From contig OMZE01000004.1 in NCBI GenBank assembly GCA_900315455.1, positions 124,001 to 188,000 of the forward strand: a stretch of 64,000 nucleotides of DNA, given 5' to 3'. A program made the translations under genes and the position numbers. Origin of the DNA: an uncultured Prevotellaceae bacterium (GTDB lineage Bacteria; Bacteroidota; Bacteroidia; Bacteroidales; Bacteroidaceae). The notes under the pieces were generated by a model. It ran no database searches. It was given only the letters and a program-made list of their open reading frames with translations, and was not told the DNA's origin. Shown piece after piece: positions 1 to 64,000 of the stretch (its first letter is position 1; every line of letters starts with the position of its first letter).

Positions 1-2
1 TC

Positions 3-455
3 ACCGCAGGTAGCGTCATTCTCGACTACCACGGCGGAGGATGGTTCATCGACCTGAAGGCCAACTACTACGACCGCATCTACCTGAGTTACTCGCCCAG
101 TTACCGCTACCAGACCACGCTCACCACAATGGGCAATGTCGACAACAACGGCGAGTTCATCGTGCCCGACCAAGCCAAGGGTAAGGGCGGGTTCATGCTC
201 GATAGCTCCATCGGTAGAACTATCCGTCTTGGACATGGCCGCCAACTCTCCATCAACCTGATGCTGACCAATATCCTCAACAACCTGAAGATATGCACCG
301 GCGGATATGAGCAAAGCCGCAGCGACTACACCGTGAAGGAGGAGAACGGACAGACCGTGAAGAACAATGCACGTGCCTATAAGTTCTCGCTCAACCCCAA
401 GAAATACTATGCATACGGCATCAACGGCATGCTTAACCTGACCTTTAGATTCTAA
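3..455 (+). CDS. TonB-dependent outer-membrane receptor, C-terminal fragment
   Basis: The reading frame is open from the left edge (first full codon at base 3), so only the last ~150 residues are present. The fragment alternates aromatic and polar residues as in outer-membrane beta-strands and ends LNLTFRF, the terminal-Phe beta-signal recognised by the BAM complex. The segment with 'INLMLTNILNN' is typical of the last strands of Bacteroidetes TonB receptors. It is followed 12 bases later by two surface lipoproteins, suggesting a receptor-lipoprotein uptake operon. The substrate cannot be inferred from this fragment. An ATG at 129 lies inside the barrel and is not a real start. Confidence 0.8.
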   Translation, partial: TAGSVILDYHGGGWFIDLKANYYDRIYLSYSPSYRYQTTLTTMGNVDNNGEFIVPDQAKGKGGFMLDSSIGRTIRLGHGRQLSINLMLTNILNNLKICTGGYEQSRSDYTVKEENGQTVKNNARAYKFSLNPKKYYAYGINGMLNLTFRF

Positions 456-467
456 AAGTTTACCGAC

Positions 468-1328
468 ATGAAAGATTTCAAAAACATCATCATACTCGCT
501 TTCGTAGCACTGCTGTCGTCGTGCATGGCCGATAAAGACAGTTTCGACGCACCCGACCTGAGCGTGTCGCCCTACGGAAACAACAGCATCACGGAGACCA
601 ACGTGATCAGCATTGCCGACCTGAAGACAAAATTCAGCACCGTCATCATGAACAACGGCATGAAACTCATCGAAGAAGACCTGAAAATCAAAGGTACCGT
701 CACCGGTAACGACATACAAGGTAATATCTACAACCAGGTGTTCATCGACGACGGCACTTCGGCTTTCATCATCTGCATCGCACAAGGCGGCATCTACGGA
801 TACTTGCCAGTGGGACAGGAAATCCTCGTCGACCTGAAAGGTCTCTACATCGGTGCTTACGGACAACAGGGCGAAATAGGCACTCCCTACACCAGTGCCA
901 GCGGGTCGACATACGTGAGCCGCATGAGCCGCTTCATCTGGAACGAACACTTCAAACTCCTCGGCAAAGTAGAACCGTCGAGCGTGACTCCCATAGAGTT
1001 CGACAAGACCCTGTTGACCAATGCCAATTATATCGCTGCCAACTGTGGCAGACTGATGACCATCAGAGACGTGGAACTGCAAGCCGCTGACGGCAAGGCC
1101 GTCTTCGCTCCCGACGACGGCAGCGTGCCTCTTACCGCCAACTGCGCCAACCGCAACTTCAAAGACATCAGCAGCAGCGCATTGGTGCTCCGCACTAGTA
1201 CATATGCCGATTTTGCCGGGAATGTGATGCCCACAGGAAAAGTGAACGTCACGGGTATCTTCACCCGCTACCGCAACACCTGGCAAATCCTGCTCCGCAC
1301 CATCGATGATATACAACCCGCTCCCTAA
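468..1328 (+). CDS. DUF5689-type surface lipoprotein
   Basis: A 286-residue lipoprotein: the signal peptide ends in LLSSC (Cys19), followed by an acidic/charged stretch (MADKDSFD) compatible with surface export. The body 'IADLKTKF...IKGTVTGND...NQVFIDDGTSAFIICI...VGQEILVDLKGLYIG' matches my memory of DUF5689, a Bacteroidetes family with an OB-like fold usually next to TonB receptors. It starts 12 bases after the receptor stop, so it is probably co-transcribed. It likely sits on the cell surface and assists the receptor; its ligand is unknown. Family call fairly sure, role inferred. Confidence 0.75.
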   Translation: MKDFKNIIILAFVALLSSCMADKDSFDAPDLSVSPYGNNSITETNVISIADLKTKFSTVIMNNGMKLIEEDLKIKGTVTGNDIQGNIYNQVFIDDGTSAFIICIAQGGIYGYLPVGQEILVDLKGLYIGAYGQQGEIGTPYTSASGSTYVSRMSRFIWNEHFKLLGKVEPSSVTPIEFDKTLLTNANYIAANCGRLMTIRDVELQAADGKAVFAPDDGSVPLTANCANRNFKDISSSALVLRTSTYADFAGNVMPTGKVNVTGIFTRYRNTWQILLRTIDDIQPAP

Positions 1329-1348
1329 AGCAATATGAATAACCCGAA

Positions 1349-1380
1349 AACTCCGGAAAACCCGGACTATCCGGAAAACC
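1349..1380. repeat. 9-nt period intergenic repeat (CCGGA core)
   Basis: Between the two lipoprotein genes the motif CCGGAAA/CCCGGAC recurs about every 9 nt (aacCCGaaa, actCCGgaa, aacCCGgac, tatCCGgaa). A similar core with the same period occurs inside the lipoprotein gene near 12985-13050. Confidence 0.6.
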
Positions 1381-1411
1381 TAAGATAATAAAAACAAAAA
1401 TCGAAATAAAC

Positions 1412-3190
1412 ATGAAAAAGTTATTTTATTCATTCTTTGTCATGGCTATGACAGCCATGTTCATGGCGAGTTGCGAAGACGTGCCTGCTCCGTTCGACTT
1501 GCCTACGCCCGACGACCCCACTCCTGAGCAAACTGTCGACCCTGCCGGCAGTGGTACACAGGCCGACCCCTATAACGTGGCTGCTGCCATCGAGTTTGCA
1601 GAGAAACTGCAAGTGGGCGAGGAAAGCCAGCAAGACATCTATATCAAAGGAAAGGTGGCAAGCATCCGCGAAAACTACACCGCCCAGTATGGCAACGCTA
1701 CCTTCAACATCTCCGATGACGGCACAAGCAAAGTGACCTTCACCGTCTACCGTGCGCTCTACTTGGGCAACAAGAAATACACCTCGGGCGACCTGCTCAA
1801 AGAGGGCGACGAGGTCATCGTCTGCGGCAAGGTGACCAACTACAACGGTACGTTGGAAACCCAGCAAAACAAAGCCTTCCTCTACTCGCTCAACGGCAAG
1901 AGCGAAGGTGGCGGTGGCGGTGGCGGCTCTACCGGCACCCCCAAAGGCTCGGGCACACTCGACGACCCGTATAATCCCGCAGGCGCTGCTAATGCAGTGA
2001 AAAACCTCACTTGGACAAGCAACGACGTCTACGATACCACAGGCGATGTCTATGTAAAAGGTAAGATTTCACGCATCGCAGACAAAGGCACCTTCACCGA
2101 GGGCGGCACCTATGGCAACGCCTCCTTCTATATCTCTGAAGATGGCACAGAGAATGGCGAGTTCTACTGCTTCCGCGTCCTCTATCTGGGCAACAAGAAG
2201 TTCGAGGCAGGCAAGACCGACATCAAGGTCGGCGACGAGGTCATTATATGCGGTCAACTGATGAACTATCGCGGCAACACTCCAGAGACAGTGGCTGGCA
2301 AGGCCTATCTCTACTCGCTCAACGGCAACACCGAAGGCGGTGGCGGCGGCGGTGGTGGCTCTACCGGCGACCCCAAAGGCTCTGGTACACTCAACGACCC
2401 GTATAATCCGGCAGGCGCTGCCAATGCTGTGAAGAACCTCACATGGACCAGCAACGACAACTACGAAACCACTGGTGATGTCTATGTAAAAGGCAAGATT
2501 TCACGAATCGCAGACAAAGGCACCTTCACCGAGGGCGGCACCTATGGCAACGCCTCCTTCTACATCTCTGAAGATGGCACACAGAATGGCGAGTTCTACT
2601 GCTTCCGCGTCCTGTATCTGGGCAACAAGAAGTACGAGGCTGGCCAAACCGATATCAAGGTCGGCGATGAGGTCATTATATATGGCCAACTGATGAATTA
2701 TCGCAATAACACTCCCGAAACTGTGGCAGGCAAGGCACACCTATACTCGCTCAACGGCAAGACCGAGGACGGCGGCGGTGGCGGCGGCGGTGGAGACACC
2801 GGCGACGCAGGAAGTTACAGCAACCCCTACACCGTTTCTTCTGCCGTGGCAGCAGGCTCGGGCACGAGCGTATATGTGAAGGCCTACATCGTGGGCTACG
2901 TATCGGGACAGGTGCTCGCCGAGGGCGCACACTTCACCGCCGATGGCTGCGACGTGAAGACCAACCTCCTCATCGCTGACTCCCCCTCCGAGACAAACGT
3001 AAACAACTGCATGCCCGTGCAGTTGCCTTCAGGTGCCGTGCGCACAGGCCTCAACCTGCAAGACAACCCAGGCAACCTGGGCAAGCAAGTGCTTCTCAAT
3101 GGCAACATCGAGAAATACTTCGGAGCAACAGGTGTCAAGACCGTGAAATATGCCGAAATCAACGGCACAAGCATAGGCACCAAGCCATAA
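1412..3190 (+). CDS. Surface lipoprotein with three OB-fold-like repeats and a DUF6359-like C-terminal domain
   Basis: 592 residues. Signal peptide with lipobox MASC (Cys21) and acidic residues after it. Three repeats follow (about residues 45-165, 175-310 and 320-450), each with 'DVYVKGKIS...GNASFYISEDG...LYLGNKK...VGDEVIICGQL' and ending 'LYSLNG', joined by poly-Gly linkers of 7-9 residues. The last ~135 residues ('YSNPYTVSSAVAAG...VYVKAYIVGYVSGQ...QVLLNGNIEKYFG') resemble DUF6359. Repeats 2 and 3 are nearly identical, a recent duplication. OB folds often bind nucleic acid or glycans, but no binding residue can be assigned. Probably in the same operon as the receptor and the DUF5689 protein. 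A hairpin terminator follows. Confidence 0.75.
   Translation: MKKLFYSFFVMAMTAMFMASCEDVPAPFDLPTPDDPTPEQTVDPAGSGTQADPYNVAAAIEFAEKLQVGEESQQDIYIKGKVASIRENYTAQYGNATFNISDDGTSKVTFTVYRALYLGNKKYTSGDLLKEGDEVIVCGKVTNYNGTLETQQNKAFLYSLNGKSEGGGGGGGSTGTPKGSGTLDDPYNPAGAANAVKNLTWTSNDVYDTTGDVYVKGKISRIADKGTFTEGGTYGNASFYISEDGTENGEFYCFRVLYLGNKKFEAGKTDIKVGDEVIICGQLMNYRGNTPETVAGKAYLYSLNGNTEGGGGGGGGSTGDPKGSGTLNDPYNPAGAANAVKNLTWTSNDNYETTGDVYVKGKISRIADKGTFTEGGTYGNASFYISEDGTQNGEFYCFRVLYLGNKKYEAGQTDIKVGDEVIIYGQLMNYRNNTPETVAGKAHLYSLNGKTEDGGGGGGGGDTGDAGSYSNPYTVSSAVAAGSGTSVYVKAYIVGYVSGQVLAEGAHFTADGCDVKTNLLIADSPSETNVNNCMPVQLPSGAVRTGLNLQDNPGNLGKQVLLNGNIEKYFGATGVKTVKYAEINGTSIGTKP
1941..2804 (+). repeat. 432-bp direct tandem duplication inside the lipoprotein gene
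   Basis: Sequence from 1941 recurs from 2373 in the same frame (432 bp = 144 codons), with only scattered substitutions and identical runs of dozens of bases around 2080-2130 and 2510-2560. Each copy ends in a GGC/GGT-rich poly-Gly linker. Confidence 0.85.
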
Positions 3191-3202
3191 ACCTCACCCG
3201 CT

Positions 3203-3253
3203 TTTAGAAACAACAATCCCCTGGCATCGAGCCAGGGGATTGTTGTTTCTAAA
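3203..3253. terminator. Rho-independent terminator, probably bidirectional
   Basis: A perfect 23-bp inverted repeat (arms 3203-3225 and 3231-3253, loop ATCGA). It lies between the convergent lipoprotein gene and tadA. The T-tracts are weak, but stem length and position support termination from both sides. Confidence 0.8.
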
Positions 3254-3257
3254 GATA

Positions 3258-3289
3258 CTATAGATTCTATAGTTACTATAGTCACTATA
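3258..3289. repeat. 9-nt tandem repeat, CTATAGnnn
   Basis: CTATAGATT, CTATAGTTA, CTATAGTCA, then CTATAAAAA. The same units recur at 63919-63960 at the other end of the window. Confidence 0.8.
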
Positions 3290-3295
3290 AAAAAA

Positions 3296-3760
3296 CTACC
3301 TCTTCTCTTTAAAGAAATCCTGCATGAGTTGCCGGCACTCCTCTTCCAGGATACCACCCACCACGGTGCAGCGGGGATGGAGGGCACGTGGGGCAAAGGC
3401 ATGGTAGCCCCGCTTCTCATCGGGGGCGCCATAGACCACCCGTGGCACCTGAGCCCATCCCAAGGCACCCGCACACATCACACACGGCTCCACAGTGACA
3501 TAGAGCGTGCATTCATTCAAGTACTTACCGTTGAGCAGGTTGGCAGCAGCGGTGATGGCCTGCATCTCGGCATGCGCCGTCACGTCGTGGAGCGTCTCGG
3601 TGAGGTTATGGGCACGGGCAATCACCCTTCCCCTGCACACCACCACCGCGCCAATGGGTATCTCGCCCTCGGCACGCGCCTGCTCGGCCTCTGCCAAGGC
3701 TTTGCGCATCATCTGCTCATCAATCTGTTGCTGCGATGGGGATTCTGTAGATGGTTTCAT
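3296..3760 (-). CDS. tadA: tRNA-specific adenosine deaminase TadA
   Basis: Converts adenosine-34 of tRNA-Arg(ACG) to inosine. The 154-residue protein has the zinc/catalytic signature of the cytidine/adenosine deaminase fold: HAE at 63-65 and PCVMC with Cys93 and Cys96. Length is normal for TadA. The start is supported by a consensus promoter 29-59 bases upstream. Monocistronic and convergent with the upstream lipoprotein operon. A general nucleoside deaminase is the alternative, but motif spacing fits TadA. Confidence 0.9.
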   Translation of the reverse strand: MKPSTESPSQQQIDEQMMRKALAEAEQARAEGEIPIGAVVVCRGRVIARAHNLTETLHDVTAHAEMQAITAAANLLNGKYLNECTLYVTVEPCVMCAGALGWAQVPRVVYGAPDEKRGYHAFAPRALHPRCTVVGGILEEECRQLMQDFFKEKR

Positions 3761-3788
3761 TTGCTGAGAATACTATATGTGATGATGC

Positions 3789-3819
3789 CAAAATTAGCGC
3801 AAATCCATGAAAAAGCAAA
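3789..3819 (-). promoter_or_regulatory. Consensus Bacteroidetes promoter of tadA
   Basis: On the minus strand TTTG (3819-3816), 19-nt spacer, TAATTTTG (3796-3789). Exact match to TTTG-N19-TAnnTTTG; transcription would start near 3782, about 20 nt before the ATG. Confidence 0.75.
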
Positions 3820-3871
3820 ATCCTCCAACAATAATTTCATAGTTTCAGAAAAAAAAACTAATTTTGCTCAT

Positions 3872-3932
3872 CATCTAGTATATCTAGAGCATCTAGCCCA
3901 TCTAGAGCATCTAGCCCATACAGCCCATCTAG
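3872..3932. repeat. 9-nt tandem repeat, CATCTAGnn
   Basis: CATCTAG recurs with alternating AG and CC spacers, with one degenerate copy (CATACAG). It fills the leader between the yraN promoter region (TAATTTTG at 3859-3866) and the yraN ATG. Confidence 0.75.
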
Positions 3933-3949
3933 AAAAAAAATAAAATCTC

Positions 3950-4321
3950 ATGGCATCACACAACGACCTCGGACACTGGGGTGAGCGTCTGGCGGAGGAA
4001 TACCTCACCAAGAAAGGCTATTCCATCTGCCACCGCAATTGGAAGATGGGGCATCGCGACCTCGACCTCACCGCCCTCTCTCCCGATGGCGACGTGCTGG
4101 TAATAGTGGAAGTGAAAACTCGGCGCGACACCGAATACACCCAGCCCGAAGAGGCCGTCGACTGGCGCAAGATACGCAACCTCGCCGCTGCAGCCAACGC
4201 CTATATCCAACGCTATCAGGTAAACTGCGACGTGCGTTTCGACATCATCTCCGTGGTGGGAAGCGGACAGGAGGCACAAATCGAGCACATCGAAGATGCC
4301 TTCTCACCCCCGATGTATTAA
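3950..4321 (+). CDS. YraN/UPF0102 family putative endonuclease
   Basis: 123 residues, the normal length of the YraN family, which has a Holliday-junction-resolvase-like (restriction-endonuclease) fold. Visible: N-terminal 'GERLAEEYLTKKGYSI', then the catalytic-like 'DLDLTALSPDGDVLVIVEVKTRR' (D ... E-V-K) and 'VRFDIISV'. Molecular role unproven in the family. Its -7 box is probably TAATTTTG at 3859; no good -33 is visible. Confidence 0.85.
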   Translation: MASHNDLGHWGERLAEEYLTKKGYSICHRNWKMGHRDLDLTALSPDGDVLVIVEVKTRRDTEYTQPEEAVDWRKIRNLAAAANAYIQRYQVNCDVRFDIISVVGSGQEAQIEHIEDAFSPPMY

Positions 4322-4355
4322 ATTGAAAATTGAAAATTGAAAATTGAAAATTGAA
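4321..4355. repeat. 7-nt tandem repeat, five perfect AATTGAA units
   Basis: Five exact AATTGAA copies beginning at the last base of the yraN stop codon. The reverse-complement unit TTCAATT/C forms another array at 13209-13243. Confidence 0.9.
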
Positions 4356-4409
4356 GATTAGAGACTTCAAACATCGTGCAAGCCGATGTCCATCATGCGC
4401 AACATGATA

Positions 4410-4437
4410 AACCTCAAACCTCAAATCTTAAACCTCA
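4410..4437. repeat. 7-nt tandem repeat, AACCTCA
   Basis: AACCTCA, AACCTCA, AATCTTA, AACCTCA immediately before pyrH. It is the reverse complement (rotated) of the GGTTTGA array at 52998-53027. Confidence 0.7.
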
Positions 4438-4452
4438 AAACTATAAATATAT

Positions 4453-5163
4453 ATGGCAAGATTCAAGAGAATACTTCTGAAACTCAGTGGCGAGAGCCTC
4501 ATGGGAAAACAGGGTCACGGCATCGACCCGGAACGGCTGGCTGAATATGCACAGCAAATCAAAGAGGTGCACGACATGGGCGTGGAGATAGGCATCGTCA
4601 TCGGCGGTGGCAACATCTTCCGCGGACTGAAAGGAACGGCACAAGGCTTCGACCGTGTGAAAGGCGACCAGATGGGCATGCTTGCCACCGTCATCAATGC
4701 ATTGGCGCTGAGTTCGGCACTCACTGTCGAGGGCGTGGCCAACAAGGTGCTCACCGCCATCCGCATGGAACCTATCGGTGAGTTCTACAGCAAATGGAAA
4801 GCCATCGAGGAGATGGAAAACGGCAAGGTGTGCATCTTCTCCGCAGGCACCGGACAACCCTACTTCACCACCGACACCGGCTCCTCACTGCGAGGCGTGG
4901 AGATAGAGGCCGACGTAATGCTCAAAGGCACCCGCGTCGACGGCATCTATACCGCCGACCCAGAGAAGGACCCCACAGCGACGAAGTTCGACGACATCAC
5001 CTACGAGGAAATCCTCGAGCGCAACCTGAAGGTGATGGACCTCTCCGCAGTGGTGATGTGCAACGACAACAACCTGCCCATCTACGTCTTCAACATGGAT
5101 GTAGTAGGAAACCTGAAAAAGGTCATCGACGGAGAGCCCATAGGAACCTACGTGCATAACTGA
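4453..5163 (+). CDS. pyrH: Uridylate kinase (UMP kinase)
   Basis: Phosphorylates UMP to UDP with ATP in pyrimidine nucleotide synthesis; cytoplasmic hexamer of the amino-acid-kinase fold. 236 residues, the usual size. Seen: 'RILLKLSGESLMG' at the N-terminus, 'VIGGGNIFRG' phosphate-binding loop, 'DQMGMLATVINALAL', 'GTGQPYFTTDT' and 'GTRVDGIYTADPEKDP'. Followed by a strong terminator. Confidence 0.97.
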   Translation: MARFKRILLKLSGESLMGKQGHGIDPERLAEYAQQIKEVHDMGVEIGIVIGGGNIFRGLKGTAQGFDRVKGDQMGMLATVINALALSSALTVEGVANKVLTAIRMEPIGEFYSKWKAIEEMENGKVCIFSAGTGQPYFTTDTGSSLRGVEIEADVMLKGTRVDGIYTADPEKDPTATKFDDITYEEILERNLKVMDLSAVVMCNDNNLPIYVFNMDVVGNLKKVIDGEPIGTYVHN

Positions 5164-5206
5164 AAGCCTTTAAGGCCTTAATGCTTAAGGCAAGTCCATT
5201 AAGAAT

Positions 5207-5238
5207 ACAAAAAGAGCCCCGATTGGGGCTCTTTTTGT
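5207..5238. terminator. Bidirectional rho-independent terminator
   Basis: 14-bp perfect stem (5207-5220 and 5225-5238, loop GATT), GC-rich at the top, with A5 on one side and T5 on the other. It serves both pyrH and the convergent SusCD unit. Confidence 0.9.
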
Positions 5239-5256
5239 AATTGATATTCAAAGGTC

Positions 5257-6990
5257 TTAGAAAGTGCGCTTCTCTTGTGTGAAGCGGGCTTTGTTTGCAT
5301 TCCTGATATGCTTCTTGGGTGTGGTGAAGGTCGGTGAAACATTAAACGACTTCTTCACGACATGCTTCGGTGCTGCGGTTGCTTCATTCCATTCCACGGT
5401 GAATGTCTCGGTGCCATAGGCTAAATAACCTGCACCTACATAGTAGATGAGTGTGAAGGTGAACGTCTTTGTGTCTGGATCATAGTAGCAAGGGAAGTCG
5501 TCGTAAGTACTCTCCTCGTCATATGATGGCAGGTCGGAAACGAACACATCACCATAGTTCTCATACTGCGTACCGATGAACTGCTCTGCCACCGTGCACT
5601 TGTTCGTGGTGGGATCCCAGGTGAAGTCGAAGTTCACGTCATTACCCCAATGCGAAATGCGGTAGGTGTTGGTACCTTCGGCCTTACTGATAGTAAGGTC
5701 TTCGTCATCACCTTCCCAATACTGGGTATACGTAAACGTGCCTATGCCCACGGGGTTGAACTTAGGAGCGAAGTCATGGCTTGAGGTGAAACGGATAGTA
5801 GTTACCTCGGCCGACACTGGCTCGCCGCCGGCAAAGCCCACGGCCAAGAAATTATAGTTGCCCGTCTCCTCAAGTCCCCAGTTCACAGGGCCAGAGGTGG
5901 TGAGCCAACCTTCCGGATCAGCATCAGCGGTCAGTTTAGCATAGAGGGCGTCCAAATCATCGGCGACACCATACTTCACGAATTCCAAGTCTTCGCCCAT
6001 TCCAATATACACTTGGGCGTAGTCGCTATCACCGACAGTGGTGAGGCGTCCGAGATACTCCAGATTGATGGAGTAGTCTTTCGGGTCATAGCCTGGGAAT
6101 GTAATGACAATTTGTTTATCATTCTGCGTGTAGTTCCAACCACCCACACCATTCATGTAATAGAATGGAGCAAGTTGTATCTCTCCTGGAGTGACACCGT
6201 CGGCCTGATAAGCATTCACCTTGTTGTGGAGCCACATGCTCTGGTCTTTGGTGCTGGTGAAACCATAAGGATGGCATACCAATATATCCGCATCATAGGT
6301 GGAATGGTGATAACCTGTATTGAAGTCCTCGCTCCAGTACACCAAGTCAGAGGAAGTAATGGTCTGACCTGCCACAACATCACCCGGCTGCAGGATGGTG
6401 ATTTGCAGATAGTCATCCTGGTTACCGTTGTCTACAGGATTCCAGCCACCAAAAATACGGAAGGTGTTGGGCTGCTCCTGGTTCTGATAGATTTGCACAG
6501 AGGTGGTGAATCCCCAGAAGGCATCAGACAACACACCATTGCCTAACAATACGTAGGGCGAGGCCATCATGGCCGAGAAGGCATAGGAAGAAGCACCGTA
6601 GATGGTGGTGTAGTCAGTGCTGGCAATGCTGATGGTATCCTTGTGGTTCTCATCGTATGCCACCTTCTCCGGGTCGTATGTGACCGTGATGTTGGCTACA
6701 GACTCACCTGCAGCGAAACTCACCGTAGAGGGCACATTGAAGAATCCAGTGCCATCGGTATGCGAAAGGTTCACGGTGATGGCTTCATCGGTCTTCACAC
6801 GGTTGATGGGCACAACGAACGAATTGGTCTTATTGGAGATGTTATAACTGGAAGGCAGTTGGTTGCTGAAATATACCTGATTGCCCGTAACGGTGGCCCA
6901 CTGGTAGTCGTCATCGTCACTGGAGCAGGCTGTGAAACCCACCACACCCAATAAGGCAATAAACAAGTTCAAATAATATTTTTTCATCAT
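5257..6990 (-). CDS. Surface lipoprotein of the SusCD unit
   Basis: 577 residues. Signal peptide ends GFTAC (Cys22), followed by SSDDDD, a classical Bacteroidetes lipoprotein export signal. The N-terminal ~110 residues ('VVPINRVKTDEAITVNLS...VSFAAGESVANITVTYD') look like a Calx-beta/DUF4843-type immunoglobulin-like domain; the rest is beta-rich and aromatic with no family I recognise. Last gene of the SusC-SusD-lipoprotein unit, so probably a surface glycan-binding protein. No catalytic motif is evident. A 43-base gap separates it from susD. Confidence 0.7.
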   Translation of the reverse strand: MMKKYYLNLFIALLGVVGFTACSSDDDDYQWATVTGNQVYFSNQLPSSYNISNKTNSFVVPINRVKTDEAITVNLSHTDGTGFFNVPSTVSFAAGESVANITVTYDPEKVAYDENHKDTISIASTDYTTIYGASSYAFSAMMASPYVLLGNGVLSDAFWGFTTSVQIYQNQEQPNTFRIFGGWNPVDNGNQDDYLQITILQPGDVVAGQTITSSDLVYWSEDFNTGYHHSTYDADILVCHPYGFTSTKDQSMWLHNKVNAYQADGVTPGEIQLAPFYYMNGVGGWNYTQNDKQIVITFPGYDPKDYSINLEYLGRLTTVGDSDYAQVYIGMGEDLEFVKYGVADDLDALYAKLTADADPEGWLTTSGPVNWGLEETGNYNFLAVGFAGGEPVSAEVTTIRFTSSHDFAPKFNPVGIGTFTYTQYWEGDDEDLTISKAEGTNTYRISHWGNDVNFDFTWDPTTNKCTVAEQFIGTQYENYGDVFVSDLPSYDEESTYDDFPCYYDPDTKTFTFTLIYYVGAGYLAYGTETFTVEWNEATAAPKHVVKKSFNVSPTFTTPKKHIRNANKARFTQEKRTF

Positions 6991-7033
6991 TTCTGTATTT
7001 TTTACTGGTTTTCCTTGTTGTTACTTAGCATGA

Positions 7034-8584
7034 TTACCAGACGAATTCATCGGAGTCGCCAGAAGGACGGATCGGGTTGGGGTTCACCACCAGCGACTCG
7101 TTGTACTGAGCCTCGGTATTGACGAAACACCACACCATCCAGTTGGGACAGCCCTGAACATTGAAACGACATTCCTCAATGTGGTTGGTTCCGGCATAAG
7201 AGCGAATGATACCTTTGTTGAGGCGCTTAATGTCGAAGGTTGCGAAGCCCTCGCCCCAGAGTTCTACCCTGCGCTGCCACCACACCTCGTTCTGGAACTG
7301 TGAGGTGGAAGCGTTATAATAGGCATCCTTGTGCGTACCGTAGTTGTAATAGGGGTCGCGGGTCTTGGCAAAGGCGGTAAGGAGTTCGACACCCCTGGCC
7401 TCGCTCTGCATACCGGCAGCCTCGGCCTCGATAAGTTTCATCTCCTCCACACGCATCAGAGGCACGGCCACCACCCAGGCGTCGTATTTCACGTTGGCCT
7501 TACCAGCCTGGTTGCGGAACTTCACCGACAGACCGCCGATACCATAACTGGCATTCGGCACACCGGCAGCATAGAGGCGCTCGGGATAGTCGCTGTAGGC
7601 ACTCAGTCCTTTAAGCAGGTCGGCAGGGATCTCATCGGCATCGGGGTCGATGAGGTCTTCGAGTGCGAAGTCCACCCAGCACTGCTTGCGGAAGTCAGAT
7701 ACAGGGATGGTCTCATAGAGGTGACGGTCGATGACGTTCGGCCCACCATAGTTGGCGGCATATCCGCAGTCGAAACCGTTCTCAAGACACATCACACTAC
7801 CCCAAGACGAGTCACCATCGTTCTCCACGATATTGGGGTCGGTGTCCTTGAAGGTTAAGGCAAACATCCACGACGAGTTGGGGGAGTTGAAGCCGTAGTC
7901 GCGGCTGAGGAATTCCTCCTTACTCATCATCGTGTAACCCTCCTGTGCCATCTTGGCATATTTCTCTGCATTGGCCCAGTCCTGACGCTCCAGATATGTA
8001 CGGGCCTTCATACCGTAGACCACACTCACGTCGGGAGTGTAGACATCAGCGCGCTTGTAGTCGGCGAGCAGTTTCTCGGCAACATCAAGGTCGGCAAGGA
8101 TGAAGTCGAAAGCCTCTTCCCATGTCATGCGGGGATTGTGCTGAGCCTGCTCGATAGTCGTCGTCTCTGTGATTTTGGGCACAGTGAGTGCCTGCTTGTT
8201 CACGATATAAGGCTCAGCAGCATACATACGTACGATATCGAGATAATACATGGCACGGAGCGTATAGGCTATGCCTACACCGGCCTCACGTCCCTCAGTG
8301 GGTTGGGCATAGTCCAGAGCCCCACCCAGGGTAAGCACGATATTACAGTCTTTAATCCATCCATAGTAAAGTGTCCAGGGGTACTGCGTACGGGCCCAGT
8401 TGGGAGCCAGATAGGTGAAGTCCTGATACCAGGTGTCAAACCAGTTGTTGGTTCCTACAGGCACGATATCCTGTCCCATCACGTCGCGGATGAGGAAGAA
8501 TGAAGGATAGCCGAAATCGAATACATAATGACTGTCACCACCATAAATGAACTGTCCGGAAAGATTGCCCGTGAGGTTCTGCAC
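7034..8584 (-). CDS. SusD/RagB-family glycan-binding protein, 5' end frame-disrupted
   Basis: SusD-type protein: N-terminal TPR-like helices ('GIAYTLRAMYYLDIVRMYA', 'WEEAFDFILADLDVAEKLL', 'MKARTYLERQDWANAEKYA') and C-terminal 'WWQRRVELWGEGFATFDIKRLNKG', normal length (~515). It would pair with the neighbouring SusC at the outer membrane to capture oligosaccharides. The in-frame open region reaches about 8686 (mature-like LDVDDLTEQQAKDAPGAFDN) but has no ATG; the only in-frame start is a GTG at 8584. A good signal peptide (MKKIFSIMMAAALM, from 8682) is in another frame. As sequenced, the protein has no export signal. Confidence 0.85.
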   Translation of the reverse strand: MQNLTGNLSGQFIYGGDSHYVFDFGYPSFFLIRDVMGQDIVPVGTNNWFDTWYQDFTYLAPNWARTQYPWTLYYGWIKDCNIVLTLGGALDYAQPTEGREAGVGIAYTLRAMYYLDIVRMYAAEPYIVNKQALTVPKITETTTIEQAQHNPRMTWEEAFDFILADLDVAEKLLADYKRADVYTPDVSVVYGMKARTYLERQDWANAEKYAKMAQEGYTMMSKEEFLSRDYGFNSPNSSWMFALTFKDTDPNIVENDGDSSWGSVMCLENGFDCGYAANYGGPNVIDRHLYETIPVSDFRKQCWVDFALEDLIDPDADEIPADLLKGLSAYSDYPERLYAAGVPNASYGIGGLSVKFRNQAGKANVKYDAWVVAVPLMRVEEMKLIEAEAAGMQSEARGVELLTAFAKTRDPYYNYGTHKDAYYNASTSQFQNEVWWQRRVELWGEGFATFDIKRLNKGIIRSYAGTNHIEECRFNVQGCPNWMVWCFVNTEAQYNESLVVNPNPIRPSGDSDEFVW

Positions 8585-8640
8585 GAAGTTGTCGAAAGCA
8601 CCAGGGGCATCTTTGGCCTGCTGCTCGGTGAGGTCATCGA

Positions 8641-8682
8641 CATCAAGGCTGCTGCCATCATTATGGAAAATATCTTTTTCAT
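8641..8682 (-). other. Displaced signal-peptide coding segment of susD
   Basis: ATG at 8682 with AAAGGAAATAACAAT upstream encodes MKKIFSIMMAAALM, a normal start for a SusD lipoprotein signal peptide. This frame never joins the SusD frame: the next codons read SMTSPSSRPK while the SusD frame reads SLDVDDLTEQQ. The lipobox Cys is missing, so some bases appear to have been lost near 8641-8650. Confidence 0.7.
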
Positions 8683-8715
8683 ATTGTTATTTCCTTTTTT
8701 ATATTATCTTATTGA

Positions 8716-11700
8716 TTAGAATGACACCTGGATACCACCCATGATGGTGCGTGCAGGCGAATAAGCGTTCACACCACCCGAGTTGGTGCCGGCGAAAGAG
8801 TAGCGTGGGTCGAGACCCTTACGTTTGCTCCAGAAGTAGATGTTCTCACCCTGACAGTAGATACGCACCTTGCTGAGGTAAATCTTGCTGGTCAGAGAGC
8901 GCGGGAGTGTATAACCCACGGTGAAACTCTGGAAGTTGAGGTACGACGCATCGGTGAGGAAGCGTGTAGAGCGCGAAGAGGTGTAGAGGTCGTTGAACTG
9001 CCAGCGGGGGATGCTGGAACCAGTGTTCTCCAGACTCCAGGAGTCAAGCACGTCCTTGTGGTAGGTCTGTCCGTTGCCAGAGGTAGCCACGTTGGTCATC
9101 AGGCTCATGTAGCGGTTGTCGTAGAGATTGCCGCCCAACTGGAAGTCGAAGACAGCGCTGATGTCGAAGTCGTAAATCTTCACCGTAGTGGAGAAACCGC
9201 CGGTCACGTCAGGCAGAGTAGTGCCTTGTGCATAGTAGGTGGCCATGTTCCAGTCGGTGGTCTTTTCATTGCGCTGCTTACCAGGCTTGGTGGTGCTCAT
9301 GGTCAGATTGCCGGAATCATCAGTATACAGCAGGTCGGTGTCTTGCCAGTAGAGGGCACGGCCCTGCTCGTCAAGTCCGGCGAATTCGGGGAGCATGATG
9401 TTGTAGAGGGGCTGTCCTTCCTCATACCACAGAGAAGAGTTACTGCCGGAGTGGCTCTCGCGGAAACCGCCGTTGAGTTTGGTCTTGGTCTCAGGGAGTT
9501 TCAGAATCTTCGTGGCGTTGTGGGACAGGTTGGCTGTGATGTTCCACACAATGTTCTTCGTACGGAAGATGTCACCGCTGACCACGAGTTCCACACCAGT
9601 GTTGCGGATATCGCCAAGGTTGCCGTAGTAGCCACGTGTACCGTAACTCTCGGGGATGGAGAGCCAGAACAACTGGTCGGCCACCTTCTTCGAGTATACA
9701 TCGAGGTTACCAGTGAAGCGTCCACGCCAGAAACTCCATTCCACACCCACGTTGAAGTTGGTGGTTGTCTCCCAGGTGATGTCCTCATTGCCAAGACGGT
9801 TGAACGAGGGAAGCATACCGGTGGAGCCCTTCGAGAGTGAGTAGAGGTCGGTGTAGGCCCAGTTGCCGATACCGTCGTTACCCTGCTGTCCGATAGACAC
9901 CTTGAGTTTCAGTTCGTCAATCCAAGAGCGGGTGTTCTCCATGAAGGTCTCTTTCGAAATCATCCAGGCAGCGCCCACACTCCAGAAGTCACCCCAACGG
10001 TGGTCGGGATGGAAGCGGCTGGAAGCATCACGACGATAGGATACAGAAGCAAAGTATTTCTGGTCGTAGTTGTAGAGGGCATTGCCAAACCATCCTTCCA
10101 CGTTATACTCCGTTGTGTAACTGTGTGAGTCGTAACGGTTGCTGAACGCGTTGATTTCGGGAATTTCGGGCGAGAAGCCCTTGGTGGCCAGAGCCTGGAG
10201 ATATTTTGTGGTGTTCTTATACCACTCGTGACCCAACATCACCTGCACGTCGTGCACACCGAAGAGTTTGTGGAAGTTCAGCGTCTGCACGTAGTTCTGA
10301 CGCATGTATGTAGTGGTATTCTTGTCGAGGTTGGCGTTGTCCGAAGCCGACGGACCGTAGAACGGGTTACCATAGATGCTGCCTTGAGTCTGTGCGATAT
10401 TGATGTTGTTGTTCGAATTGAACTTCAGCCAACTGGTGATGTCGACATCCACAGTGAAGGCGCTAGAAAACATATTGCTGACAGTCTCTGCTACATTGTA
10501 TTTGTTGGCACCAATGGGGTTACCGGTGGCGAGGAACAGACGGGTACCATTGCCGGGGAAGTTGGTTGAAGGTACACCATAGTCATACTGCAGGTGTCCG
10601 TACTGGTCGGTGCGGATAACAGGGTTGCCGTTCTGGTCGAGCGTACGCACGAAGAGCGGATAGATGGGAGCAATCATCGAAGTGTAGTAGGCCATGTTGT
10701 TCGAGCCCAGCGAACTGACGGAGAAGTTGGGGTTCTCTTCCATGTTGCTGTGCACGAAACCTACGTTGGCACCCACACGCAGCCATTCCTTGGCCTGATA
10801 GTCTGCCTTCAGACGGCCGGAGAAACGCTCGTAGTTGGAGTTGTCGATAATACCTTCTTCATTCAGGTAACTGGCAGAAGCGTAAAAACTGCTCTTGGTA
10901 GAGCCACCGCTCACGTTGACGTTGTACTCCTGACGGAAACCGTCGTGGTAGGCGGCATCCTGCCAGTCGTCGGGCAGAATGTAATAAGTCTCGCCGTTGA
11001 ATGTATAGGAACGTCCAAGAGTGGCATTAGGGTTGAGTTTGCCATCCAGACCGATGAGATACTGACCTACAGGAACGGTGTAGGGGTTGTACTGCAAGCC
11101 CCACTGCTGACCAGTGATGATGCGGTCGTTCACCCATTTGTTGGCAGCAGCATTATCGAGGCCATTGGCCACGGCGTAGTTGTAGAACTGCTTGTAATAA
11201 ACCTCCATGAACTGTGCGGGATTGGTGATGGTCTCATAGTCCTGCACGGCACGGCTGTTGGAACCCCACTTCATGTCGACATTCACGATGGCATCCGAGG
11301 TCTTGCCCTTCTTGGTGGTGATAAGAATCACACCGGCGGCACCACGGGCACCGTAGAGGGCTGCCGAAGCGGCATCCTTCAGCACGGTAATGCTCTCGAT
11401 ATCATCCTGAGGGATGTTGGAAAGACTGCCACTGTAGGGAGCACCGTCGATGACCACGAGGGGCTCGGTATCAGCATACATAGAGGCGATACCACGAATG
11501 TGGATACTACCCTGCGAAGCACCGGGCTGACCGCTCGAACCACGAATCTGCAGACCAGGGACAGAGCCCACGAGGGCATCGGCCACGTTGGTGGTGATTT
11601 TCTGACTCAGTTCATCGGCTCCCACCACAGCGGCAGAACCCGTGAACGAGGAACGTTTCTGGGTACCGAAAGCCACCACAATCACCTCGTCGAGGGCTTG

Positions 11701-11991
11701 TTGGTCGCTGGTGAGCACGATACGCATGTTGGGTCGTGCACTCACCTCAAGCGGTTCCATTCCCACATAGGTGATGCGGAGAACGCTCCTTCCACTCGGC
11801 ATGGTGAGACTGAACTTGCCGTCTACGTCAGTAACCGTTCCTGTCTGGGTGCCAACGACAAGAATCGTTGCGCCCACGACCGGCTCACCGTCGTCAGCGG
11901 AAACTACGGTTCCCTTGACGGCCATCTGAGCGCATGCCAATCCTGTTGACAAGATCAGGCACGCGAAAAACATAGTTAACTTTTTAATCAT
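8716..11991 (-). CDS. SusC/RagA-family TonB-linked outer-membrane protein
   Basis: TonB-dependent oligosaccharide transporter forming a lidded channel with SusD. From the ATG at 11991 it has 1091 residues: signal peptide MIKKLTMFFACLILSTGLACA, a carboxypeptidase-regulatory-like domain (about 22-100, 'VKGTVVSADDGEPVVGATI'), a plug with the SusC signature 'EPLVVIDGAPYSGSL...SITVLKDAASAALYGARG', then a ~850-residue barrel ending GGIQVSF with terminal Phe. I prefer the ATG at 11991 over a GTG four codons upstream because AGTGAGAGAG precedes it. First gene of a three-gene unit behind a perfect promoter. Substrate unknown. Confidence 0.95.
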   Translation of the reverse strand: MIKKLTMFFACLILSTGLACAQMAVKGTVVSADDGEPVVGATILVVGTQTGTVTDVDGKFSLTMPSGRSVLRITYVGMEPLEVSARPNMRIVLTSDQQALDEVIVVAFGTQKRSSFTGSAAVVGADELSQKITTNVADALVGSVPGLQIRGSSGQPGASQGSIHIRGIASMYADTEPLVVIDGAPYSGSLSNIPQDDIESITVLKDAASAALYGARGAAGVILITTKKGKTSDAIVNVDMKWGSNSRAVQDYETITNPAQFMEVYYKQFYNYAVANGLDNAAANKWVNDRIITGQQWGLQYNPYTVPVGQYLIGLDGKLNPNATLGRSYTFNGETYYILPDDWQDAAYHDGFRQEYNVNVSGGSTKSSFYASASYLNEEGIIDNSNYERFSGRLKADYQAKEWLRVGANVGFVHSNMEENPNFSVSSLGSNNMAYYTSMIAPIYPLFVRTLDQNGNPVIRTDQYGHLQYDYGVPSTNFPGNGTRLFLATGNPIGANKYNVAETVSNMFSSAFTVDVDITSWLKFNSNNNINIAQTQGSIYGNPFYGPSASDNANLDKNTTTYMRQNYVQTLNFHKLFGVHDVQVMLGHEWYKNTTKYLQALATKGFSPEIPEINAFSNRYDSHSYTTEYNVEGWFGNALYNYDQKYFASVSYRRDASSRFHPDHRWGDFWSVGAAWMISKETFMENTRSWIDELKLKVSIGQQGNDGIGNWAYTDLYSLSKGSTGMLPSFNRLGNEDITWETTTNFNVGVEWSFWRGRFTGNLDVYSKKVADQLFWLSIPESYGTRGYYGNLGDIRNTGVELVVSGDIFRTKNIVWNITANLSHNATKILKLPETKTKLNGGFRESHSGSNSSLWYEEGQPLYNIMLPEFAGLDEQGRALYWQDTDLLYTDDSGNLTMSTTKPGKQRNEKTTDWNMATYYAQGTTLPDVTGGFSTTVKIYDFDISAVFDFQLGGNLYDNRYMSLMTNVATSGNGQTYHKDVLDSWSLENTGSSIPRWQFNDLYTSSRSTRFLTDASYLNFQSFTVGYTLPRSLTSKIYLSKVRIYCQGENIYFWSKRKGLDPRYSFAGTNSGGVNAYSPARTIMGGIQVSF

Positions 11992-12171
11992 AAACTCTCT
12001 CACTAATTAATAATAAATGTATAGTAATTATTCTATTATTTCCTTGTAGTGCAAAAAACCGAAGTGCTACACCTGTTTGCGCAGCAAAAATGATGTTTGT
12101 AGTTACCCATTAAGTCAAATTACCTATAAAATACCTTGAAAGAAGTCTTTGGTTTTGCTTATTATCAAATG

Positions 12172-12202
12172 CAAAAGTACGAAAATATTTCAACTAAACA
12201 AA
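12172..12202 (-). promoter_or_regulatory. Consensus promoter of the SusC operon
   Basis: Minus strand TTTG (12202-12199), 19-nt spacer, TACTTTTG (12179-12172). Start of transcription near 12165 gives a 5' leader of about 170 nt. That leader (11992-12165) is AT-rich; I see no recognisable riboswitch or hairpin in it. Confidence 0.75.
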
Positions 12203-12260
12203 AAAATAATTAAAAAATGTGTCTTAAGGGCACAAAAACCGAAGAATTGTTAACTTTTCG

Positions 12261-13163
12261 TTAAAAATTGCCTAACACTGCTTTCGCTTCGTCGGTGAGG
12301 TAGGGCTGCATGATGTCATAGGGGATGGTGAACACCGGGTCGCCCCAGTCGAAAGGACAAATGTCGTAGATGGAATAATGAAAACGCACACCATCGCGCA
12401 CGAGATAGGGCGGAAAAGTGGGCATGGGCATGAGACTGAGGTCGGTGGTGCAGATTTCTTCCAACTTGGCATCGCTGGTAATTTCAAAATAGGTCTTCAG
12501 CCCCTCGCGCACATGCACATACAGCAGACTGTCCATACCCTGCACCACGTTGCCGAGCCGATGACCGTCGGCTGCGGCAAAGGTGACACCATAGTCGGAA
12601 TACTCACCGTGGGCGCCATGGGTGATATAGGAGTAGCGGTAGACCTCGTAGGTGACGAAACGGTCGTTGGCACACACAAGACGTATCTCCATGCCTTCCT
12701 CGGGGGCATCGTCCTTGCTCACGCTGCTGATACCCATCTGTTCAAGGGTCTTGGAAAGCACCTGCTGGCGTTCGTCACAATAGGCCCTCACCAGGAGCAT
12801 CGGGTCATCGGCCACGTGGGCGGTGTCATTCTCGAACAGCGTGTTTCTCATCCACTCCTTCACTGATGCCACCAAGTGCTGAGGGCCCGACACGGGATAG
12901 TCGAGATACACGTCGCAACGCCCTGTCTTTCCCGTAAGGGAATACTTGAAGGAGTCGGTGGCGAAAGGTTTTGGGGAAAGGCTGGAAGAATCGGAGGATC
13001 CGGGATTTCCAGAGTCTCCAGGATTTCCGGAGGTTCCGGAAGGACTGGAGGAATCGGCATCGCCCTGGCACCTGCTGCAGCATGGCAGGAGCATCGTGGC
13101 TAGAATGACGAGGTACACCGACAGTAGCCTCATCAGGCCATTAGCATTGGAGGATTCTTTCAT
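12261..13163 (-). CDS. DUF3298-type lipoprotein
   Basis: From the ATG at 13163 (300 residues): signal peptide with lipobox LLPC (Cys28), a low-complexity Ser/Pro/Gly/Asp linker (about 34-61) made by a 9-nt repeat, then a domain with 'VYLDYPVSGPQHLVASVKEWM', 'SYITHGAHGEYSDYGVTF', 'DLSLMPMPTFPPYLVRDGVRFHYSIYDICPF' and 'TIPYDIMQPYL', which resembles the DUF3298/DUF4163 (RsiV-like) family found in anti-sigma factors and envelope lipoproteins. An earlier in-frame TTG at 13220 lies in an AATTGAA array and is unlikely. Function unknown; it probably sits in the periplasm or outer membrane. Confidence 0.75.
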   Translation of the reverse strand: MKESSNANGLMRLLSVYLVILATMLLPCCSRCQGDADSSSPSGTSGNPGDSGNPGSSDSSSLSPKPFATDSFKYSLTGKTGRCDVYLDYPVSGPQHLVASVKEWMRNTLFENDTAHVADDPMLLVRAYCDERQQVLSKTLEQMGISSVSKDDAPEEGMEIRLVCANDRFVTYEVYRYSYITHGAHGEYSDYGVTFAAADGHRLGNVVQGMDSLLYVHVREGLKTYFEITSDAKLEEICTTDLSLMPMPTFPPYLVRDGVRFHYSIYDICPFDWGDPVFTIPYDIMQPYLTDEAKAVLGNF

Positions 13164-13208
13164 ATCTGAGACTTTCGCAACTATTGAAATATGATGTGTG
13201 AAGAAGGA

Positions 13209-13243
13209 TTCAATTTTCAATCTTCAATTTTCAATCTTCAATC
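13209..13243. repeat. 7-nt tandem repeat, TTCAATT/C x5
   Basis: TTCAATT, TTCAATC, TTCAATT, TTCAATC, TTCAATC. It covers the last codons of the rRNA methyltransferase gene (..IED-stop), so the array has invaded or generated the gene end. It is the reverse complement of the array at 4321. Confidence 0.85.
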
Positions 13244-14058
13244 GGGCGAAGCCCGGAGCGCTGCCTTACCGCCTCGAAGAGAAGAATGGCGGCACTGACT
13301 GAGACATTGAGCGAGTCGAGACGCCCGAGCATGGGGATGCGGATATGGGCGTCGGCTGCCTCACGCCATTGCTGGGTGAGACCGGTAGACTCCGTGCCCA
13401 TGACGATGGCGGTGGGCCTACGCATGTCGGTATGGTAATAAGGCAGGGAGTCTTGCAACTGAGCGGTGAGGATGGCGATGCCTTTCGACTGGAGAAACTT
13501 GATGCAGGAGGCGGAGTCGCAGGCCACACAGGGCACGGTGAACACCGCGCCGATGGAACTGCGGATGAGGTTGGGGTTGTAGAGGTCGGTGAGAGGGTCG
13601 CACACCACCACGGCGTCGGCAGCGGCGGCATCGGCACTGCGCAGCACCGCACCGAGGTTGCCGGGTTTCTCCACACTCTCAAGCACCACGACAAGAGGAT
13701 GGTCGGAGAGGTGCAGGTCGTCGAGCGTGAGGTGGCGTGTACGAACGATGGCCACCACCCCTTCCGTACTGCCACGATAGGCTATCTTCTCATACACATA
13801 TCCGCTCACGGTGAATACCTGGGGCTCCTTCTCTGCCGACGGCAATGCGTGGAGAAGTGGGGCGAGGTCTTCTTCCCTGAGGAAGTCGGGGCACACGAAA
13901 AGGGTTTCTACCTGAAAACCTGCCGAAATGCAATGACGCAACTCACGCAGCCCTTCTACCACAAAGCATCGGGCCTGACGGCGCTCCGACGACTTCTGCT
14001 GTAATGCCAGAAGCCGCTTCACCTTGGGGTTTTGAACGCTGGAGATATCTGTCGTCAT
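13231..14058 (-). CDS. SpoU/TrmH-family RNA 2'-O-methyltransferase (RlmB-like)
   Basis: 275 residues. N-terminal L30e-like substrate-binding region ('SSVQNPKVKRLLALQQKSSERRQARCFVVEGLREL') followed by the SPOUT domain with motif 1 'EKPGNLGAVLRSADA', motif 2 'IVMGTESTGL' and motif 3 'IPMLGRLDSLNVSVSAAILLFE', the SAM-binding knot. Methylates ribose 2'-OH in rRNA (or tRNA) with SAM; RlmB (23S G2251) is the closest guess, but RlmB, TrmH and TsnR types cannot be separated by eye. The last codons lie in a 7-nt tandem repeat. Confidence 0.9.
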   Translation of the reverse strand: MTTDISSVQNPKVKRLLALQQKSSERRQARCFVVEGLRELRHCISAGFQVETLFVCPDFLREEDLAPLLHALPSAEKEPQVFTVSGYVYEKIAYRGSTEGVVAIVRTRHLTLDDLHLSDHPLVVVLESVEKPGNLGAVLRSADAAAADAVVVCDPLTDLYNPNLIRSSIGAVFTVPCVACDSASCIKFLQSKGIAILTAQLQDSLPYYHTDMRRPTAIVMGTESTGLTQQWREAADAHIRIPMLGRLDSLNVSVSAAILLFEAVRQRSGLRPIED

Positions 14059-14108
14059 AGATGGTGTTCTTACGGAGGAAGGAATAACTGGGAAAGAATA
14101 GGCTCTCC

Positions 14109-14942
14109 TTATTCGGCGAGCCGGAAGCCGATATCATCGGCCCAGTGCGTCGAAGGACTGGCCTGACGGTCGTCTATCAGACAATGGTTGGCGAAATCAA
14201 GGTATCCCCCACCCCGCAGCACTTGTTCGTCGCCGTCGGTGGAAGCGGAGCGCTGACCCTGGCCACCACTCACCGTGCACCATTCGCTCACATTGCCGCT
14301 CATATCATAGATGCCCAGTTCGTTGGGCCATTTCCCTTTCACATTGTGGGCCCTGTTGCTGCTGTTGTTGCAATACCAACCCACGTCTTCAATGTTGTAG
14401 CCTCCTGCCAGAGGGGTGTTGCGGCTTTTCACGCCACCACGGGCAGCAAACTCCCACTCCTCTTCCGTAGGCAGACGGAAATGGCGGCGGGTGATGGCAT
14501 TCAGGCGCATCAGGAAAAGCCCGATGTCTACATAGCGCACTCCCTGGACGGGCTTGAGAGGACCTTTGTCACGCGAGGGGTTATAGCCCATCAGGGCTTC
14601 CCACAGTTGTTGGGTGACTTCTGTCTCACCAATATAGAAGTCATGGAGGGGATATTCCTTCACCTCCACAATAGCACCGAGGGAGTCTATAGGCGGAGCC
14701 TTCTCCACAACCTTGCGCAAGGTGCCGCCCTTCACGGTAATCATCCTGAACTCCAAACCGTCTACATGGCATGCATATCCTTCCACATTACCCACAGGAC
14801 CTGGCACGAATGCCATGGTATCGGCAGGCGGGGGAACAGGAATAGCCTGCTCCTGGGCATCACATCCCATACTCACGGCGAGCATCATCACGCCCGCCAA
14901 CATCTTTCTCGTCTTAACAAATTTGTTCACTGAAAAAGCCAT
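14109..14942 (-). CDS. SUMF1/FGE-like domain lipoprotein
   Basis: From the ATG at 14942, 277 residues. Signal peptide with lipobox VSMGC (Cys27). Formylglycine-generating-enzyme fold: 'FRMITVKGGTLRK', 'FYIGETEVTQQLWEALMGYNPS', 'RLPTEEEWEFAARGG', 'ELGIYDMSGNVSEWC', 'VLRGGGYLDF' and terminal 'DIGFRLAE'. In Bacteroidetes such lipoproteins are often non-catalytic or T9SS (GldJ/K-like) accessory proteins; nothing here proves FGE activity. A likely -7 box (TAATTTTG, 14968-14961 minus) lies just upstream, without a clear -33. Confidence 0.8.
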   Translation of the reverse strand: MAFSVNKFVKTRKMLAGVMMLAVSMGCDAQEQAIPVPPPADTMAFVPGPVGNVEGYACHVDGLEFRMITVKGGTLRKVVEKAPPIDSLGAIVEVKEYPLHDFYIGETEVTQQLWEALMGYNPSRDKGPLKPVQGVRYVDIGLFLMRLNAITRRHFRLPTEEEWEFAARGGVKSRNTPLAGGYNIEDVGWYCNNSSNRAHNVKGKWPNELGIYDMSGNVSEWCTVSGGQGQRSASTDGDEQVLRGGGYLDFANHCLIDDRQASPSTHWADDIGFRLAE

Positions 14943-15087
14943 TTGTCTTGATATTGGCTGCAAAATTAGTTAAAAATTCCGAATAAAATATACCATTACA
15001 CAAAGAATTGCGTTTTCTATTGTAAAACAAGGGCATCTCAAAAAAGAAGCGAAGACCATCACTACACCAAGAAAACGGCCTTTCTTC

Positions 15088-15118
15088 TTGCTCACCTAAC
15101 AAAAAATGTGTATTTTTG
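15088..15118 (+). promoter_or_regulatory. Promoter of the type B sorting-domain gene
   Basis: TTG (15088-15090), 20-nt spacer, TATTTTTG (15111-15118). The ATG at 15131 would be only about 10 nt after the start of transcription, giving a near-leaderless mRNA. Confidence 0.5.
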
Positions 15119-15130
15119 CGGCAAAGAAAA

Positions 15131-15874
15131 ATGAAAAGACTTACCATCATACTATCCCTCATGTGTCTTGCCATAGCACAGGCCATGGCGCAAGACAACC
15201 CCTCCATTAACCCTACAGCAGAGTTCACCGACAGTGAGCAAAAGACGGAGGAAGGCACCGAGTATTCGGGGTCGGCACCTGTAGTGGCTCATTTCAAGGC
15301 CAACGCTTCCAACGTTGGCGCATGGAATGCTTATTACGAATGGCGTTTCTGGCAGGAAGGGGAGGATGGCAGCAAAGACTCTCCCTACCTCATCCGTTAC
15401 GAAGAAGACACCGACTATACCTTTACGAAGGCGGGCACACACAGCATCGTGCTGCATGCCATCTTCACACAGGGCAACGACACCATCGCCTATACACAAG
15501 ACTACTGGGACGAGGTGGGACCGCTGCGCGTGACCATCAGCGAGAGCAAACTCGACATGCCCAATGGCTTCTCGCCCAATGGCGACGGCATCAACGATGT
15601 TTACAAAGCCAAGGAGGGATACCAGAGCCTGGTGGAATTCCGAGCCATTATCTTCAACCGCTGGGGACAGAAAATCTACGAATGGACAGACCCGGCAGGG
15701 GGATGGGACGGCACGTTCCACGGACAGGACGTGAAACAAGGCACTTATTTTGTGGATGTGGTGGCCAAGGGTGCCGACGGACGACGCTACCATATCAGGC
15801 GCGACGTGAACCTGCTTCGGGGATACAGCGAAACAGGAAGTTCGTCGGGCGGTGGGGGCGGCTCTACCGAATAA
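15131..15874 (+). CDS. Small secreted protein with T9SS type B (CHU_C) sorting domain
   Basis: 247 residues. Signal peptide MKRLTIILSLMCLAIAQAMA, a PKD-like domain of ~110 residues ('ADSTEY..VAHFKANAS...YEWRFWQEGEDG...GTHSIVLHAIF'-type strands), then the 'gliding motility-associated C-terminal' domain: 'MPNGFSPNGDGINDVYK', 'AIIFNRWGQKIYEWTDPAGGWDGTF', 'GTYFVDVVAKGADGRRYH', 'DVNLLRG'. In known type B substrates the domain ends at the protein end; here a low-complexity Ser/Gly tail (SSSGGGGGSTE) follows. A very short passenger is unusual. The upstream ATG-like start at 15116 is not needed, since the signal peptide begins at 15131. Confidence 0.8.
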   Translation: MKRLTIILSLMCLAIAQAMAQDNPSINPTAEFTDSEQKTEEGTEYSGSAPVVAHFKANASNVGAWNAYYEWRFWQEGEDGSKDSPYLIRYEEDTDYTFTKAGTHSIVLHAIFTQGNDTIAYTQDYWDEVGPLRVTISESKLDMPNGFSPNGDGINDVYKAKEGYQSLVEFRAIIFNRWGQKIYEWTDPAGGWDGTFHGQDVKQGTYFVDVVAKGADGRRYHIRRDVNLLRGYSETGSSSGGGGGSTE

Positions 15875-15896
15875 TGATACCTGAATCTTCCTACTG

Positions 15897-18734
<2,838 letters not shown>

Positions 18735-18765
18735 TTGTTTTCCTTATTTTTCAATGCTATACATC

Positions 18766-19854
18766 CTACTGGCAGATTTCCCTTGCCAGTTCATTCAATG
18801 TCAGACATTGTTCCCTTGATATGACAAGCCGCTCATTATGGTGTTGCCAAGGCGACATGATGAGCAGATGGCCTTTCGCACAGGCTTCATAAAACTCACC
18901 ATGAGGACGGCTAAATGCCGTCAGTCCGTTTTCTACTAACAGGATAATAGGGTACCTCGCATCAAACAGCGCTCGCATAATGGCTTTCTCGCCTTTGGAA
19001 ATAGCCGGCGATACATGAACGACGCCATCCCGGGCCATAAGCAGAGCTTTTTGGGTCTGTTTTCGGAGTTCTTCTTCCGATATGCTTCGCGAGCATTGCA
19101 CAGCCATCTTTTCTGGCACGTCAAGAAGGAAGCGATTGCCCAGAGTGCTATAGGTGTGACTGCCATAATGGATGTCGAACTGCACACGGAACAGATGAGG
19201 GAATTCCTTACGCATCAGCAGCCTACGGGGGTTGTCTTTCAGGTATTGCTTCCAATTCTCCAATTGCCCTTCTTGATAGAGAATGCGGTCGTTGAAACCC
19301 GGGGAGAAAAGGAAGCCTGAATGGGGATGGCTGGACTTTGGTTGCGACACAGTCGCAACATACTGAACGGCCTGAGTATGATCCGACAGAGGAGAAGAAA
19401 CCGACTGGGAAAAGGGAGCCGGTTGTGGAGAGGTTTTTGGGGTGTCGTAGCCCAGTTTCCGGTATGCACGGTTGCAGCCTGTTTTGAAGCCCTTCATTAC
19501 TTGTCCGAGATGGGCTGTCATTGCTTCCGTTACAAAAAGAATGCCGTGGAGATGGTCAGGCATTACCTGTAGGGCGACTATCTCAATTTCTGGATAATAC
19601 TTGGGAATGCCCCACCACTCCTCTTTCACTACCCTTCCAAGTGCAGACAATTCTACCCGTGGGACATCAGGAGAGAGAGGATCAGCGTCACTTCTGCCCG
19701 CAAGTCTTCCCAAGAGGGGTCTCTTCCCCTCCACCACCATGGTAATCATATACATACACCGCCCAGCATAATCATGCCCTATCTTACGCCGGAGCATTGA
19801 CTCCCGCTTCTCCCCCGCATAAGATTTCTGCCGCTCAAAAGTATCCTTGTCCAT
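18766..19854 (-). CDS. RAYT-like (Y1/IS200-type) transposase with extra C-terminal domain
   Basis: 362 residues from the ATG at 19854. The N-terminal half has the HUH-transposase pattern of REP-associated tyrosine transposases: 'CMYMITMVVEGKRPLLG', 'EIVALQVMPDHLHGILFV' (HLH metal site), 'MKGFKTGCNRAYRK', 'GFNDRILYQEGQLENWKQYLKDNPRR'. From ~residue 215 a second domain follows ('ALLMARDGVVHVSPAISKGEKAIMRAL..YPIILLVENG'), which looks like a Rossmann/DprA-like fold. Palindromes resembling REP elements lie upstream (19944) and inside the gene (19341). The frame continues to 19965, but that part is repeat-derived. Family call good, activity unknown. Confidence 0.75.
   Translation of the reverse strand: MDKDTFERQKSYAGEKRESMLRRKIGHDYAGRCMYMITMVVEGKRPLLGRLAGRSDADPLSPDVPRVELSALGRVVKEEWWGIPKYYPEIEIVALQVMPDHLHGILFVTEAMTAHLGQVMKGFKTGCNRAYRKLGYDTPKTSPQPAPFSQSVSSPLSDHTQAVQYVATVSQPKSSHPHSGFLFSPGFNDRILYQEGQLENWKQYLKDNPRRLLMRKEFPHLFRVQFDIHYGSHTYSTLGNRFLLDVPEKMAVQCSRSISEEELRKQTQKALLMARDGVVHVSPAISKGEKAIMRALFDARYPIILLVENGLTAFSRPHGEFYEACAKGHLLIMSPWQHHNERLVISREQCLTLNELAREICQ
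19341..19359. repeat. REP-like palindrome inside the RAYT gene
   Basis: GTTGCGACACAGTCGCAAC: 8-bp arms, 3-nt loop. It encodes part of 'YVATVSQPK' in the transposase. Confidence 0.65.
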
Positions 19855-19865
19855 CTTTTTGGTTA

Positions 19866-19886
19866 TTGGTTCTTGGTTCTTGGTTC
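19866..19886. repeat. 7-nt tandem repeat, TTGGTTC x3
   Basis: Three perfect TTGGTTC units, with degenerate copies up to ~19907, in the spacer before the RAYT gene. This repeat creates the apparent N-terminal extension of the frame. Confidence 0.8.
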
Positions 19887-19943
19887 TTGTTTTTGGGTTC
19901 TTGGTTATTTTCTCTTTCCCTTCTATTAAAAGCCGTCCCGTAT

Positions 19944-19962
19944 GTTGCGACTTTGTCGCAAC
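19944..19962. repeat. REP-like palindrome upstream of the RAYT gene
   Basis: GTTGCGACTTTGTCGCAAC: the same 8-bp arms as the copy at 19341, only the 3-nt loop differs. It lies between comEC and the transposase gene. Confidence 0.65.
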
Positions 19963-19976
19963 CATATCTCACCCCC

Positions 19977-21623
19977 CTATATCTTGTTTTTCAGCCTCAG
20001 CACCTTGTAGACGATGGTGGCTGCGGCGATGATGATGACATAGACCATCAGCAACTGCAGGCGGCTGAGGGAGATGCCCTCAATACTCGACCCCGGAAGC
20101 GAAGCCACACCTTTCGCCAGCCCGTTCTGCCACCCCACTACGACAGCCAGGACCTTGGCCACCCAGGGCAGCAACGGAGAAACGAGAGCCGAGACAAACA
20201 TCAAGGCGGTGAGATAGAGGATGACGGTGGCCAAGGGGATGACAAAGAAATTGGTGAGCAGGAAATAGGTAGAAAAACGCCCGAAATAATAGGCTGTGAG
20301 CGGTGCTACACCCAGTTGTGCGCAACACGACACCACCACCATCACCCATAGCCATTTCAAGGTCTTTTTCCACATGCCCGACAGGGCTTTCTTCCACCAG
20401 ACTTCGGCAGTTTTATCTCCCCTGCCAGCCACGGATAGGATATCCTCATGACTTGGTGCCAAAGCCACCAAAGGCTTACAGAAGACAAGGATGGCGAGCA
20501 CTGCCAGAAACGACATCTGGAAGCCCACGTCATATAGATTGAGCGGGTTGGCGATGAGCATGATGATGGCTGTGAAGGCCAGCGCGTTGAGCGACATACG
20601 GTCACGACCGAGCAACCCCACGAGAGCATAGACGGTAATCATTGTTGATGCCCGTACCACCGATGGCGACAGTCCGGTGAAAAGGGCATACGACCAAATG
20701 CCAGCGATGATGAACACCTCGCGCAACCAACCCAAGCGGCGCATGCCCACCATCAGCGACAGCAGCATGTAGATGATGCCAAGGTGCAGACCAGAGAGTG
20801 CCAGCACATGCGAGGCTCCCGAGACAGAATAGATGTCGCGGAGGTCGTTGGTGAGGCGTGACTTGTCGCCCAGAGCCATCGCCACTGCCACAGCCATCTC
20901 ATCGTCGTCGAGACCGAGGCTGAGGTAGCGGCGCAGGGTATGCTGGCGGAAACGGAGGGCCGACAGCCGTGCCCTTTCAAGACGGGAGAGACTGCCGAGG
21001 TCGAGGGCGGCCTTCCGCCACGACCCGGGCACAATGAATGTGGTGGCTGTAAAGCCATGGCACAGCAGGTAGAGGGGATAGTCGAAATGGGAAGAGTAGT
21101 AATTCTCAGGCTTTTCCATCCTTGAGGTGACGATGATGCCATCGCCCACCTGCAAGTGGTCGCTCATGCTTTGCGCATCAACGGCCGACAGGCTGTCGAC
21201 CATCAGGCTCTCGCCCTTCCGGGCATAGGCATCACGGAGCAGCGATGCTTTCACCCGTCGGGGCATTTCCTCATCGTCGAGAATCCACAGGTCCATCCGC
21301 AGTGTCTTCCCACGCTCTTGTGGCTGACTCGCCACCACCGCCTTGTAGGTGACATACCCCTCGGGCAAGGGTTTGTCGAACTGGGCCTGCCGCCTTGTCA
21401 CTAAAAAACCACCGAGAAACACAAAAGCCGTCATCATCAACGCACCTTGCAACAGGTCGTGACGACCGGCAACAGCCGTTGCCGACACCGTCACCACCAA
21501 GGCGACCAACCAGACCTCCTGGGAAAACGTCCCATAGGTCTCGTAGCCGACAACGACGCCCAAAGCCATCGCCACAGCAAGGCGAAGGAGGGGGTAAAGT
21601 TGGAGTTTCCCGTTGGTTTGCAT
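19977..21623 (-). CDS. ComEC/Rec2-family DNA uptake channel protein
   Basis: 548 residues from the ATG at 21623. Inner-membrane competence protein: short N-terminal TM region, DUF4131-like soluble part (~60-200), then the competence domain 'VSGASHVLALSGLHLGIIYMLLSLMVG' and 'FTGLSPSVVRASTMITVYALVGLLGRD' with several TM helices. Ends with TM helices ('LLTNFFVIPLATVILYLTALMFV'); the C-terminal metallo-beta-lactamase domain of Bacillus ComEC is absent, as is common in Bacteroidetes. Probably translocates transforming ssDNA. It overlaps the region following the nuo terminator. Confidence 0.85.
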   Translation of the reverse strand: MQTNGKLQLYPLLRLAVAMALGVVVGYETYGTFSQEVWLVALVVTVSATAVAGRHDLLQGALMMTAFVFLGGFLVTRRQAQFDKPLPEGYVTYKAVVASQPQERGKTLRMDLWILDDEEMPRRVKASLLRDAYARKGESLMVDSLSAVDAQSMSDHLQVGDGIIVTSRMEKPENYYSSHFDYPLYLLCHGFTATTFIVPGSWRKAALDLGSLSRLERARLSALRFRQHTLRRYLSLGLDDDEMAVAVAMALGDKSRLTNDLRDIYSVSGASHVLALSGLHLGIIYMLLSLMVGMRRLGWLREVFIIAGIWSYALFTGLSPSVVRASTMITVYALVGLLGRDRMSLNALAFTAIIMLIANPLNLYDVGFQMSFLAVLAILVFCKPLVALAPSHEDILSVAGRGDKTAEVWWKKALSGMWKKTLKWLWVMVVVSCCAQLGVAPLTAYYFGRFSTYFLLTNFFVIPLATVILYLTALMFVSALVSPLLPWVAKVLAVVVGWQNGLAKGVASLPGSSIEGISLSRLQLLMVYVIIIAAATIVYKVLRLKNKI

Positions 21624-21634
21624 GGAAAGCAAAC

Positions 21635-21658
21635 GGGGCCAGCCTCTTGGCCAGCCCC
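21635..21658 (-). terminator. Hairpin after the nuo operon
   Basis: 10-bp GC-rich stem (arms 21635-21644 and 21649-21658, loop TCTT, two wobble pairs) 8 bases after the nuoN stop codon. The following T-tract is poor, so termination may be partial; comEC starts 12 bases later. Confidence 0.55.
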
Positions 21659-21665
21659 GTATTCC

Positions 21666-23120
21666 TTAGATTTTATCAGCAGCGGCGTAAATCCACTCGT
21701 AGATACAACTGAACACGCCGAAGGCCGCTATGCCTGCCGTACAGAGTGCCAACGCCAATTTCGTGTTGACATCGCTCTTGAAGGTGGGCAGCGGAGTCTC
21801 TGTCTTCTTGATATACATGGCCTTCACAATGAGCAGATAGTAGTAAAGGCTCACCACTGTGTTGACCAATGCCACGAACACGACGAAGTAGGCCAAAGCA
21901 CCCACGGTGGTGTCGAAGGTATGGCCGCTCACGCCTGCCATGAACACGAAGAACTTGCTGAACATACCGGCAAACGGCGGTATGCCTGCCAACGAGAAGA
22001 GGGCGAGGGTCATGAGGAACGACAACTTGGGGTTGGTAGAATAGAAGCCGTCGTAGGCATCCATACTCGTCGTTCCGCCGTTGTTCTGCTCCACCACACT
22101 GATGACGCTGAACACGCTGAGGTTGGCCACCACATACGCCAGGACATAGAACGACAACGCCGTAATACCCATGGTCTGCTCACCAGTAACAGCCAGCATG
22201 ATATAGCCCGCCTGGGAGATGGAACTGAAAGCCATGAATCGCTTGAGGTCTTTCTGGCGGATGGCGAAGAGGTTGGCCACGGTGATACTCAGCACGATGA
22301 CGATGTAGAGGAAATAATGCCACTCATCGGAAAGGGCAGGGAACACCTTGAAAAGGATGGCCATGAAGGTGAAGGCGGCAGCGCCTTTCGACACCACGCT
22401 CAGGTATCCCGTCACCACAGTGGGGGCACCTTCGTAGGTATCGGCGGTCCAGAAGTGGAAGGGCACCAGGGAAATCTTGAAGCCCAGACCGCTGAAGAAG
22501 AACACCATGCCCATCACCACCAACGGCGTGGCGGTGAGTTTCTCTGCCACATCGGCAAAGTAGAGCGTACCACAGGCACCGTAGAGCAGCGACACACCAA
22601 AGAGCATCACACCACTCGAGAAGGCGGCGGTGAGGATATACTTAGCGGCACCCTCCGCAGAATTGTTGCGGTGCTTGTCGAGAGCCACGAGACATGCCAT
22701 GGGGATGGAGGCCATCTCAAGTCCGAGGTAGAACATGAGGAAATGTCCTGCCGACATCATCATAAACATACCCAACAGGGTGGAGGCCACGAGGAAGTAG
22801 AACTCTCCCTCACGGTCCTTGCTCTCCTTGCGTGAAATCCACTGACGGCTCATAATCACCACAATGAGTGAGGCGAGCGAGAGAATGGCCTTCATCACGT
22901 TGACCGATGACGAGGTGACATACATATCGCCGAAAGCCGTCTTGGGTTCCAGTGGCAGCGCACAAAGAAGCGTGAGCACACCGAAGCAGAGGCATACGAA
23001 AGGATTGAACCATCCGCGGTGCACGTCCTTGTCGGAGGCGAAATCGGCAATGAAAACCACGATCATGATGGCCACAAGCATGGCCTCAGGAATCATATAT
23101 AGGAATTGACTGTAATTCAT
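21666..23120 (-). CDS. nuoN: NADH-quinone oxidoreductase-type subunit N
   Basis: 484 residues; one of three antiporter-like proton-pumping membrane subunits of complex I. Many TM helices with the proton-conducting pattern 'KISLVPFHFWTADTYEGAPTVVTGYLSVVSKGAAAF' (Lys and His in broken helices) and 'LVALDKHRNNSAEGAAKYIL'. Last gene of the nuo operon, 13 bases after nuoM. Confidence 0.95.
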   Translation of the reverse strand: MNYSQFLYMIPEAMLVAIMIVVFIADFASDKDVHRGWFNPFVCLCFGVLTLLCALPLEPKTAFGDMYVTSSSVNVMKAILSLASLIVVIMSRQWISRKESKDREGEFYFLVASTLLGMFMMMSAGHFLMFYLGLEMASIPMACLVALDKHRNNSAEGAAKYILTAAFSSGVMLFGVSLLYGACGTLYFADVAEKLTATPLVVMGMVFFFSGLGFKISLVPFHFWTADTYEGAPTVVTGYLSVVSKGAAAFTFMAILFKVFPALSDEWHYFLYIVIVLSITVANLFAIRQKDLKRFMAFSSISQAGYIMLAVTGEQTMGITALSFYVLAYVVANLSVFSVISVVEQNNGGTTSMDAYDGFYSTNPKLSFLMTLALFSLAGIPPFAGMFSKFFVFMAGVSGHTFDTTVGALAYFVVFVALVNTVVSLYYYLLIVKAMYIKKTETPLPTFKSDVNTKLALALCTAGIAAFGVFSCIYEWIYAAADKI

Positions 23121-23133
23121 ATCGCTTCAGGTT

Positions 23134-24639
23134 TTATGGTTGGATAACACTCAGGATGGGTGCCACAGCATCATTGATGACATTGCTTGCCCACATGGGG
23201 AACAGACCGAGACCGGCCACACAGAAAATCAGGCAGCATACAGCCACGCGCTCGTCCCAAGTGGCGTCGGTGAGCGTCTCATAGTGGGGGTCGGCCACCT
23301 TCTGATAGAGAATCTTGCCCACCACACGGAGGATATACACCGCGGTCACCACGATGGAACCGCAGGCAATAATGGTGGCGGTGCGATGGAACACGTCGTT
23401 GTTCTCAAACGAACCGACGAAGATGGTCATCTCGGCCACGAAACCGGAGAATCCAGGAAGACCGAGGTTGGCCAAACCAGCGAGCACATAACCCACGGCA
23501 AGGAACGGCATAATCTTCATCAGTCCACCAAGTTTACGCACGTCGCGCGTGTGCGTGCGACCATATATCATACCGATGAGGGCAAAGAAGAGGGCTGTCA
23601 TCAATCCGTGCGAAAGCATCTGTATGATAGCACCCGTACAAGAGGTGCGGGTCATCATCAGGATGGCGAAGAGCACCAGACCGCAGTGCGACACCGACGA
23701 GTAGGCGTTGATATACTTCAAGTCGGTCTGCACACATGCCGAGAGGGCGCCATACACCACAGAGATGGTGGTGAGGATGATGAAAATCCACGACAACTCC
23801 TGGGCGGCATGAGGAAGCAGGTACATGGCGATGCGGAAACAGCCATAGCCTCCCAGTTTCATCAGCACACCAGCATGAAGCATCGACACGGCGGTTGGCG
23901 CCGAAGCGTGACCGTCGGGGCTCCATGTGTGGAACGGGAAAAGGGCTCCAAGCACACCGAAACCGATGAAGACAAACGGGAAGAGGATGTTCTGCACGTT
24001 GTCGGGGATAGCCATGCCGGGTATGCCATTGAGTTTGGCTATCTCCACCACGTCCATCGTTGAAGCACCACTGAAGAAGTAGATGCCGAGGATGCCGAGG
24101 ATGAGCAAAGCCGAACCGCCCATGAGCATCAGGGTGAGTTTCATGGCTGAATACTCCTTGGCACCGCTTCCCCAGACACCGATAAGCAGGTACATGGGGA
24201 TAAGGGCTACCTCGTAGAACATGAACATGGTGAACATGTCGGTGCAGATGAAGAATCCGTAGACACCTGAACTAAGCAGCGTGAACCACAGGAAATACTC
24301 CTTGGTGAGGGGTTTGAGTTGCCATGAGGCGAAGGTGCCGGTGAACACGATGATGCTCGAGAGGAGCAGCATCACCACCGAAATACCGTCGACACCCACA
24401 GAGTAGGCGATGTGCAACGGCTTGAACCACATGTGGCTGGCCGTGTAGAGCATCGGATACTGGTCCGCCGGCATTGTCTGGCGAAGATGAATGAAATCAA
24501 AGGTGAGGTAGATGGAGAGCGCCAGCAAAAGCGACGAGCCCACCACCATCACGCCACGTACCTGATTGAGCGTGCGGGCCAGCCAGAGGCCGAGCAGCAT
24601 CAGTACGGGAATTACTACGAAAATTGTCAGTATACTCAT
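23134..24639 (-). CDS. nuoM: NADH-quinone oxidoreductase-type subunit M
   Basis: 501 residues, antiporter-like subunit. Visible: 'MFMFYEVALIPMYLLIGVWGSG' (conserved TM5 Glu), 'LFPFHTWSPDGHASAPTAVSMLHAGVLMKLGGYG' (proton-channel Lys/His) and 'YSSVSHCGLVLFAILMM'. 13 bases from both nuoL and nuoN. Confidence 0.96.
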   Translation of the reverse strand: MSILTIFVVIPVLMLLGLWLARTLNQVRGVMVVGSSLLLALSIYLTFDFIHLRQTMPADQYPMLYTASHMWFKPLHIAYSVGVDGISVVMLLLSSIIVFTGTFASWQLKPLTKEYFLWFTLLSSGVYGFFICTDMFTMFMFYEVALIPMYLLIGVWGSGAKEYSAMKLTLMLMGGSALLILGILGIYFFSGASTMDVVEIAKLNGIPGMAIPDNVQNILFPFVFIGFGVLGALFPFHTWSPDGHASAPTAVSMLHAGVLMKLGGYGCFRIAMYLLPHAAQELSWIFIILTTISVVYGALSACVQTDLKYINAYSSVSHCGLVLFAILMMTRTSCTGAIIQMLSHGLMTALFFALIGMIYGRTHTRDVRKLGGLMKIMPFLAVGYVLAGLANLGLPGFSGFVAEMTIFVGSFENNDVFHRTATIIACGSIVVTAVYILRVVGKILYQKVADPHYETLTDATWDERVAVCCLIFCVAGLGLFPMWASNVINDAVAPILSVIQP

Positions 24640-24652
24640 TTTTCTTCAGTCT

Positions 24653-26641
24653 TTACAATGCACACAACAAAATTAAGGTTATAGCCACAGTGCCGGTGAG
24701 GAACCACACGGCATACTGGCGCACGTCGCCACTCTGCCAGCCGCGGATACTCTCGCCTGCCTCACTGGTACCCCATGCCATGAAGTTGAACGTGCCGTCG
24801 ATAACGTGGCGGTCGAACCAGGCAATGGGCTTGGAAACGAGGTTGAAGATGACCTTATGGGTCACGAAGAGCCATATCTCATCTTGATAGAAACGTTTGT
24901 AGGCCGCACGGTGCAGGCGCGGGAACGTGGCATAGAGTTTGTCGGCGATGGGTTGACGCTCGCCCTTGAAAATATAGGTGGCCAGACAGATACTCACAAT
25001 GGCTATCACCGTAGAGGTAATGGCAATCTGAGTGTCGAAATGGATGTCGTAGGCACGGCCGTCGGCAGAGACAAAGTTGCCGAAACTGCCTCCCCATCCG
25101 AGGAATCCAGCCAATGTGGTGTAGACGCCCACACCCACGGTGATGACCGAAAGGATGATGAGCGGCACCGTCATCGTGAGCGGAGCCTCGTGTGGAGTAT
25201 GGTGCTCGTGGGCCTCCTTGTTCTCAGTACCCCAGAAGATACCGTAGTAGAGGCGGAACATGTAGAAGGCGGTCATGGCGGCAATGCCGGTCATAATCCA
25301 TCCCACCCACGGACTGTAGTGGAAGCAGGCGGTAATAATCTCGTCTTTCGAACTGAATCCCGAGAAGAAGGGGATGCCGGCAATGGCAAGACAACTGATG
25401 AGGAAGGTGACATGGGTGATGGGCATATACTTGCGCAAACCTCCCATGAGGGCCATCTCGTTGGAGTGGACGGCATGAATCACGCATCCTGCACAGAGGA
25501 AGAGACAGGCCTTGAACATGGCATGGGTGAAGAGATGGAACATACCTGCCATGTAGCCCACGCTGCCATGGTGCTCATGACCGGTGACCATCTCGGTGCA
25601 CACGCCAAGCGCCACCATCATAAACGCAATCTGCGAAATGGTAGAGAAGGCCAGCACACGCTTGATGTCGCTCTGGGCACAGGCCACGGCAGCAGCATAG
25701 AAGGCGGTAAATACACCCACCCACACGATGATGCTCATGGCCTGAGGGGCATACTGTATCCACAACGGGAACATACGGGCCACCTGGAACACACCGGCCA
25801 CCACCATCGTGGCGGCATGGATAAGGGCCGACACTGGAGTAGGACCTTCCATGGCATCGGGCAACCAGATGTGCAGGGGGAACATGGCACTCTTGCCGGC
25901 GCCACCGATGAACATCAGTACCAGTGCCGTGGGAAGGATGAACCCACCGGCAGCCATGGCACGGGCAGCGTCACCCTCGATAAACGGTGTGGTGCCGGCG
26001 CCCATCTGCACGTTGTCGATGAACGAGAAACTGAACGACCCGGTGTAATAGCCGAAGATGAGGATACCGATAAGGAAGAACATATCGGCAAAACGGGTGA
26101 CAATAAAGGCTTTCTTGGAGGCGGCCACAGCCGTGTGCAGCGGATAGTAGAAGCCGATGAGCAGGTAGGAACTCACACCCACAAGTTCCCAGAAGAGATA
26201 CATCTGGAAAATATTGGTGGCAAGCACCAGTCCGAGCATCGACATGGTGAAGAGCGAGAGGAAGGCGTAGTAACGCTGGAATCCCTTCTCACCGTGCATG
26301 TATCCGAAAGAGTAGATGTGCACCATCAGACTCACCGTGGAGATGACAATGAGCATCATCACCGAGATGGGATCGAGCAAGATACCCATGTCGAAGTGGA
26401 GGTTGCCCAAAGGCAGCCACGTGAAGTTGAAGGGCACTACAGCCTGGTAAGACCCGTCTGCAAGCCTCGGAGAGGTATAATAGGTGAATGCCACAACGTA
26501 GGAAATCACGGTGACGACACCCAATACGGTGGTACCGATGAGTCCTGCCAACTTATGCGACATCTTCATGCCGCACAACCCCAAGACAAGGAAGGAGAGG
26601 GCAGGCAGGAGAAGTATCAAAAATGAATAACTGTAATCCAT
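24653..26641 (-). CDS. nuoL: NADH-quinone oxidoreductase-type subunit L
   Basis: 662 residues, the longest antiporter-like subunit; in known structures its C-terminal lateral helix braces the membrane arm. Visible: 'MYLFWELVGVSSYLLIGFYY', 'KSAMFPLHIWLPDAMEGPTPVSALIHAATMVVAGVF', 'STISQIAFMMVALGV' and 'FSGFSSKDEIITACF'. A His-rich loop (EAHEHHTPHEAP) lies before the C-terminal helices. Starts 21 bases after nuoK. Confidence 0.96.
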   Translation of the reverse strand: MDYSYSFLILLLPALSFLVLGLCGMKMSHKLAGLIGTTVLGVVTVISYVVAFTYYTSPRLADGSYQAVVPFNFTWLPLGNLHFDMGILLDPISVMMLIVISTVSLMVHIYSFGYMHGEKGFQRYYAFLSLFTMSMLGLVLATNIFQMYLFWELVGVSSYLLIGFYYPLHTAVAASKKAFIVTRFADMFFLIGILIFGYYTGSFSFSFIDNVQMGAGTTPFIEGDAARAMAAGGFILPTALVLMFIGGAGKSAMFPLHIWLPDAMEGPTPVSALIHAATMVVAGVFQVARMFPLWIQYAPQAMSIIVWVGVFTAFYAAAVACAQSDIKRVLAFSTISQIAFMMVALGVCTEMVTGHEHHGSVGYMAGMFHLFTHAMFKACLFLCAGCVIHAVHSNEMALMGGLRKYMPITHVTFLISCLAIAGIPFFSGFSSKDEIITACFHYSPWVGWIMTGIAAMTAFYMFRLYYGIFWGTENKEAHEHHTPHEAPLTMTVPLIILSVITVGVGVYTTLAGFLGWGGSFGNFVSADGRAYDIHFDTQIAITSTVIAIVSICLATYIFKGERQPIADKLYATFPRLHRAAYKRFYQDEIWLFVTHKVIFNLVSKPIAWFDRHVIDGTFNFMAWGTSEAGESIRGWQSGDVRQYAVWFLTGTVAITLILLCAL

Positions 26642-26662
26642 AATCGTGATTGCTTTTCGGGT

Positions 26663-26974
26663 TTATAGTCTCATGTTTTCAATACTGTTCACCTGATCGC
26701 TGTGGAACCTGCGATAGACATTGATGATGATGGCTACGGCAACAGCGGTTTCGGCTGCGCTCACGCCAATGGAGAACAATGTGAAGAAGAAGCCTTCAAG
26801 TTCGCCCGGGAAGAGAATACGGTTGAAAACCGCAAAGTTCATGTCAACAGCGTTGAGGACAAGTTCGATGGAAATGAGCATGGCGATGAGGTTGCGCCGG
26901 GTGACGAAGCCGAAAACGCCGATGAAAAACAGCAATGTGCTGAGAATCAGAAAAAACTCTACTGGAATAGTCAT
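26663..26974 (-). CDS. nuoK: NADH-quinone oxidoreductase-type subunit K
   Basis: 103 residues, three TM helices; 'FFIGVFGFVTRRNLIAMLISIELVLNAVDMNF' carries the conserved membrane Glu of NuoK (ND4L). One base separates it from nuoJ, indicating translational coupling. Confidence 0.96.
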   Translation of the reverse strand: MTIPVEFFLILSTLLFFIGVFGFVTRRNLIAMLISIELVLNAVDMNFAVFNRILFPGELEGFFFTLFSIGVSAAETAVAVAIIINVYRRFHSDQVNSIENMRL

Positions 26975-26975
26975 A

Positions 26976-27485
26976 TTACTTGTCCTTTCTTGATATTACA
27001 ATACCACCGATGATACAGGCCAGGAGGAACAGCGAGATGAACTCGAAGGGGAGCACATACTGGTATTTCTCCGACCCCATGAGGGTGTTGCCGACAGTCT
27101 CCATCGGTACCTCGTGGTTGGGGATGGCCATGCTGATAAATTTGTTCTTGAGAAGGATGAAAAGCACCATAGCGCATCCAACGGCTGCCGCAAGGCATCC
27201 GCCAATGACCTTACCGCCGCGCAAACGCTCGGAAAGGCCACGCAACGTCTGCTTCGAGACGAGTTGAATGGCAAAGATGTAAATCATCGTGATACCTCCG
27301 GCGTAGACGCTGATCTGCGCTGCGCCGAGGAACGTGTAGTCGAGCAGGAAATAGATGCCTGCAACGCCAAAGAGCACGAGGAGCAGGAATGTGGCAGCCC
27401 GCATAATGCTCTTCGTTGCTACGGAGTAGATGGCCGAGCCGAGGATGACGACGGCCAAGATGCAAAACATTACGATATTAGCCAT
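26976..27485 (-). CDS. nuoJ: NADH-quinone oxidoreductase-type subunit J
   Basis: 169 residues, NuoJ/ND6 family. N-terminal 'ILGSAIYSVATKSIMRAATFLLLVLFGVAGIYFLL' with several TM helices, then 'AAQISVYAGGITMIYIFAIQLVSK', the typical NuoJ signature. Five bases after nuoI. Confidence 0.95.
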   Translation of the reverse strand: MANIVMFCILAVVILGSAIYSVATKSIMRAATFLLLVLFGVAGIYFLLDYTFLGAAQISVYAGGITMIYIFAIQLVSKQTLRGLSERLRGGKVIGGCLAAAVGCAMVLFILLKNKFISMAIPNHEVPMETVGNTLMGSEKYQYVLPFEFISLFLLACIIGGIVISRKDK

Positions 27486-27490
27486 ATTCC

Positions 27491-28021
27491 TTATTTCGTT
27501 TTGGTGTTGAACTTACCGATAGTGAGCGGAGCACCGCCGTCGATGAGGCCGGGGAGCGAACCTCCCTGATAGACCTCCTTGTCGAGATGGAGCACGAGGG
27601 CCCCGCGGTCGAACACGCTGTTCTCAAAATCATTGGTGAACGCGATGGCGTCGAAGTTGCACGCATTGGTGCAGAGTTGGCAGAACATGCAGTCGCCAAG
27701 GTCGTACTGGTAGTCGAGCAGCACACGCTTCTTCTTGCCAGTGGCCTCGTCGGTACGCATCTCAGAAAGAATCTTGATGGTGCCGTTCGGACAGGCTTTC
27801 TCACACATCGTGCAAGCCACGCATTTATGCGCACCGTCTTCGGTGCGGGTGAAGACCAGCCTTCCGCGGTGGCGTTTGGCCACATGGAGGGTGGTCTTGC
27901 GGTTCTCGGGATACTGTTCGGTAGACTTCGGCGTGAAATACTCCTTCAAGGTGACTTTCATGCCTATGGCCAGCGTCTTCATTCCCGCCACGATACCGCC
28001 AAAATATGATTGGTTTTCCAT
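27491..28021 (-). CDS. nuoI: NADH-quinone oxidoreductase-type subunit I, two [4Fe-4S] ferredoxin domain
   Basis: 176 residues. Two cluster motifs, 'CVACTMCEKACP' and 'CMFCQLCTNACN', bind N6a and N6b on the electron path to NuoB. The second motif ends in Asn rather than the usual Pro. In an operon without NuoE/F/G, NuoI would be the entry side, possibly for ferredoxin or flavodoxin (inference). Confidence 0.95.
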   Translation of the reverse strand: MENQSYFGGIVAGMKTLAIGMKVTLKEYFTPKSTEQYPENRKTTLHVAKRHRGRLVFTRTEDGAHKCVACTMCEKACPNGTIKILSEMRTDEATGKKKRVLLDYQYDLGDCMFCQLCTNACNFDAIAFTNDFENSVFDRGALVLHLDKEVYQGGSLPGLIDGGAPLTIGKFNTKTK

Positions 28022-28041
28022 TATTTCTTTGTTTTAGGGGG

Positions 28042-29127
28042 TTAGAAGTAAAGCCTGAATGCCACCACAAGGGTCATCAGCACGAGGTTGAGCAGCGAGA
28101 GCGGCATGAGGTATTTCCACTCCAACTTCAGTATCTGGTCGATACGCAAGCGGGGGAAGGTCCACTTAATCCACATCAGCAGCCACACCACGAAGAAACT
28201 CTTGCCAAGGAACCATACGATGCCGGGGATGTAATCCATCACCTTGTCGAAGGCGGCTACGCCGATATTCACAGGGGCCCATCCGCCGAGGAACACCGTA
28301 GTGGCGATGCCGGCGATGATGAAGAGGTTGAGGAACTCAGCGAGATAGAAGAAGCCGAAGCCCATACCTGAATACTCGGTGTGGTGACCGGCGGTTAGTT
28401 CACTCTCTGCCTCTGCCATGTCGAACGGACCACGGTTGGCTTCGGCATTACCTGCCACGAGGAATACGAGGAAGGCGATGATGGCGGGGATATGACCCTT
28501 GAAGATGAGCCACTGCCAGGGGCCTGTCTGTGCCTCCACAATGCCACTCACCTGCATGGTGCCGGTGAGGATGACAGCGGTGATGAGACAGATGCAGAGG
28601 GATATCTCGTAGGAAATCATCTGCACGGCGCCACGCATGGCCGACACCACAGAGTATTTGTTGTTGGAACCCCATCCGGCGAGGAAGATGCCCACTACAC
28701 CTATCGAAGAGATGGCGGTGAGGAGGAACACACCCACGTTGAAGTCAAGGATGACGGCTCCCTTGTTCCATGGCAGGAAGCAGAAGGCACCCACCGACCC
28801 GATGATGACAAGGAAGGGGGCGAGGGCATAGAGGAGTTTGTCGGCACGGTCGACGAAGAAAATCTCCTTGATGAGCATCTTCACCACGTCGGCAAACACC
28901 TGGAGCAAGCCCCAAGGACCAACACGCATCGGGCCCAAGCGGCACTGGAAGTAGGCACAGACCTTACGCTCCATGAAAATCAGAGCAATGGCGAGCAGCG
29001 CGTATGCCGTAAGGATGAGCACGCCCACAACCACACATTCAATCAGTATCGTCCAGAAATCTCCCAAACCCAGGGTCTGGCGGAGAAGTTGGTCGAACCA
29101 TTGTGTTACTATTGAAAAATCGAACAT
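28042..29127 (-). CDS. nuoH: NADH-quinone oxidoreductase-type subunit H
   Basis: 361 residues, NuoH/ND1; forms the quinone-access chamber. Seen: 'IALIFMERKVCAYFQCRLGPMRVGPWGLLQVFADVVKMLIKE', 'AMRGAVQMISYEISLCI', 'NRGPFDMAEAESELTAGHHTEYSGMGFGFFYLAEF', all highly conserved. Slightly longer than E. coli NuoH. Confidence 0.97.
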   Translation of the reverse strand: MFDFSIVTQWFDQLLRQTLGLGDFWTILIECVVVGVLILTAYALLAIALIFMERKVCAYFQCRLGPMRVGPWGLLQVFADVVKMLIKEIFFVDRADKLLYALAPFLVIIGSVGAFCFLPWNKGAVILDFNVGVFLLTAISSIGVVGIFLAGWGSNNKYSVVSAMRGAVQMISYEISLCICLITAVILTGTMQVSGIVEAQTGPWQWLIFKGHIPAIIAFLVFLVAGNAEANRGPFDMAEAESELTAGHHTEYSGMGFGFFYLAEFLNLFIIAGIATTVFLGGWAPVNIGVAAFDKVMDYIPGIVWFLGKSFFVVWLLMWIKWTFPRLRIDQILKLEWKYLMPLSLLNLVLMTLVVAFRLYF

Positions 29128-29154
29128 ATAATTCTCTTGATGTTTGAAACGTTG

Positions 29155-30717
29155 TTATCTGTCGATGTCGGGGATGACGAAGTCGATGGCTGCACCCGTA
29201 GTCACGAGGTCGGCTATCTTCTGACCGCGAAGCATGGGGTCGAGAGCACCTACGAGGGTAAGACCCATCGGACGCATCTTCATGCGGTAGGGACTCTTGT
29301 CGCCACGGGAGTCGAGATAGACGCCGAACTCACCGCTGGCACCCTCAACAGAAAAAAACCACTGGCCCTCGGGCACCTTGATGATGGCTTTCTGCTTCAC
29401 GTAGAAGTCGCCCTCGGGGATGTTGTCGATGAGTTGCTCGATGATGTCGAGACTCTGGTACATCTCCTGAATATGCACGAGGTAGCGGTCCATAGAGTCG
29501 CAGCCGGTAAGGGTAATCTGCTTCCAATCCACCTTGTCGTACATGTCGTAGGGGTGGTTCTTGCGCACGTCGTTGGCCCAGCCTGCGGCACGTCCTGCCG
29601 GACCGGTCACCGCATAGTTGATGCAGTCGTCGAGACCCATCACGCCCACTTTCTCGAAACGGTTGTGGGTGATGACATTGTCACCAAACACGTCCATATA
29701 CTCCTGAATCATAGGACGAAGATACTTGCACAGGGCCTTGGTATTCTTCACGAAATCGGGGTCGATGTCGTCTTGCAGTCCACCTATTCTATAATAATTC
29801 TGGATAAGTCGTCCGCCGGTGGTCTCTTCCATCACGTTGAGCACATGCTCACGGTCGCGCATACAGTAGAGGAACGCGGTGAGGGCACCGAGGTCCTGCG
29901 CGCAGCAACCGCAGTAGAGCAGGTGGTTGTCGAGTCGCTGGAGTTCGTCCATGATGGTGCGGATATACTTGATACGGTCGGTGAGTTCCACACCCAGACC
30001 TTCTTCTATCACGCCCACAAGGGCATGACGGTGCATCATCGCCGAGAGATAGTTGAGGCGGTCAGTAAGGGCGAGGGTCTGCGGATAGGTGTAACTCTCC
30101 CACATCTTCTCAATACCGCGGTGGATATATCCTACATGCGGATAGATACGCTTCACGGTCTCACCGTCGAGCACGGTCTGCAAACGAAGCACACCATGGG
30201 TGGAGGGGTGTTGCGGACCGATGTTCACCACGTAGTCGTTGTCGTCGATAAGACGGTTTCTCTTGCATACGAGTTTACCGTCTTCGTCGAGGGCGTATTC
30301 CCTGCCATATTCACTCTCCTTGTCGTCCTCCAGCGAATATTCGTCGTTGAACTCCCAGTCCTTGCGGAAGGGATGGCCCTTGAAGTCGGTGCGCAGGAAG
30401 AGACGTTCCATGTTGGGATGCCCGAGGAACTTGATGCCGAAAAAGTCGTAGACCTCGCGCTCGAGCAGGTCGGCAGCCTTCCAAAGACCGATGACGGAGG
30501 GGATGACGTAATCGTCGCCCACCTGGCGTGCGATGGTCTTCACACTGGTGCGCTCATGGCTCTGGGTGTTCTCAAGGATATAGATACAGCCCAAACCTTC
30601 CTCGCCGAAGTCCTCACCGATAATGGTGACAAGATAGTCGAAATGGGATTTGTCCTTCAGTTCGCGCATTTCCTTGGCGAAACTGTCGAAACCGATGATT
30701 TTGCTTTCAATTTTCAT
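29155..30717 (-). CDS. nuoCD: Fused NADH-quinone oxidoreductase-type subunit C/D
   Basis: 520 residues. The NuoC part (1-~150) includes 'ADLLEREVYDFFGIKFLGHPNMERLFLRTDF'; the NuoD part follows ('VVNIGPQHPSTHGVLRLQTVLDGETV', 'GYIHRGIEKMWESYTYPQTLALTDRLNY', 'RLDNHLLYCGCCAQDLGA') and ends PDIDR as in all NuoD proteins. NuoD lines the quinone site. Fusion of C and D also occurs in enterobacteria and is usual in Bacteroidetes. Its ATG overlaps the nuoB stop by 4 bases. Confidence 0.97.
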   Translation of the reverse strand: MKIESKIIGFDSFAKEMRELKDKSHFDYLVTIIGEDFGEEGLGCIYILENTQSHERTSVKTIARQVGDDYVIPSVIGLWKAADLLEREVYDFFGIKFLGHPNMERLFLRTDFKGHPFRKDWEFNDEYSLEDDKESEYGREYALDEDGKLVCKRNRLIDDNDYVVNIGPQHPSTHGVLRLQTVLDGETVKRIYPHVGYIHRGIEKMWESYTYPQTLALTDRLNYLSAMMHRHALVGVIEEGLGVELTDRIKYIRTIMDELQRLDNHLLYCGCCAQDLGALTAFLYCMRDREHVLNVMEETTGGRLIQNYYRIGGLQDDIDPDFVKNTKALCKYLRPMIQEYMDVFGDNVITHNRFEKVGVMGLDDCINYAVTGPAGRAAGWANDVRKNHPYDMYDKVDWKQITLTGCDSMDRYLVHIQEMYQSLDIIEQLIDNIPEGDFYVKQKAIIKVPEGQWFFSVEGASGEFGVYLDSRGDKSPYRMKMRPMGLTLVGALDPMLRGQKIADLVTTGAAIDFVIPDIDR

Positions 30718-31412
30718 TTCGTCTCCTCCTTGTTCTCTTTAAGTTCGTCAACGAAGTTGTCGGGCACATCGGTCACCACAATGGGTCGCTGCCAACCCGA
30801 AGCAATGGCGGAATTCGAGAGGTTGAGTTCCCGCTCTTCCTTCGTCTGCTTGTGGTTGACACCACCAAAGAACTTCTCTACCTTTACCTTGCGCTGCAAC
30901 TGCATCATGCCATACATAATGGCTTCAGGGCGAGGGGGACATCCGGGGATATAGACATCTACGGGAACGATTTCCTCAATGCCTTTCACCACGTGGTAAC
31001 TTGACTTGAAGGGACCGCCGGAGATGGCACAACCGCCAACGGCGATAACATACTTGGGCTCGGCCATCTCGTCGTAGAGACGCTTGAACACCGGAGCCAT
31101 CTTGTGGGTGATGGTGCCGGCACACATAATCAGGTCGGCCTGACGGGGTGAGTTGCGGGTCACCTCGAAACCGAAACGGGCAAAGTCGTAGCGGGCGCAT
31201 CCCACCGACATGAACTCGATGCCGCAGCATGAGGTGGCGAAGGTAAGCGACCAAAGGGAGTTGGACCGGCCCCAGTTGATGAGTTGGTCTAAGTTGCCAG
31301 TAACGACATTCACACCACCCTCATTAAGTTCCTCGATGAGTTTCTCCAGACCTTCATTGTCCTTGAACTCGTCGTAGGGAATACTCTTGATGCGTGGTTT
31401 CCTTACTTCCAT
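30714..31412 (-). CDS. nuoB: NADH-quinone oxidoreductase-type subunit B, N2 cluster
   Basis: 232 residues from the ATG at 31412. Binds terminal cluster N2 with 'ATSCCGIEFM' (vicinal Cys), 'GTITHKMAPVFKRLYDEMAEPKYVIAVGGCAISGG' and 'YIPGCPPRPEAIMYG'. A longer open frame runs upstream through nuoA, but conserved sequence starts at this ATG, giving a 10-base overlap with the nuoA end. A C-terminal extension of ~40 residues goes beyond the usual NuoB core. Confidence 0.95.
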   Translation of the reverse strand: MEVRKPRIKSIPYDEFKDNEGLEKLIEELNEGGVNVVTGNLDQLINWGRSNSLWSLTFATSCCGIEFMSVGCARYDFARFGFEVTRNSPRQADLIMCAGTITHKMAPVFKRLYDEMAEPKYVIAVGGCAISGGPFKSSYHVVKGIEEIVPVDVYIPGCPPRPEAIMYGMMQLQRKVKVEKFFGGVNHKQTKEERELNLSNSAIASGWQRPIVVTDVPDNFVDELKENKEETK

Positions 31413-31753
31413 TCCAACGCTCCTTTCCGCCAGGCGTAGGCCAGGCCAAATACGAGCACAAGAAGGAAGAATCCGATGCTGACTACTGCCATCACACCGA
31501 ACTGCTTCACCACTACGGCCCATGGGTACAGAAATACCGTCTCGATGTCGAACAAGAGGAAGAGGATGGCGAAGAGGTAATAACCTATCGACACGGGCAA
31601 CCATGAAGACCCGTGCGTCGGAATACCACATTCGTATGGCTCACCCTTCAACTTGTTGTACGACCGAGGCCCAATCAACTTGGCGATGACGTAAGCCGCC
31701 ACTACCAAGACAACTGCCGTCAAAATGACGGTAACAAACAAAGTGAAATACAT
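31403..31753 (-). CDS. nuoA: NADH-quinone oxidoreductase-type subunit A
   Basis: 116 residues, three TM helices; 'GEPYECGIPTHGSSW' and 'FLLFDIETVFLYPWA' are NuoA/ND3 hallmarks. First gene of the operon A-B-CD-H-I-J-K-L-M-N. The leader upstream carries a three-unit repeat with -7-like boxes facing this gene. Confidence 0.96.
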   Translation of the reverse strand: MYFTLFVTVILTAVVLVVAAYVIAKLIGPRSYNKLKGEPYECGIPTHGSSWLPVSIGYYLFAILFLLFDIETVFLYPWAVVVKQFGVMAVVSIGFFLLVLVFGLAYAWRKGALEWK

Positions 31754-31828
31754 ATATATGTGTGTTTAAAATTGTATGCGCTTTCTGAGTTTGCTTTGAT
31801 TATCCCTTAACACTGAGTTGCAAAAGCA

Positions 31829-32042
31829 GTGCAGAAGAACTCGTTCTTATGCCGAGGTGCAGCCTACCTTCGCAAATTTTTTGGCAAAGGTAGTGCAAAC
31901 CGAGTGCAGAAGAACTCGTTCTTATGCCGAGGTGCAGCCTACCTTCGCAAATTTTTTGCAAAGGTAGTGCAAACCGAGTGCAGAAGAACTTGTTCTTATG
32001 CCGAGGTGCAGCCTACCTTCGCAAATTTTTTGCAAAGGTAGT
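31829..32042 (-). repeat. Three tandem 74/75-bp units with -7-like boxes and hairpins upstream of nuoA
   Basis: Units start at 31829, 31904 and 31978 (third unit partial). Each contains on the minus strand TACCTTTG (31892-31885, 31966-31959, 32040-32033), which fits the -7 consensus TAnnTTTG and forms the 5' arm of a 12-bp hairpin with 3-4 nt loop, then AAGGTAGGCTGCACCTCGG, then the palindrome AAGAACGAGTTCTT. No good -33 is found at 19-21 nt. Two short unit variants differ by a single G. The rest of the 444-base gap (31754-31828, 32043-32197) shows nothing recognisable. Same family as the array at 38971. Confidence 0.85.
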
Positions 32043-32197
32043 AATAAAAAGCCAACTAACCTAATAATAATTAAGATTTATTCGTTTTTTACTCAACTTT
32101 GGCAAGTAAAGAATGAATCGATGAAAAGAAAGGTTTTAATAAAGTGGGGGAAACAATAATGTCTTCAAAAATAGCAACAAAACAGGCGCAAGCCCCT

Positions 32198-33067
32198 TTA
32201 ACTCCCCTTAGTATGGAAAGCCACAAGACCTTTCATCGGACTCTGCTCTACCCTATCTACTGCGAATCCTTCTTTTTCTGCCGCGCAGACAAACTGTTCG
32301 CGGAAATAATACGCCACACTTCCTATGGCACGCACGGGCAAGTCACGACGACCGTATTGAACGAGATTACGGCGGAAAAATGTCCTAAAATTGTCAACCA
32401 CAAGTTTACAAACCGCATCTTCTTCCAGGTGCTGGTAGATAAAACGGGTGGTCTGGGCAAGGAAACGGTTGGGAAGGGGTTCACGGTAGACTTTTTGGAT
32501 GATAGCAGCCACATCAAGGCCTGTCTGCCGTTGATATTCCTCATACAACCCCTGAGGAAGAAGTCCTTTGCAAAGAGAACCCAGAAAGAGCCGTCCCATC
32601 ACGGCACCGCTGCCCTCGTCACCGAGGATATAGCCAAGAGGCGGGGTATTCTTCACCAGTTGATTTCCATCGTAAAGCCCTGAATTGGAACCTGTTCCAA
32701 GGATACATGCAATGCCTTCTTCAGCACCGAAGAGGGCGCGGGCGGCACCAAGAAGGTCGCCAGAAACCGTCACTTCCGGAGTGTCATAAATGCTTCTCTC
32801 ATCGATGAACTTACTGCTAAGCAGTCGTTCCAATCGTGGTATGGCTGTGGGCAACGCACCTGCACCATAATAATGCACCTGCCCTACCCCACTGACCAAC
32901 CGCAGGAATTCATTGTCAAACTCCTCATCCAGAATACGGACTATCTGCTCATCGGTCTGGTGCACAGGGTTGATGCCCTGTGTCGAGGATTGGGCTACGA
33001 CACCATGTTCATCAACAAGGCACCAGTCGGTCTTTGTACTGCCACTATCTGCAATGAGGATCTTCAT
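32198..33067 (-). CDS. BadF/BadG/BcrA/BcrD-family ATPase, N-acetylglucosamine-kinase-like
   Basis: 289 residues, ASKHA sugar-kinase fold. Phosphate-1 loop 'LIADSGSTKTDWCLVDEHG', then 'CILGTGSNSGLYDG' (phosphate-2) and 'GYILGDEGSGAVMGRLFLG', which match the GlcNAc-kinase (MurK/NAGK-like) branch. Likely phosphorylates GlcNAc or a related amino sugar from cell-wall or glycan turnover. No neighbouring sugar operon supports one substrate. No clear promoter seen. Confidence 0.75.
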   Translation of the reverse strand: MKILIADSGSTKTDWCLVDEHGVVAQSSTQGINPVHQTDEQIVRILDEEFDNEFLRLVSGVGQVHYYGAGALPTAIPRLERLLSSKFIDERSIYDTPEVTVSGDLLGAARALFGAEEGIACILGTGSNSGLYDGNQLVKNTPPLGYILGDEGSGAVMGRLFLGSLCKGLLPQGLYEEYQRQTGLDVAAIIQKVYREPLPNRFLAQTTRFIYQHLEEDAVCKLVVDNFRTFFRRNLVQYGRRDLPVRAIGSVAYYFREQFVCAAEKEGFAVDRVEQSPMKGLVAFHTKGS

Positions 33068-33074
33068 TTCTTGT

Positions 33075-33128
33075 TCTTCTTATCTCCAAAATTTCCTAAG
33101 GTTTCCCAAGTATTTCCATGACTTCCTA
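33075..33128. repeat. Approximately 9-nt periodic TTTCC repeat
   Basis: CC dinucleotides of nnTTTCCnn recur at spacings of 9, 10, 11, 9 and 9 nt just before the start of the GlcNAc-kinase-like gene. Degenerate. Confidence 0.45.
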
Positions 33129-33158
33129 AGAAACCCAGGTTTTCTAAATAATTACTGG

Positions 33159-33282
33159 GACTGCGGGCTGGACTCGAACCAGCGACCTGTAACCAGGAGA
33201 TATGAAGTATGACGTAATTGGTCCTTGGAAGGAAATTTCACCTCAAAAACGTTACCGCTCTACCAACTGAGCTACCGCAGTC
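33159..33282 (-). tRNA. tRNA gene with a 50-nt insertion in the anticodon loop
   Basis: Minus strand 33282 to 33159. Acceptor GACTGCG/CGCAGTC (7 perfect pairs), D arm GCTC-AGTTGGTA-GAGC, anticodon stem GTAAC/GTTAC (5 perfect pairs), variable AGGTC, T arm GCTGG-TTCGAGT-CCAGC. The 'anticodon loop' between the two stem halves is 57 nt instead of 7. CCA is not encoded. No cut that leaves a 7-nt loop gives a purine at position 37, so an anticodon cannot be assigned. A consensus promoter lies upstream, so it is probably transcribed. It could be an intron-containing tRNA, a tRNA-like RNA or a pseudogene. Confidence 0.75.
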
Positions 33283-33317
33283 ATATATACAATTCTATTA
33301 TCTTCGCTGTTGCGTTG

Positions 33318-33349
33318 CAAAGATAATGAATGACAAATGAATCTCCAAA
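33318..33349 (-). promoter_or_regulatory. Consensus promoter of the interrupted tRNA
   Basis: Minus strand TTTG (33349-33346), 20-nt spacer, TATCTTTG (33325-33318), about 28 nt before the predicted tRNA 5' end. Confidence 0.65.
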
Positions 33350-33487
33350 AAAAACTGAACAATTCGTCATTTCGGGATATTCAGACTATTCAATTATGCA
33401 GACAATTAGGTTTTGTATTCTCTTCTTGCTCAGTCATTTTAACCATCATCTCCACGAAACATATCCCACATGGACACTTGGCGCACC

Positions 33488-34369
33488 TTAGTTCTTTCGA
33501 TAATCGGAAGGCGATAACCCGGTGTCGTGTTTGAAATAACGGCAAAAGAAAGAATCGGTGGGGAAATGAAGTGCATCGGCTATCTCCCGGATACTCATAT
33601 CGGTGGTGCGCAGAAGGGTCTTTGCCTCAATGACAACCCGCTGCCGTATGTGTTCCATCGGGAGTTTTCCAGAGGCCTGACGTATCAGTTTTGAGAAATG
33701 TTTTGCGCTGATGCACTGCTTGTCTGAATAAAACTGCACAGTACGTTCACGGGTGGCAAATAATTGAAGGTCGTCCAAGAAACGGAGGAAGACCTCATCC
33801 GCCCGTGATTCGGAACTGGAGACATGCCTCATCGGCATCTGGGGATGAGACAGGAAGGATGCCACAGAGACCGAAAGGAAGCCCCTGACGACTTCATCCC
33901 TCAAAGCATCAGAGGTGTCTTTGTATAAGGCCTCAATCTGATTGTAAAGGCTAAGATAGCGCTGCAGCAGGTTTTCGTCCAGATGCAGGGCCAACGGGAT
34001 GGAACGATGCTCCAACCATGTACCCAACTTTTCAGCAAGCCGGCTGAACAACCACTCTTCTTCTGTAGACGGGAAAGCCATGGAAATGGTCGTAAGATTG
34101 CTAGAGTGGGCAAGGCTCTCGATAATGGATCCATCCTGGATAACGACAACGTCTCCCCGTGTCAGTGTCAGCCTCCTCTGATTAATGCACGCCTTCAATT
34201 CACCTTCTATGCAGATAATGGCAGCAGTGAAGGTGAGTCTGAAAGGGAAAGGAAGTTGGGCAGGGGGAGCATAGTTGTTGCAAATATAAACGGACTGTCC
34301 TATAGCCATGCTCGGTTTCCTGGTGCGAAAGCGAGCGAGTTGAATTCTCGAGATTTGTCCTGGCAGCAT
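33488..34369 (-). CDS. AraC-family transcriptional regulator
   Basis: 293 residues. N-terminal cupin-like sensor half (~20-130, 'LTLTRGDVVVIQDGSIIESLAH'), C-terminal AraC HTH pair: 'CISAKHFSKLIRQASGKLPMEHIRQRVVIEAKTLLRTTDMSIREIADALHFPTDSFFCRYFKHDTGLSPSDYRKN'-type sequence at ~210-293 with the usual second-helix signature. Divergently arranged with the GH5-GH106 gene, so it may control that gene (inference). Start at 34369 follows a promoter by ~10 nt; the ATG at 34309 (MAIGQ) is an alternative. Confidence 0.85.
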   Translation of the reverse strand: MLPGQISRIQLARFRTRKPSMAIGQSVYICNNYAPPAQLPFPFRLTFTAAIICIEGELKACINQRRLTLTRGDVVVIQDGSIIESLAHSSNLTTISMAFPSTEEEWLFSRLAEKLGTWLEHRSIPLALHLDENLLQRYLSLYNQIEALYKDTSDALRDEVVRGFLSVSVASFLSHPQMPMRHVSSSESRADEVFLRFLDDLQLFATRERTVQFYSDKQCISAKHFSKLIRQASGKLPMEHIRQRVVIEAKTLLRTTDMSIREIADALHFPTDSFFCRYFKHDTGLSPSDYRKN

Positions 34370-34385
34370 ATGGTCGATTTTTCGC

Positions 34386-34416
34386 CAAAGGTAGATATTT
34401 GTACCGATTTCAGCAA
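34386..34416 (-). promoter_or_regulatory. Promoter of the AraC-family gene
   Basis: Minus strand TTG (34416-34414), 20-nt spacer, TACCTTTG (34393-34386). Gives a very short leader for the start at 34369. Confidence 0.5.
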
Positions 34417-34490
34417 GGATTTGGTTGAAAAAGCGAGTTATTTGACATTAATTGCGGACAATAGATAATGCCTTTTCAGAAATGAAAGTG

Positions 34491-34498
34491 TATTTTTG
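34491..34498 (+). promoter_or_regulatory. -7 box candidate of the GH5-GH106 gene
   Basis: TATTTTTG matches TAnnTTTG; no TTTG at -33 is visible, suggesting dependence on an activator. It lies ~108 nt before the ATG at 34606. Confidence 0.4.
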
Positions 34499-34526
34499 CA
34501 TAGTGAAACCATAGAACATGTTTGAC

Positions 34527-34691
34527 ATGAAAAGAGCAACGCTTTTCCTGTCTGCATTTCTCTTCTCCGTGACTACAAAATTGAAAACTGCACATATAAG
34601 AAAAAATGAAAAGAAATCTGTTTATTCTCATTGTTGCTTTAGTTTCCTTGTCGGCCATTGCACAAAACAAGGAAACTACATCGGCCCTTAA
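34527..34691 (+). pseudogene. Vestigial signal-peptide ORF before the GH5-GH106 gene
   Basis: ATG at 34527 encodes MKRATLFLSAFLFSVTT, a typical signal-peptide start, then runs into unrelated residues and stops at 34691 in a frame different from the glycosidase. It looks like the 5' remnant of a lost secreted-protein gene. It could also be chance or a leader peptide. Confidence 0.35.
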
Positions 34692-37600
34692 GCCGGTAAA
34701 CATCACCCAACTGGAAGGGACTTGGTATGGCCTGTACATGGGCAGCCAGGCTTCCGTCACCTTCAGCAAAGACGAAACCTATGCCATCTGGAATGAGGCA
34801 TTCTCGCAGATGAACATTGCGGGCTCCTATGCCTTGAATGGCAATACGCTTTCTCTCGGAGGCATTCCTGGAATGGACGGTAAAGGTATTGTATCAGTTG
34901 ATGGAGACACGATGGACCTATTGGTGGTTTTCGGTGCACAAGGCATGGTACAGGCCCCGGCCTCGTTCGATGACGGCATCGGCAATCCTGCTGCCATGAG
35001 GTTGCACTTGAGCCGCGACAAAAAGGTTTTCAACCAGGCTTCCACACCGGTAAATGCCCCCGCTAAGGCATATTTGGCTTTTGAACGCAACATGCGTCTT
35101 GGAAAAGGCATCAATCTGAATTCTGTTCTTGACGGCGTCAGAGATGGGCAGCCCCTCAAACAAGGAAGCATCAAGGCAATTGCTTCCCAGGGCTTTAACA
35201 GTGTACGCATCCCTATCCGCTGGGGAGCCCACACTCTCCAGAAAGTTCCCAATACCATTGACCCTGACTTTTTTAAAAAAGTGGATGGCATAGTGAATGA
35301 ATGTCTGGAAAATGGTCTGGCCGTAATATTGGACAACCATTACTATCCGGTCATATCCTTCGGATTTGAATCGCAGGACCTTTCTTATGAGGAGAACATC
35401 GACCGCCTGTATAGCATTTGGGAGCAACTGTCCGCACACTACAAGGACTATGCCGACGAGAGCATCTACTTCGGCATCATGAACGAGCCCAGTCTACAGT
35501 TGGAACCTTCACGCTGGAACGAAATCGTAGCCGAATGCGTGAAAAGGATTCGCAAGGACAATCCCGGCAAGACCATCATGGTAGCCACACCATCTCTGGG
35601 TCAGCACTGGACCATCGGTCTGCTGGATTTTCCTGAAGATGAATGGAATCTGATTGTTGACACCCACTATTATCTGCCTCAGACTTTTACACATCAAGGC
35701 ATTGCTTTCGCAATGGCAGAAGGGTCTTTGGGAACGCCATGGACTGGAAACGCCATGGAGAAGGCCCCTATTGCCCACGACATGGACTTTCTTGCGGCCT
35801 GGAGCAAGCGCAACGCCCGCCCGGTGGACATCGGAGAGTTTGGTGTTTGCGACAATGCCGACGACGCATCCAGGAATGCCTATCTGAGTTTTGTGAGCAG
35901 TGAGATATCCAAACATGGTTTTTCCTTCCATCTGTGGGCCTATTTCCGCGACACCTTTGGCATTTATGACGAAGATTCCGAGAAGTGGAACCAAGGTATC
36001 TTGGATGCACTTCAACTGAAAAATGAAGACTTTCAGTCCTCCTTCAAGAATCCGCCCCTCTCCTATGCACCGTTCGTGCGCTGGTGGTGGCCGGGCAATG
36101 ATGTGGAAACAAATGAACTTCAAAGGGAGATGAATCTCTTCGCCCGCCATCACATCGGCGGCGTGGAAATCCAGTCGTTTGCATTGGTCGTGCCTCCTCC
36201 CATGGACCGGATGGCGCAAATCATGAGTTTTGACACCGAAGCCTATTATTCCAATCTGAAGACGGTGATGGAAGCAGCACAGCGGAACGGCATGACAGTG
36301 GACCTGACCAACGGCAGCGGCTGGCCGGCATCCGGCTCCCATATCTCGGAGGCAGAGGAAAACCGCTCGCTACAATACGGAATGGCCGTCATCCCGGCAG
36401 AGGGCGGCACACTGGAGATTCCAAGGTCTGAACGGCAGGACAGCAAGTTTGCTGAACTTGTGGGACTGCTGGAGGCAGAGGTGTCTGAACCAACTGCCGA
36501 CGGTTCACGGAAGATTCAAAAGGTGAAGAAGGTGAACAGCGCCTCTTTCGCCCCAAGAAAAGCCGCTGCCGGATTCCAGCGTGTTCTCATCGCGCTTTGG
36601 AACGTACCTTCGCAGGAAACGAACATGATTGTGGCCAAAGCAGATGCAGGGAACGTGATGGACCATTTCGACACCGATGTTCTCCGGAAGAATTACGATC
36701 ATTATTTCGGGGCGGCTACTGGACTGGACGCGTATTACGGAAAACCGTTTCGTGCCTTCTTCAACGACAGTTATGAGTTCAAGGTAGACCGGCACATCAC
36801 GGCAGATTTCGGTGAAGTCTTCCAACGCCGCCGGGGATATGACCCGTTACCCTGGATGCCTGCCAATATCTGGTACGGCTACAACAACATGTATGATAAC
36901 GGGCATGCGGCTCCAGAGTTTCGTTTCGGCGAAGAAGACTGGCGCCTCCGCTACGACTACGACCTGACCGTCAGCGACCTGGCACGAAAACATCTTCTCA
37001 AAGGTTCCTCTTCGTGGGCGCATGAGCACGGGCTGCTGCACCGCACCCAAGCCTATGGCCTGCCCATGGACTATATGGGAGCCGCAGGTGATGCCGATAT
37101 ACCAGAGACAGAGAACATGATTTTCGGTGGAGGAAGCGAAGGAGGCCTGAAAATGGTTTCTTCAGGGGCTATGCTATACAACAGGCCACTCGTCAGCGCA
37201 GAATCAGGAGTCCATATCAACCGTGCCCTGATGGTTACGCCCCAAAAACTGCGCTCCATTGCCGACAAACTCCTCTCCTGCGGTATCAACCAGATTATCT
37301 GGCATGGTTCTCCCTACAAATATGAAGTGGCTGGCAATCCCTGGCAACCCTTCTACAATTCCACAATCGGGGTCAACTTCTCCTCTGACCTTAGTGAAGA
37401 AAACGTCTTCTGGGACGAACTGGCAGAGGTGAACCAATATGTGCAGCGGGCTCAGTATCTGATGCGCAGCGGGAAGGCCGAAGCCGACATCCTTGTATAT
37501 TATCCCTTCCTGGAATACAGCAGCAGCGTGAAGAACCCGGAGGAAATCCTCTACTATGGAATGCTTCCCGAGACGGAACCCGGGACCGACAACGAGCAGG

Positions 37601-38709
37601 CTGCTCCAAAAGATGTTGTCAGCAAGTGGCTGAGCGACGTATGGCCAGTCTTGAACGAACTGGAAAGACGCGGACTCACTTGGGCATGGGTCAATGACGA
37701 ATCCCTGCAGGAAATGACAGCAACTCCCGACGGACAACTGCTTATCCGCGGCAACAACTACAACGGACTTGTATTGTTCAACCTTCCGTGGATACAAATG
37801 CAAACTGCCCAAAACCTCCAGCAGCAATCTACGGCTAATCTACTGATTATCGGCGACCTGCCAGTCAAGCAGCCCTCCTTCAAGGATTATGCGAAGAACG
37901 ACAGGAAAACCGCCAAACTGATGAAGAAAGTGGCAGCCGGGAAACATGTCTGCAACAGCGTTCACGACTGGGCGGTTTCGACTCCTCTGGCAACGGTGGA
38001 CGGTGGAGAACGGGTCAGGATGGCCCGTCGGCGGATTTCAGATAACGAACTGGTTCAACTCTATTGGAACGTAGACAACCGTTGGAAGGAAATCAGCATC
38101 CAGACCGACGATGCCCCCTATGTCTATTGGCTTAATGCCGAAGACGGAAGTGTGACAACCGCAGACAGGACTTCTTCCGGTGAAATCAAAGGCATGCTTC
38201 CTCCGCTTTCAACCCGATTCCTTTTCATCACGAACACCCCGATTACGGAAGCGCAAACAGCCATTCCAGCCGCCACTCCAAAATCCTCTATCGAACTGGG
38301 AAAATGGACGCTTCAACTCGGAGAAAAAGTCATCAACGACGCTCAACTGGAGGATTGGCGGAATATTCCGCAACTGGCCGACTCCTGCGGTGAATCTGTT
38401 TACACCAGCCGATTCTCACTGGAAAAGACCGCCCCAAGATACGTTCTCGACTTGGGAGAAGTCTACTACACCGCCGAAGTATCCATCAATGGCAATGCTG
38501 TTGGAAAACGTATCTGGAAACCATTCAGGTTCGACATTACAGACTATGTGAAAAACGGAGAGAACATCCTGGAAATCCGCGTGAAAGCATCCGACTATAA
38601 CACGAAGGTTCTACGCGGCCGTGAGGGCGATGCCACATTCTCCTCCATAGCGAACTCCGGGCGCATGGCCAATGGACTGAAAGGCCCGGTGCAGATTTCC
38701 TATGAGTAA
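34606..38709 (+). CDS. Secreted two-glycosidase fusion: GH5-like plus GH106-like
   Basis: 1367 residues. Signal peptide MKRNLFILIVALVSLSAIA; a lipocalin-like beta domain (~33-140, 'LEGTWYGLYMGSQASVTFSKDE'); a GH5-like barrel (~165-472) with 'GFNSVRIPIRWG', acid/base 'IMNEP' (Glu294), 'DTHYY' and nucleophile 'DIGEFG' (Glu411); then a GH106-type alpha-L-rhamnosidase module from ~485 ('VRWWWPGNDV', 'HIGGVEIQS', 'DLTNGSGWPASGSHIS') ending with a GH2-like jelly roll ('YVLDLGEVYYTAEVSINGNAVG'). Probably cleaves a rhamnose-containing plant polysaccharide in the periplasm or outside. Next to an AraC gene, not to a SusCD pair. Exact specificity unknown. Confidence 0.85.
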   Translation: MKRNLFILIVALVSLSAIAQNKETTSALKPVNITQLEGTWYGLYMGSQASVTFSKDETYAIWNEAFSQMNIAGSYALNGNTLSLGGIPGMDGKGIVSVDGDTMDLLVVFGAQGMVQAPASFDDGIGNPAAMRLHLSRDKKVFNQASTPVNAPAKAYLAFERNMRLGKGINLNSVLDGVRDGQPLKQGSIKAIASQGFNSVRIPIRWGAHTLQKVPNTIDPDFFKKVDGIVNECLENGLAVILDNHYYPVISFGFESQDLSYEENIDRLYSIWEQLSAHYKDYADESIYFGIMNEPSLQLEPSRWNEIVAECVKRIRKDNPGKTIMVATPSLGQHWTIGLLDFPEDEWNLIVDTHYYLPQTFTHQGIAFAMAEGSLGTPWTGNAMEKAPIAHDMDFLAAWSKRNARPVDIGEFGVCDNADDASRNAYLSFVSSEISKHGFSFHLWAYFRDTFGIYDEDSEKWNQGILDALQLKNEDFQSSFKNPPLSYAPFVRWWWPGNDVETNELQREMNLFARHHIGGVEIQSFALVVPPPMDRMAQIMSFDTEAYYSNLKTVMEAAQRNGMTVDLTNGSGWPASGSHISEAEENRSLQYGMAVIPAEGGTLEIPRSERQDSKFAELVGLLEAEVSEPTADGSRKIQKVKKVNSASFAPRKAAAGFQRVLIALWNVPSQETNMIVAKADAGNVMDHFDTDVLRKNYDHYFGAATGLDAYYGKPFRAFFNDSYEFKVDRHITADFGEVFQRRRGYDPLPWMPANIWYGYNNMYDNGHAAPEFRFGEEDWRLRYDYDLTVSDLARKHLLKGSSSWAHEHGLLHRTQAYGLPMDYMGAAGDADIPETENMIFGGGSEGGLKMVSSGAMLYNRPLVSAESGVHINRALMVTPQKLRSIADKLLSCGINQIIWHGSPYKYEVAGNPWQPFYNSTIGVNFSSDLSEENVFWDELAEVNQYVQRAQYLMRSGKAEADILVYYPFLEYSSSVKNPEEILYYGMLPETEPGTDNEQAAPKDVVSKWLSDVWPVLNELERRGLTWAWVNDESLQEMTATPDGQLLIRGNNYNGLVLFNLPWIQMQTAQNLQQQSTANLLIIGDLPVKQPSFKDYAKNDRKTAKLMKKVAAGKHVCNSVHDWAVSTPLATVDGGERVRMARRRISDNELVQLYWNVDNRWKEISIQTDDAPYVYWLNAEDGSVTTADRTSSGEIKGMLPPLSTRFLFITNTPITEAQTAIPAATPKSSIELGKWTLQLGEKVINDAQLEDWRNIPQLADSCGESVYTSRFSLEKTAPRYVLDLGEVYYTAEVSINGNAVGKRIWKPFRFDITDYVKNGENILEIRVKASDYNTKVLRGREGDATFSSIANSGRMANGLKGPVQISYE

Positions 38710-38721
38710 TAAAGGTATGCA

Positions 38722-38877
38722 TACCCCAGTTCGGGATAAGAATTTCTGATTTTTGTCAGCGGTAATCATGAGCACATTCTATTTCCCTTTTATAAGTAAC
38801 TGATAATCACCTAAAAAAGGGAAAAAGTATCTCGATTACCATCTATTTGGAGAATTCTCTTATCCCGAACTGAGGTA
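38722..38877. repeat. Short element bounded by 20-bp inverted repeats (MITE-like)
   Basis: Arms 38722-38741 and 38858-38877 are complementary over 20 bp with one mismatch (core CAGTTCGGGATAAGA), enclosing ~116 bp without an ORF. It follows the GH gene and could be a MITE, an IS remnant or a long hairpin. No clear target-site duplication is visible. Confidence 0.5.
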
Positions 38878-38970
38878 GCAGTACTTTTCATAAAGACCTC
38901 CCTACTCGTCTTGCCTCATATTTGGTGCTACAAGCAGCATCCAAACCTGAAAAAGCCCAAATATATTTTT

Positions 38971-39180
38971 GTTTTCCGCTCACTTATTCGCACCTTTGGG
39001 CTACGCCCGAAGGTAGGCTGCATCTCGGTAAAGAAAATAAAAAACCATTTTTATTTTGCTTTCCGCTCACTTATTCGCACCTTTGGGCTTCGCCCGAAGG
39101 TAGGCTGCATCTCGGTAAAGAAAATAAAAAACCATTTTTATTTTGCTTTCCGCTCGATTTGCACTACCTTTGTCCCCCGA
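38971..39180 (+). repeat. 87-bp tandem repeat with promoter-like hairpins upstream of thrA
   Basis: Units at 38971 and 39058 (period 87) and a third truncated unit at 39145. Each has TTTTG, 19 nt, then CACCTTTG (units 1 and 2) or TACCTTTG (unit 3); the box opens a 10-bp hairpin (38992-39001/39005-39014), followed by AAGGTAGGCTGCATCTCGG and an AAAATAAAAA/TTTTTATTTT inverted repeat. Only the unit nearest thrA keeps an intact -7 box. The sequence 38878-38970 shows nothing else. Confidence 0.85.
39142..39172 (+). promoter_or_regulatory. Consensus promoter of the threonine operon
   Basis: TTTG (39142-39145), 19-nt spacer, TACCTTTG (39165-39172). Leader of about 60 nt to the thrA ATG at 39240. Confidence 0.75.
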
Positions 39181-39239
39181 ATTTGGAAACCAACCCCGTT
39201 CGTAAAGGGGACCCAGAATTTTTAACCCTATCAAAAAAG

Positions 39240-41675
39240 ATGAAAGTATTGAAATTTGGCGGAACGTCCGTTGGTTCCGTGAAGAGCATTCTTAGTTTAA
39301 AACGCATTGTAGAGGCAGAGGCCCGCAAGCAACCCGTAGTAGTAGTGGTGAGCGCACTCGGAGGCATCACCGACAAACTCATCCAGACCTCACACCTTGC
39401 CTTGCAAGGCGATGAGCGTTACAAAGAGGAGTTCCAGCAGATGGTAGACCGACATCACCAGATGATCGACACCATCATCACCGAACCCAAGAAGCGTGAA
39501 CAGTTGTTCACCACCATCGATGCACTCTTCGAACAGTTGAAGAGCATCTATTTCGGCGTTTATCTCATCCATGACCTCAGCGAGAAAACCCTCGATGCCA
39601 TCGTAAGTTATGGCGAGAGGCTGAGCAGCAACATCGTCGCCTCCCTGATAAAGGGGGCGAAATGGTATGACGCGCGCAACTTCATCAAGACGGTAAGGAA
39701 GAACGGCAAACACGTGCTCGACAGCGAACTTACCAACAAACTCACACGCGATACCTTCGACGACCTGCCCAAAGTGTCGCTCGTTCCGGGATTCATCAGC
39801 CGCGACCGCGACACTGGAGAGGTGACCAACCTCGGACGTGGCGGCAGCGACTACACCGCGGCCATCATCGCAGCAGCGCTCGATGCCGAAATCCTGGAAA
39901 TATGGACCGACGTCGACGGGTTCATGACTGCCGACCCACGCGTCATCAAGACCGCCTACACCATCAATGCACTGAGTTATATCGAGGCGATGGAACTTTG
40001 CAACTTCGGAGCAAAAGTCATCTATCCCCCTACCATATACCCGGTCTGCGTGAAGAACATCCCCATTCTGGTGAAGAACACGTTCAACCCCAATGGTGCG
40101 GGAACCATCATCAAGGCCGAAATCGACAACGACCAGAAACCCATCAAGGGTATATCAAGCATCAGCGGCACCACACTCATCACCGTGACGGGTTTGTCGA
40201 TGGTGGGTGTCATCGGTGTCAACCGACGCATCTTCTCCGCTCTCGCAGCCAATGGCATCTCCGTGTTCATGGTGTCACAGGCCTCATCAGAGAACTCCAC
40301 CTCTATCGGTGTGCGTGACGAAGACGCCCCGTCGGCAGTCAACGTGCTCAATGCTGAGTTCGCCAAGGAGATAGAAACGGGAGCAATGTTCCCCATGCAC
40401 GCCGAGAGCGGACTCGCCACAATCGCCATCGTGGGCGAAAACATGAAGCACACTCCGGGTATCGCTGGAAAACTCTTCGGTACCCTGGGACGAAGCGGTA
40501 TCAGCGTCATCGCCTGCGCACAGGGTGCTTCAGAGACCAACATCTCATTTGTCGTGGAGGGACGTTTCCTGCGCAAGTCGCTCAACGTGCTCCACGACTC
40601 TTTCTTCCTTTCGGAATACAAGGTGCTCAACCTCTTCATTTGCGGTGTGGGAACCGTGGGCAGCAAACTCATCGAGCAGATTCGCTCGCAATATGAGTTG
40701 CTGAAGGAAACAAGCCGACTGAAACTGAATGTCGTGGGCATCGCCAGTTCGAAAAAGGCCATCTTTACCCGCGACGGCATCGACCTCGACAACTACCGAC
40801 AACTGCTCGAAGAGGCTGCTCCCAGCGACAAACGACGACTGCACGACGAGGTCATCGGCATGAATATCTTCAACAGCGTCTTCGTCGACTGCACTGCCAG
40901 CGTAGAGGTGGCAAGCCTCTACCAGTCGTTCCTTGAGCACAATATCAGTGTTATCGCCGCCAACAAGATTGCGGCCTCTTCCGACTACGATACTTACCGC
41001 AAACTGAAACTCACCGCCCTGCAACGCGGTGTGAAGTTCCGTTATGAGACCAATGTGGGGGCAGGACTGCCCATCATCGGCACCATCAACGACCTCTGCA
41101 ACTCGGGCGACAAAATCCTAAAAATCGAGGCTGTGCTCAGCGGCACACTCAACTTCATCTTCAACGAGATATCGGCTACCGTGCCGTTCTCTGAAACGGT
41201 GCGACGGGCCAAGGAGTCGGGATACAGCGAACCTGACCCACGCATCGACCTCAGCGGCAAAGACGTGGTGCGCAAACTCGTCATCCTCACCCGTGAGGCA
41301 GGATACAAGGTGGAGCAAGACGACGTGGAGAAAAACCTCTTCGTGCCCGATGAATATTTCGAAGGCTCTATCGACGAGTTCTGGAAACGCATTCCACAAC
41401 TCGACGACTCGTTTGAGGAGCGACGCAAAAAACTCGAGGCAGACGGCAAACGATGGCGCTTCGTCGCCACTATGGACCATGGCAAGACCAGCGTGGCCCT
41501 TCAGGAGGTGCCACAGGGACATCCGTTCTACAACCTCCAAGGGAGCAACAACATCGTGATGCTCACCACAGAGCGTTACCGCGAGTTCCCCATGCTCATT
41601 CAAGGTTATGGGGCAGGAGCCAGTGTCACCGCAGCAGGCGTGTTTGCCAACATCATGAGTATCGCCAACATTTAA
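39240..41675 (+). CDS. thrA: Bifunctional aspartokinase / homoserine dehydrogenase
   Basis: Catalyses the first and third steps from aspartate to threonine/methionine. 811 residues from the ATG at 39240 (the longer frame reads through repeats). Aspartokinase 'MKVLKFGGTSVGS', 'YGERLSSNIVASL', 'LGRGGSDYTAAI' (1-~290); ACT regulatory domains (~310-455, 'LITVTGLSMVGVIGVNRRIFSALAANGISVFMVSQASSENS' pattern) for threonine feedback; homoserine dehydrogenase from ~467 ('ICGVGTVGSKLIEQI', 'NVGAGLPIIGTINDL', 'GYSEPDPRIDLSGKDVVRKLVIL'). First gene of thrA-PGAM-thrC. Confidence 0.96.
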   Translation: MKVLKFGGTSVGSVKSILSLKRIVEAEARKQPVVVVVSALGGITDKLIQTSHLALQGDERYKEEFQQMVDRHHQMIDTIITEPKKREQLFTTIDALFEQLKSIYFGVYLIHDLSEKTLDAIVSYGERLSSNIVASLIKGAKWYDARNFIKTVRKNGKHVLDSELTNKLTRDTFDDLPKVSLVPGFISRDRDTGEVTNLGRGGSDYTAAIIAAALDAEILEIWTDVDGFMTADPRVIKTAYTINALSYIEAMELCNFGAKVIYPPTIYPVCVKNIPILVKNTFNPNGAGTIIKAEIDNDQKPIKGISSISGTTLITVTGLSMVGVIGVNRRIFSALAANGISVFMVSQASSENSTSIGVRDEDAPSAVNVLNAEFAKEIETGAMFPMHAESGLATIAIVGENMKHTPGIAGKLFGTLGRSGISVIACAQGASETNISFVVEGRFLRKSLNVLHDSFFLSEYKVLNLFICGVGTVGSKLIEQIRSQYELLKETSRLKLNVVGIASSKKAIFTRDGIDLDNYRQLLEEAAPSDKRRLHDEVIGMNIFNSVFVDCTASVEVASLYQSFLEHNISVIAANKIAASSDYDTYRKLKLTALQRGVKFRYETNVGAGLPIIGTINDLCNSGDKILKIEAVLSGTLNFIFNEISATVPFSETVRRAKESGYSEPDPRIDLSGKDVVRKLVILTREAGYKVEQDDVEKNLFVPDEYFEGSIDEFWKRIPQLDDSFEERRKKLEADGKRWRFVATMDHGKTSVALQEVPQGHPFYNLQGSNNIVMLTTERYREFPMLIQGYGAGASVTAAGVFANIMSIANI

Positions 41676-41685
41676 TTTCCTCGTC

Positions 41686-42930
41686 ATGAAGCATATCATC
41701 ATCCTCGGCGACGGCATGGCCGACCACTGCATCGAGCGTCTTGGCGGGAAAACTCCACTGCAATACGCCGACACACCATACATGGACCTGCTGGCACGGG
41801 AGGGGCGCAACGGGCGCCTTGTCACCGTACCGGAAGGCTTCCCTCCTGGAAGCGAGGTGGCCAACACTGCCATCATGGGCTACGACCTGAACAAGGTGTA
41901 TGAGGGGCGCGGACCGCTCGAAGCGGCATCCATCGGCTATGAGATGCGCCCGGACGACATGGCCATACGATGCAACATCATCTGCCTGGCCAACGGATGC
42001 ATCAAGAACCACCATGGCGGACATCTTTCTACCGACGACGCCCGTGAACTGGTGGACTTTCTTGACCAGCATCTCGGCAACGACCGCGTGAAATTCATCG
42101 CCGGCATACAATACCGACACCTGCTCGTCATCAGAGGAGGCAACAAGCACATCACCTGCTCACCTCCTCACGACCATCCCGACCAACCCTGGCAGCCTCT
42201 GCTCGTCAGGCCGGAAGAGGGGTATGCCGACATTCCCGAGGAGGGGAGGATGACAGCCAGCGAGACGGCAGACCTCATCAACCGGCTCATCATCGACTCG
42301 CAACAACTGCTCGCCAACCACCCCTTCAACCTGGCACGGCGTGCCGCAGGCCACGACGAGGCCAACTCCATCTGGCCTTGGAGCCCAGGGTATCGTCCGT
42401 CGATGCGTACCATCGCCGAGATGTACCCACAGGTGAAGAGCGGAAGTGTCATCTCTGCCGTCGACCTCATCAAGGGCATCGGACACTATGCCGGACTGCA
42501 TATCATTGAGGTGGAGGGGGCTACCGGACTCGCCGACACCAACTACGAAGGGAAGGCGGCAGCAGCCATCGAGGCGCTGCGCAATGAGGACTTCGTGTTC
42601 CTCCATGTTGAGGCGAGCGACGAGGCAGGACATGACGGCAACCTCGACCTGAAAGTCCGCACCATCGAATACCTCGACCACCGCATCGTGGAACCTATCT
42701 ACAACGCGGTGAAAGACTGGGACGAGACGGTGTGCATCGCCGTTCTCCCCGACCACCCCACTCCCGTGGAGATACGCACACACATCAACGAGCCTGTGCC
42801 GTTCCTCATCTGGCACCGCGGCATACAGCCCGACAGCGTGACACGCTACGACGAACAAAGTGCCGTGAGCGGACACTATGGCATGCTCCGCCTTGAGGAA
42901 TTCATGCAGACATTTATGAATGAAAATTGA
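41686..42930 (+). CDS. Cofactor-independent PGAM-like phosphotransferase, probable homoserine kinase
   Basis: 414 residues, archaeal-type phosphoglycerate mutase family (alkaline-phosphatase fold): 'IIILGDGMADHCIERLGGKTPLQYADTPYMDLLAREG', catalytic-type Ser56 in 'PPGSEVANTAIMGYD', and metal-site motifs 'HVEASDEAGHDGN' and 'DHPTPVEIRTHINEPVPF'. It sits between thrA and thrC with no thrB in the operon. Members of this family in Bacteroides have been linked genetically to homoserine phosphorylation, as I recall, and position argues strongly for that role over glycolysis. Ten bases from thrA. Confidence 0.8.
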   Translation: MKHIIILGDGMADHCIERLGGKTPLQYADTPYMDLLAREGRNGRLVTVPEGFPPGSEVANTAIMGYDLNKVYEGRGPLEAASIGYEMRPDDMAIRCNIICLANGCIKNHHGGHLSTDDARELVDFLDQHLGNDRVKFIAGIQYRHLLVIRGGNKHITCSPPHDHPDQPWQPLLVRPEEGYADIPEEGRMTASETADLINRLIIDSQQLLANHPFNLARRAAGHDEANSIWPWSPGYRPSMRTIAEMYPQVKSGSVISAVDLIKGIGHYAGLHIIEVEGATGLADTNYEGKAAAAIEALRNEDFVFLHVEASDEAGHDGNLDLKVRTIEYLDHRIVEPIYNAVKDWDETVCIAVLPDHPTPVEIRTHINEPVPFLIWHRGIQPDSVTRYDEQSAVSGHYGMLRLEEFMQTFMNEN

Positions 42931-42952
42931 AAACGGGAAAAAACACTACCAA

Positions 42953-44254
42953 ATGAGATATTACAGCACCAACAAAAAAGCACCGATGGCCACGCTCCAC
43001 GAAGCCGTGGTGAAAGGCCTCGCCAGCGACCGCGGACTTTACATGCCCGAGCGCATCAAACCCCTGCCATCGTCCTTCTTCGACAATATCGACAACCTGT
43101 CGTTCCAAGACATCGCATGCACCGTGGCTGATGCCTTCTTCGGTGAGGACATACCAGCCGACGACCTGCGCCGCATCGTCTGCGACACACTCGCCTTCGA
43201 CTGTCCCGTGGTAAAGGTAGATGACAACATCTACGCCCTCGAACTCTTCCACGGCCCCACCCTGGCGTTCAAGGACGTGGGAGCCCGTTTCATGGCACGA
43301 CTACTGCAATACTTCATCCGACAGGAAGGACAGGAGCGCGTCAACGTGCTCGTAGCCACCAGCGGCGACACGGGTTCGGCAGTGGCCAACGGATTCCTCG
43401 GCGTGGAGGGCATACATGTCTATGTGCTCTATCCCAAGGGCAAGGTGAGCAGGATACAGGAAAGCCAGTTCACCACTCTCGGCCAAAACATCACCGCCAT
43501 CGAGGTCGACGGGGTGTTCGACGACTGCCAGGCGCTGGTAAAGCAAGCCTTCCTCGACCCTGACCTCAATGCGCACATGAGACTCACCAGTGCCAACTCC
43601 ATCAATGTGGCACGCTTCCTCCCACAGGCATTCTACTACTTCAATGCCTATGCACGGATGAAGGCGCTCGGAAAGGCCGAAAATATGGTGATGTGCGTGC
43701 CAAGCGGCAATTTCGGCAACATCACCGCAGGACTCTTCGGACATGTCATGGGACTGCCTATCAGCCGCTTCATCGCAGCCAACAACGCCAACGACATCTT
43801 CTACCAATATCTCCAGACAGGGGTTTACACACCACAGCCTACCAAACAGACTCTAGCCAATGCGATGGATGTGGGCGACCCGAGCAACTTCGCCAGGGTC
43901 TACGACCTCTACGGAGGCAGCCATGATGCCATCACTGCCTATATCAGCGGCGCCACCTATTCCGACGACGACATCCGACAGACCATGCGCGATTGCTACA
44001 GCAACACCGGATACGTGCTCGACCCACATGGTGCATGCGGATACCGCGCACTGCGCGAGCAGTTGAAAGAGGGCGAGACGGGCGTGTTCTGCGAAACAGC
44101 ACACCCTGCCAAATTCAAGGAGAAGGTCGACGATATCCTCGGCACAGACATCCTCATCCCACAGCGGTTGGCAGAATTCATGAAAGGAGAAAAGTGCAGC
44201 ATCGCCCTGAGTCGACGGTTTGACGATTTCAAGGCCTTCCTACTTAAAGAATAA
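42953..44254 (+). CDS. thrC: Threonine synthase
   Basis: PLP enzyme converting O-phosphohomoserine to threonine. 433 residues from the ATG at 42953 (an earlier frame overlaps the previous gene end). 'MRYYSTNKKAPMATLHEAVVKGLASDRGLYMPE' is the usual N-terminus; PLP Lys107 in 'GPTLAFKDVGARFMARL'; 'LVATSGDTGSAVANGFLG' and 'CVPSGNFGNITAGLFG' bind PLP phosphate and substrate. Last gene of the operon, followed by a strong terminator. Confidence 0.96.
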   Translation: MRYYSTNKKAPMATLHEAVVKGLASDRGLYMPERIKPLPSSFFDNIDNLSFQDIACTVADAFFGEDIPADDLRRIVCDTLAFDCPVVKVDDNIYALELFHGPTLAFKDVGARFMARLLQYFIRQEGQERVNVLVATSGDTGSAVANGFLGVEGIHVYVLYPKGKVSRIQESQFTTLGQNITAIEVDGVFDDCQALVKQAFLDPDLNAHMRLTSANSINVARFLPQAFYYFNAYARMKALGKAENMVMCVPSGNFGNITAGLFGHVMGLPISRFIAANNANDIFYQYLQTGVYTPQPTKQTLANAMDVGDPSNFARVYDLYGGSHDAITAYISGATYSDDDIRQTMRDCYSNTGYVLDPHGACGYRALREQLKEGETGVFCETAHPAKFKEKVDDILGTDILIPQRLAEFMKGEKCSIALSRRFDDFKAFLLKE

Positions 44255-44258
44255 CACC

Positions 44259-44298
44259 AAAACGGACGGTTTCGATACGATTCGAAACCGTCCGTTTT
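44259..44298 (+). terminator. Rho-independent terminator of the threonine operon
   Basis: 17-bp perfect stem (44259-44275 and 44282-44298, loop TACGAT) with an A-run before and T8 after. Confidence 0.92.
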
Positions 44299-44359
44299 TT
44301 TTCTTCTACAACACTTCATTTTTCACGGGAAAAAAGGTGCCGAATCCATAAATTATTAG

Positions 44360-44367
44360 TATATTTG
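44360..44367 (+). promoter_or_regulatory. -7 box candidate of the lplA-gcv operon
   Basis: TATATTTG matches TAnnTTTG; no -33 element at the expected distance. The leader after it holds two small hairpins, CCGAC-CT-GTCGG (44378-44389) and GGCC-TATGA-GGCC (44388-44400). I see no glycine-riboswitch consensus. Confidence 0.4.
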
Positions 44368-44423
44368 CAAACAACTCCGACCTGTCGGGCCTATGAGGCC
44401 ATGACCGAGACCTGCGGACTACT

Positions 44424-45401
44424 ATGACATACATCACACTACCCGAGGAACAACAACATCGTTTGTCCTTTTATCTCGCCATGGAGGAATATGTGGCGAG
44501 GGAAATGGACGTAAACGATGGCTTCTTCATGTGGCAGGTAAACCCAACGGTCATCTTCGGCCGCAACCAACTCATCGAGAACGAGGTAAACATCGACTAT
44601 TGCCGACAGCACCATATCGAGACCTACCGCAGGAAGAGCGGCGGCGGGTGCGTATATGCCGATATGGGAAACGTGATGTTCTCGTATGTGACAAAAGACG
44701 AGAATGTCACGCTTACCTTCAACCGCTACATCAACCTGCTGGTGCTGCTGCTCTACCGTATGGGAATAGAAGCGAAAGCCACAGGGCGCAACGACGTGCT
44801 CATCGACGGCAGAAAGGTGTCGGGAAACGCGTTCTACCATATCCCGGGCAAAAGCATCGTTCACGGCACCATGCTCTACGACACCAACATGTCGCACATG
44901 GTGGGCAGCATCACACCCAGCGATGCCAAACTGGTGAGCAAAGGGGTGAAGAGCGTCAGGCAGCACATCGCCCTGCTCAAGGACTACACCACGATGTCGC
45001 TCAAAGAGTTCATGGCATTCGCCCGGCAAAATCTCTGCGACAGCGAAATACGCCTCTCCCACGAAGCGGTGGCACGCATCAGCGAGATGGAACAGGAATA
45101 CCTCTCCGAGGCGTTCATCTATGGCCACAACCCCAGTTACACCCTCACCCGACACGGGCGCATAGAGGGGGTGGGCGACTTCGAGGTGCGCATGCAACTG
45201 AAAAACGGGGTCATCAAGGCCATCGACATCATGGGCGATTTCTTCCTCATAGGCGACATCGAACAGGGCATCCTCTCCCACCTGCGTGGGTGCAGACTTC
45301 AAAGGGAAGCACTGGAAGAGGCCTTGCCACTACAGACCGGCGACATCATCCTCCACCTGAGGAAACCCGACTTGATCAATGTATTACTTAACAACGAATA
45401 G
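44424..45401 (+). CDS. lplA: Lipoate-protein ligase A
   Basis: Activates lipoate with ATP and transfers it to the GcvH lysine. 325 residues including the C-terminal accessory domain. Seen: 'GFFMWQVNPTVIFGRNQ', 'YRRKSGGGCVYADMGNVMFSY' (lipoyl-AMP loop; Asp replaces the usual His) and 'GRNDVLIDGRKVSGNAFY' with the catalytic-type Lys. Placed first in the glycine cleavage operon, so it likely serves GcvH. Confidence 0.9.
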   Translation: MTYITLPEEQQHRLSFYLAMEEYVAREMDVNDGFFMWQVNPTVIFGRNQLIENEVNIDYCRQHHIETYRRKSGGGCVYADMGNVMFSYVTKDENVTLTFNRYINLLVLLLYRMGIEAKATGRNDVLIDGRKVSGNAFYHIPGKSIVHGTMLYDTNMSHMVGSITPSDAKLVSKGVKSVRQHIALLKDYTTMSLKEFMAFARQNLCDSEIRLSHEAVARISEMEQEYLSEAFIYGHNPSYTLTRHGRIEGVGDFEVRMQLKNGVIKAIDIMGDFFLIGDIEQGILSHLRGCRLQREALEEALPLQTGDIILHLRKPDLINVLLNNE

Positions 45402-45406
45402 ATATT

Positions 45407-46501
45407 ATGGAAAACAAGAGAACTTGTCTCTACGACAAACATGTAGCGCTGGGCGCTCTCATCTCTCCGTTCGGAGGCTTCGACATGCCCATCCAGTATA
45501 GTTCCATCATCGATGAGCACAATGCCGTGCGTCAAGCATGCGGCGTGTTCGACGTCTCACACATGGGTGAGGTGCGCGTCAAAGGCACCGATGCTGAGCG
45601 ATTCGTCAATCACATCTTCACCAACGACATCACCGATGCGCCAATAGGGAAAATATTCTATGGCATGATGTGCTATCCCAACGGTGGCACCGTCGACGAC
45701 CTGCTGGTCTACAAGATGGGCGAAAAAGACTTCTTCCTCGTCATCAATGCTGCCAACATCGACAAGGATGTGGAGTGGATGCAGCAACATCTCGAGGGTT
45801 ACGAAGTGGACTTCGAACACCAGTCTGACTATTACGGACAGGTTGCCGTGCAGGGACCTGAGGCAGAAACAGTGGTTGAGGAAGTGCTGGGACTGGCATG
45901 CAAAGAACTTACCTTCTACACCGTGAAGACCATCGACACCGCAGGTGAGACGGTCATCGTGAGCCGCACAGGATACACCGGTGAAGACGGGTTCGAGATT
46001 TACGGCTCGCACGACTTCATTCGCCAGTGCTGGGACAAACTCATTGAAAGCGGACGCTGCAAACCCTGTGGACTGGGGTGCCGCGATACGCTACGCTTCG
46101 AGGTGGGGCTGCCGCTCTATGGCGACGAACTCTCTGCCGACATCTCTCCCGTGATGGCCGGACTGAGCATGTTCTGCAAGTTCGATAAACCTGAGTTCAT
46201 CGGCCGCGATGCACTCCTCAAACAAAAGACCGAGGGGGTGGAACGCCGCGTCATCGGTATAGAACTCGAAGGCCGCGCCGTTCCACGACACGGCTATCCT
46301 GTATTGGCGGAAGGCCGACAGGTGGGTGAGGTAACCACTGGCTACAACTCCATCTCCACTGGCAAGAGTGTGTGCATGGCGCTCGTCGAGACGGCTCATG
46401 CCAAACTGGGCACACCCCTCGAAATACAAATCCGCAAGAAAACCTTCCCCGGCATCGTGGTGAAGAAGCGTTTCTACGACAAGCATTACAAAAAGGACTG
46501 A
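45407..46501 (+). CDS. gcvT: Glycine cleavage system T protein (aminomethyltransferase)
   Basis: Transfers the methylene from the H-protein aminomethyl to tetrahydrofolate. 364 residues, standard length. Seen: 'GFDMPIQYSSIIDEHNAVRQACGVFDVSHMGEVRVKG', 'YGMMCYPNGGTVDDLLVYKM', 'SRTGYTGEDGFEIY' and 'PCGLGCRDTLRFEVGLPLYGDEL'. Five bases after lplA. Confidence 0.97.
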   Translation: MENKRTCLYDKHVALGALISPFGGFDMPIQYSSIIDEHNAVRQACGVFDVSHMGEVRVKGTDAERFVNHIFTNDITDAPIGKIFYGMMCYPNGGTVDDLLVYKMGEKDFFLVINAANIDKDVEWMQQHLEGYEVDFEHQSDYYGQVAVQGPEAETVVEEVLGLACKELTFYTVKTIDTAGETVIVSRTGYTGEDGFEIYGSHDFIRQCWDKLIESGRCKPCGLGCRDTLRFEVGLPLYGDELSADISPVMAGLSMFCKFDKPEFIGRDALLKQKTEGVERRVIGIELEGRAVPRHGYPVLAEGRQVGEVTTGYNSISTGKSVCMALVETAHAKLGTPLEIQIRKKTFPGIVVKKRFYDKHYKKD

Positions 46502-46552
46502 ACGACTTGAGGCAGAAGCCCTCATCACCAAGGCCTCTCCCTAGGCAGAGGA

Positions 46553-46602
46553 TTCTCCGTAGGCGGCGGATTCTCACCAGGCGGCTTCTCCGTAGGCGGC
46601 GG
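46553..46602. repeat. GC-rich direct repeats in the gcvT-gcvH spacer
   Basis: TTCTCCGTAGGCGGCGG occurs exactly at 46553-46569 and 46586-46602 (period 33), with a degenerate copy between them (TTCTCACCAGGCGGC). It lies in the only long spacer (176 bases) of the operon, which has no gene. Confidence 0.7.
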
Positions 46603-46677
46603 CTTTGCCGTCGCCAGAAACAAGCCCCATCATCAGAAAACAGCAACAACAACCAATAAAAAAAAAATAAAAGAATT

Positions 46678-47058
46678 ATGGCAAAAGTTATCGAAGGACT
46701 CTACTATTCAGAGTCACATGAGTATGTGCGTGTGGAAGGTGAATTCGGCTATATCGGCATCACCGATTATGCACAGCATGAGTTGGGAAACGTAGTATAT
46801 GTCGACATGCCCGAAGTGGACGATGAAGTGGAGGCAGGCGAGGAATTCGGCGCCGTGGAGAGCGTGAAAGCCGCCAGCGACCTCATCTCGCCCGTCAGCG
46901 GCACCGTGGTGGAAGTAAACGATGCATTGGCCGACAACCCGGAACTCATCAATGCCGACGCCTTCGCCAACTGGATTATCAAGGTGGAACTCACCGACAA
47001 GACCGAACTCGACAACCTGATGGATGCCGAGGCCTACAAAGCCGTCTGCGAAGCATAA
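46678..47058 (+). CDS. gcvH: Glycine cleavage system H protein
   Basis: 126 residues; small lipoyl carrier that shuttles between P, T and L proteins. Lipoyl lysine Lys64 in 'GAVESVKAASDLISPVSG', with flanking 'GYIGITDYAQHELGNVVYVDMPEV'. Follows the GC-rich repeat spacer. Confidence 0.97.
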   Translation: MAKVIEGLYYSESHEYVRVEGEFGYIGITDYAQHELGNVVYVDMPEVDDEVEAGEEFGAVESVKAASDLISPVSGTVVEVNDALADNPELINADAFANWIIKVELTDKTELDNLMDAEAYKAVCEA

Positions 47059-47082
47059 TCATCCCACCAAACCTCACCAACG

Positions 47083-48411
47083 ATGTACAAGTATTTTCCA
47101 CATACCCAAGAAGACATCGATGTCATGCTCCGGAAAGTGGGCGTCGACTCCCTCGACGACCTCTACGCCGAGGTGCCCGAGTCGGTGCGATTCAAAGGCG
47201 AGTACGACATTCCCACATCGAAGAGCGAACTGGAGATAAGGCAGACCTTCGACCGTCTGTGCAACAACAACCGCCTGATGACGGTGTTTGCCGGAGCAGG
47301 AGTCTACGACCATTACACACCGGCTGTCGTTCCCAACATCATCGGCAGATCGGAGTTCCTCACCAGTTACACTCCTTATCAGGCAGAAATCTCACAAGGT
47401 ACGCTGCACTATATTTTCGAGTGGCAGAGCATGATGGCAGAACTCACAGGTCTCGACATCTCCAATGCCTCAATGTATGACGGGTGCACTGCTACCGCCG
47501 AGGCCATGCTCATGGCTAACGCCAACGCAAAGAAGACCAACCGTGTGCTCGTCTCAGAGGCCGTCGACCCACGAATTCTCGACGTGATGCGCACTTACGC
47601 ACGTTTCCATGGCGTGGAAATCGTGACGATAGCCACACGCGACGGTCTGACGGATAAAGACGACCTCGACCGCCTGCTCGCCGAAGGACCGGTGGCTGGC
47701 GTGGTGGCACAACAGCCCAACTATTTCGGCAACATCGAGGACTTCACCGGCTATGCCGATGCCATTCACGCACAGAAAGGCCTGTTCATCGTCAACAGTC
47801 CCGCACTCTACCTCTCCGTACTGAAAACTCCTGGGGAGTGGGGTGCCGACATCGCCGTGGGCGATGCACAGACACTGGGCATACCAATGTCGTATGGTGG
47901 TCCCTACGTGGGCTATATGTGCTGCACCGAGAAACTCATGCGAAAGATGCCTGGCCGCATCGTAGGCATGACACAGGACAACCGTGGACAGCGGGTCTTC
48001 GTACTCACCTTGCAGGCCCGCGAACAGCATATCCGCCGACAGAAAGCCACTTCCAACATCTGCTCCAACCAGAGCCTGATGGCGCTATGGGCTACCATCT
48101 ACTTGTCGGTCATGGGTAAGGAGGGAGTCAAGGAGGCTGCCATGCAGTCGTATGCTGGCGCCCACTACCTGGCACAGCAACTGATAGCCACGGGCCATTT
48201 CACGATGACCTACAAGGGCGAGTTCTTCAATGAGTTCTGCGTCAACTACGACGGTGATGTGGATGATTTGCTCTGCCACCTCGCCAACCATGGCATCCTG
48301 GGTGGCGTGAAGATGGGCGACCACACGCTGATGATGGCGGTCACCGAAAAACGCTCCAAGGAAGAAATCGACCAATTAGTACAACTCACGAGAAAGGAGG
48401 AAACGGTATGA
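47083..48411 (+). CDS. gcvPA: Glycine dehydrogenase (decarboxylating) subunit 1
   Basis: 442 residues, N-terminal half of the split P protein. 'YKYFPHTQEDIDVMLRKVGVDSLDDLYAEVPE' and 'NNNRLMTVFAGAGVYDHYTPAVVPNI', 'EISQGTLHYIFEWQSMMAELTGLDISNASMYDG' are typical. Works with GcvPB as a PLP-dependent decarboxylase. Its stop overlaps the gcvPB start by 4 bases. Confidence 0.97.
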   Translation: MYKYFPHTQEDIDVMLRKVGVDSLDDLYAEVPESVRFKGEYDIPTSKSELEIRQTFDRLCNNNRLMTVFAGAGVYDHYTPAVVPNIIGRSEFLTSYTPYQAEISQGTLHYIFEWQSMMAELTGLDISNASMYDGCTATAEAMLMANANAKKTNRVLVSEAVDPRILDVMRTYARFHGVEIVTIATRDGLTDKDDLDRLLAEGPVAGVVAQQPNYFGNIEDFTGYADAIHAQKGLFIVNSPALYLSVLKTPGEWGADIAVGDAQTLGIPMSYGGPYVGYMCCTEKLMRKMPGRIVGMTQDNRGQRVFVLTLQAREQHIRRQKATSNICSNQSLMALWATIYLSVMGKEGVKEAAMQSYAGAHYLAQQLIATGHFTMTYKGEFFNEFCVNYDGDVDDLLCHLANHGILGGVKMGDHTLMMAVTEKRSKEEIDQLVQLTRKEETV

Positions 48412-49865
48412 ACAACAGACTATACGGAAACCTGATATTCGAGTTGTCGAAACCAGGTCGCAAGGGCTATTCTCTCCCTACGTCTCCCTTTGGCGAGCCT
48501 GCCCTCCCCGACAGCCTGCGCCGTGGCACCGACGCCCGTCTGCCTGAGTGCGACGAACTCACCGTGGTGCGCCACTACACCAACTTGAGCGCCAATAACT
48601 TCGGTGTCGACAACGGTTTCTACCCGTTGGGCAGTTGCACCATGAAATACAACCCCGTCATCGATGAGGAGACGGCTGCCCTCAAAGAGTTTGCCGGACT
48701 TCACCCCTGCCAGCCGGTTTCCACCTGCCAGGGTGCCCTCGAGGTGTATGACGAGTTGCAGAAATCGCTCGCTGCCCTTACCGGACTGAGCGAGTTCACC
48801 CTCAATCCTTATGCGGGCGCTCATGGCGAACTCACCGGACTGATGATTATCCGTGCCTATCATGAGCAACGTGGCGAGACGCAACGCGTGAAGGTTATCG
48901 TGCCCGACTCCGCACACGGCACCAACCCCGCCTCTGCCGCTGTCTGCGGACTGCAAATCGTGGAGGTGAAGAGCACTGCCGATGGCATCGTGGATGTCGA
49001 TGACCTCAGAAACCTGCTCGACGACAGTGTGGCAGCGATGATGATGACCAACCCCAATACCCTGGGGCTCTTCGAGCGCCAGATACCCGAGATAGCGAAA
49101 ATCGTGCATGAGTGCGGCGCGCTCATGTATTACGACGGCGCTAACCTCAACCCGATGCTCGGCGCTTGCCGTCCAGGCGACATGGGATTCGACGTGATGC
49201 ACATCAACCTGCACAAGACCTTCGCCACACCGCATGGCGGTGGCGGACCTGGCAGCGGTCCAGTGGGCGTAAGAAAGGGCATGGAAGACCTCCTCCCCGC
49301 ACCTAGAGTGGTGAAAACGGAGAAGGGATACGACCTGGAATGTCCCGAAGGGGCGATCAACGTGAGCCGCTTCCTGGGCAACTTCGCCGTCATCGTGCGT
49401 GCCTACACCTACATCCTCTCCCTCGGCCGCGAACATGTACGCATGGTGGGGCCACTCTCCACACTCAATGCCAACTACATCAAGGAGTCGCTGAAGGATG
49501 TTTACGAACTGCCCATCGACGGACTCTGCAAGCACGAGTTCGTGTTCGACGGACTGAAAGACAAGTCGACAGGAGTCACCACGATGGACGTCGCCAAGCG
49601 CTTGCTCGACTACGGCTACCATGCTCCCACCATCTACTTCCCGCTGCTCTTCCATGAGTCGCTGATGATAGAGCCTACCGAGAGCGAGAGCCTCGACACC
49701 ATCAACCAGTTCATCGACGTGATGCGCCGCATCGCCGAGGAGGCTGCCACCCAACCCGATGTGGTGAAGGGAGCACCTCATTCCACACCTATCGGCCGTG
49801 TAGACGACGTGTTGGCAGCCAAGCACCCCATTCTCACCTATCGTCAACTCGAAGCAGACCAATGA
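48408..49865 (+). CDS. gcvPB: Glycine dehydrogenase (decarboxylating) subunit 2
   Basis: 485 residues, PLP-bearing half of the split P protein. PLP lysine in 'DVMHINLHKTFATPHGGGGPGSGPVGV'; substrate loop 'NLSANNFGVDNGFYPLGSCTMKYNP'; 'SAHGTNPASAAVCG'. Overlaps both gcvPA and lpdA by 4 bases (ATGA), indicating translational coupling. Confidence 0.97.
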   Translation: MNNRLYGNLIFELSKPGRKGYSLPTSPFGEPALPDSLRRGTDARLPECDELTVVRHYTNLSANNFGVDNGFYPLGSCTMKYNPVIDEETAALKEFAGLHPCQPVSTCQGALEVYDELQKSLAALTGLSEFTLNPYAGAHGELTGLMIIRAYHEQRGETQRVKVIVPDSAHGTNPASAAVCGLQIVEVKSTADGIVDVDDLRNLLDDSVAAMMMTNPNTLGLFERQIPEIAKIVHECGALMYYDGANLNPMLGACRPGDMGFDVMHINLHKTFATPHGGGGPGSGPVGVRKGMEDLLPAPRVVKTEKGYDLECPEGAINVSRFLGNFAVIVRAYTYILSLGREHVRMVGPLSTLNANYIKESLKDVYELPIDGLCKHEFVFDGLKDKSTGVTTMDVAKRLLDYGYHAPTIYFPLLFHESLMIEPTESESLDTINQFIDVMRRIAEEAATQPDVVKGAPHSTPIGRVDDVLAAKHPILTYRQLEADQ

Positions 49866-51193
49866 ACACATCCGACCTCATCATCATAGGCAGCGGTCCT
49901 GGTGGATACAGGGCCGCCAGCCATGCTGCAGCCCACGGACTCGCCGTCACCATCATAGAGCGTGGGCATGTGGGGGGCACCTGCCTCAACTGCGGATGCA
50001 TACCCACCAAGACGCTCTGCCGCCATGCCGAGGTGGCACAACTGTTGGCGAAGGGCGAAAGCCTGGGGTTCAGCAACTTGTCGTTCAACATCGACTTCGC
50101 AAGGATGATGGCACGGAAGAACGAAGTGGTGGAATCGCTCCGACAAGGCGTGGAAACACTGATGAAGGCTCCGGGCATTACACTCGTACAGGGCACGGCA
50201 CACTTCACCGGACCTCATACCGTGAAGGTGGGCGATGAGGAGTATACCGCTCCGCATATCATCATAGCCACGGGCTCGAAATCGAAGATGCTGCCCATCC
50301 CGGGCATCAACAGTCCGAAGGTAGTCACTTCTACCGAACTGCTCGACATCGACCATATCCCCGCCCGCCTCTGCATCGTGGGGGCTGGAGTCATCGGCAT
50401 GGAGTTCGCCACCATATTCAGCAGCCTTGGCAGCAAAGTGACGGTGGTAGAATACTTGAAGGAATGTCTGCCCATGCTCGACAGCGACGTGGCCAAACGA
50501 CTGCGCCAGACCATCGCCCGACGGGGCGTGACTTTCGTCATGCAGGCAGCGGTGAAAGAGGTCAACGACGAGGGGGTGGTTTATGAACGCAAGGGAAAGA
50601 CTGCCGTCGTGGAAGCCGACACCATACTTATGGCTACCGGCCGCGCGCCGCAGACCGATGGGCTCGACCTCGACCATGCGGGCATAGCGTGTGGCAGAGG
50701 AGGCATCTCGGTCGACGATGACCTACGTACAAACGTAGAGGGAGTCTATGCCATCGGCGACGTCAACGGACGCATGATGCTCGCACATGCCGCCACAGCA
50801 CAGGGCTTGCATGTAGTGAACAGCATCCTCGGCACCCCCGACCATATCGACCTGCAACTCATCCCCTCTGCCATATTCACCCTGCCAGAGGCTGCAAGTG
50901 TGGGACTGTCGGAGGACCTCTGCAAGGAACAGCAAATCGCCTATACCTGCCATAAAGGATATTACCGCTCCAACGGCAAGGCGCTGGCGATGGACGAGGC
51001 AGAGGGACTGGTGAAACTGCTCGCCGACGACAGCGGCAGCATCATTGGCTGTCATGTCTATGGGGCGCACGCCGCCGACATCGTGCAAGAGGCAGCATCG
51101 CTCATGGCGATGAAGGCCAATATAGCACAACTGCGCGATATCGTCCACATCCACCCCACCCTCAGCGAGATACTGCAAGAGGCCGTCATGTAA
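49862..51193 (+). CDS. lpdA: Dihydrolipoyl dehydrogenase (L protein)
   Basis: FAD enzyme that reoxidises the dihydrolipoyl arm of GcvH with NAD. 443 residues. FAD site 'IIIGSGPGGYRAASHAAAHG'; redox disulfide Cys41/Cys46 in 'GGTCLNCGCIPTKTLC' with an extra Cys44 where Val is usual; NAD site 'IVGAGVIGMEFATIFSSLG'; C-terminal His-Glu pair in 'IVHIHPTLSEILQEA'. Last gene of the operon; a strong terminator follows. Confidence 0.95.
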   Translation: MNTSDLIIIGSGPGGYRAASHAAAHGLAVTIIERGHVGGTCLNCGCIPTKTLCRHAEVAQLLAKGESLGFSNLSFNIDFARMMARKNEVVESLRQGVETLMKAPGITLVQGTAHFTGPHTVKVGDEEYTAPHIIIATGSKSKMLPIPGINSPKVVTSTELLDIDHIPARLCIVGAGVIGMEFATIFSSLGSKVTVVEYLKECLPMLDSDVAKRLRQTIARRGVTFVMQAAVKEVNDEGVVYERKGKTAVVEADTILMATGRAPQTDGLDLDHAGIACGRGGISVDDDLRTNVEGVYAIGDVNGRMMLAHAATAQGLHVVNSILGTPDHIDLQLIPSAIFTLPEAASVGLSEDLCKEQQIAYTCHKGYYRSNGKALAMDEAEGLVKLLADDSGSIIGCHVYGAHAADIVQEAASLMAMKANIAQLRDIVHIHPTLSEILQEAVM

Positions 51194-51210
51194 CATCAGC
51201 ACAAAGAAAT

Positions 51211-51247
51211 CACCGGGACACAGCATTTTATTTGCTGTGTCCCGGTG
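51211..51247 (+). terminator. Rho-independent terminator of the gcv operon
   Basis: 15-bp perfect stem (51211-51225 and 51233-51247, loop TTTTATT) followed by TCTTTTT. Confidence 0.9.
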
Positions 51248-51293
51248 TCTTTTTCAAGCACTTAAAGACTCTGTGAGCTCTTAAGACTATTGT

Positions 51294-51857
51294 CTAAGAT
51301 ACTGCGGAGAAAACGATGGGCAGCGTATAGGTCACTTTGACAGCCCTGCCGTTCTGCTTTGCGGGAATCCAACTGGGCATCGTCTCCAACATGCTCACCA
51401 ACTCGTCGTTGAGAAGGGGGTTGGCAGAATCCTTCACTTTCACATTGCTGACAGTTCCGTCTGCATTCACGTCGAAGGTAACGATGACCTTGCCCTCTAT
51501 GCCTTCCATCGTACTGGCGTCTGCCATCATGGGATAAGTAATGTTGTCGGCAAGCCAAGTCTTCAGAGCCTCTTCACCACCAACAAACTCGGGGAGTTGC
51601 TCCTGGGGCTCGAAAAGGAATCGGTGAGGCATCCTGCCGAAATGGGGAGCGCCCCAAGCCATATGCTTCTGCCATTTCTTCTCATTGTCTCTTACTTGTT
51701 TGCCCCATGCCTCACGGGCTTTCAGAAACTGGGCTCTTCTGGCTGAGTCGACCATTTCGAAATGGGGTCTCATCTTTGGTCTCGGACGATGGTTCTGAGC
51801 GAAAGACACGTTGATTGCACACACACTGACCAAAATAATTGCGAGAATCTTTTTCAT
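51294..51857 (-). CDS. Secreted TonB C-terminal domain protein
   Basis: 187 residues. Signal peptide MKKILAIILVSVCAINVSFA rather than the membrane anchor of real TonB, a charged linker (~22-85), then a TonB C-terminal-like fold: 'TWLADNITYPMMADASTMEGIEGKVIVTFDVNADGTVSNVKVKDSANPLLNDELVSMLETMPSWIPAKQNGRAVKVTYTLPIVF' pattern. In Bacteroidetes this domain occurs in BlaR/TonB-like envelope proteins; without a TM anchor it cannot energise transport alone. Behind a perfect promoter with repeated palindromes further upstream. Confidence 0.8.
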   Translation of the reverse strand: MKKILAIILVSVCAINVSFAQNHRPRPKMRPHFEMVDSARRAQFLKAREAWGKQVRDNEKKWQKHMAWGAPHFGRMPHRFLFEPQEQLPEFVGGEEALKTWLADNITYPMMADASTMEGIEGKVIVTFDVNADGTVSNVKVKDSANPLLNDELVSMLETMPSWIPAKQNGRAVKVTYTLPIVFSAVS

Positions 51858-51931
51858 AATGATGTTTTTTTTTGATTATTTATATTTTTTGATTATTTCG
51901 TCTCGAAAGAGTTTCCTCTTCTTTTCATTTG

Positions 51932-51962
51932 CAAAGTTAAGGCAAGAACAGCCCGAGGCAAA
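51932..51962 (-). promoter_or_regulatory. Consensus promoter of the TonB-like gene
   Basis: Minus strand TTTG (51962-51959), 19-nt spacer, TAACTTTG (51939-51932). Leader about 65 nt. Confidence 0.75.
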
Positions 51963-51989
51963 ATAGTTTTCGATGACTTGCGGGGATTA

Positions 51990-52020
51990 TTTCGACGAAA
52001 CTGCGCTGCTTTCGACGAAA
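51990..52020. promoter_or_regulatory. Repeated palindromic operator candidate TTTCGACGAAA
   Basis: Two exact TTTCGACGAAA copies (51990-52000, 52010-52020), 20 bp apart, with degenerate neighbours at ~51967 (TTTTCGATGA) and ~52032 (AACGACGAAA). They lie ~28 bp upstream of the TonB-like -33 box and ~70 bp upstream of the structured RNA -7 box, on one face of the helix, as expected of a dimeric regulator binding in tandem. Confidence 0.45.
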
Positions 52021-52099
52021 TAGCAGGATGAAAACGACGAAATTGCATACTTTTTCCCTCACTTTCCGTCGCAAATCAAAAAAAAATTGTATTTTTGCA

Positions 52100-52315
52100 G
52101 TGTAATCCTGCTTTTTGAAAGGAGAGACACCATAGGCCGTATCGGTTAGATCGGGATACTCATCAAATTATTTCGAAAACCGGGAATACTCTGTTGTTAA
52201 TGGCGGGCCACATCCCATCGGGACAGTTCCTCGGAACCAGTGGATTACAAAGATTTCAGAGTTCCCAAATCTTAAGAAAACGGAGTTTTCATCACATCAT
52301 CGGTACGGCCTTTTT
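52100..52315 (+). ncRNA. Structured non-coding RNA, 6S-RNA-like candidate
   Basis: A -7 box TATTTTTG (52090-52097) precedes it. A 12-bp closing stem GGCCGTATCGGT (52135-52146) with ATCGGTACGGCC (52299-52310) is directly followed by TTTTT (52311-52315), and further nested pairings stack along the same axis: CTCTG/CAGAG with GGGAA/TTCCC (52182-52193/52257-52266), TTGTTAAT/ATTACAA (52194-52201/52244-52250), and apical hairpins near 52213-52237. A ~180-nt rod with internal bulges and a terminator-like end resembles 6S RNA; the Bacteroidales-1 motif is another possibility. No RFN (FMN) consensus, although ribE follows. No ORF of note inside. Confidence 0.55.
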
Positions 52316-52401
52316 ATTTCCTAACCCTAATTACATCAACACAAGGTGGTAACACATAGAAATGCCACCTCATAAAAATCAGAACTAATAAAAAACACAT
52401 T

Positions 52402-53004
52402 ATGTTTTCCGGAATAGTAGAAGAAATGGCTACCGTGGTGGCATTGCAACATGACGGCGGCAACATCGACCTTACACTTACTTGCTCCTTCACCAACGAA
52501 CTGAAAATCGACCAAAGCGTAAGCCACAACGGCGTATGCCTTACCGTGGTGCGCATCGAGGGTGACAACTATACTGTGACAGCCATGCGTGAGACACTCG
52601 AACGCTCAAACCTCGGACTGCTGCAAGTGGGCGACAAAGTGAATGTGGAAAGGTCGATGCTGATGAACGGCCGTCTCGACGGGCATATCGTACAAGGCCA
52701 CGTCGACTGCACAGCACACTGCACCGCCAAGGAGGATGCCGACGGCAGCACCTATTTCACCTTCGAATATGCTTACGACCGGGAAATGGCACTGCGGGGC
52801 TATTTCACCGTCGACAAGGGCAGCGTGACGGTGAATGGTGTATCACTCACTGTCTGCAACCCCACTGACAACTCTTTCCAGGTGGCTATCATACCTTATA
52901 CTATGGAGAACACCAACTTCTGCCACATCGAGGTTGGCTCTACGGTAAACCTCGAGTTCGATATCCTAGGCAAATACATCGCACGCCTGCAGAGGTTGGT
53001 TTGA
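52402..53004 (+). CDS. ribE: Riboflavin synthase alpha chain
   Basis: Dismutates two 6,7-dimethyl-8-ribityllumazine molecules into riboflavin. 200 residues with two lumazine-binding repeats: 'MFSGIVEEMATVV...SVSHNGVCLTVV', 'MNGRLDGHIVQGHVDCTA' and the second copy 'KGSVTVNGVSLTVCNP...PYTMENTNF'. Standalone; no other rib gene in the window. Reading into it from the upstream structured RNA is possible. Confidence 0.95.
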   Translation: MFSGIVEEMATVVALQHDGGNIDLTLTCSFTNELKIDQSVSHNGVCLTVVRIEGDNYTVTAMRETLERSNLGLLQVGDKVNVERSMLMNGRLDGHIVQGHVDCTAHCTAKEDADGSTYFTFEYAYDREMALRGYFTVDKGSVTVNGVSLTVCNPTDNSFQVAIIPYTMENTNFCHIEVGSTVNLEFDILGKYIARLQRLV

Positions 53005-53027
53005 GGTTTGAGGTTTGAGGTTTGAGA
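52998..53027. repeat. 7-nt tandem repeat, GGTTTGA x4
   Basis: Four GGTTTGA units at the end of ribE (covering the stop codon region). It is the reverse complement of the AACCTCA array at 4410. Confidence 0.85.
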
Positions 53028-53075
53028 CCCCATAAAAAAACCTTGTTAATCATCAATTTCCATTTTCCAATATTC

Positions 53076-54044
53076 ATGAAACTATCCACCCTTCTCCTTG
53101 CCTTCCTAACCTGTGCTGTCAGCGGTTGGGCAAAAAACGTATATCTCTTCTCCTACTTCGTGGGACAGAGCGACGGACTGCACCTGGCCTACAGTTACGA
53201 CGGACTGCAATGGACTGCCCTCAACGATGGCCACCAGATCATGACACCCACAGTGGGAAACGACCGCCTGCTGCGCGACCCGAGTATCGTGCAGGGTCCC
53301 GACGGCACCTTCCACATGGTGTGGACATCGAGTTGGCACGACCGCATCATCGGCTATGCTTCCTCTCCCGATCTTATCCACTGGAGCGAGCAAAGGGCCA
53401 TCCCCGTGATGGAGCATGAACCGGAGGCAAAAAACAGTTGGGCACCCGAACTGTTCTACGACGAGCCGTCACAGACTTTCTATATCTTCTGGGCGACCAC
53501 TATCCCCGGACGACACAAGGAGGTGGCGTCTACGGAGCGTGAAAAGGAATGGAACCACCGCATCTACTACTGTACGACAAAAGACTTTCAGACGTTCTCG
53601 GATACAAAAATGTTCTTCAATCCCGACTTCAATGTCATCGATGCCGCCATCGTGCGTGACCCGAAAAAGAAAATGCTCATTATGGTACTGAAGAACGAGA
53701 ACTCCCTCCCGGCAGAGAAGAATATCCGAGTCACCACTACAAAGAAAATCCAAAAAGGATTCCCCACCAAGGTGTCGGACCCCATCACACCTCAGGGCGT
53801 GTGGTGTGAGGGACCTGCCCCGCTGTTCGTCGGCGATACGCTCTATGTCTACTTCGACATGTACCGCGACCACCGCTACGGCGTTGTACGTAGCCTCGAC
53901 CACGGCAAGACCTGGAGCGACGTGAGCCACCTGCTGCACATGCCTCAGGGCATCCGCCATGGCACAGCCTTCTGTGTCGACGAACGCTACCTCACGCCCC
54001 TACTCCACCTGCATGAGTCCGCCCCATCATCCCCGACCAGGTAA
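53076..54044 (+). CDS. Secreted GH43-like five-bladed beta-propeller glycosidase
   Basis: 322 residues from the ATG at 53076 (signal peptide MKLSTLLLAFLTCAVSGWA). Propeller blades: 'LHLAYSYDGLQWTALND', 'LLRDPSIVQGPDGTFHMVWTSSW' (catalytic-base-type Asp in R-D-P), 'SWAPELFYDEPSQTFYIFWATT' (A-P-E), 'VIDAAIVRDPKKKM' and 'EGPAPLF'. These fit GH43-type arabinanase/xylosidase-like families acting on arabinose- or xylose-containing glycans; subfamily not resolvable. The C-terminus is short and unusual (HLHESAPSSPTR). Confidence 0.75.
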   Translation: MKLSTLLLAFLTCAVSGWAKNVYLFSYFVGQSDGLHLAYSYDGLQWTALNDGHQIMTPTVGNDRLLRDPSIVQGPDGTFHMVWTSSWHDRIIGYASSPDLIHWSEQRAIPVMEHEPEAKNSWAPELFYDEPSQTFYIFWATTIPGRHKEVASTEREKEWNHRIYYCTTKDFQTFSDTKMFFNPDFNVIDAAIVRDPKKKMLIMVLKNENSLPAEKNIRVTTTKKIQKGFPTKVSDPITPQGVWCEGPAPLFVGDTLYVYFDMYRDHRYGVVRSLDHGKTWSDVSHLLHMPQGIRHGTAFCVDERYLTPLLHLHESAPSSPTR

Positions 54045-54047
54045 AAC

Positions 54048-54695
54048 TCAACTGATTTTCGCTTTCGGACAGTGGGAACAGATGTATTGATAGACGAAGT
54101 CGAAATCGTCATTGCAGGCATACACACGGTTCTTGGCAAAAGGCTCATTCACCATGATGGTGTTCATCCTCCTTTTCGCTTTCACCTTCTTTACGGAGGA
54201 GAAGTCGGATAACATCGACGTGTGGTTTGCCGCCACCATACCCGTTCCCACCACGCCGGGCTTGCGGGCAAAGATTCCTACCAACACGGTGAGGCAACCG
54301 ATGCGCTTGGCCACTTTCTCTGAGCGGGGTGATTGCTGATGCAATACACCTTTCTCATCCATGATGAATTCCACGGTATAGATCCAGCCCGACAGGGCAG
54401 CATAGAGCAGGTAGCCCAGAATGCCCAAAACTAAGAAGATGGCAGCCATGAGGCCTGTAATCTTCAACACGAAACCCATATCCTCGAGATGAAAGCCCGA
54501 AGAACAGGCTTGTATCAAAAAAAGGATAAAGCCCGTGATGAGGACGGTCATACCCAGTGCCTTGTACACGTCAATCAGCACCGACGGATTCTTCAGCAAG
54601 TTGAGGTCATATTTCCAATGGTATTTTCCGTCTCCATAGAGTCGCACTCGATAGTCGCTCTCGATTTTAGGTATCTGCTTCTTTACTCTTGCCAT
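54048..54695 (-). CDS. Uncharacterised membrane protein with two TM helices
   Basis: 215 residues. No family recognised. Two TM helices in the middle ('ALGMTVLITGFILFLIQACSS' region and 'ITGLMAAIFLVLGILGYLLYAALSGWIYTV' region), then a soluble part (~120-215) with 'RSEKVAKRIGCLTVLVGIFA' and 'SSVKKVKAKRRMNTIMVNEPFAKNRVYA', ending in a Cys-containing 'YICSHCPKA'. Convergent with the GH43-like gene, only 3 bases between stops. Confidence 0.6.
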   Translation of the reverse strand: MARVKKQIPKIESDYRVRLYGDGKYHWKYDLNLLKNPSVLIDVYKALGMTVLITGFILFLIQACSSGFHLEDMGFVLKITGLMAAIFLVLGILGYLLYAALSGWIYTVEFIMDEKGVLHQQSPRSEKVAKRIGCLTVLVGIFARKPGVVGTGMVAANHTSMLSDFSSVKKVKAKRRMNTIMVNEPFAKNRVYACNDDFDFVYQYICSHCPKAKIS

Positions 54696-54718
54696 AATGG
54701 TATAATGAATGATTAGGG

Positions 54719-56206
54719 TTATCTGATATTAAACATTTTGACGGCCCTTTGTCTGCCCGACTGCCGGCCTACCTTGATATGGAAGCCCTTTGCGGTGCCT
54801 GTAGTCGGGGCACCACCAAGGTTGTAATAGCGCTCATGCCAACCGTCGTTGTCCGCCCGTTGGTCTTGTCTTACCCCGCCAATTCCCATCGGTAAAACTT
54901 TTTCCGAAAGCCATTCCTTGCGCTCACGAAACCAAGTGATGGCTTTCTGCCCCACATCCTCAACCGATGGCTTGAGATGCTCCCATCGTGCCATATCCCA
55001 CACATTACAGGTTTGCAATGCCTCTGCCTCGTCGCTGGCAAGAAACGCCGTGAGGAAGTCCAACATTTCGTCTATCACAAAGCAACCTCTCTTTTCCCAT
55101 AATTCCTGATAGGCTTCAATAAAAGGCAAGTTCTCCCATGCCGCCATCTCGAGCAGATAATGGAAATAGAAGGTTTCTCCGATATGCACGTTCGACCACT
55201 CTCCTTCCATCCGCATGATGGAACCGAAATCCCATAATGGCCCCATCTTCAACTTGCTTTCAGGGGAGTCGTCGTATTTGTAAAGGAAGATATTCGACCC
55301 CGCGGCATCCCAGGTGCCCAGGATATCATGGGCCATGAGCCATGAGGCTGTGTTTTCAAGGTCGATGAGGGTATCTATACAGCCATACCAGATGGCTTTT
55401 TCCACCTCGTCCATCAATGTTCTGGTATCGTCTACCTGCTGGGGGGTCACATCTTCGCTTTCGGGATATTTGAAGGTGTAATGCATCTGGTGCCTGTAGG
55501 TGGAGAAATACAGGTCTTCTTTCCACCAGTAGGGGTCGCGCTCAATCACAAAACCGGTATCGCCATCCACGTCAATACGTGTCTTCCCTCGTTTTATCGA
55601 CTCGCACAACATGTACACACCGCGGTAGTCGCCATTAATCATCAGGTTGACGAACTCGGCCTGGGGCTCCCATGGCATGCCACAGCGACGGCCCACCTCC
55701 AGGCCAATCATCAGATGGAGCAACCCGTCACCGTCGGAGTCATAGTCGTCTTTCATCAGCACCCACTCCTTGTCCTTGTAGTCGTTGTCGCCACGACACA
55801 ACAGGTCGGCTTTCTTCTCCAACTTCACCTTGAAGGGTTTCTTTGGCTCATAGGCACTGGTGTTGCCCCTGATCTTGATTCTCATTCCCGAAACGTCTTC
55901 CTCATAGTCACCGCTGTCGTAAACCACCTCACCGTGAAGCCACTTGCGCAGGCGTCCCGGCACCTTCGTGGCATTGTCGATAGTCAGGCCTGAGATGCCT
56001 TCGGGGGGCGAGATGTAGTCGCAGGTGGGTTCCTCGCCGTCGATGGTAACAATCTCTACCAACGGCAGTCCCACTTCCTGCAACTCTTCCCAAGTAGGCA
56101 ACTGCATCCATGCGGGCATCTGTGCCGACAACGGCTGTTGCGCCCTCGCCACATAGGGCAAGAGCACCAATAGCAATGTCGACAACAAACCTCTCATCGA
56201 TTTCAT
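54719..56206 (-). CDS. Secreted CotH-kinase-like protein with C-terminal sorting-type tail
   Basis: 495 residues. Signal peptide MKSMRGLLSTLLLVLLPYVARA. CotH-like: 'RIKIRGNTSAYEPKKPFKVKLEKKADLL', 'WVLMKDDYDSDGDGLLHLMIGLEVGRRCGMPW', 'YRGVYMLCESIKRGKTRIDV', 'GSNIFLYKYDDSPESKLKMGPLWDFGSIM'. The last ~35 residues ('YYNLGGAPTTGTAKGFHIKVGRQSGRQRAVKMFNI') look like a Bacteroidales type IX sorting tail. CotH family proteins phosphorylate protein substrates in spores and fungi; the bacterial role here is unknown. Confidence 0.75.
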   Translation of the reverse strand: MKSMRGLLSTLLLVLLPYVARAQQPLSAQMPAWMQLPTWEELQEVGLPLVEIVTIDGEEPTCDYISPPEGISGLTIDNATKVPGRLRKWLHGEVVYDSGDYEEDVSGMRIKIRGNTSAYEPKKPFKVKLEKKADLLCRGDNDYKDKEWVLMKDDYDSDGDGLLHLMIGLEVGRRCGMPWEPQAEFVNLMINGDYRGVYMLCESIKRGKTRIDVDGDTGFVIERDPYWWKEDLYFSTYRHQMHYTFKYPESEDVTPQQVDDTRTLMDEVEKAIWYGCIDTLIDLENTASWLMAHDILGTWDAAGSNIFLYKYDDSPESKLKMGPLWDFGSIMRMEGEWSNVHIGETFYFHYLLEMAAWENLPFIEAYQELWEKRGCFVIDEMLDFLTAFLASDEAEALQTCNVWDMARWEHLKPSVEDVGQKAITWFRERKEWLSEKVLPMGIGGVRQDQRADNDGWHERYYNLGGAPTTGTAKGFHIKVGRQSGRQRAVKMFNIR

Positions 56207-56219
56207 ACCCCTTTAACCT

Positions 56220-56876
56220 TTAACACCCCTTCATTTTCGTACAAAGCCTGGAAGGCGTCTCCACAAGTTCCGTAGCGCCATGGTCGATGAGGAACCTACG
56301 GTCGCGAAATCCCCAAAGCACACTGATGCAGGGGATACCGCTGTTGGCGGCAGTGGCGATGTCTACGTCGCTGTCGCCCACATACACCGCCCCACGTTTC
56401 TCTGCTCCCAACTGCCGCAATGCCTCAATCACCGTGTCGGGGGCGGGCTTCTTGCGTATCTGCTCGCTCTCGCCTATCGCCACATCCACCAACCCGCCGA
56501 AGAAATGCCGACAGAGGCTTTTCGTCGCCGCATCAAACTTGTTGCTTACCACCGCCACTGCCTTTCCCTGACTTTTCAGTTCTTGCAAAAGTTCGATGAT
56601 GCCGGGATAGGGACGTGTGGTGTCGAGGCTGTGGGCCATATAATGCTGGCGGAAGATGGCGAGAGTCTGCTCAAAGAGGGGATTGCGCTCGCCGTCGGGC
56701 ACGGCGCGCTCGATAAGTTTCCTCACGCCGTTGCCCACAAAACGGCGCACATCGTCGATGCTGTGCTCGGGGAAGCCCATGGCGCGCATGGCATGGTTGC
56801 AACTCGCTGCCAGGTCGCAGAGGGTATCGAGGAGCGTACCGTCGAGGTCGAAGATATACACGTCGTAGTCTCTCAT
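56220..56876 (-). CDS. gph: HAD-family phosphatase, phosphoglycolate-phosphatase-like
   Basis: 218 residues. HAD motifs: 'FDLDGTLLDT' (nucleophile Asp), 'VVSNKFDAA', 'RKKPAPDTVIEAL' and 'YVGDSDVDIATAANSG'. Cap domain of the Gph/PGMB type. It may act on 2-phosphoglycolate or another small phosphate, for instance a sugar phosphate from maltodextrin metabolism given malQ next to it. Its start overlaps the malQ stop by 4 bases. Confidence 0.8.
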   Translation of the reverse strand: MRDYDVYIFDLDGTLLDTLCDLAASCNHAMRAMGFPEHSIDDVRRFVGNGVRKLIERAVPDGERNPLFEQTLAIFRQHYMAHSLDTTRPYPGIIELLQELKSQGKAVAVVSNKFDAATKSLCRHFFGGLVDVAIGESEQIRKKPAPDTVIEALRQLGAEKRGAVYVGDSDVDIATAANSGIPCISVLWGFRDRRFLIDHGATELVETPSRLCTKMKGC

Positions 56877-59593
56877 CGCTTGCTCCTCGTTATCATCGTC
56901 CTGAGTTTCTGGTTGTATTTTGAGGCATCAGCCAACTGCTCCAGACTGGTGTCCATGCGGTATTTCCACGGGTTGTAGGCATCATAGGGCGAGTTGACGC
57001 GTTCCTCGGCCGCATCCTTCCCCCGCAACTCTCCATCCATAGCCAACCAGTCTTGTATGGCGAGCACGCAGAGCATCGACGGCGAGTAGACCTGCCGCGC
57101 CAAAATCTCCTCTGCCACATGGGCAGGCAACTGTTGCGGTGCACGCCCGATATGTTGCAGCATCGTGGCATAGTAGCGCTGCGTGCGACCTGTGTTCTCC
57201 TCCCACCACAGCCGCAACGGGGGCATGTCGTGGGTAGAGAGGGTGCAGAGACTGCGGTAGGGATTGGCCTCCAGGTGGGCAAATTCCAAGCCAAACTGCT
57301 TCGGCATACATTGTATCTCCGTGGAGAGCATGCGCTGCCGCTCAAGCACCTGTGGCACGCAGGCAGGCAGCATACCCAGGTCTTCGGCACAGGCGAGCAT
57401 CCGCGTCTCGTCCATCATCCCATTCAACTTCCTATCGGCCTCAGCAGCCCAGAAGCCGTTGTGGCGTTCGTAATAGTAATTGTTGTAAAGCCGCATGAAT
57501 GCGTCTTTCTCATCAGCGCCCAACACCTCGTACACGGGTTCGTTGTAGGCCATAAAGCGGGGGTGATACATCCCTTCGTGGCGTGTGTCGGCGAGGAAGA
57601 GCACGTTGGCGATGAGGCGGTAGAGGCCGTCGCGTATCCACAGGCTGTTCTCGTCGTTGCGTCCTGCAAAGTGGTTGCGCACCTTCACCTGGGTGTCCAT
57701 CTCTTCTTTCAGGGCATAGAGTCCGTAGGAGAGGGCGTCGAGGAAATGGGTCTTCACATAGTCGCGGTGAATGCCGAAGAGGCGGTCGAGGATGCGGTCG
57801 TTGATAAACGGGCGGGTATGCAGTTCTTTCCTGAAAGGCAGCCCGTAGCGTGCTATCTCCTCCTCACTGAGGGGCAGCGCGGGGTTGAAATGCCCCATGG
57901 TGGCGGTCACGGCATGGGCAGGAATCTCCCAGATGCGGAAATAGCCCACGGCATGGTCGATGCGGATGGCGTCGAAATACTGGCGGATGTGGCGCATGCG
58001 CTGGCGGAACCAGGCAAAGATGCCATGTGGGCCGGTGGTGTCCATCCTGTCGTCGTCGCCCGTCCACCGATAGGTGGGGAAGCCCCAGTTCTGCCCGTTA
58101 TACGACTCGTTGTCGGGTGGTGTGCCCATCTGCTCCTCCATGTCGAAGAAGGTGGGATGGCACCATGTTTCCACACTGTCGCGGTAGACGCCGATAGGCA
58201 GGTCGCCCATAAGGGCCACACCGAGGGAGTGGGCATAGCGCGAGGCATCGAGGAGTTGGCGATGGAGGTGATACTGCACAAAGCATATCTTGTCGCGGGC
58301 CTCGGCCTCTTCGTTGAGCAGGGCGCGCACGCGTTTGTCGTCGTAGGTGGCATAGCCTTTCCAGTCGGTGAAGCGGGCAGTGTGGTGTCTGTCGCGAAGG
58401 ATACAGAAAGCGGCATAGGGCACGAGCCACTCCTCGTTGTCGCTCTCAAACTTCTGGTATTCTTCACTGGCAAGTGTCGCGGAGCCACATTGGGCGAACA
58501 GACCGTCTACGTAGGCTGCCTTTACCTTGTCTACGGCCATGTAGTCGCTGTAACGGAGGGCGTTGAGTTCGCGCCGCTGGCGATTGAACGCCACCATCTT
58601 CGTCTCGTCGTCGAGGGGAGGCAACTGGGCAAGGTCGAGGTAATGGGGATGGAGGGCGAAGGCAGAAATGGCATTGTAGGGATGGGAGTCGGTCCAGGAG
58701 TGGGTACTGGTGGTGTCGGCTACGGGGAGGAGTTGTATCATCTTCATCCCCACCGATGCTGCCCACTGGGCGAGACGTTTCAGGTCGCCGAAGTCGCCCA
58801 CGCCATACCCCTGCTCCGACCGCAGCGAGAAGAGGGGCACGGCCACACCGGCGGCCTTCCACACCTGTTCCTTCATGCGCAAGGCCTCGCGGTAGAGCAC
58901 GAGCACCTGTCCGTCGCCCACCTCGGTGTCAAGGGTGGAGCGGTTGTCACCGTCTTCCCAAGCCACGAGTTGTGAGGTGCTGTCGTCGATGACCACATAC
59001 TTATATTCTATGGGCAGAGGCATCCCCTCGATGTTCACGGAGAGAATCCACTCGCCGTCACCGATAGATATCATGCGCAGAAAGCGCGACGGACTCCAGC
59101 AACCGATGGCGGGATGACTGCCGCAGACACCCAACGACTGTCCTGCGACAAGTTGTGGGGCCGACACGCGAAACACCACGGTCCGCCTAAAGAGGGGCAG
59201 ACGCTCTGCCCTCACCTCGTCGTGACGGCAATGACGGGTGGCTATGCCGAAGGCATCGGTATAGAGGTGTGCCTGGAGGGGCACGTCGCGCCAGAGATCG
59301 GGGAAGATGTAGTCGCGTGAACTGTCGAAGGTAAATAGCCGTGGTACCTTGTCCCACTCTTTCCTGAGCAGGTGGCCCTCGGTGTCCATCACCTGGTAAT
59401 GGTAGGAGAACGAGGTGACAGGACGCTGCCGCGACTCCATCACCGAGGTCTCGAGGGTCCACACCTCACCGTCGTCGGTGACCATGGGCAGCAGGTAGTT
59501 GCGCGAGCGCTGGCCGTCGGAATGATAGGTGATGGCCACATAGAGGCCTTCTCCCCAAGCGGTGCTGTAGTGTATGCTGAATTTGAGTTTCAT
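56873..59593 (-). CDS. malQ: 4-alpha-glucanotransferase with N-terminal CBM20-type domains
   Basis: Transfers alpha-1,4-glucan segments between maltodextrins; 906 residues. N-terminal starch-binding CBM20-like modules (~1-120 and ~130-240, 'VFRVSAPQLVAGQSLGVCGSHPAIGCWSPS'), then GH77: 'DLPIGVYRDSVETWCHPTFF', catalytic 'IRIDHAVGYFRIWEIP' (Asp), 'CAEDLGMLPACVP' (acid Glu) and 'LSTHDMPPLRLWW'. Two CBMs before the GH77 are typical of Bacteroidetes and plant DPE2. First gene of malQ-gph-CotH (minus). Confidence 0.93.
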   Translation of the reverse strand: MKLKFSIHYSTAWGEGLYVAITYHSDGQRSRNYLLPMVTDDGEVWTLETSVMESRQRPVTSFSYHYQVMDTEGHLLRKEWDKVPRLFTFDSSRDYIFPDLWRDVPLQAHLYTDAFGIATRHCRHDEVRAERLPLFRRTVVFRVSAPQLVAGQSLGVCGSHPAIGCWSPSRFLRMISIGDGEWILSVNIEGMPLPIEYKYVVIDDSTSQLVAWEDGDNRSTLDTEVGDGQVLVLYREALRMKEQVWKAAGVAVPLFSLRSEQGYGVGDFGDLKRLAQWAASVGMKMIQLLPVADTTSTHSWTDSHPYNAISAFALHPHYLDLAQLPPLDDETKMVAFNRQRRELNALRYSDYMAVDKVKAAYVDGLFAQCGSATLASEEYQKFESDNEEWLVPYAAFCILRDRHHTARFTDWKGYATYDDKRVRALLNEEAEARDKICFVQYHLHRQLLDASRYAHSLGVALMGDLPIGVYRDSVETWCHPTFFDMEEQMGTPPDNESYNGQNWGFPTYRWTGDDDRMDTTGPHGIFAWFRQRMRHIRQYFDAIRIDHAVGYFRIWEIPAHAVTATMGHFNPALPLSEEEIARYGLPFRKELHTRPFINDRILDRLFGIHRDYVKTHFLDALSYGLYALKEEMDTQVKVRNHFAGRNDENSLWIRDGLYRLIANVLFLADTRHEGMYHPRFMAYNEPVYEVLGADEKDAFMRLYNNYYYERHNGFWAAEADRKLNGMMDETRMLACAEDLGMLPACVPQVLERQRMLSTEIQCMPKQFGLEFAHLEANPYRSLCTLSTHDMPPLRLWWEENTGRTQRYYATMLQHIGRAPQQLPAHVAEEILARQVYSPSMLCVLAIQDWLAMDGELRGKDAAEERVNSPYDAYNPWKYRMDTSLEQLADASKYNQKLRTMITRSKR

Positions 59594-60172
59594 GTCTTAA
59601 CGAAGGTGTTCCTTTAGGCTGCGAATATAAGCAAAAAAAATGAATCAGCAAAATCCACCATATTGAAATTTGCGTCTTCTATAGAAACAAAGAATAGAAT
59701 GCCACACCAAGAGAGCAATGGGAAATAGACTAAGGAAATCTTTATTACCATATAATCACGATTCCCAATACCCTTATCGAAATAATCAAGTCATTTTGTG
59801 ATATTTTTCAAACTAAAAGATAAAAAAATAAATTCGGCTGACAAGTTCATAAAAAAAGGAATTATTCTTGAATCGCTACAACAGTTTATTTGATTCATCT
59901 TCATAGAACCAGCCATAAATACCATTAAAGAATTTGCATCAATGCGGATTCTCTTTTTTATCTGTAATAGATAAAAATGCAATTCTCGACAAACCAAAAT
60001 AGTCGAACGATTGTCTATTTTTTTCACAACAAAAACATATTATGGAGCAAGGGCATCTTGCACCTGCCATTTTTCTTATCATACTATCTCTACAAAACAA
60101 GAAGAATCCACAAAAATCGAGCCGCTATATTATAAATTATAAGAATTATGGCTTTTTTTGGGAAAAAAGTGT
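59594..60172. other. AT-rich gap with no supported gene
   Basis: About 580 bases between malQ and the HprK-like unit. Only weak frames (for example a 78-codon frame at 59791-60027 minus, without family resemblance or start signals). An in-frame stretch from 60042 runs into the HprK-like gene but precedes its promoter, so it is not part of the protein. I see no hairpin or repeat to explain the length. Confidence 0.5.
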
Positions 60173-60180
60173 TACTTTTG
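60173..60180 (+). promoter_or_regulatory. -7 box candidate of the HprK-like/radical SAM unit
   Basis: TACTTTTG matches TAnnTTTG; no convincing -33 at 19-21 nt. Transcription would begin near 60186, leaving a leader of about 120 nt. Confidence 0.4.
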
Positions 60181-60191
60181 CATCTGAAAAA

Positions 60192-60303
60192 GTCCAGGCT
60201 TACTCTGCGGGAAACATTTCCCTGAAGCGGCGTGCGCAGGGACTTCCTCCATGGGATTCATCAGGTCACTCTTTTCCTTTTTTTAGCCAGGACAAGAGGA
60301 GGA
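60192..60303 (+). promoter_or_regulatory. Structured leader with possible SD sequestration
   Basis: GTCC (60192-60195) pairs with GGAC (60240-60243); inside, CTGCG (60205-60209) with CGCAG (60235-60239); inside that, GGGAA-ACAT-TTCCC (60209-60222). Right after it TCCTCC (60245-60250) is complementary to the strong Shine-Dalgarno GGAGGA (60298-60303) before the ATG at 60309. The arrangement resembles a translational riboswitch or thermosensor. It matches no class I know. Confidence 0.45.
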
Positions 60304-60308
60304 TAGTT

Positions 60309-61310
60309 ATGTACCTACGACTTAACCATAACGAGGAAGTTCACACAAATGCCAACGCCTTGCCCATAAAGGCTTTTCCCCACATAATGTCCATCCTACT
60401 CCACCTTCACCACCACCACTATCGGCTGTGCGGCATTACCCGTGACTTGCTGCCCGACAACACCTTGCTGTTTGTCAGCGAAGAGACAGCAGCCGACACC
60501 CAAGAAGTGGAGTTTACCTTCGAATTTCATTTTGTCGAGCAACTGCCGACCCTTCCCAGCGACCCTAAGCACTCTAAGGCCCCAAAAGACTCCTACACCC
60601 CTGTCTATTCGCGCCACAATATCTGCATCTGGCAGAACGGGGCACTTCAGCGCCGCCAAATCTCGGTCAACTCACCCAGCGATGCCTACGCCGTCTACGA
60701 AGAAACCTCTGCCACCCATGCCGACATCTGGTTCCTGGAAGGTCTCCGTCAGGAGTTGCGCATCGACACTGTCTTCATCTCCACCCTGTCGCTGGAGCGC
60801 CACCTCGCACCCCACGGCATCTTTATCTTCCACTGCGCCTATATGCTGCACCACAATCGCGCCATCTTGCTGAGCGGACCCAGCGGAGCCGGAAAATCGA
60901 CCCATGCCGAACTGTGGCACCGCCATGTGGAAGGCACGCGCATCATCAACGGCGACCGTGGACTCATCTGCCGCGAACCCGACGGAAGTTTCGTGGTCGA
61001 TGGCTGGCCGGTATGCGGCAGCAGTGGCATCTGCCACAACGAAGCGCACCCACTCGGAGCCATCGTGTTCATCGAACAGACCCCCGACAACCAGGTCATC
61101 GCAGAGAACCTGCCACAGCATTACCGTCGCGTCTTCGCCCAACTCACAGTAAACCACTGGGACGTAGCCGCCACCGCCGAAGCCGCCGACTGGATCATGT
61201 CGCTCTGCACCACCATCCCCATCGTCACCTACGGCTGCAACATAGCCCCCGACGCGCCTTACCCCCTGCTCGATTATCTCAACACGAAATTCATCTCGGT
61301 TGGAAAATAA
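60309..61310 (+). CDS. HPr-kinase-like (HprK-related) P-loop kinase
   Basis: 333 residues. C-terminal half is an HprK-type kinase: Walker A 'GPSGAGKST' at 190-198, then 'IINGDRGLIC' (Asp216), 'DGWPVCGSSGICHNEAHPLGAIVFIEQ'. The N-terminal half is not related to HPr kinase by eye. The start follows a strong AGGAGG, rare in this window. First gene of kinase - radical SAM - PqqD - nucleotidyltransferase. In such Bacteroidetes loci I recall kinases of this type next to PqqD proteins, without a known substrate. HPr itself is not nearby. Confidence 0.75.
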   Translation: MYLRLNHNEEVHTNANALPIKAFPHIMSILLHLHHHHYRLCGITRDLLPDNTLLFVSEETAADTQEVEFTFEFHFVEQLPTLPSDPKHSKAPKDSYTPVYSRHNICIWQNGALQRRQISVNSPSDAYAVYEETSATHADIWFLEGLRQELRIDTVFISTLSLERHLAPHGIFIFHCAYMLHHNRAILLSGPSGAGKSTHAELWHRHVEGTRIINGDRGLICREPDGSFVVDGWPVCGSSGICHNEAHPLGAIVFIEQTPDNQVIAENLPQHYRRVFAQLTVNHWDVAATAEAADWIMSLCTTIPIVTYGCNIAPDAPYPLLDYLNTKFISVGK

Positions 61311-61334
61311 CAACCCCACTCGTCACCGGAATCC

Positions 61335-62513
61335 ATGTCGTTAGAGTTAGAAAAACATCTCGTTGCCCGCGCCAACGAAGCCTTTGAACCGCTCACCGCC
61401 AACTTCGAACTCACCCCACTCTGCAACCTCCATTGCGATATGTGCTTCGTGAGGCTGACACGCCAACAGGTGGATGAGCGCGGCGGACTCCACGATGCCA
61501 ACTCCTGGCTCGACATCGCTCGCCAACTGCAACAGATGGGCACCCTGTTCATCCTCCTCACCGGCGGCGAACCGATGCTGCACCCCGAGTTTCATCGCAT
61601 CTACACCACGCTCCGCAGCATGGGCTTCATTATCACCCTCAATACCAACGGCACGATGATTACCGAAGAGATGTGCCGCGACACGTTCCGCGAGAAACCG
61701 CGCCGTGTCAATGTTACCCTCTACGGCAACAGTGCCGACACCTATGGCCGGCTGTGCCACAACCGCGAGGGATACGAGCGCACCGTCAGCGCCTTGCGAC
61801 TGCTCCGCAAATACGACATCGACACCAAACTCAACCTGAGCATGGTGCGCGAAAACAACGACGACTACGACGACATCATGGCACTGGCCGACGAACTCGG
61901 TATCCCCGTGGTGTCAAACAGTTATATGTTTCCCGTGCAGCGCACCCTCTGCGGACGAGCCACCCATGTGATAGAGTCAAGGCTGTCCGCACAAGAGGCT
62001 GCCCGACTCAATAACAAGTTCCTCTGCTATAAACATGAGGCTGAATACACCAACTTCGCCAAACAAGCCGTTTTCAAGGCCCTCAACGGCACTCCCTCTG
62101 CCGAAGGCACTACTCTGAAATGCAGGGCCGGAAGAAGTTCGATGTGGGTCACTTGGCAACACCATATCACCCCCTGTGCGATGATGGACACCCCCTGCAT
62201 CGACCTCTCTACAGGTGTCACCCAAAATCTCGACACCACCACCTTCAATAGAAAAACCGGAGAAACCGAAACCTCTGCCCAACCCGAAAGCACCACCCTG
62301 CCTCCCGGCGACCTGAAAGCGGCATGGAAGTGGCTCACTGCCACCTGCCAGCAGTTCCCCGCCATCGAGGAGTGCAAGGGCTGCAGGCTTCACCATATCT
62401 GCCAGGTTTGCTATGCCGCCGCCCTCCACGAACTGAAAGAGTGTGGCTCGGTAAACTACCTATGCGACATGGCTCATGAGGAACTGCGACTCCTATCACC
62501 TTCCAAGAAATGA
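61335..62513 (+). CDS. Radical SAM/SPASM peptide-maturase-like protein
   Basis: 392 residues. Radical SAM cluster CNLHCDMC (Cys30, Cys34, Cys37), 'GGEPMLHPEF' (SAM site), then a SPASM-like C-terminus with Cys263, Cys281, Cys288 and 'CKGCRLHHICQVCYAA' (Cys347, 350, 356, 359), plus Cys370 and Cys377, for auxiliary [4Fe-4S] clusters. SPASM proteins usually modify ribosomal peptides or protein substrates. It is fused to no peptide-recognition domain; the next gene supplies one. Overlaps pqqD-like by 4 bases. Confidence 0.85.
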   Translation: MSLELEKHLVARANEAFEPLTANFELTPLCNLHCDMCFVRLTRQQVDERGGLHDANSWLDIARQLQQMGTLFILLTGGEPMLHPEFHRIYTTLRSMGFIITLNTNGTMITEEMCRDTFREKPRRVNVTLYGNSADTYGRLCHNREGYERTVSALRLLRKYDIDTKLNLSMVRENNDDYDDIMALADELGIPVVSNSYMFPVQRTLCGRATHVIESRLSAQEAARLNNKFLCYKHEAEYTNFAKQAVFKALNGTPSAEGTTLKCRAGRSSMWVTWQHHITPCAMMDTPCIDLSTGVTQNLDTTTFNRKTGETETSAQPESTTLPPGDLKAAWKWLTATCQQFPAIEECKGCRLHHICQVCYAAALHELKECGSVNYLCDMAHEELRLLSPSKK

Positions 62514-62791
62514 AGAAGACACAGACATTCATCAAACGCGACATCCAGGGCGAGACCATTTTGATTCCCACTGGCGACACCGCACGTGAGTTCAACGGCA
62601 TGATCACCCTGCAAGGCATCGCCGGCTTCATCTGGGACCACATCGAGGAGGCCAACAGCTTGGAACACCTCATCGACATGATTACCAGCGAGTTCGACGT
62701 CGACCGTAAGACAGCCGGCGGCGATGCCATTTTCTTCATCATGCAACTGCTCAAGGCAGGCATGATACGCACAACTGGTAAAAATTGGTAA
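62510..62791 (+). CDS. PqqD-like peptide chaperone
   Basis: 93 residues, PqqD/RRE fold: 'FIKRDIQGETILIPTGDTAREFNGMITLQGIAGFIWDHIEEANSLEHLIDMITSEFDV' pattern, with the three-strand winged helix. Presents a leader peptide to the radical SAM enzyme in RiPP systems. ATG overlaps the radical SAM stop (ATGA). 17 bases before the next gene. Confidence 0.85.
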   Translation: MKKTQTFIKRDIQGETILIPTGDTAREFNGMITLQGIAGFIWDHIEEANSLEHLIDMITSEFDVDRKTAGGDAIFFIMQLLKAGMIRTTGKNW

Positions 62792-62808
62792 CTACTGAAG
62801 ACATACTG

Positions 62809-63915
62809 ATGTCACTGGTGCGCTCCGCCCTATGGCAAGAAGCACCGTCTACCGAGGGATTTCCCCTCGACGAGCCGTCGTGGCATCACCTCCACTTCCT
62901 GGCATGCAAGCAGACCGTGCAAGGCATCGTCTACGATGCCATCTGCCAGTTGCCCGAAGAACTCCTGCCACCCACCGACCTGCTCATCCACTGGATGCAC
63001 GAGGTGCAGGGCATCGAGGCCAACTACCAACAGCAACTCCGCGCCCTTGCCTGGCTCACCACACGCATCGAGGCAGAGTCGGTGCTCCACCCCATCATCC
63101 TCAAGGGACTGCCCCTCGCAGCCCTCTACCCCACCCCCTCTCACCGTGTGAGTGGCGACATCGACATCTTCTACGGTAGCGCAGAGGCGGCAGAGACGGC
63201 CGACAGCCTTGTGGAGTCGTGGGGCACCATCGTCACCCGGGGCAAGTTCGGCGAGAGCGTCTTCACCATCAGCCATGTGCCCATCGAGCACCATGGCTAT
63301 CTCGTCCACTCTCATGTGCCCGTGCGCAAGCGGCGTCTCACGGCGTGGATAGAAAAGCGGATGAAAGATGCCGACGCCACCCTCCAAGTGAGCATTGCCG
63401 ACATGCCGGTCAGCGTGCTCACACCTGCGCTCGACCTCATCCAACTGAGCAGCCACAGCCTCGGACACGCCCTCAACGAGGGCATCAGCGTGAGGCAGAT
63501 GTGCGACCTTGCCATCTTCGCCCACCATCACTACGACACGCTGAGTGCCGCACCGCTCCGGCAACTCCTCAACCGCTTCGGCCTGCGGCGATGGACCGAC
63601 CTCTGCCTGAGTTACTGCACCACCTATCTTGGGCTCCCCACCAATCGGCTGCCTTATCCCGTGAAGCCCCACCACCCCATGCTCGCCGCCATGCACCGAG
63701 AAGTGATGCTCAGCGGCAACTTCGGACAGATGGACGACCGCTATGAGCGCAACCCCGACGGCAACTCTGCCGTCACTGCCCAGCGCATCTCGCGCAATGT
63801 GTGGCGCTATCTCCGCGTAGCCCCACTGGAGTCTACCAGCATGCTCTCCACCCTCACCACCCTATGGCTGAAAGACCGCATCTTCGGCAAAGAAGAGCAG
63901 CCCCCACAGCCATAA
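62809..63915 (+). CDS. Nucleotidyltransferase-like protein (NTP_transf_5 type)
   Basis: 368 residues from the ATG at 62809; a TTG eight codons upstream is possible. 'VLHPIILKGLPLAALYP' and 'VSGDIDIFYG' (Asp118, Asp120) are the nucleotidyltransferase motif, and a C-terminal helical half follows with 'LIQLSSHSLGHALNEGISVRQMCDLAIFAHH'. Proteins like this often accompany PqqD and HprK-like proteins in Bacteroidetes and PEP-CTERM loci, as I recall; the substrate is unknown. Last complete gene of the cassette. Confidence 0.75.
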   Translation: MSLVRSALWQEAPSTEGFPLDEPSWHHLHFLACKQTVQGIVYDAICQLPEELLPPTDLLIHWMHEVQGIEANYQQQLRALAWLTTRIEAESVLHPIILKGLPLAALYPTPSHRVSGDIDIFYGSAEAAETADSLVESWGTIVTRGKFGESVFTISHVPIEHHGYLVHSHVPVRKRRLTAWIEKRMKDADATLQVSIADMPVSVLTPALDLIQLSSHSLGHALNEGISVRQMCDLAIFAHHHYDTLSAAPLRQLLNRFGLRRWTDLCLSYCTTYLGLPTNRLPYPVKPHHPMLAAMHREVMLSGNFGQMDDRYERNPDGNSAVTAQRISRNVWRYLRVAPLESTSMLSTLTTLWLKDRIFGKEEQPPQP

Positions 63916-63918
63916 ATA

Positions 63919-63960
63919 CTATAGTCACTATTACCCCTATAGTCACTATAGTTACTATAG
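63919..63960. repeat. 9-nt tandem repeat, CTATAGnnn
   Basis: CTATAGTCA, CTATTACCC, CTATAGTCA, CTATAGTTA, CTATAG. Same unit and period as at 3258. Confidence 0.85.
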
Positions 63961-63985
63961 AAAGAACAAAAAACAATATATCATC

Positions 63986-64000
63986 ATGAAACAGAAACTC
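63986..64000 (+). CDS. Start of a gene leaving the window
   Basis: ATG at 63986 encodes MKQKL at the right edge, a basic start like that of many secreted proteins. Only five codons are visible, so its identity cannot be judged. The position, 70 bases after the nucleotidyltransferase, could place it in the cassette. Confidence 0.3.

Follow-up and report, generated by a model that had tools for sequence, protein, structure and literature searches.

A tRNA-shaped RNA with a conserved two-helix module in its anticodon arm, probably a Y-RNA-like scaffold of an RtcB-linked RNA-repair system, in an uncultured Prevotellaceae bacterium

The window, that is the whole stretch of 64,000 nucleotides that was analyzed from an uncultured Prevotellaceae bacterium, carries a tRNA-shaped RNA with a complete body on its minus strand (33282–33156), as read from the sequence, and all parts of this RNA are given below on that strand. 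The Rfam tRNA model (RF00005) spans 33281–33159 over all of its 71 positions, with a score of 51.1 bits (gathering score, 29) and an E-value of 4.9e-8 for the whole window. The whole RNA of tRNA form (33156–33282) is made up of a G at position -1, a body of 123 nt and an encoded CCA, and of the 45 tRNA matches in the genome no other has a length of 123 nt. The 7-bp acceptor stem is formed by a 5′ strand at 33275–33281 and its partner at 33160–33166, while the D arm (33257–33272) and T arm (33167–33183) were each recognized from the sequence, from RF00005 and from an alignment of 17 sequences. All three are intact, and by its acceptor stem, D arm and T arm the RNA has the cloverleaf of a decoding tRNA. 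The anticodon-stem halves GUAAC (33251–33255) and GUUAC (33189–33193, from the sequence and the 17-sequence alignment) enclose 57 nt (33250–33194), and the variable region has 5 nt. This agrees with a previous sequence-only reading, which had described intact tRNA arms around a loop of 57 nt. The 3′ end (33156–33166) consists of the acceptor 3′ strand, C73 and the encoded CCA (33158–33156); the G at -1 (33282) faces C73 (33159), and neither this G nor the CCA had been mentioned in that reading.

The insertion forms a two-helix module with a CAA/NATT internal loop and a UACU tail. From its 5′ side, it begins with the first strand of module helix 2 (GAGGUGA, 33238–33244), followed by the NATT side of the internal loop (here AAUU, 33234–33237), the hairpin of module helix 1 (UCCU UCCA AGGA, 33222–33233), the CCAA side of the loop (33218–33221, from alignments A3 and A4), the second strand of helix 2 (UUACGUC, 33211–33217, from the 17-sequence alignment) and a conserved single-stranded tail (AUACUUC, 33204–33210). 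A model, R1, was built from five sequences and run on 15 chosen sources, giving 17 full-length matches at E-values of up to 1e-8, among them the five from which the model was built, with the window included; the score of the window RNA is 127.1 bits, its sequence being itself part of the model. In the alignment of these 17 sequences (A4), which was fitted to the structure under test and leans towards it, 95.6% of 505 cells were paired compared to 72.1% in shuffles and 37–40% in slid controls. By helix, paired cells amounted to 100% for the acceptor stem, 89.2% for the anticodon stem (helix 3 of A4, four pairs), 90.2% for module helix 2 (helix 4 of A4) and 92.4% for module helix 1 (helix 5 of A4). 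Double changes were found at 26 of the 30 pairs of the whole RNA in this alignment, including six of six pairs in module helix 2. RNAalifold, run on the 17-sequence alignment, returned the same helices with two extra pairs, and AT and T of the NATT side as well as UACU of the tail were conserved in 17/17 rows. One of the aligned sequences, L311, has by eye a different, Glu-like D arm; there (L311:4093–4219, plus strand) the module sits inside a Glu-like tRNA body approximately 1.4 kb from a Band-7/SPFH gene.

When the window RNA was folded alone, a different arrangement of the anticodon stem was preferred (-43.9 compared to -33.5 kcal/mol for the drawn fold). The pair probabilities of the anticodon stem were 0.0 in this isolated fold, and those of the insertion helices were 0.80–0.93 (0.82–0.92 for module helix 2).

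Upstream of the gene lies the sequence TTTG-N20-TATCTTTG (33318–33349, with TTTG at 33349–33346 and TATCTTTG at 33325–33318), also noted previously and which we take to be the Bacteroidota promoter consensus; it was recognized from the sequence, the sigma-70 scan being for another type of promoter. CCA is encoded in two of the 17 aligned sequences and G-1:C73 is present in three, the window being included in both counts, and position 73 may be C, T, A or G, leaving no constant discriminator or CCA as an identity element. Aminoacylation is unsupported because G-1:C73 and CCA are not conserved, and a role as a mimic of tRNA-His, suggested by G-1:C73, was rejected on the same count of three. ARAGORN called no tRNA in the window when run without introns; in its intron mode it called a Lys(ttt) tRNA with a 50-nt intron, a call rejected for its lack of support from relatives. 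As to synteny, the BadF neighbor had no nearby tRNA in 29 other loci of the genus, and conserved linkage to AraC or BadF was not found.

The sequence-only reading had proposed looking for conservation of the insertion in related genomes, and this was indeed found, with R1 matching the same insertion in other Prevotella/Segatella, Bacteroides, Chitinophaga and Fluviicola. Long tRNAs with other insertions occur in Flavobacteriia, Clostridia, cyanobacteria and Polyangium. These searches included a pattern (D arm, long gap, T arm) that was run on 299 genomes of the Prevotella/Segatella group and on species genomes. It matched four of the 299 genus genomes, including the bacterium's own, and at least 118 stretches in the species genomes, which were sorted into archaeal intron-bearing tRNAs, tandem chimeras, gaps and a bacterial remainder that includes Chryseobacterium, Winogradskyella, Fluviicola, Chitinophaga, Bacteroides, Segatella, Lachnospiraceae, Oscillospiraceae, cyanobacteria and Polyangium. 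Model matches longer than 100 nt were present in at least eight of the 299 genus genomes among the matches listed, 11 candidates having been scored per genome. A long RNA of tRNA form is present on Segatella copri contig NZ_NMPZ01000008.1 (L218), and contig C8 of genome G058 carries this same RNA at identical coordinates. Five long tRNAs of Lachnospiraceae (L153, L156, L163, L173, and L231) share one acceptor stem and have the anticodons TCT, TAT, GTC, GTT, and TCT, respectively.

A search of plasmids led to a Segatella hominis replicon with a second tRNA-shaped RNA of exactly 123 nt and the insertion at the identical place; the annotation of the plasmid collection is uninformative on this copy because its gene table has no RNA genes. 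In the searches of phages and plasmids, query coverage was at most 20% among the best 20 of 358 and the best 20 of 24 records, and a match on a Prevotella nigrescens plasmid was rejected as an ordinary tRNA-Phe. One exact pattern gave no matches in IMG/VR. In 39 other genomes, the insertion was without a blast match, only pieces of 21–23 nt from the D-arm or T-arm part being recovered. The S. hominis copy was missed by the normal mode of ARAGORN, as was that of the window, and for this reason a family spread over several phyla may easily be overlooked or filed as interrupted tRNAs.

Proteins encoded at 41 loci were clustered and compared with Pfam and NCBIfam, and the neighbor families shared between loci were RtcB, TROVE with vWA_Ro60, DUF2828 with DUF7788, WYL regulators and a RING/TerD protein. 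Genes of RNA-repair type (RtcB, Ro60, DUF2828, RING/TerD or WYL) accompany 37 of the 48 bacterial long tRNAs among the matches listed, on stretches no longer than 8 kb, where the bacterial set was defined by at least six of seven acceptor pairs and no N, and where the representative neighbors were chosen after clustering of the 41 loci, 36 of which are among the 118 tested. In the same test and among the matches listed, such a gene was found at none of 38 archaeal loci, the archaeal rows being sorted by title, and in nine of 32 other non-archaeal rows; a neighbor of this kind was absent from the stretches of the remaining 11 bacterial long tRNAs. The DUF2828 proteins resemble TROVE proteins over most of their length (hhalign probability 87), and by profile comparison the DUF2828/DUF7788 proteins of L163, L176 and other Clostridia loci look like relatives of Ro60.

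The RING/TerD protein falls below the cut-off of Pfam Prok-RING_4 and has a match, also below cut-off, to the MXAN_6230/SCO0854 RING family. It was found in 41 of the 299 genus genomes, in two of them by weak partial matches only. All eight genus genomes with a listed long model match carry this protein; two of these (G097 and G285) had been found through the protein itself, and the other six (four by the pattern and two by the model) give 6/6. Conversely, at least eight of the 41 genomes with the RING protein have a long model match among the matches listed. An AlphaFold model of the protein from L148, made with an alignment of six sequences, had a mean pLDDT of 71 and a pTM of 0.44; its N-terminal part was helical and its C-terminal part mostly beta. 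Using this low-confidence model, Foldseek matched TerD (3ibz, probability 1.00, E 1.5e-3), and nothing else credible was found among its best 50 matches, the others having weak E-values and being taken as noise. No relative of the protein was found in the PDB, PADLOC had no match for five RING/TerD proteins, and no sequence relation to Ro60 was detectable (hhalign probability 0.1), nor was Ro60 found among the Foldseek matches of the model.

In the bacterium's own genome, rtcB (6901–5729) adjoins the RING/TerD gene (5187–2923), both on the minus strand of contig C91 (L271), and the window RNA lies apart from this operon on contig C89, from where it would act in trans. Copies of tRNA form lie upstream of the RING gene in G058, G097, G179 and G285 and directly 3′ of rtcB in G086 and L312; in G086, rtcB is itself preceded at 1 kb by the gene for a WYL regulator. 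The copy and the RING gene of G079 are on different contigs, and those of G193 are at the ends of different contigs in an orientation compatible with adjacency.

The module recurs, circularly permuted, in leaders of the RING/TerD gene beside rtcB. A motif, written after reading the same 30 leaders to which it was applied, gave 48 matches in 24 of the 30 on the coding strand and none on the opposite strand, some of the 48 lying in tRNA-like copies; the other six leaders had no match. At least 11 of the 12 pairs of the two helices, together with the ATT loop side, are present in 34 of the 48 matches, compared to a mean of 0.30 and a maximum of four in 200 sets with shuffled tails. Pairing alone is not telling, as 41 of 48 matches reach 10 of 12 pairs and 30.8 do so by shuffling. 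ATT stands at the corresponding place in 38 of 48 matches, and the leader hairpins have UACUUC or UACUCC in the manner of the tail of the window RNA. Ten matches lack the combination of 10 of 12 pairs with ATT, and eight of these are in tRNA-like or minihelix copies, as would be expected if the strands are permuted there. The gap between rtcB and the RING gene of the bacterium's own genome has four motif matches, one of which sits in a minihelix composed of acceptor and T arm only (L271:5475–5381, 39.9 bits with R1).

A gene of this form could be that of a tRNA with a new small intron, the insertion being excised and the exons joined by RtcB to give a decoding tRNA. RtcB, which is a member of a tRNA-splicing ligase family, shows linkage to the wider set, and joining of the flanks in silico gave five of five stem pairs in 28 of 46 bodies among the matches listed, 21 of the 46 also having U33 and a purine at 37, with Clostridia and cyanobacteria prominent among the 21. 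The shuffle rates per row for the 28 perfect stems were only 0.01–0.26, however, and the upper pairs of the existing anticodon hairpins can form without excision. With the window copy, the best excision tested pairs three of five positions with neither U33 nor purine 37 and leaves no normal 7-nt loop, upholding the previous statement that no simple excision would do so. In three of the 17 aligned copies, the conserved tail is followed after just 1 nt by the 3′ stem strand, too little for splicing to yield an anticodon loop; the module has thus been retained in copies that are unable to decode. Its presence outside tRNAs and the differing anticodons on one acceptor stem in Lachnospiraceae also speak against excision. 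A new intron is therefore a quite improbable explanation of the family, and an intron is unlikely in the lineage of the window RNA, though it may apply in other lineages. Known introns fit no better: group I introns also interrupt tRNA genes in bacteria but are 200 nt or more in length, whereas the insertion has approximately 50 nt and no group I family of Rfam was found at E-values of up to 5 in 231 nt, in keeping with the misfit pointed out from the sequence alone. Archaeal and eukaryotic BHB introns resemble it as short insertions in the anticodon arm of a tRNA gene, but the window RNA is bacterial, has no fitting splice product and has a module that also occurs outside tRNAs.

The intact anticodon hairpins of other lineages we take to be either ancestral or bait, and the RNA as a whole might be a bait sacrificed to anticodon nucleases or a sensor of them, with tRNA damage being reported through its cleavage and its resealing by RtcB. 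This would accord with the RtcB and WYL regulator genes linked to the wider set, with the tRNA body whose anticodons change between sister copies and with the rtcBA operon of Salmonella, reportedly regulated by damaged tRNAs (PMC7790460). Some copies are devoid of any anticodon loop, though, and YrlA fragments are reported as not detected in Salmonella under damage (PMC7790460), so bait or sensor is an unlikely function. By far the least probable account is decay of a tRNA copy after a chance interruption. For the window copy, the location away from the operon, the less than ideal isolated fold and the lack of a blast match to the insertion in the 39 other genomes would all suit decay, but every arm is intact, a promoter-like sequence is present and the module has compensatory changes in 17 sequences. 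The sequence-only reading had left three options, of which a tRNA-like RNA with another job is favored by the conserved covarying insertion, the linkage of the wider set to RNA repair and the module in a gene leader; decay is disfavored, as is a new intron in the lineage of the window RNA. As judged by sequence comparison, the RNA has a full tRNA body with a conserved two-helix module in its anticodon arm, and this module is found permuted in the RING/TerD leader. We take it to be neither a decoding tRNA nor, in its lineage, an intron-containing precursor.

Of the known RNAs, the one it most resembles in its parts is YrlA (RF02553), with which it shares a tRNA-like T arm, acceptor and D arm, a stem at the position of the anticodon stem and an RNA-repair setting. 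By eye, it has D and T arms of YrlA type and a stem at the anticodon-arm position in a permuted order. The Rfam consensus of YrlA runs Y stem, T arm, capped acceptor hairpin, D arm and Y stem, and if this is opened in the acceptor cap and its Y stem is closed, the result has the topology of the window RNA, which is circularly permuted relative to YrlA, ends at the acceptor stem and has its module inside. The window RNA is thus best read as topologically a YrlA opened at the acceptor end. By score it was rejected as a YrlA, reaching 14.5 bits (E 2.1) against a gathering score of 69, which is at the level of chance. A further difference is that the Bacteroidota members are linked to the RING/TerD protein, which has no detectable relation to TROVE, while TROVE occurs in some of the other lineages. 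YrlA itself was found at or above cut-off in pattern-matched loci with Ro60-like genes, with two in Novosphingobium (L121) and one in Blastocatellia (L140). In Leptolyngbyaceae (L118:4531–3999, minus strand) there are four tandem copies of tRNA form, three at the tRNA cut-off, with TROVE and rtcB genes in the stretch, and weak YrlA matches of 27.8 and 23.3 bits, both short of the cut-off, run from a T arm through the acceptor into the D arm that follows. Burroughs and Aravind reportedly described in 2016 a novel tRNA-like molecule in RNA-repair systems, beside Y RNAs, and this may be a related RNA. A description of an RNA of the window type was not found in the literature searched, most subscription papers being outside its scope.

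Taken together, we consider it probable that the window RNA mimics tRNA and serves as a Y-RNA-like scaffold in an RtcB-linked RNA-repair system. YrlA is reported to tether Rsr via its basal stem and PNPase via its tRNA-like domain (PMC8394870), and a ROT/TROVE protein is described as a platform for RNA repair with a tRNA-like partner (PMC7824862). As such a scaffold, the window RNA would be transcribed from its own promoter and have its ends processed like those of a tRNA. The module would bind the RING/TerD protein, by analogy with the basal stem of bacterial Y RNA that binds Rsr (Ro60), as we infer from the leader of its gene and from co-occurrence. The tRNA body would be the effector end, which may engage tRNA-handling enzymes (RtcB, nucleases or PNPase-like partners) or compete with broken tRNAs. 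More tentatively, and with somewhat less than even confidence, Y RNAs and long tRNAs may be two circular permutations of one ancestral tRNA with a scaffold-protein-binding module in its anticodon stem. The module would then be a portable part of tRNA bodies, acceptor–T-arm minihelices and leaders, through which a single repair protein would receive its tRNA mimics and also come under the control of its own ligand. The scaffold reading provides a candidate RNA partner for RNA-repair systems with no recognizable Ro60 and a test case for the role of RtcB in bacteria, and it suggests a route by which Y RNAs came to mimic tRNA. The presence of the module ahead of the RING/TerD gene makes both protein binding and self-regulation directly testable.

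Some other features of this genome were also observed. A tRNA-Arg(TCT)-like gene (L060, G000:C48:77475–77737) seems to be truncated in its T arm, and there is no intact copy with a TCT anticodon among the tRNAs listed for the genome. The window has an open reading frame (38911–39225, plus strand) in whose translation a stretch of approximately 30 residues is present twice. It also has a Bacteroidales-1 RNA (52135–52316, plus strand, 133.5 bits), a family that has been suggested to be the 6S RNA of Bacteroidales.
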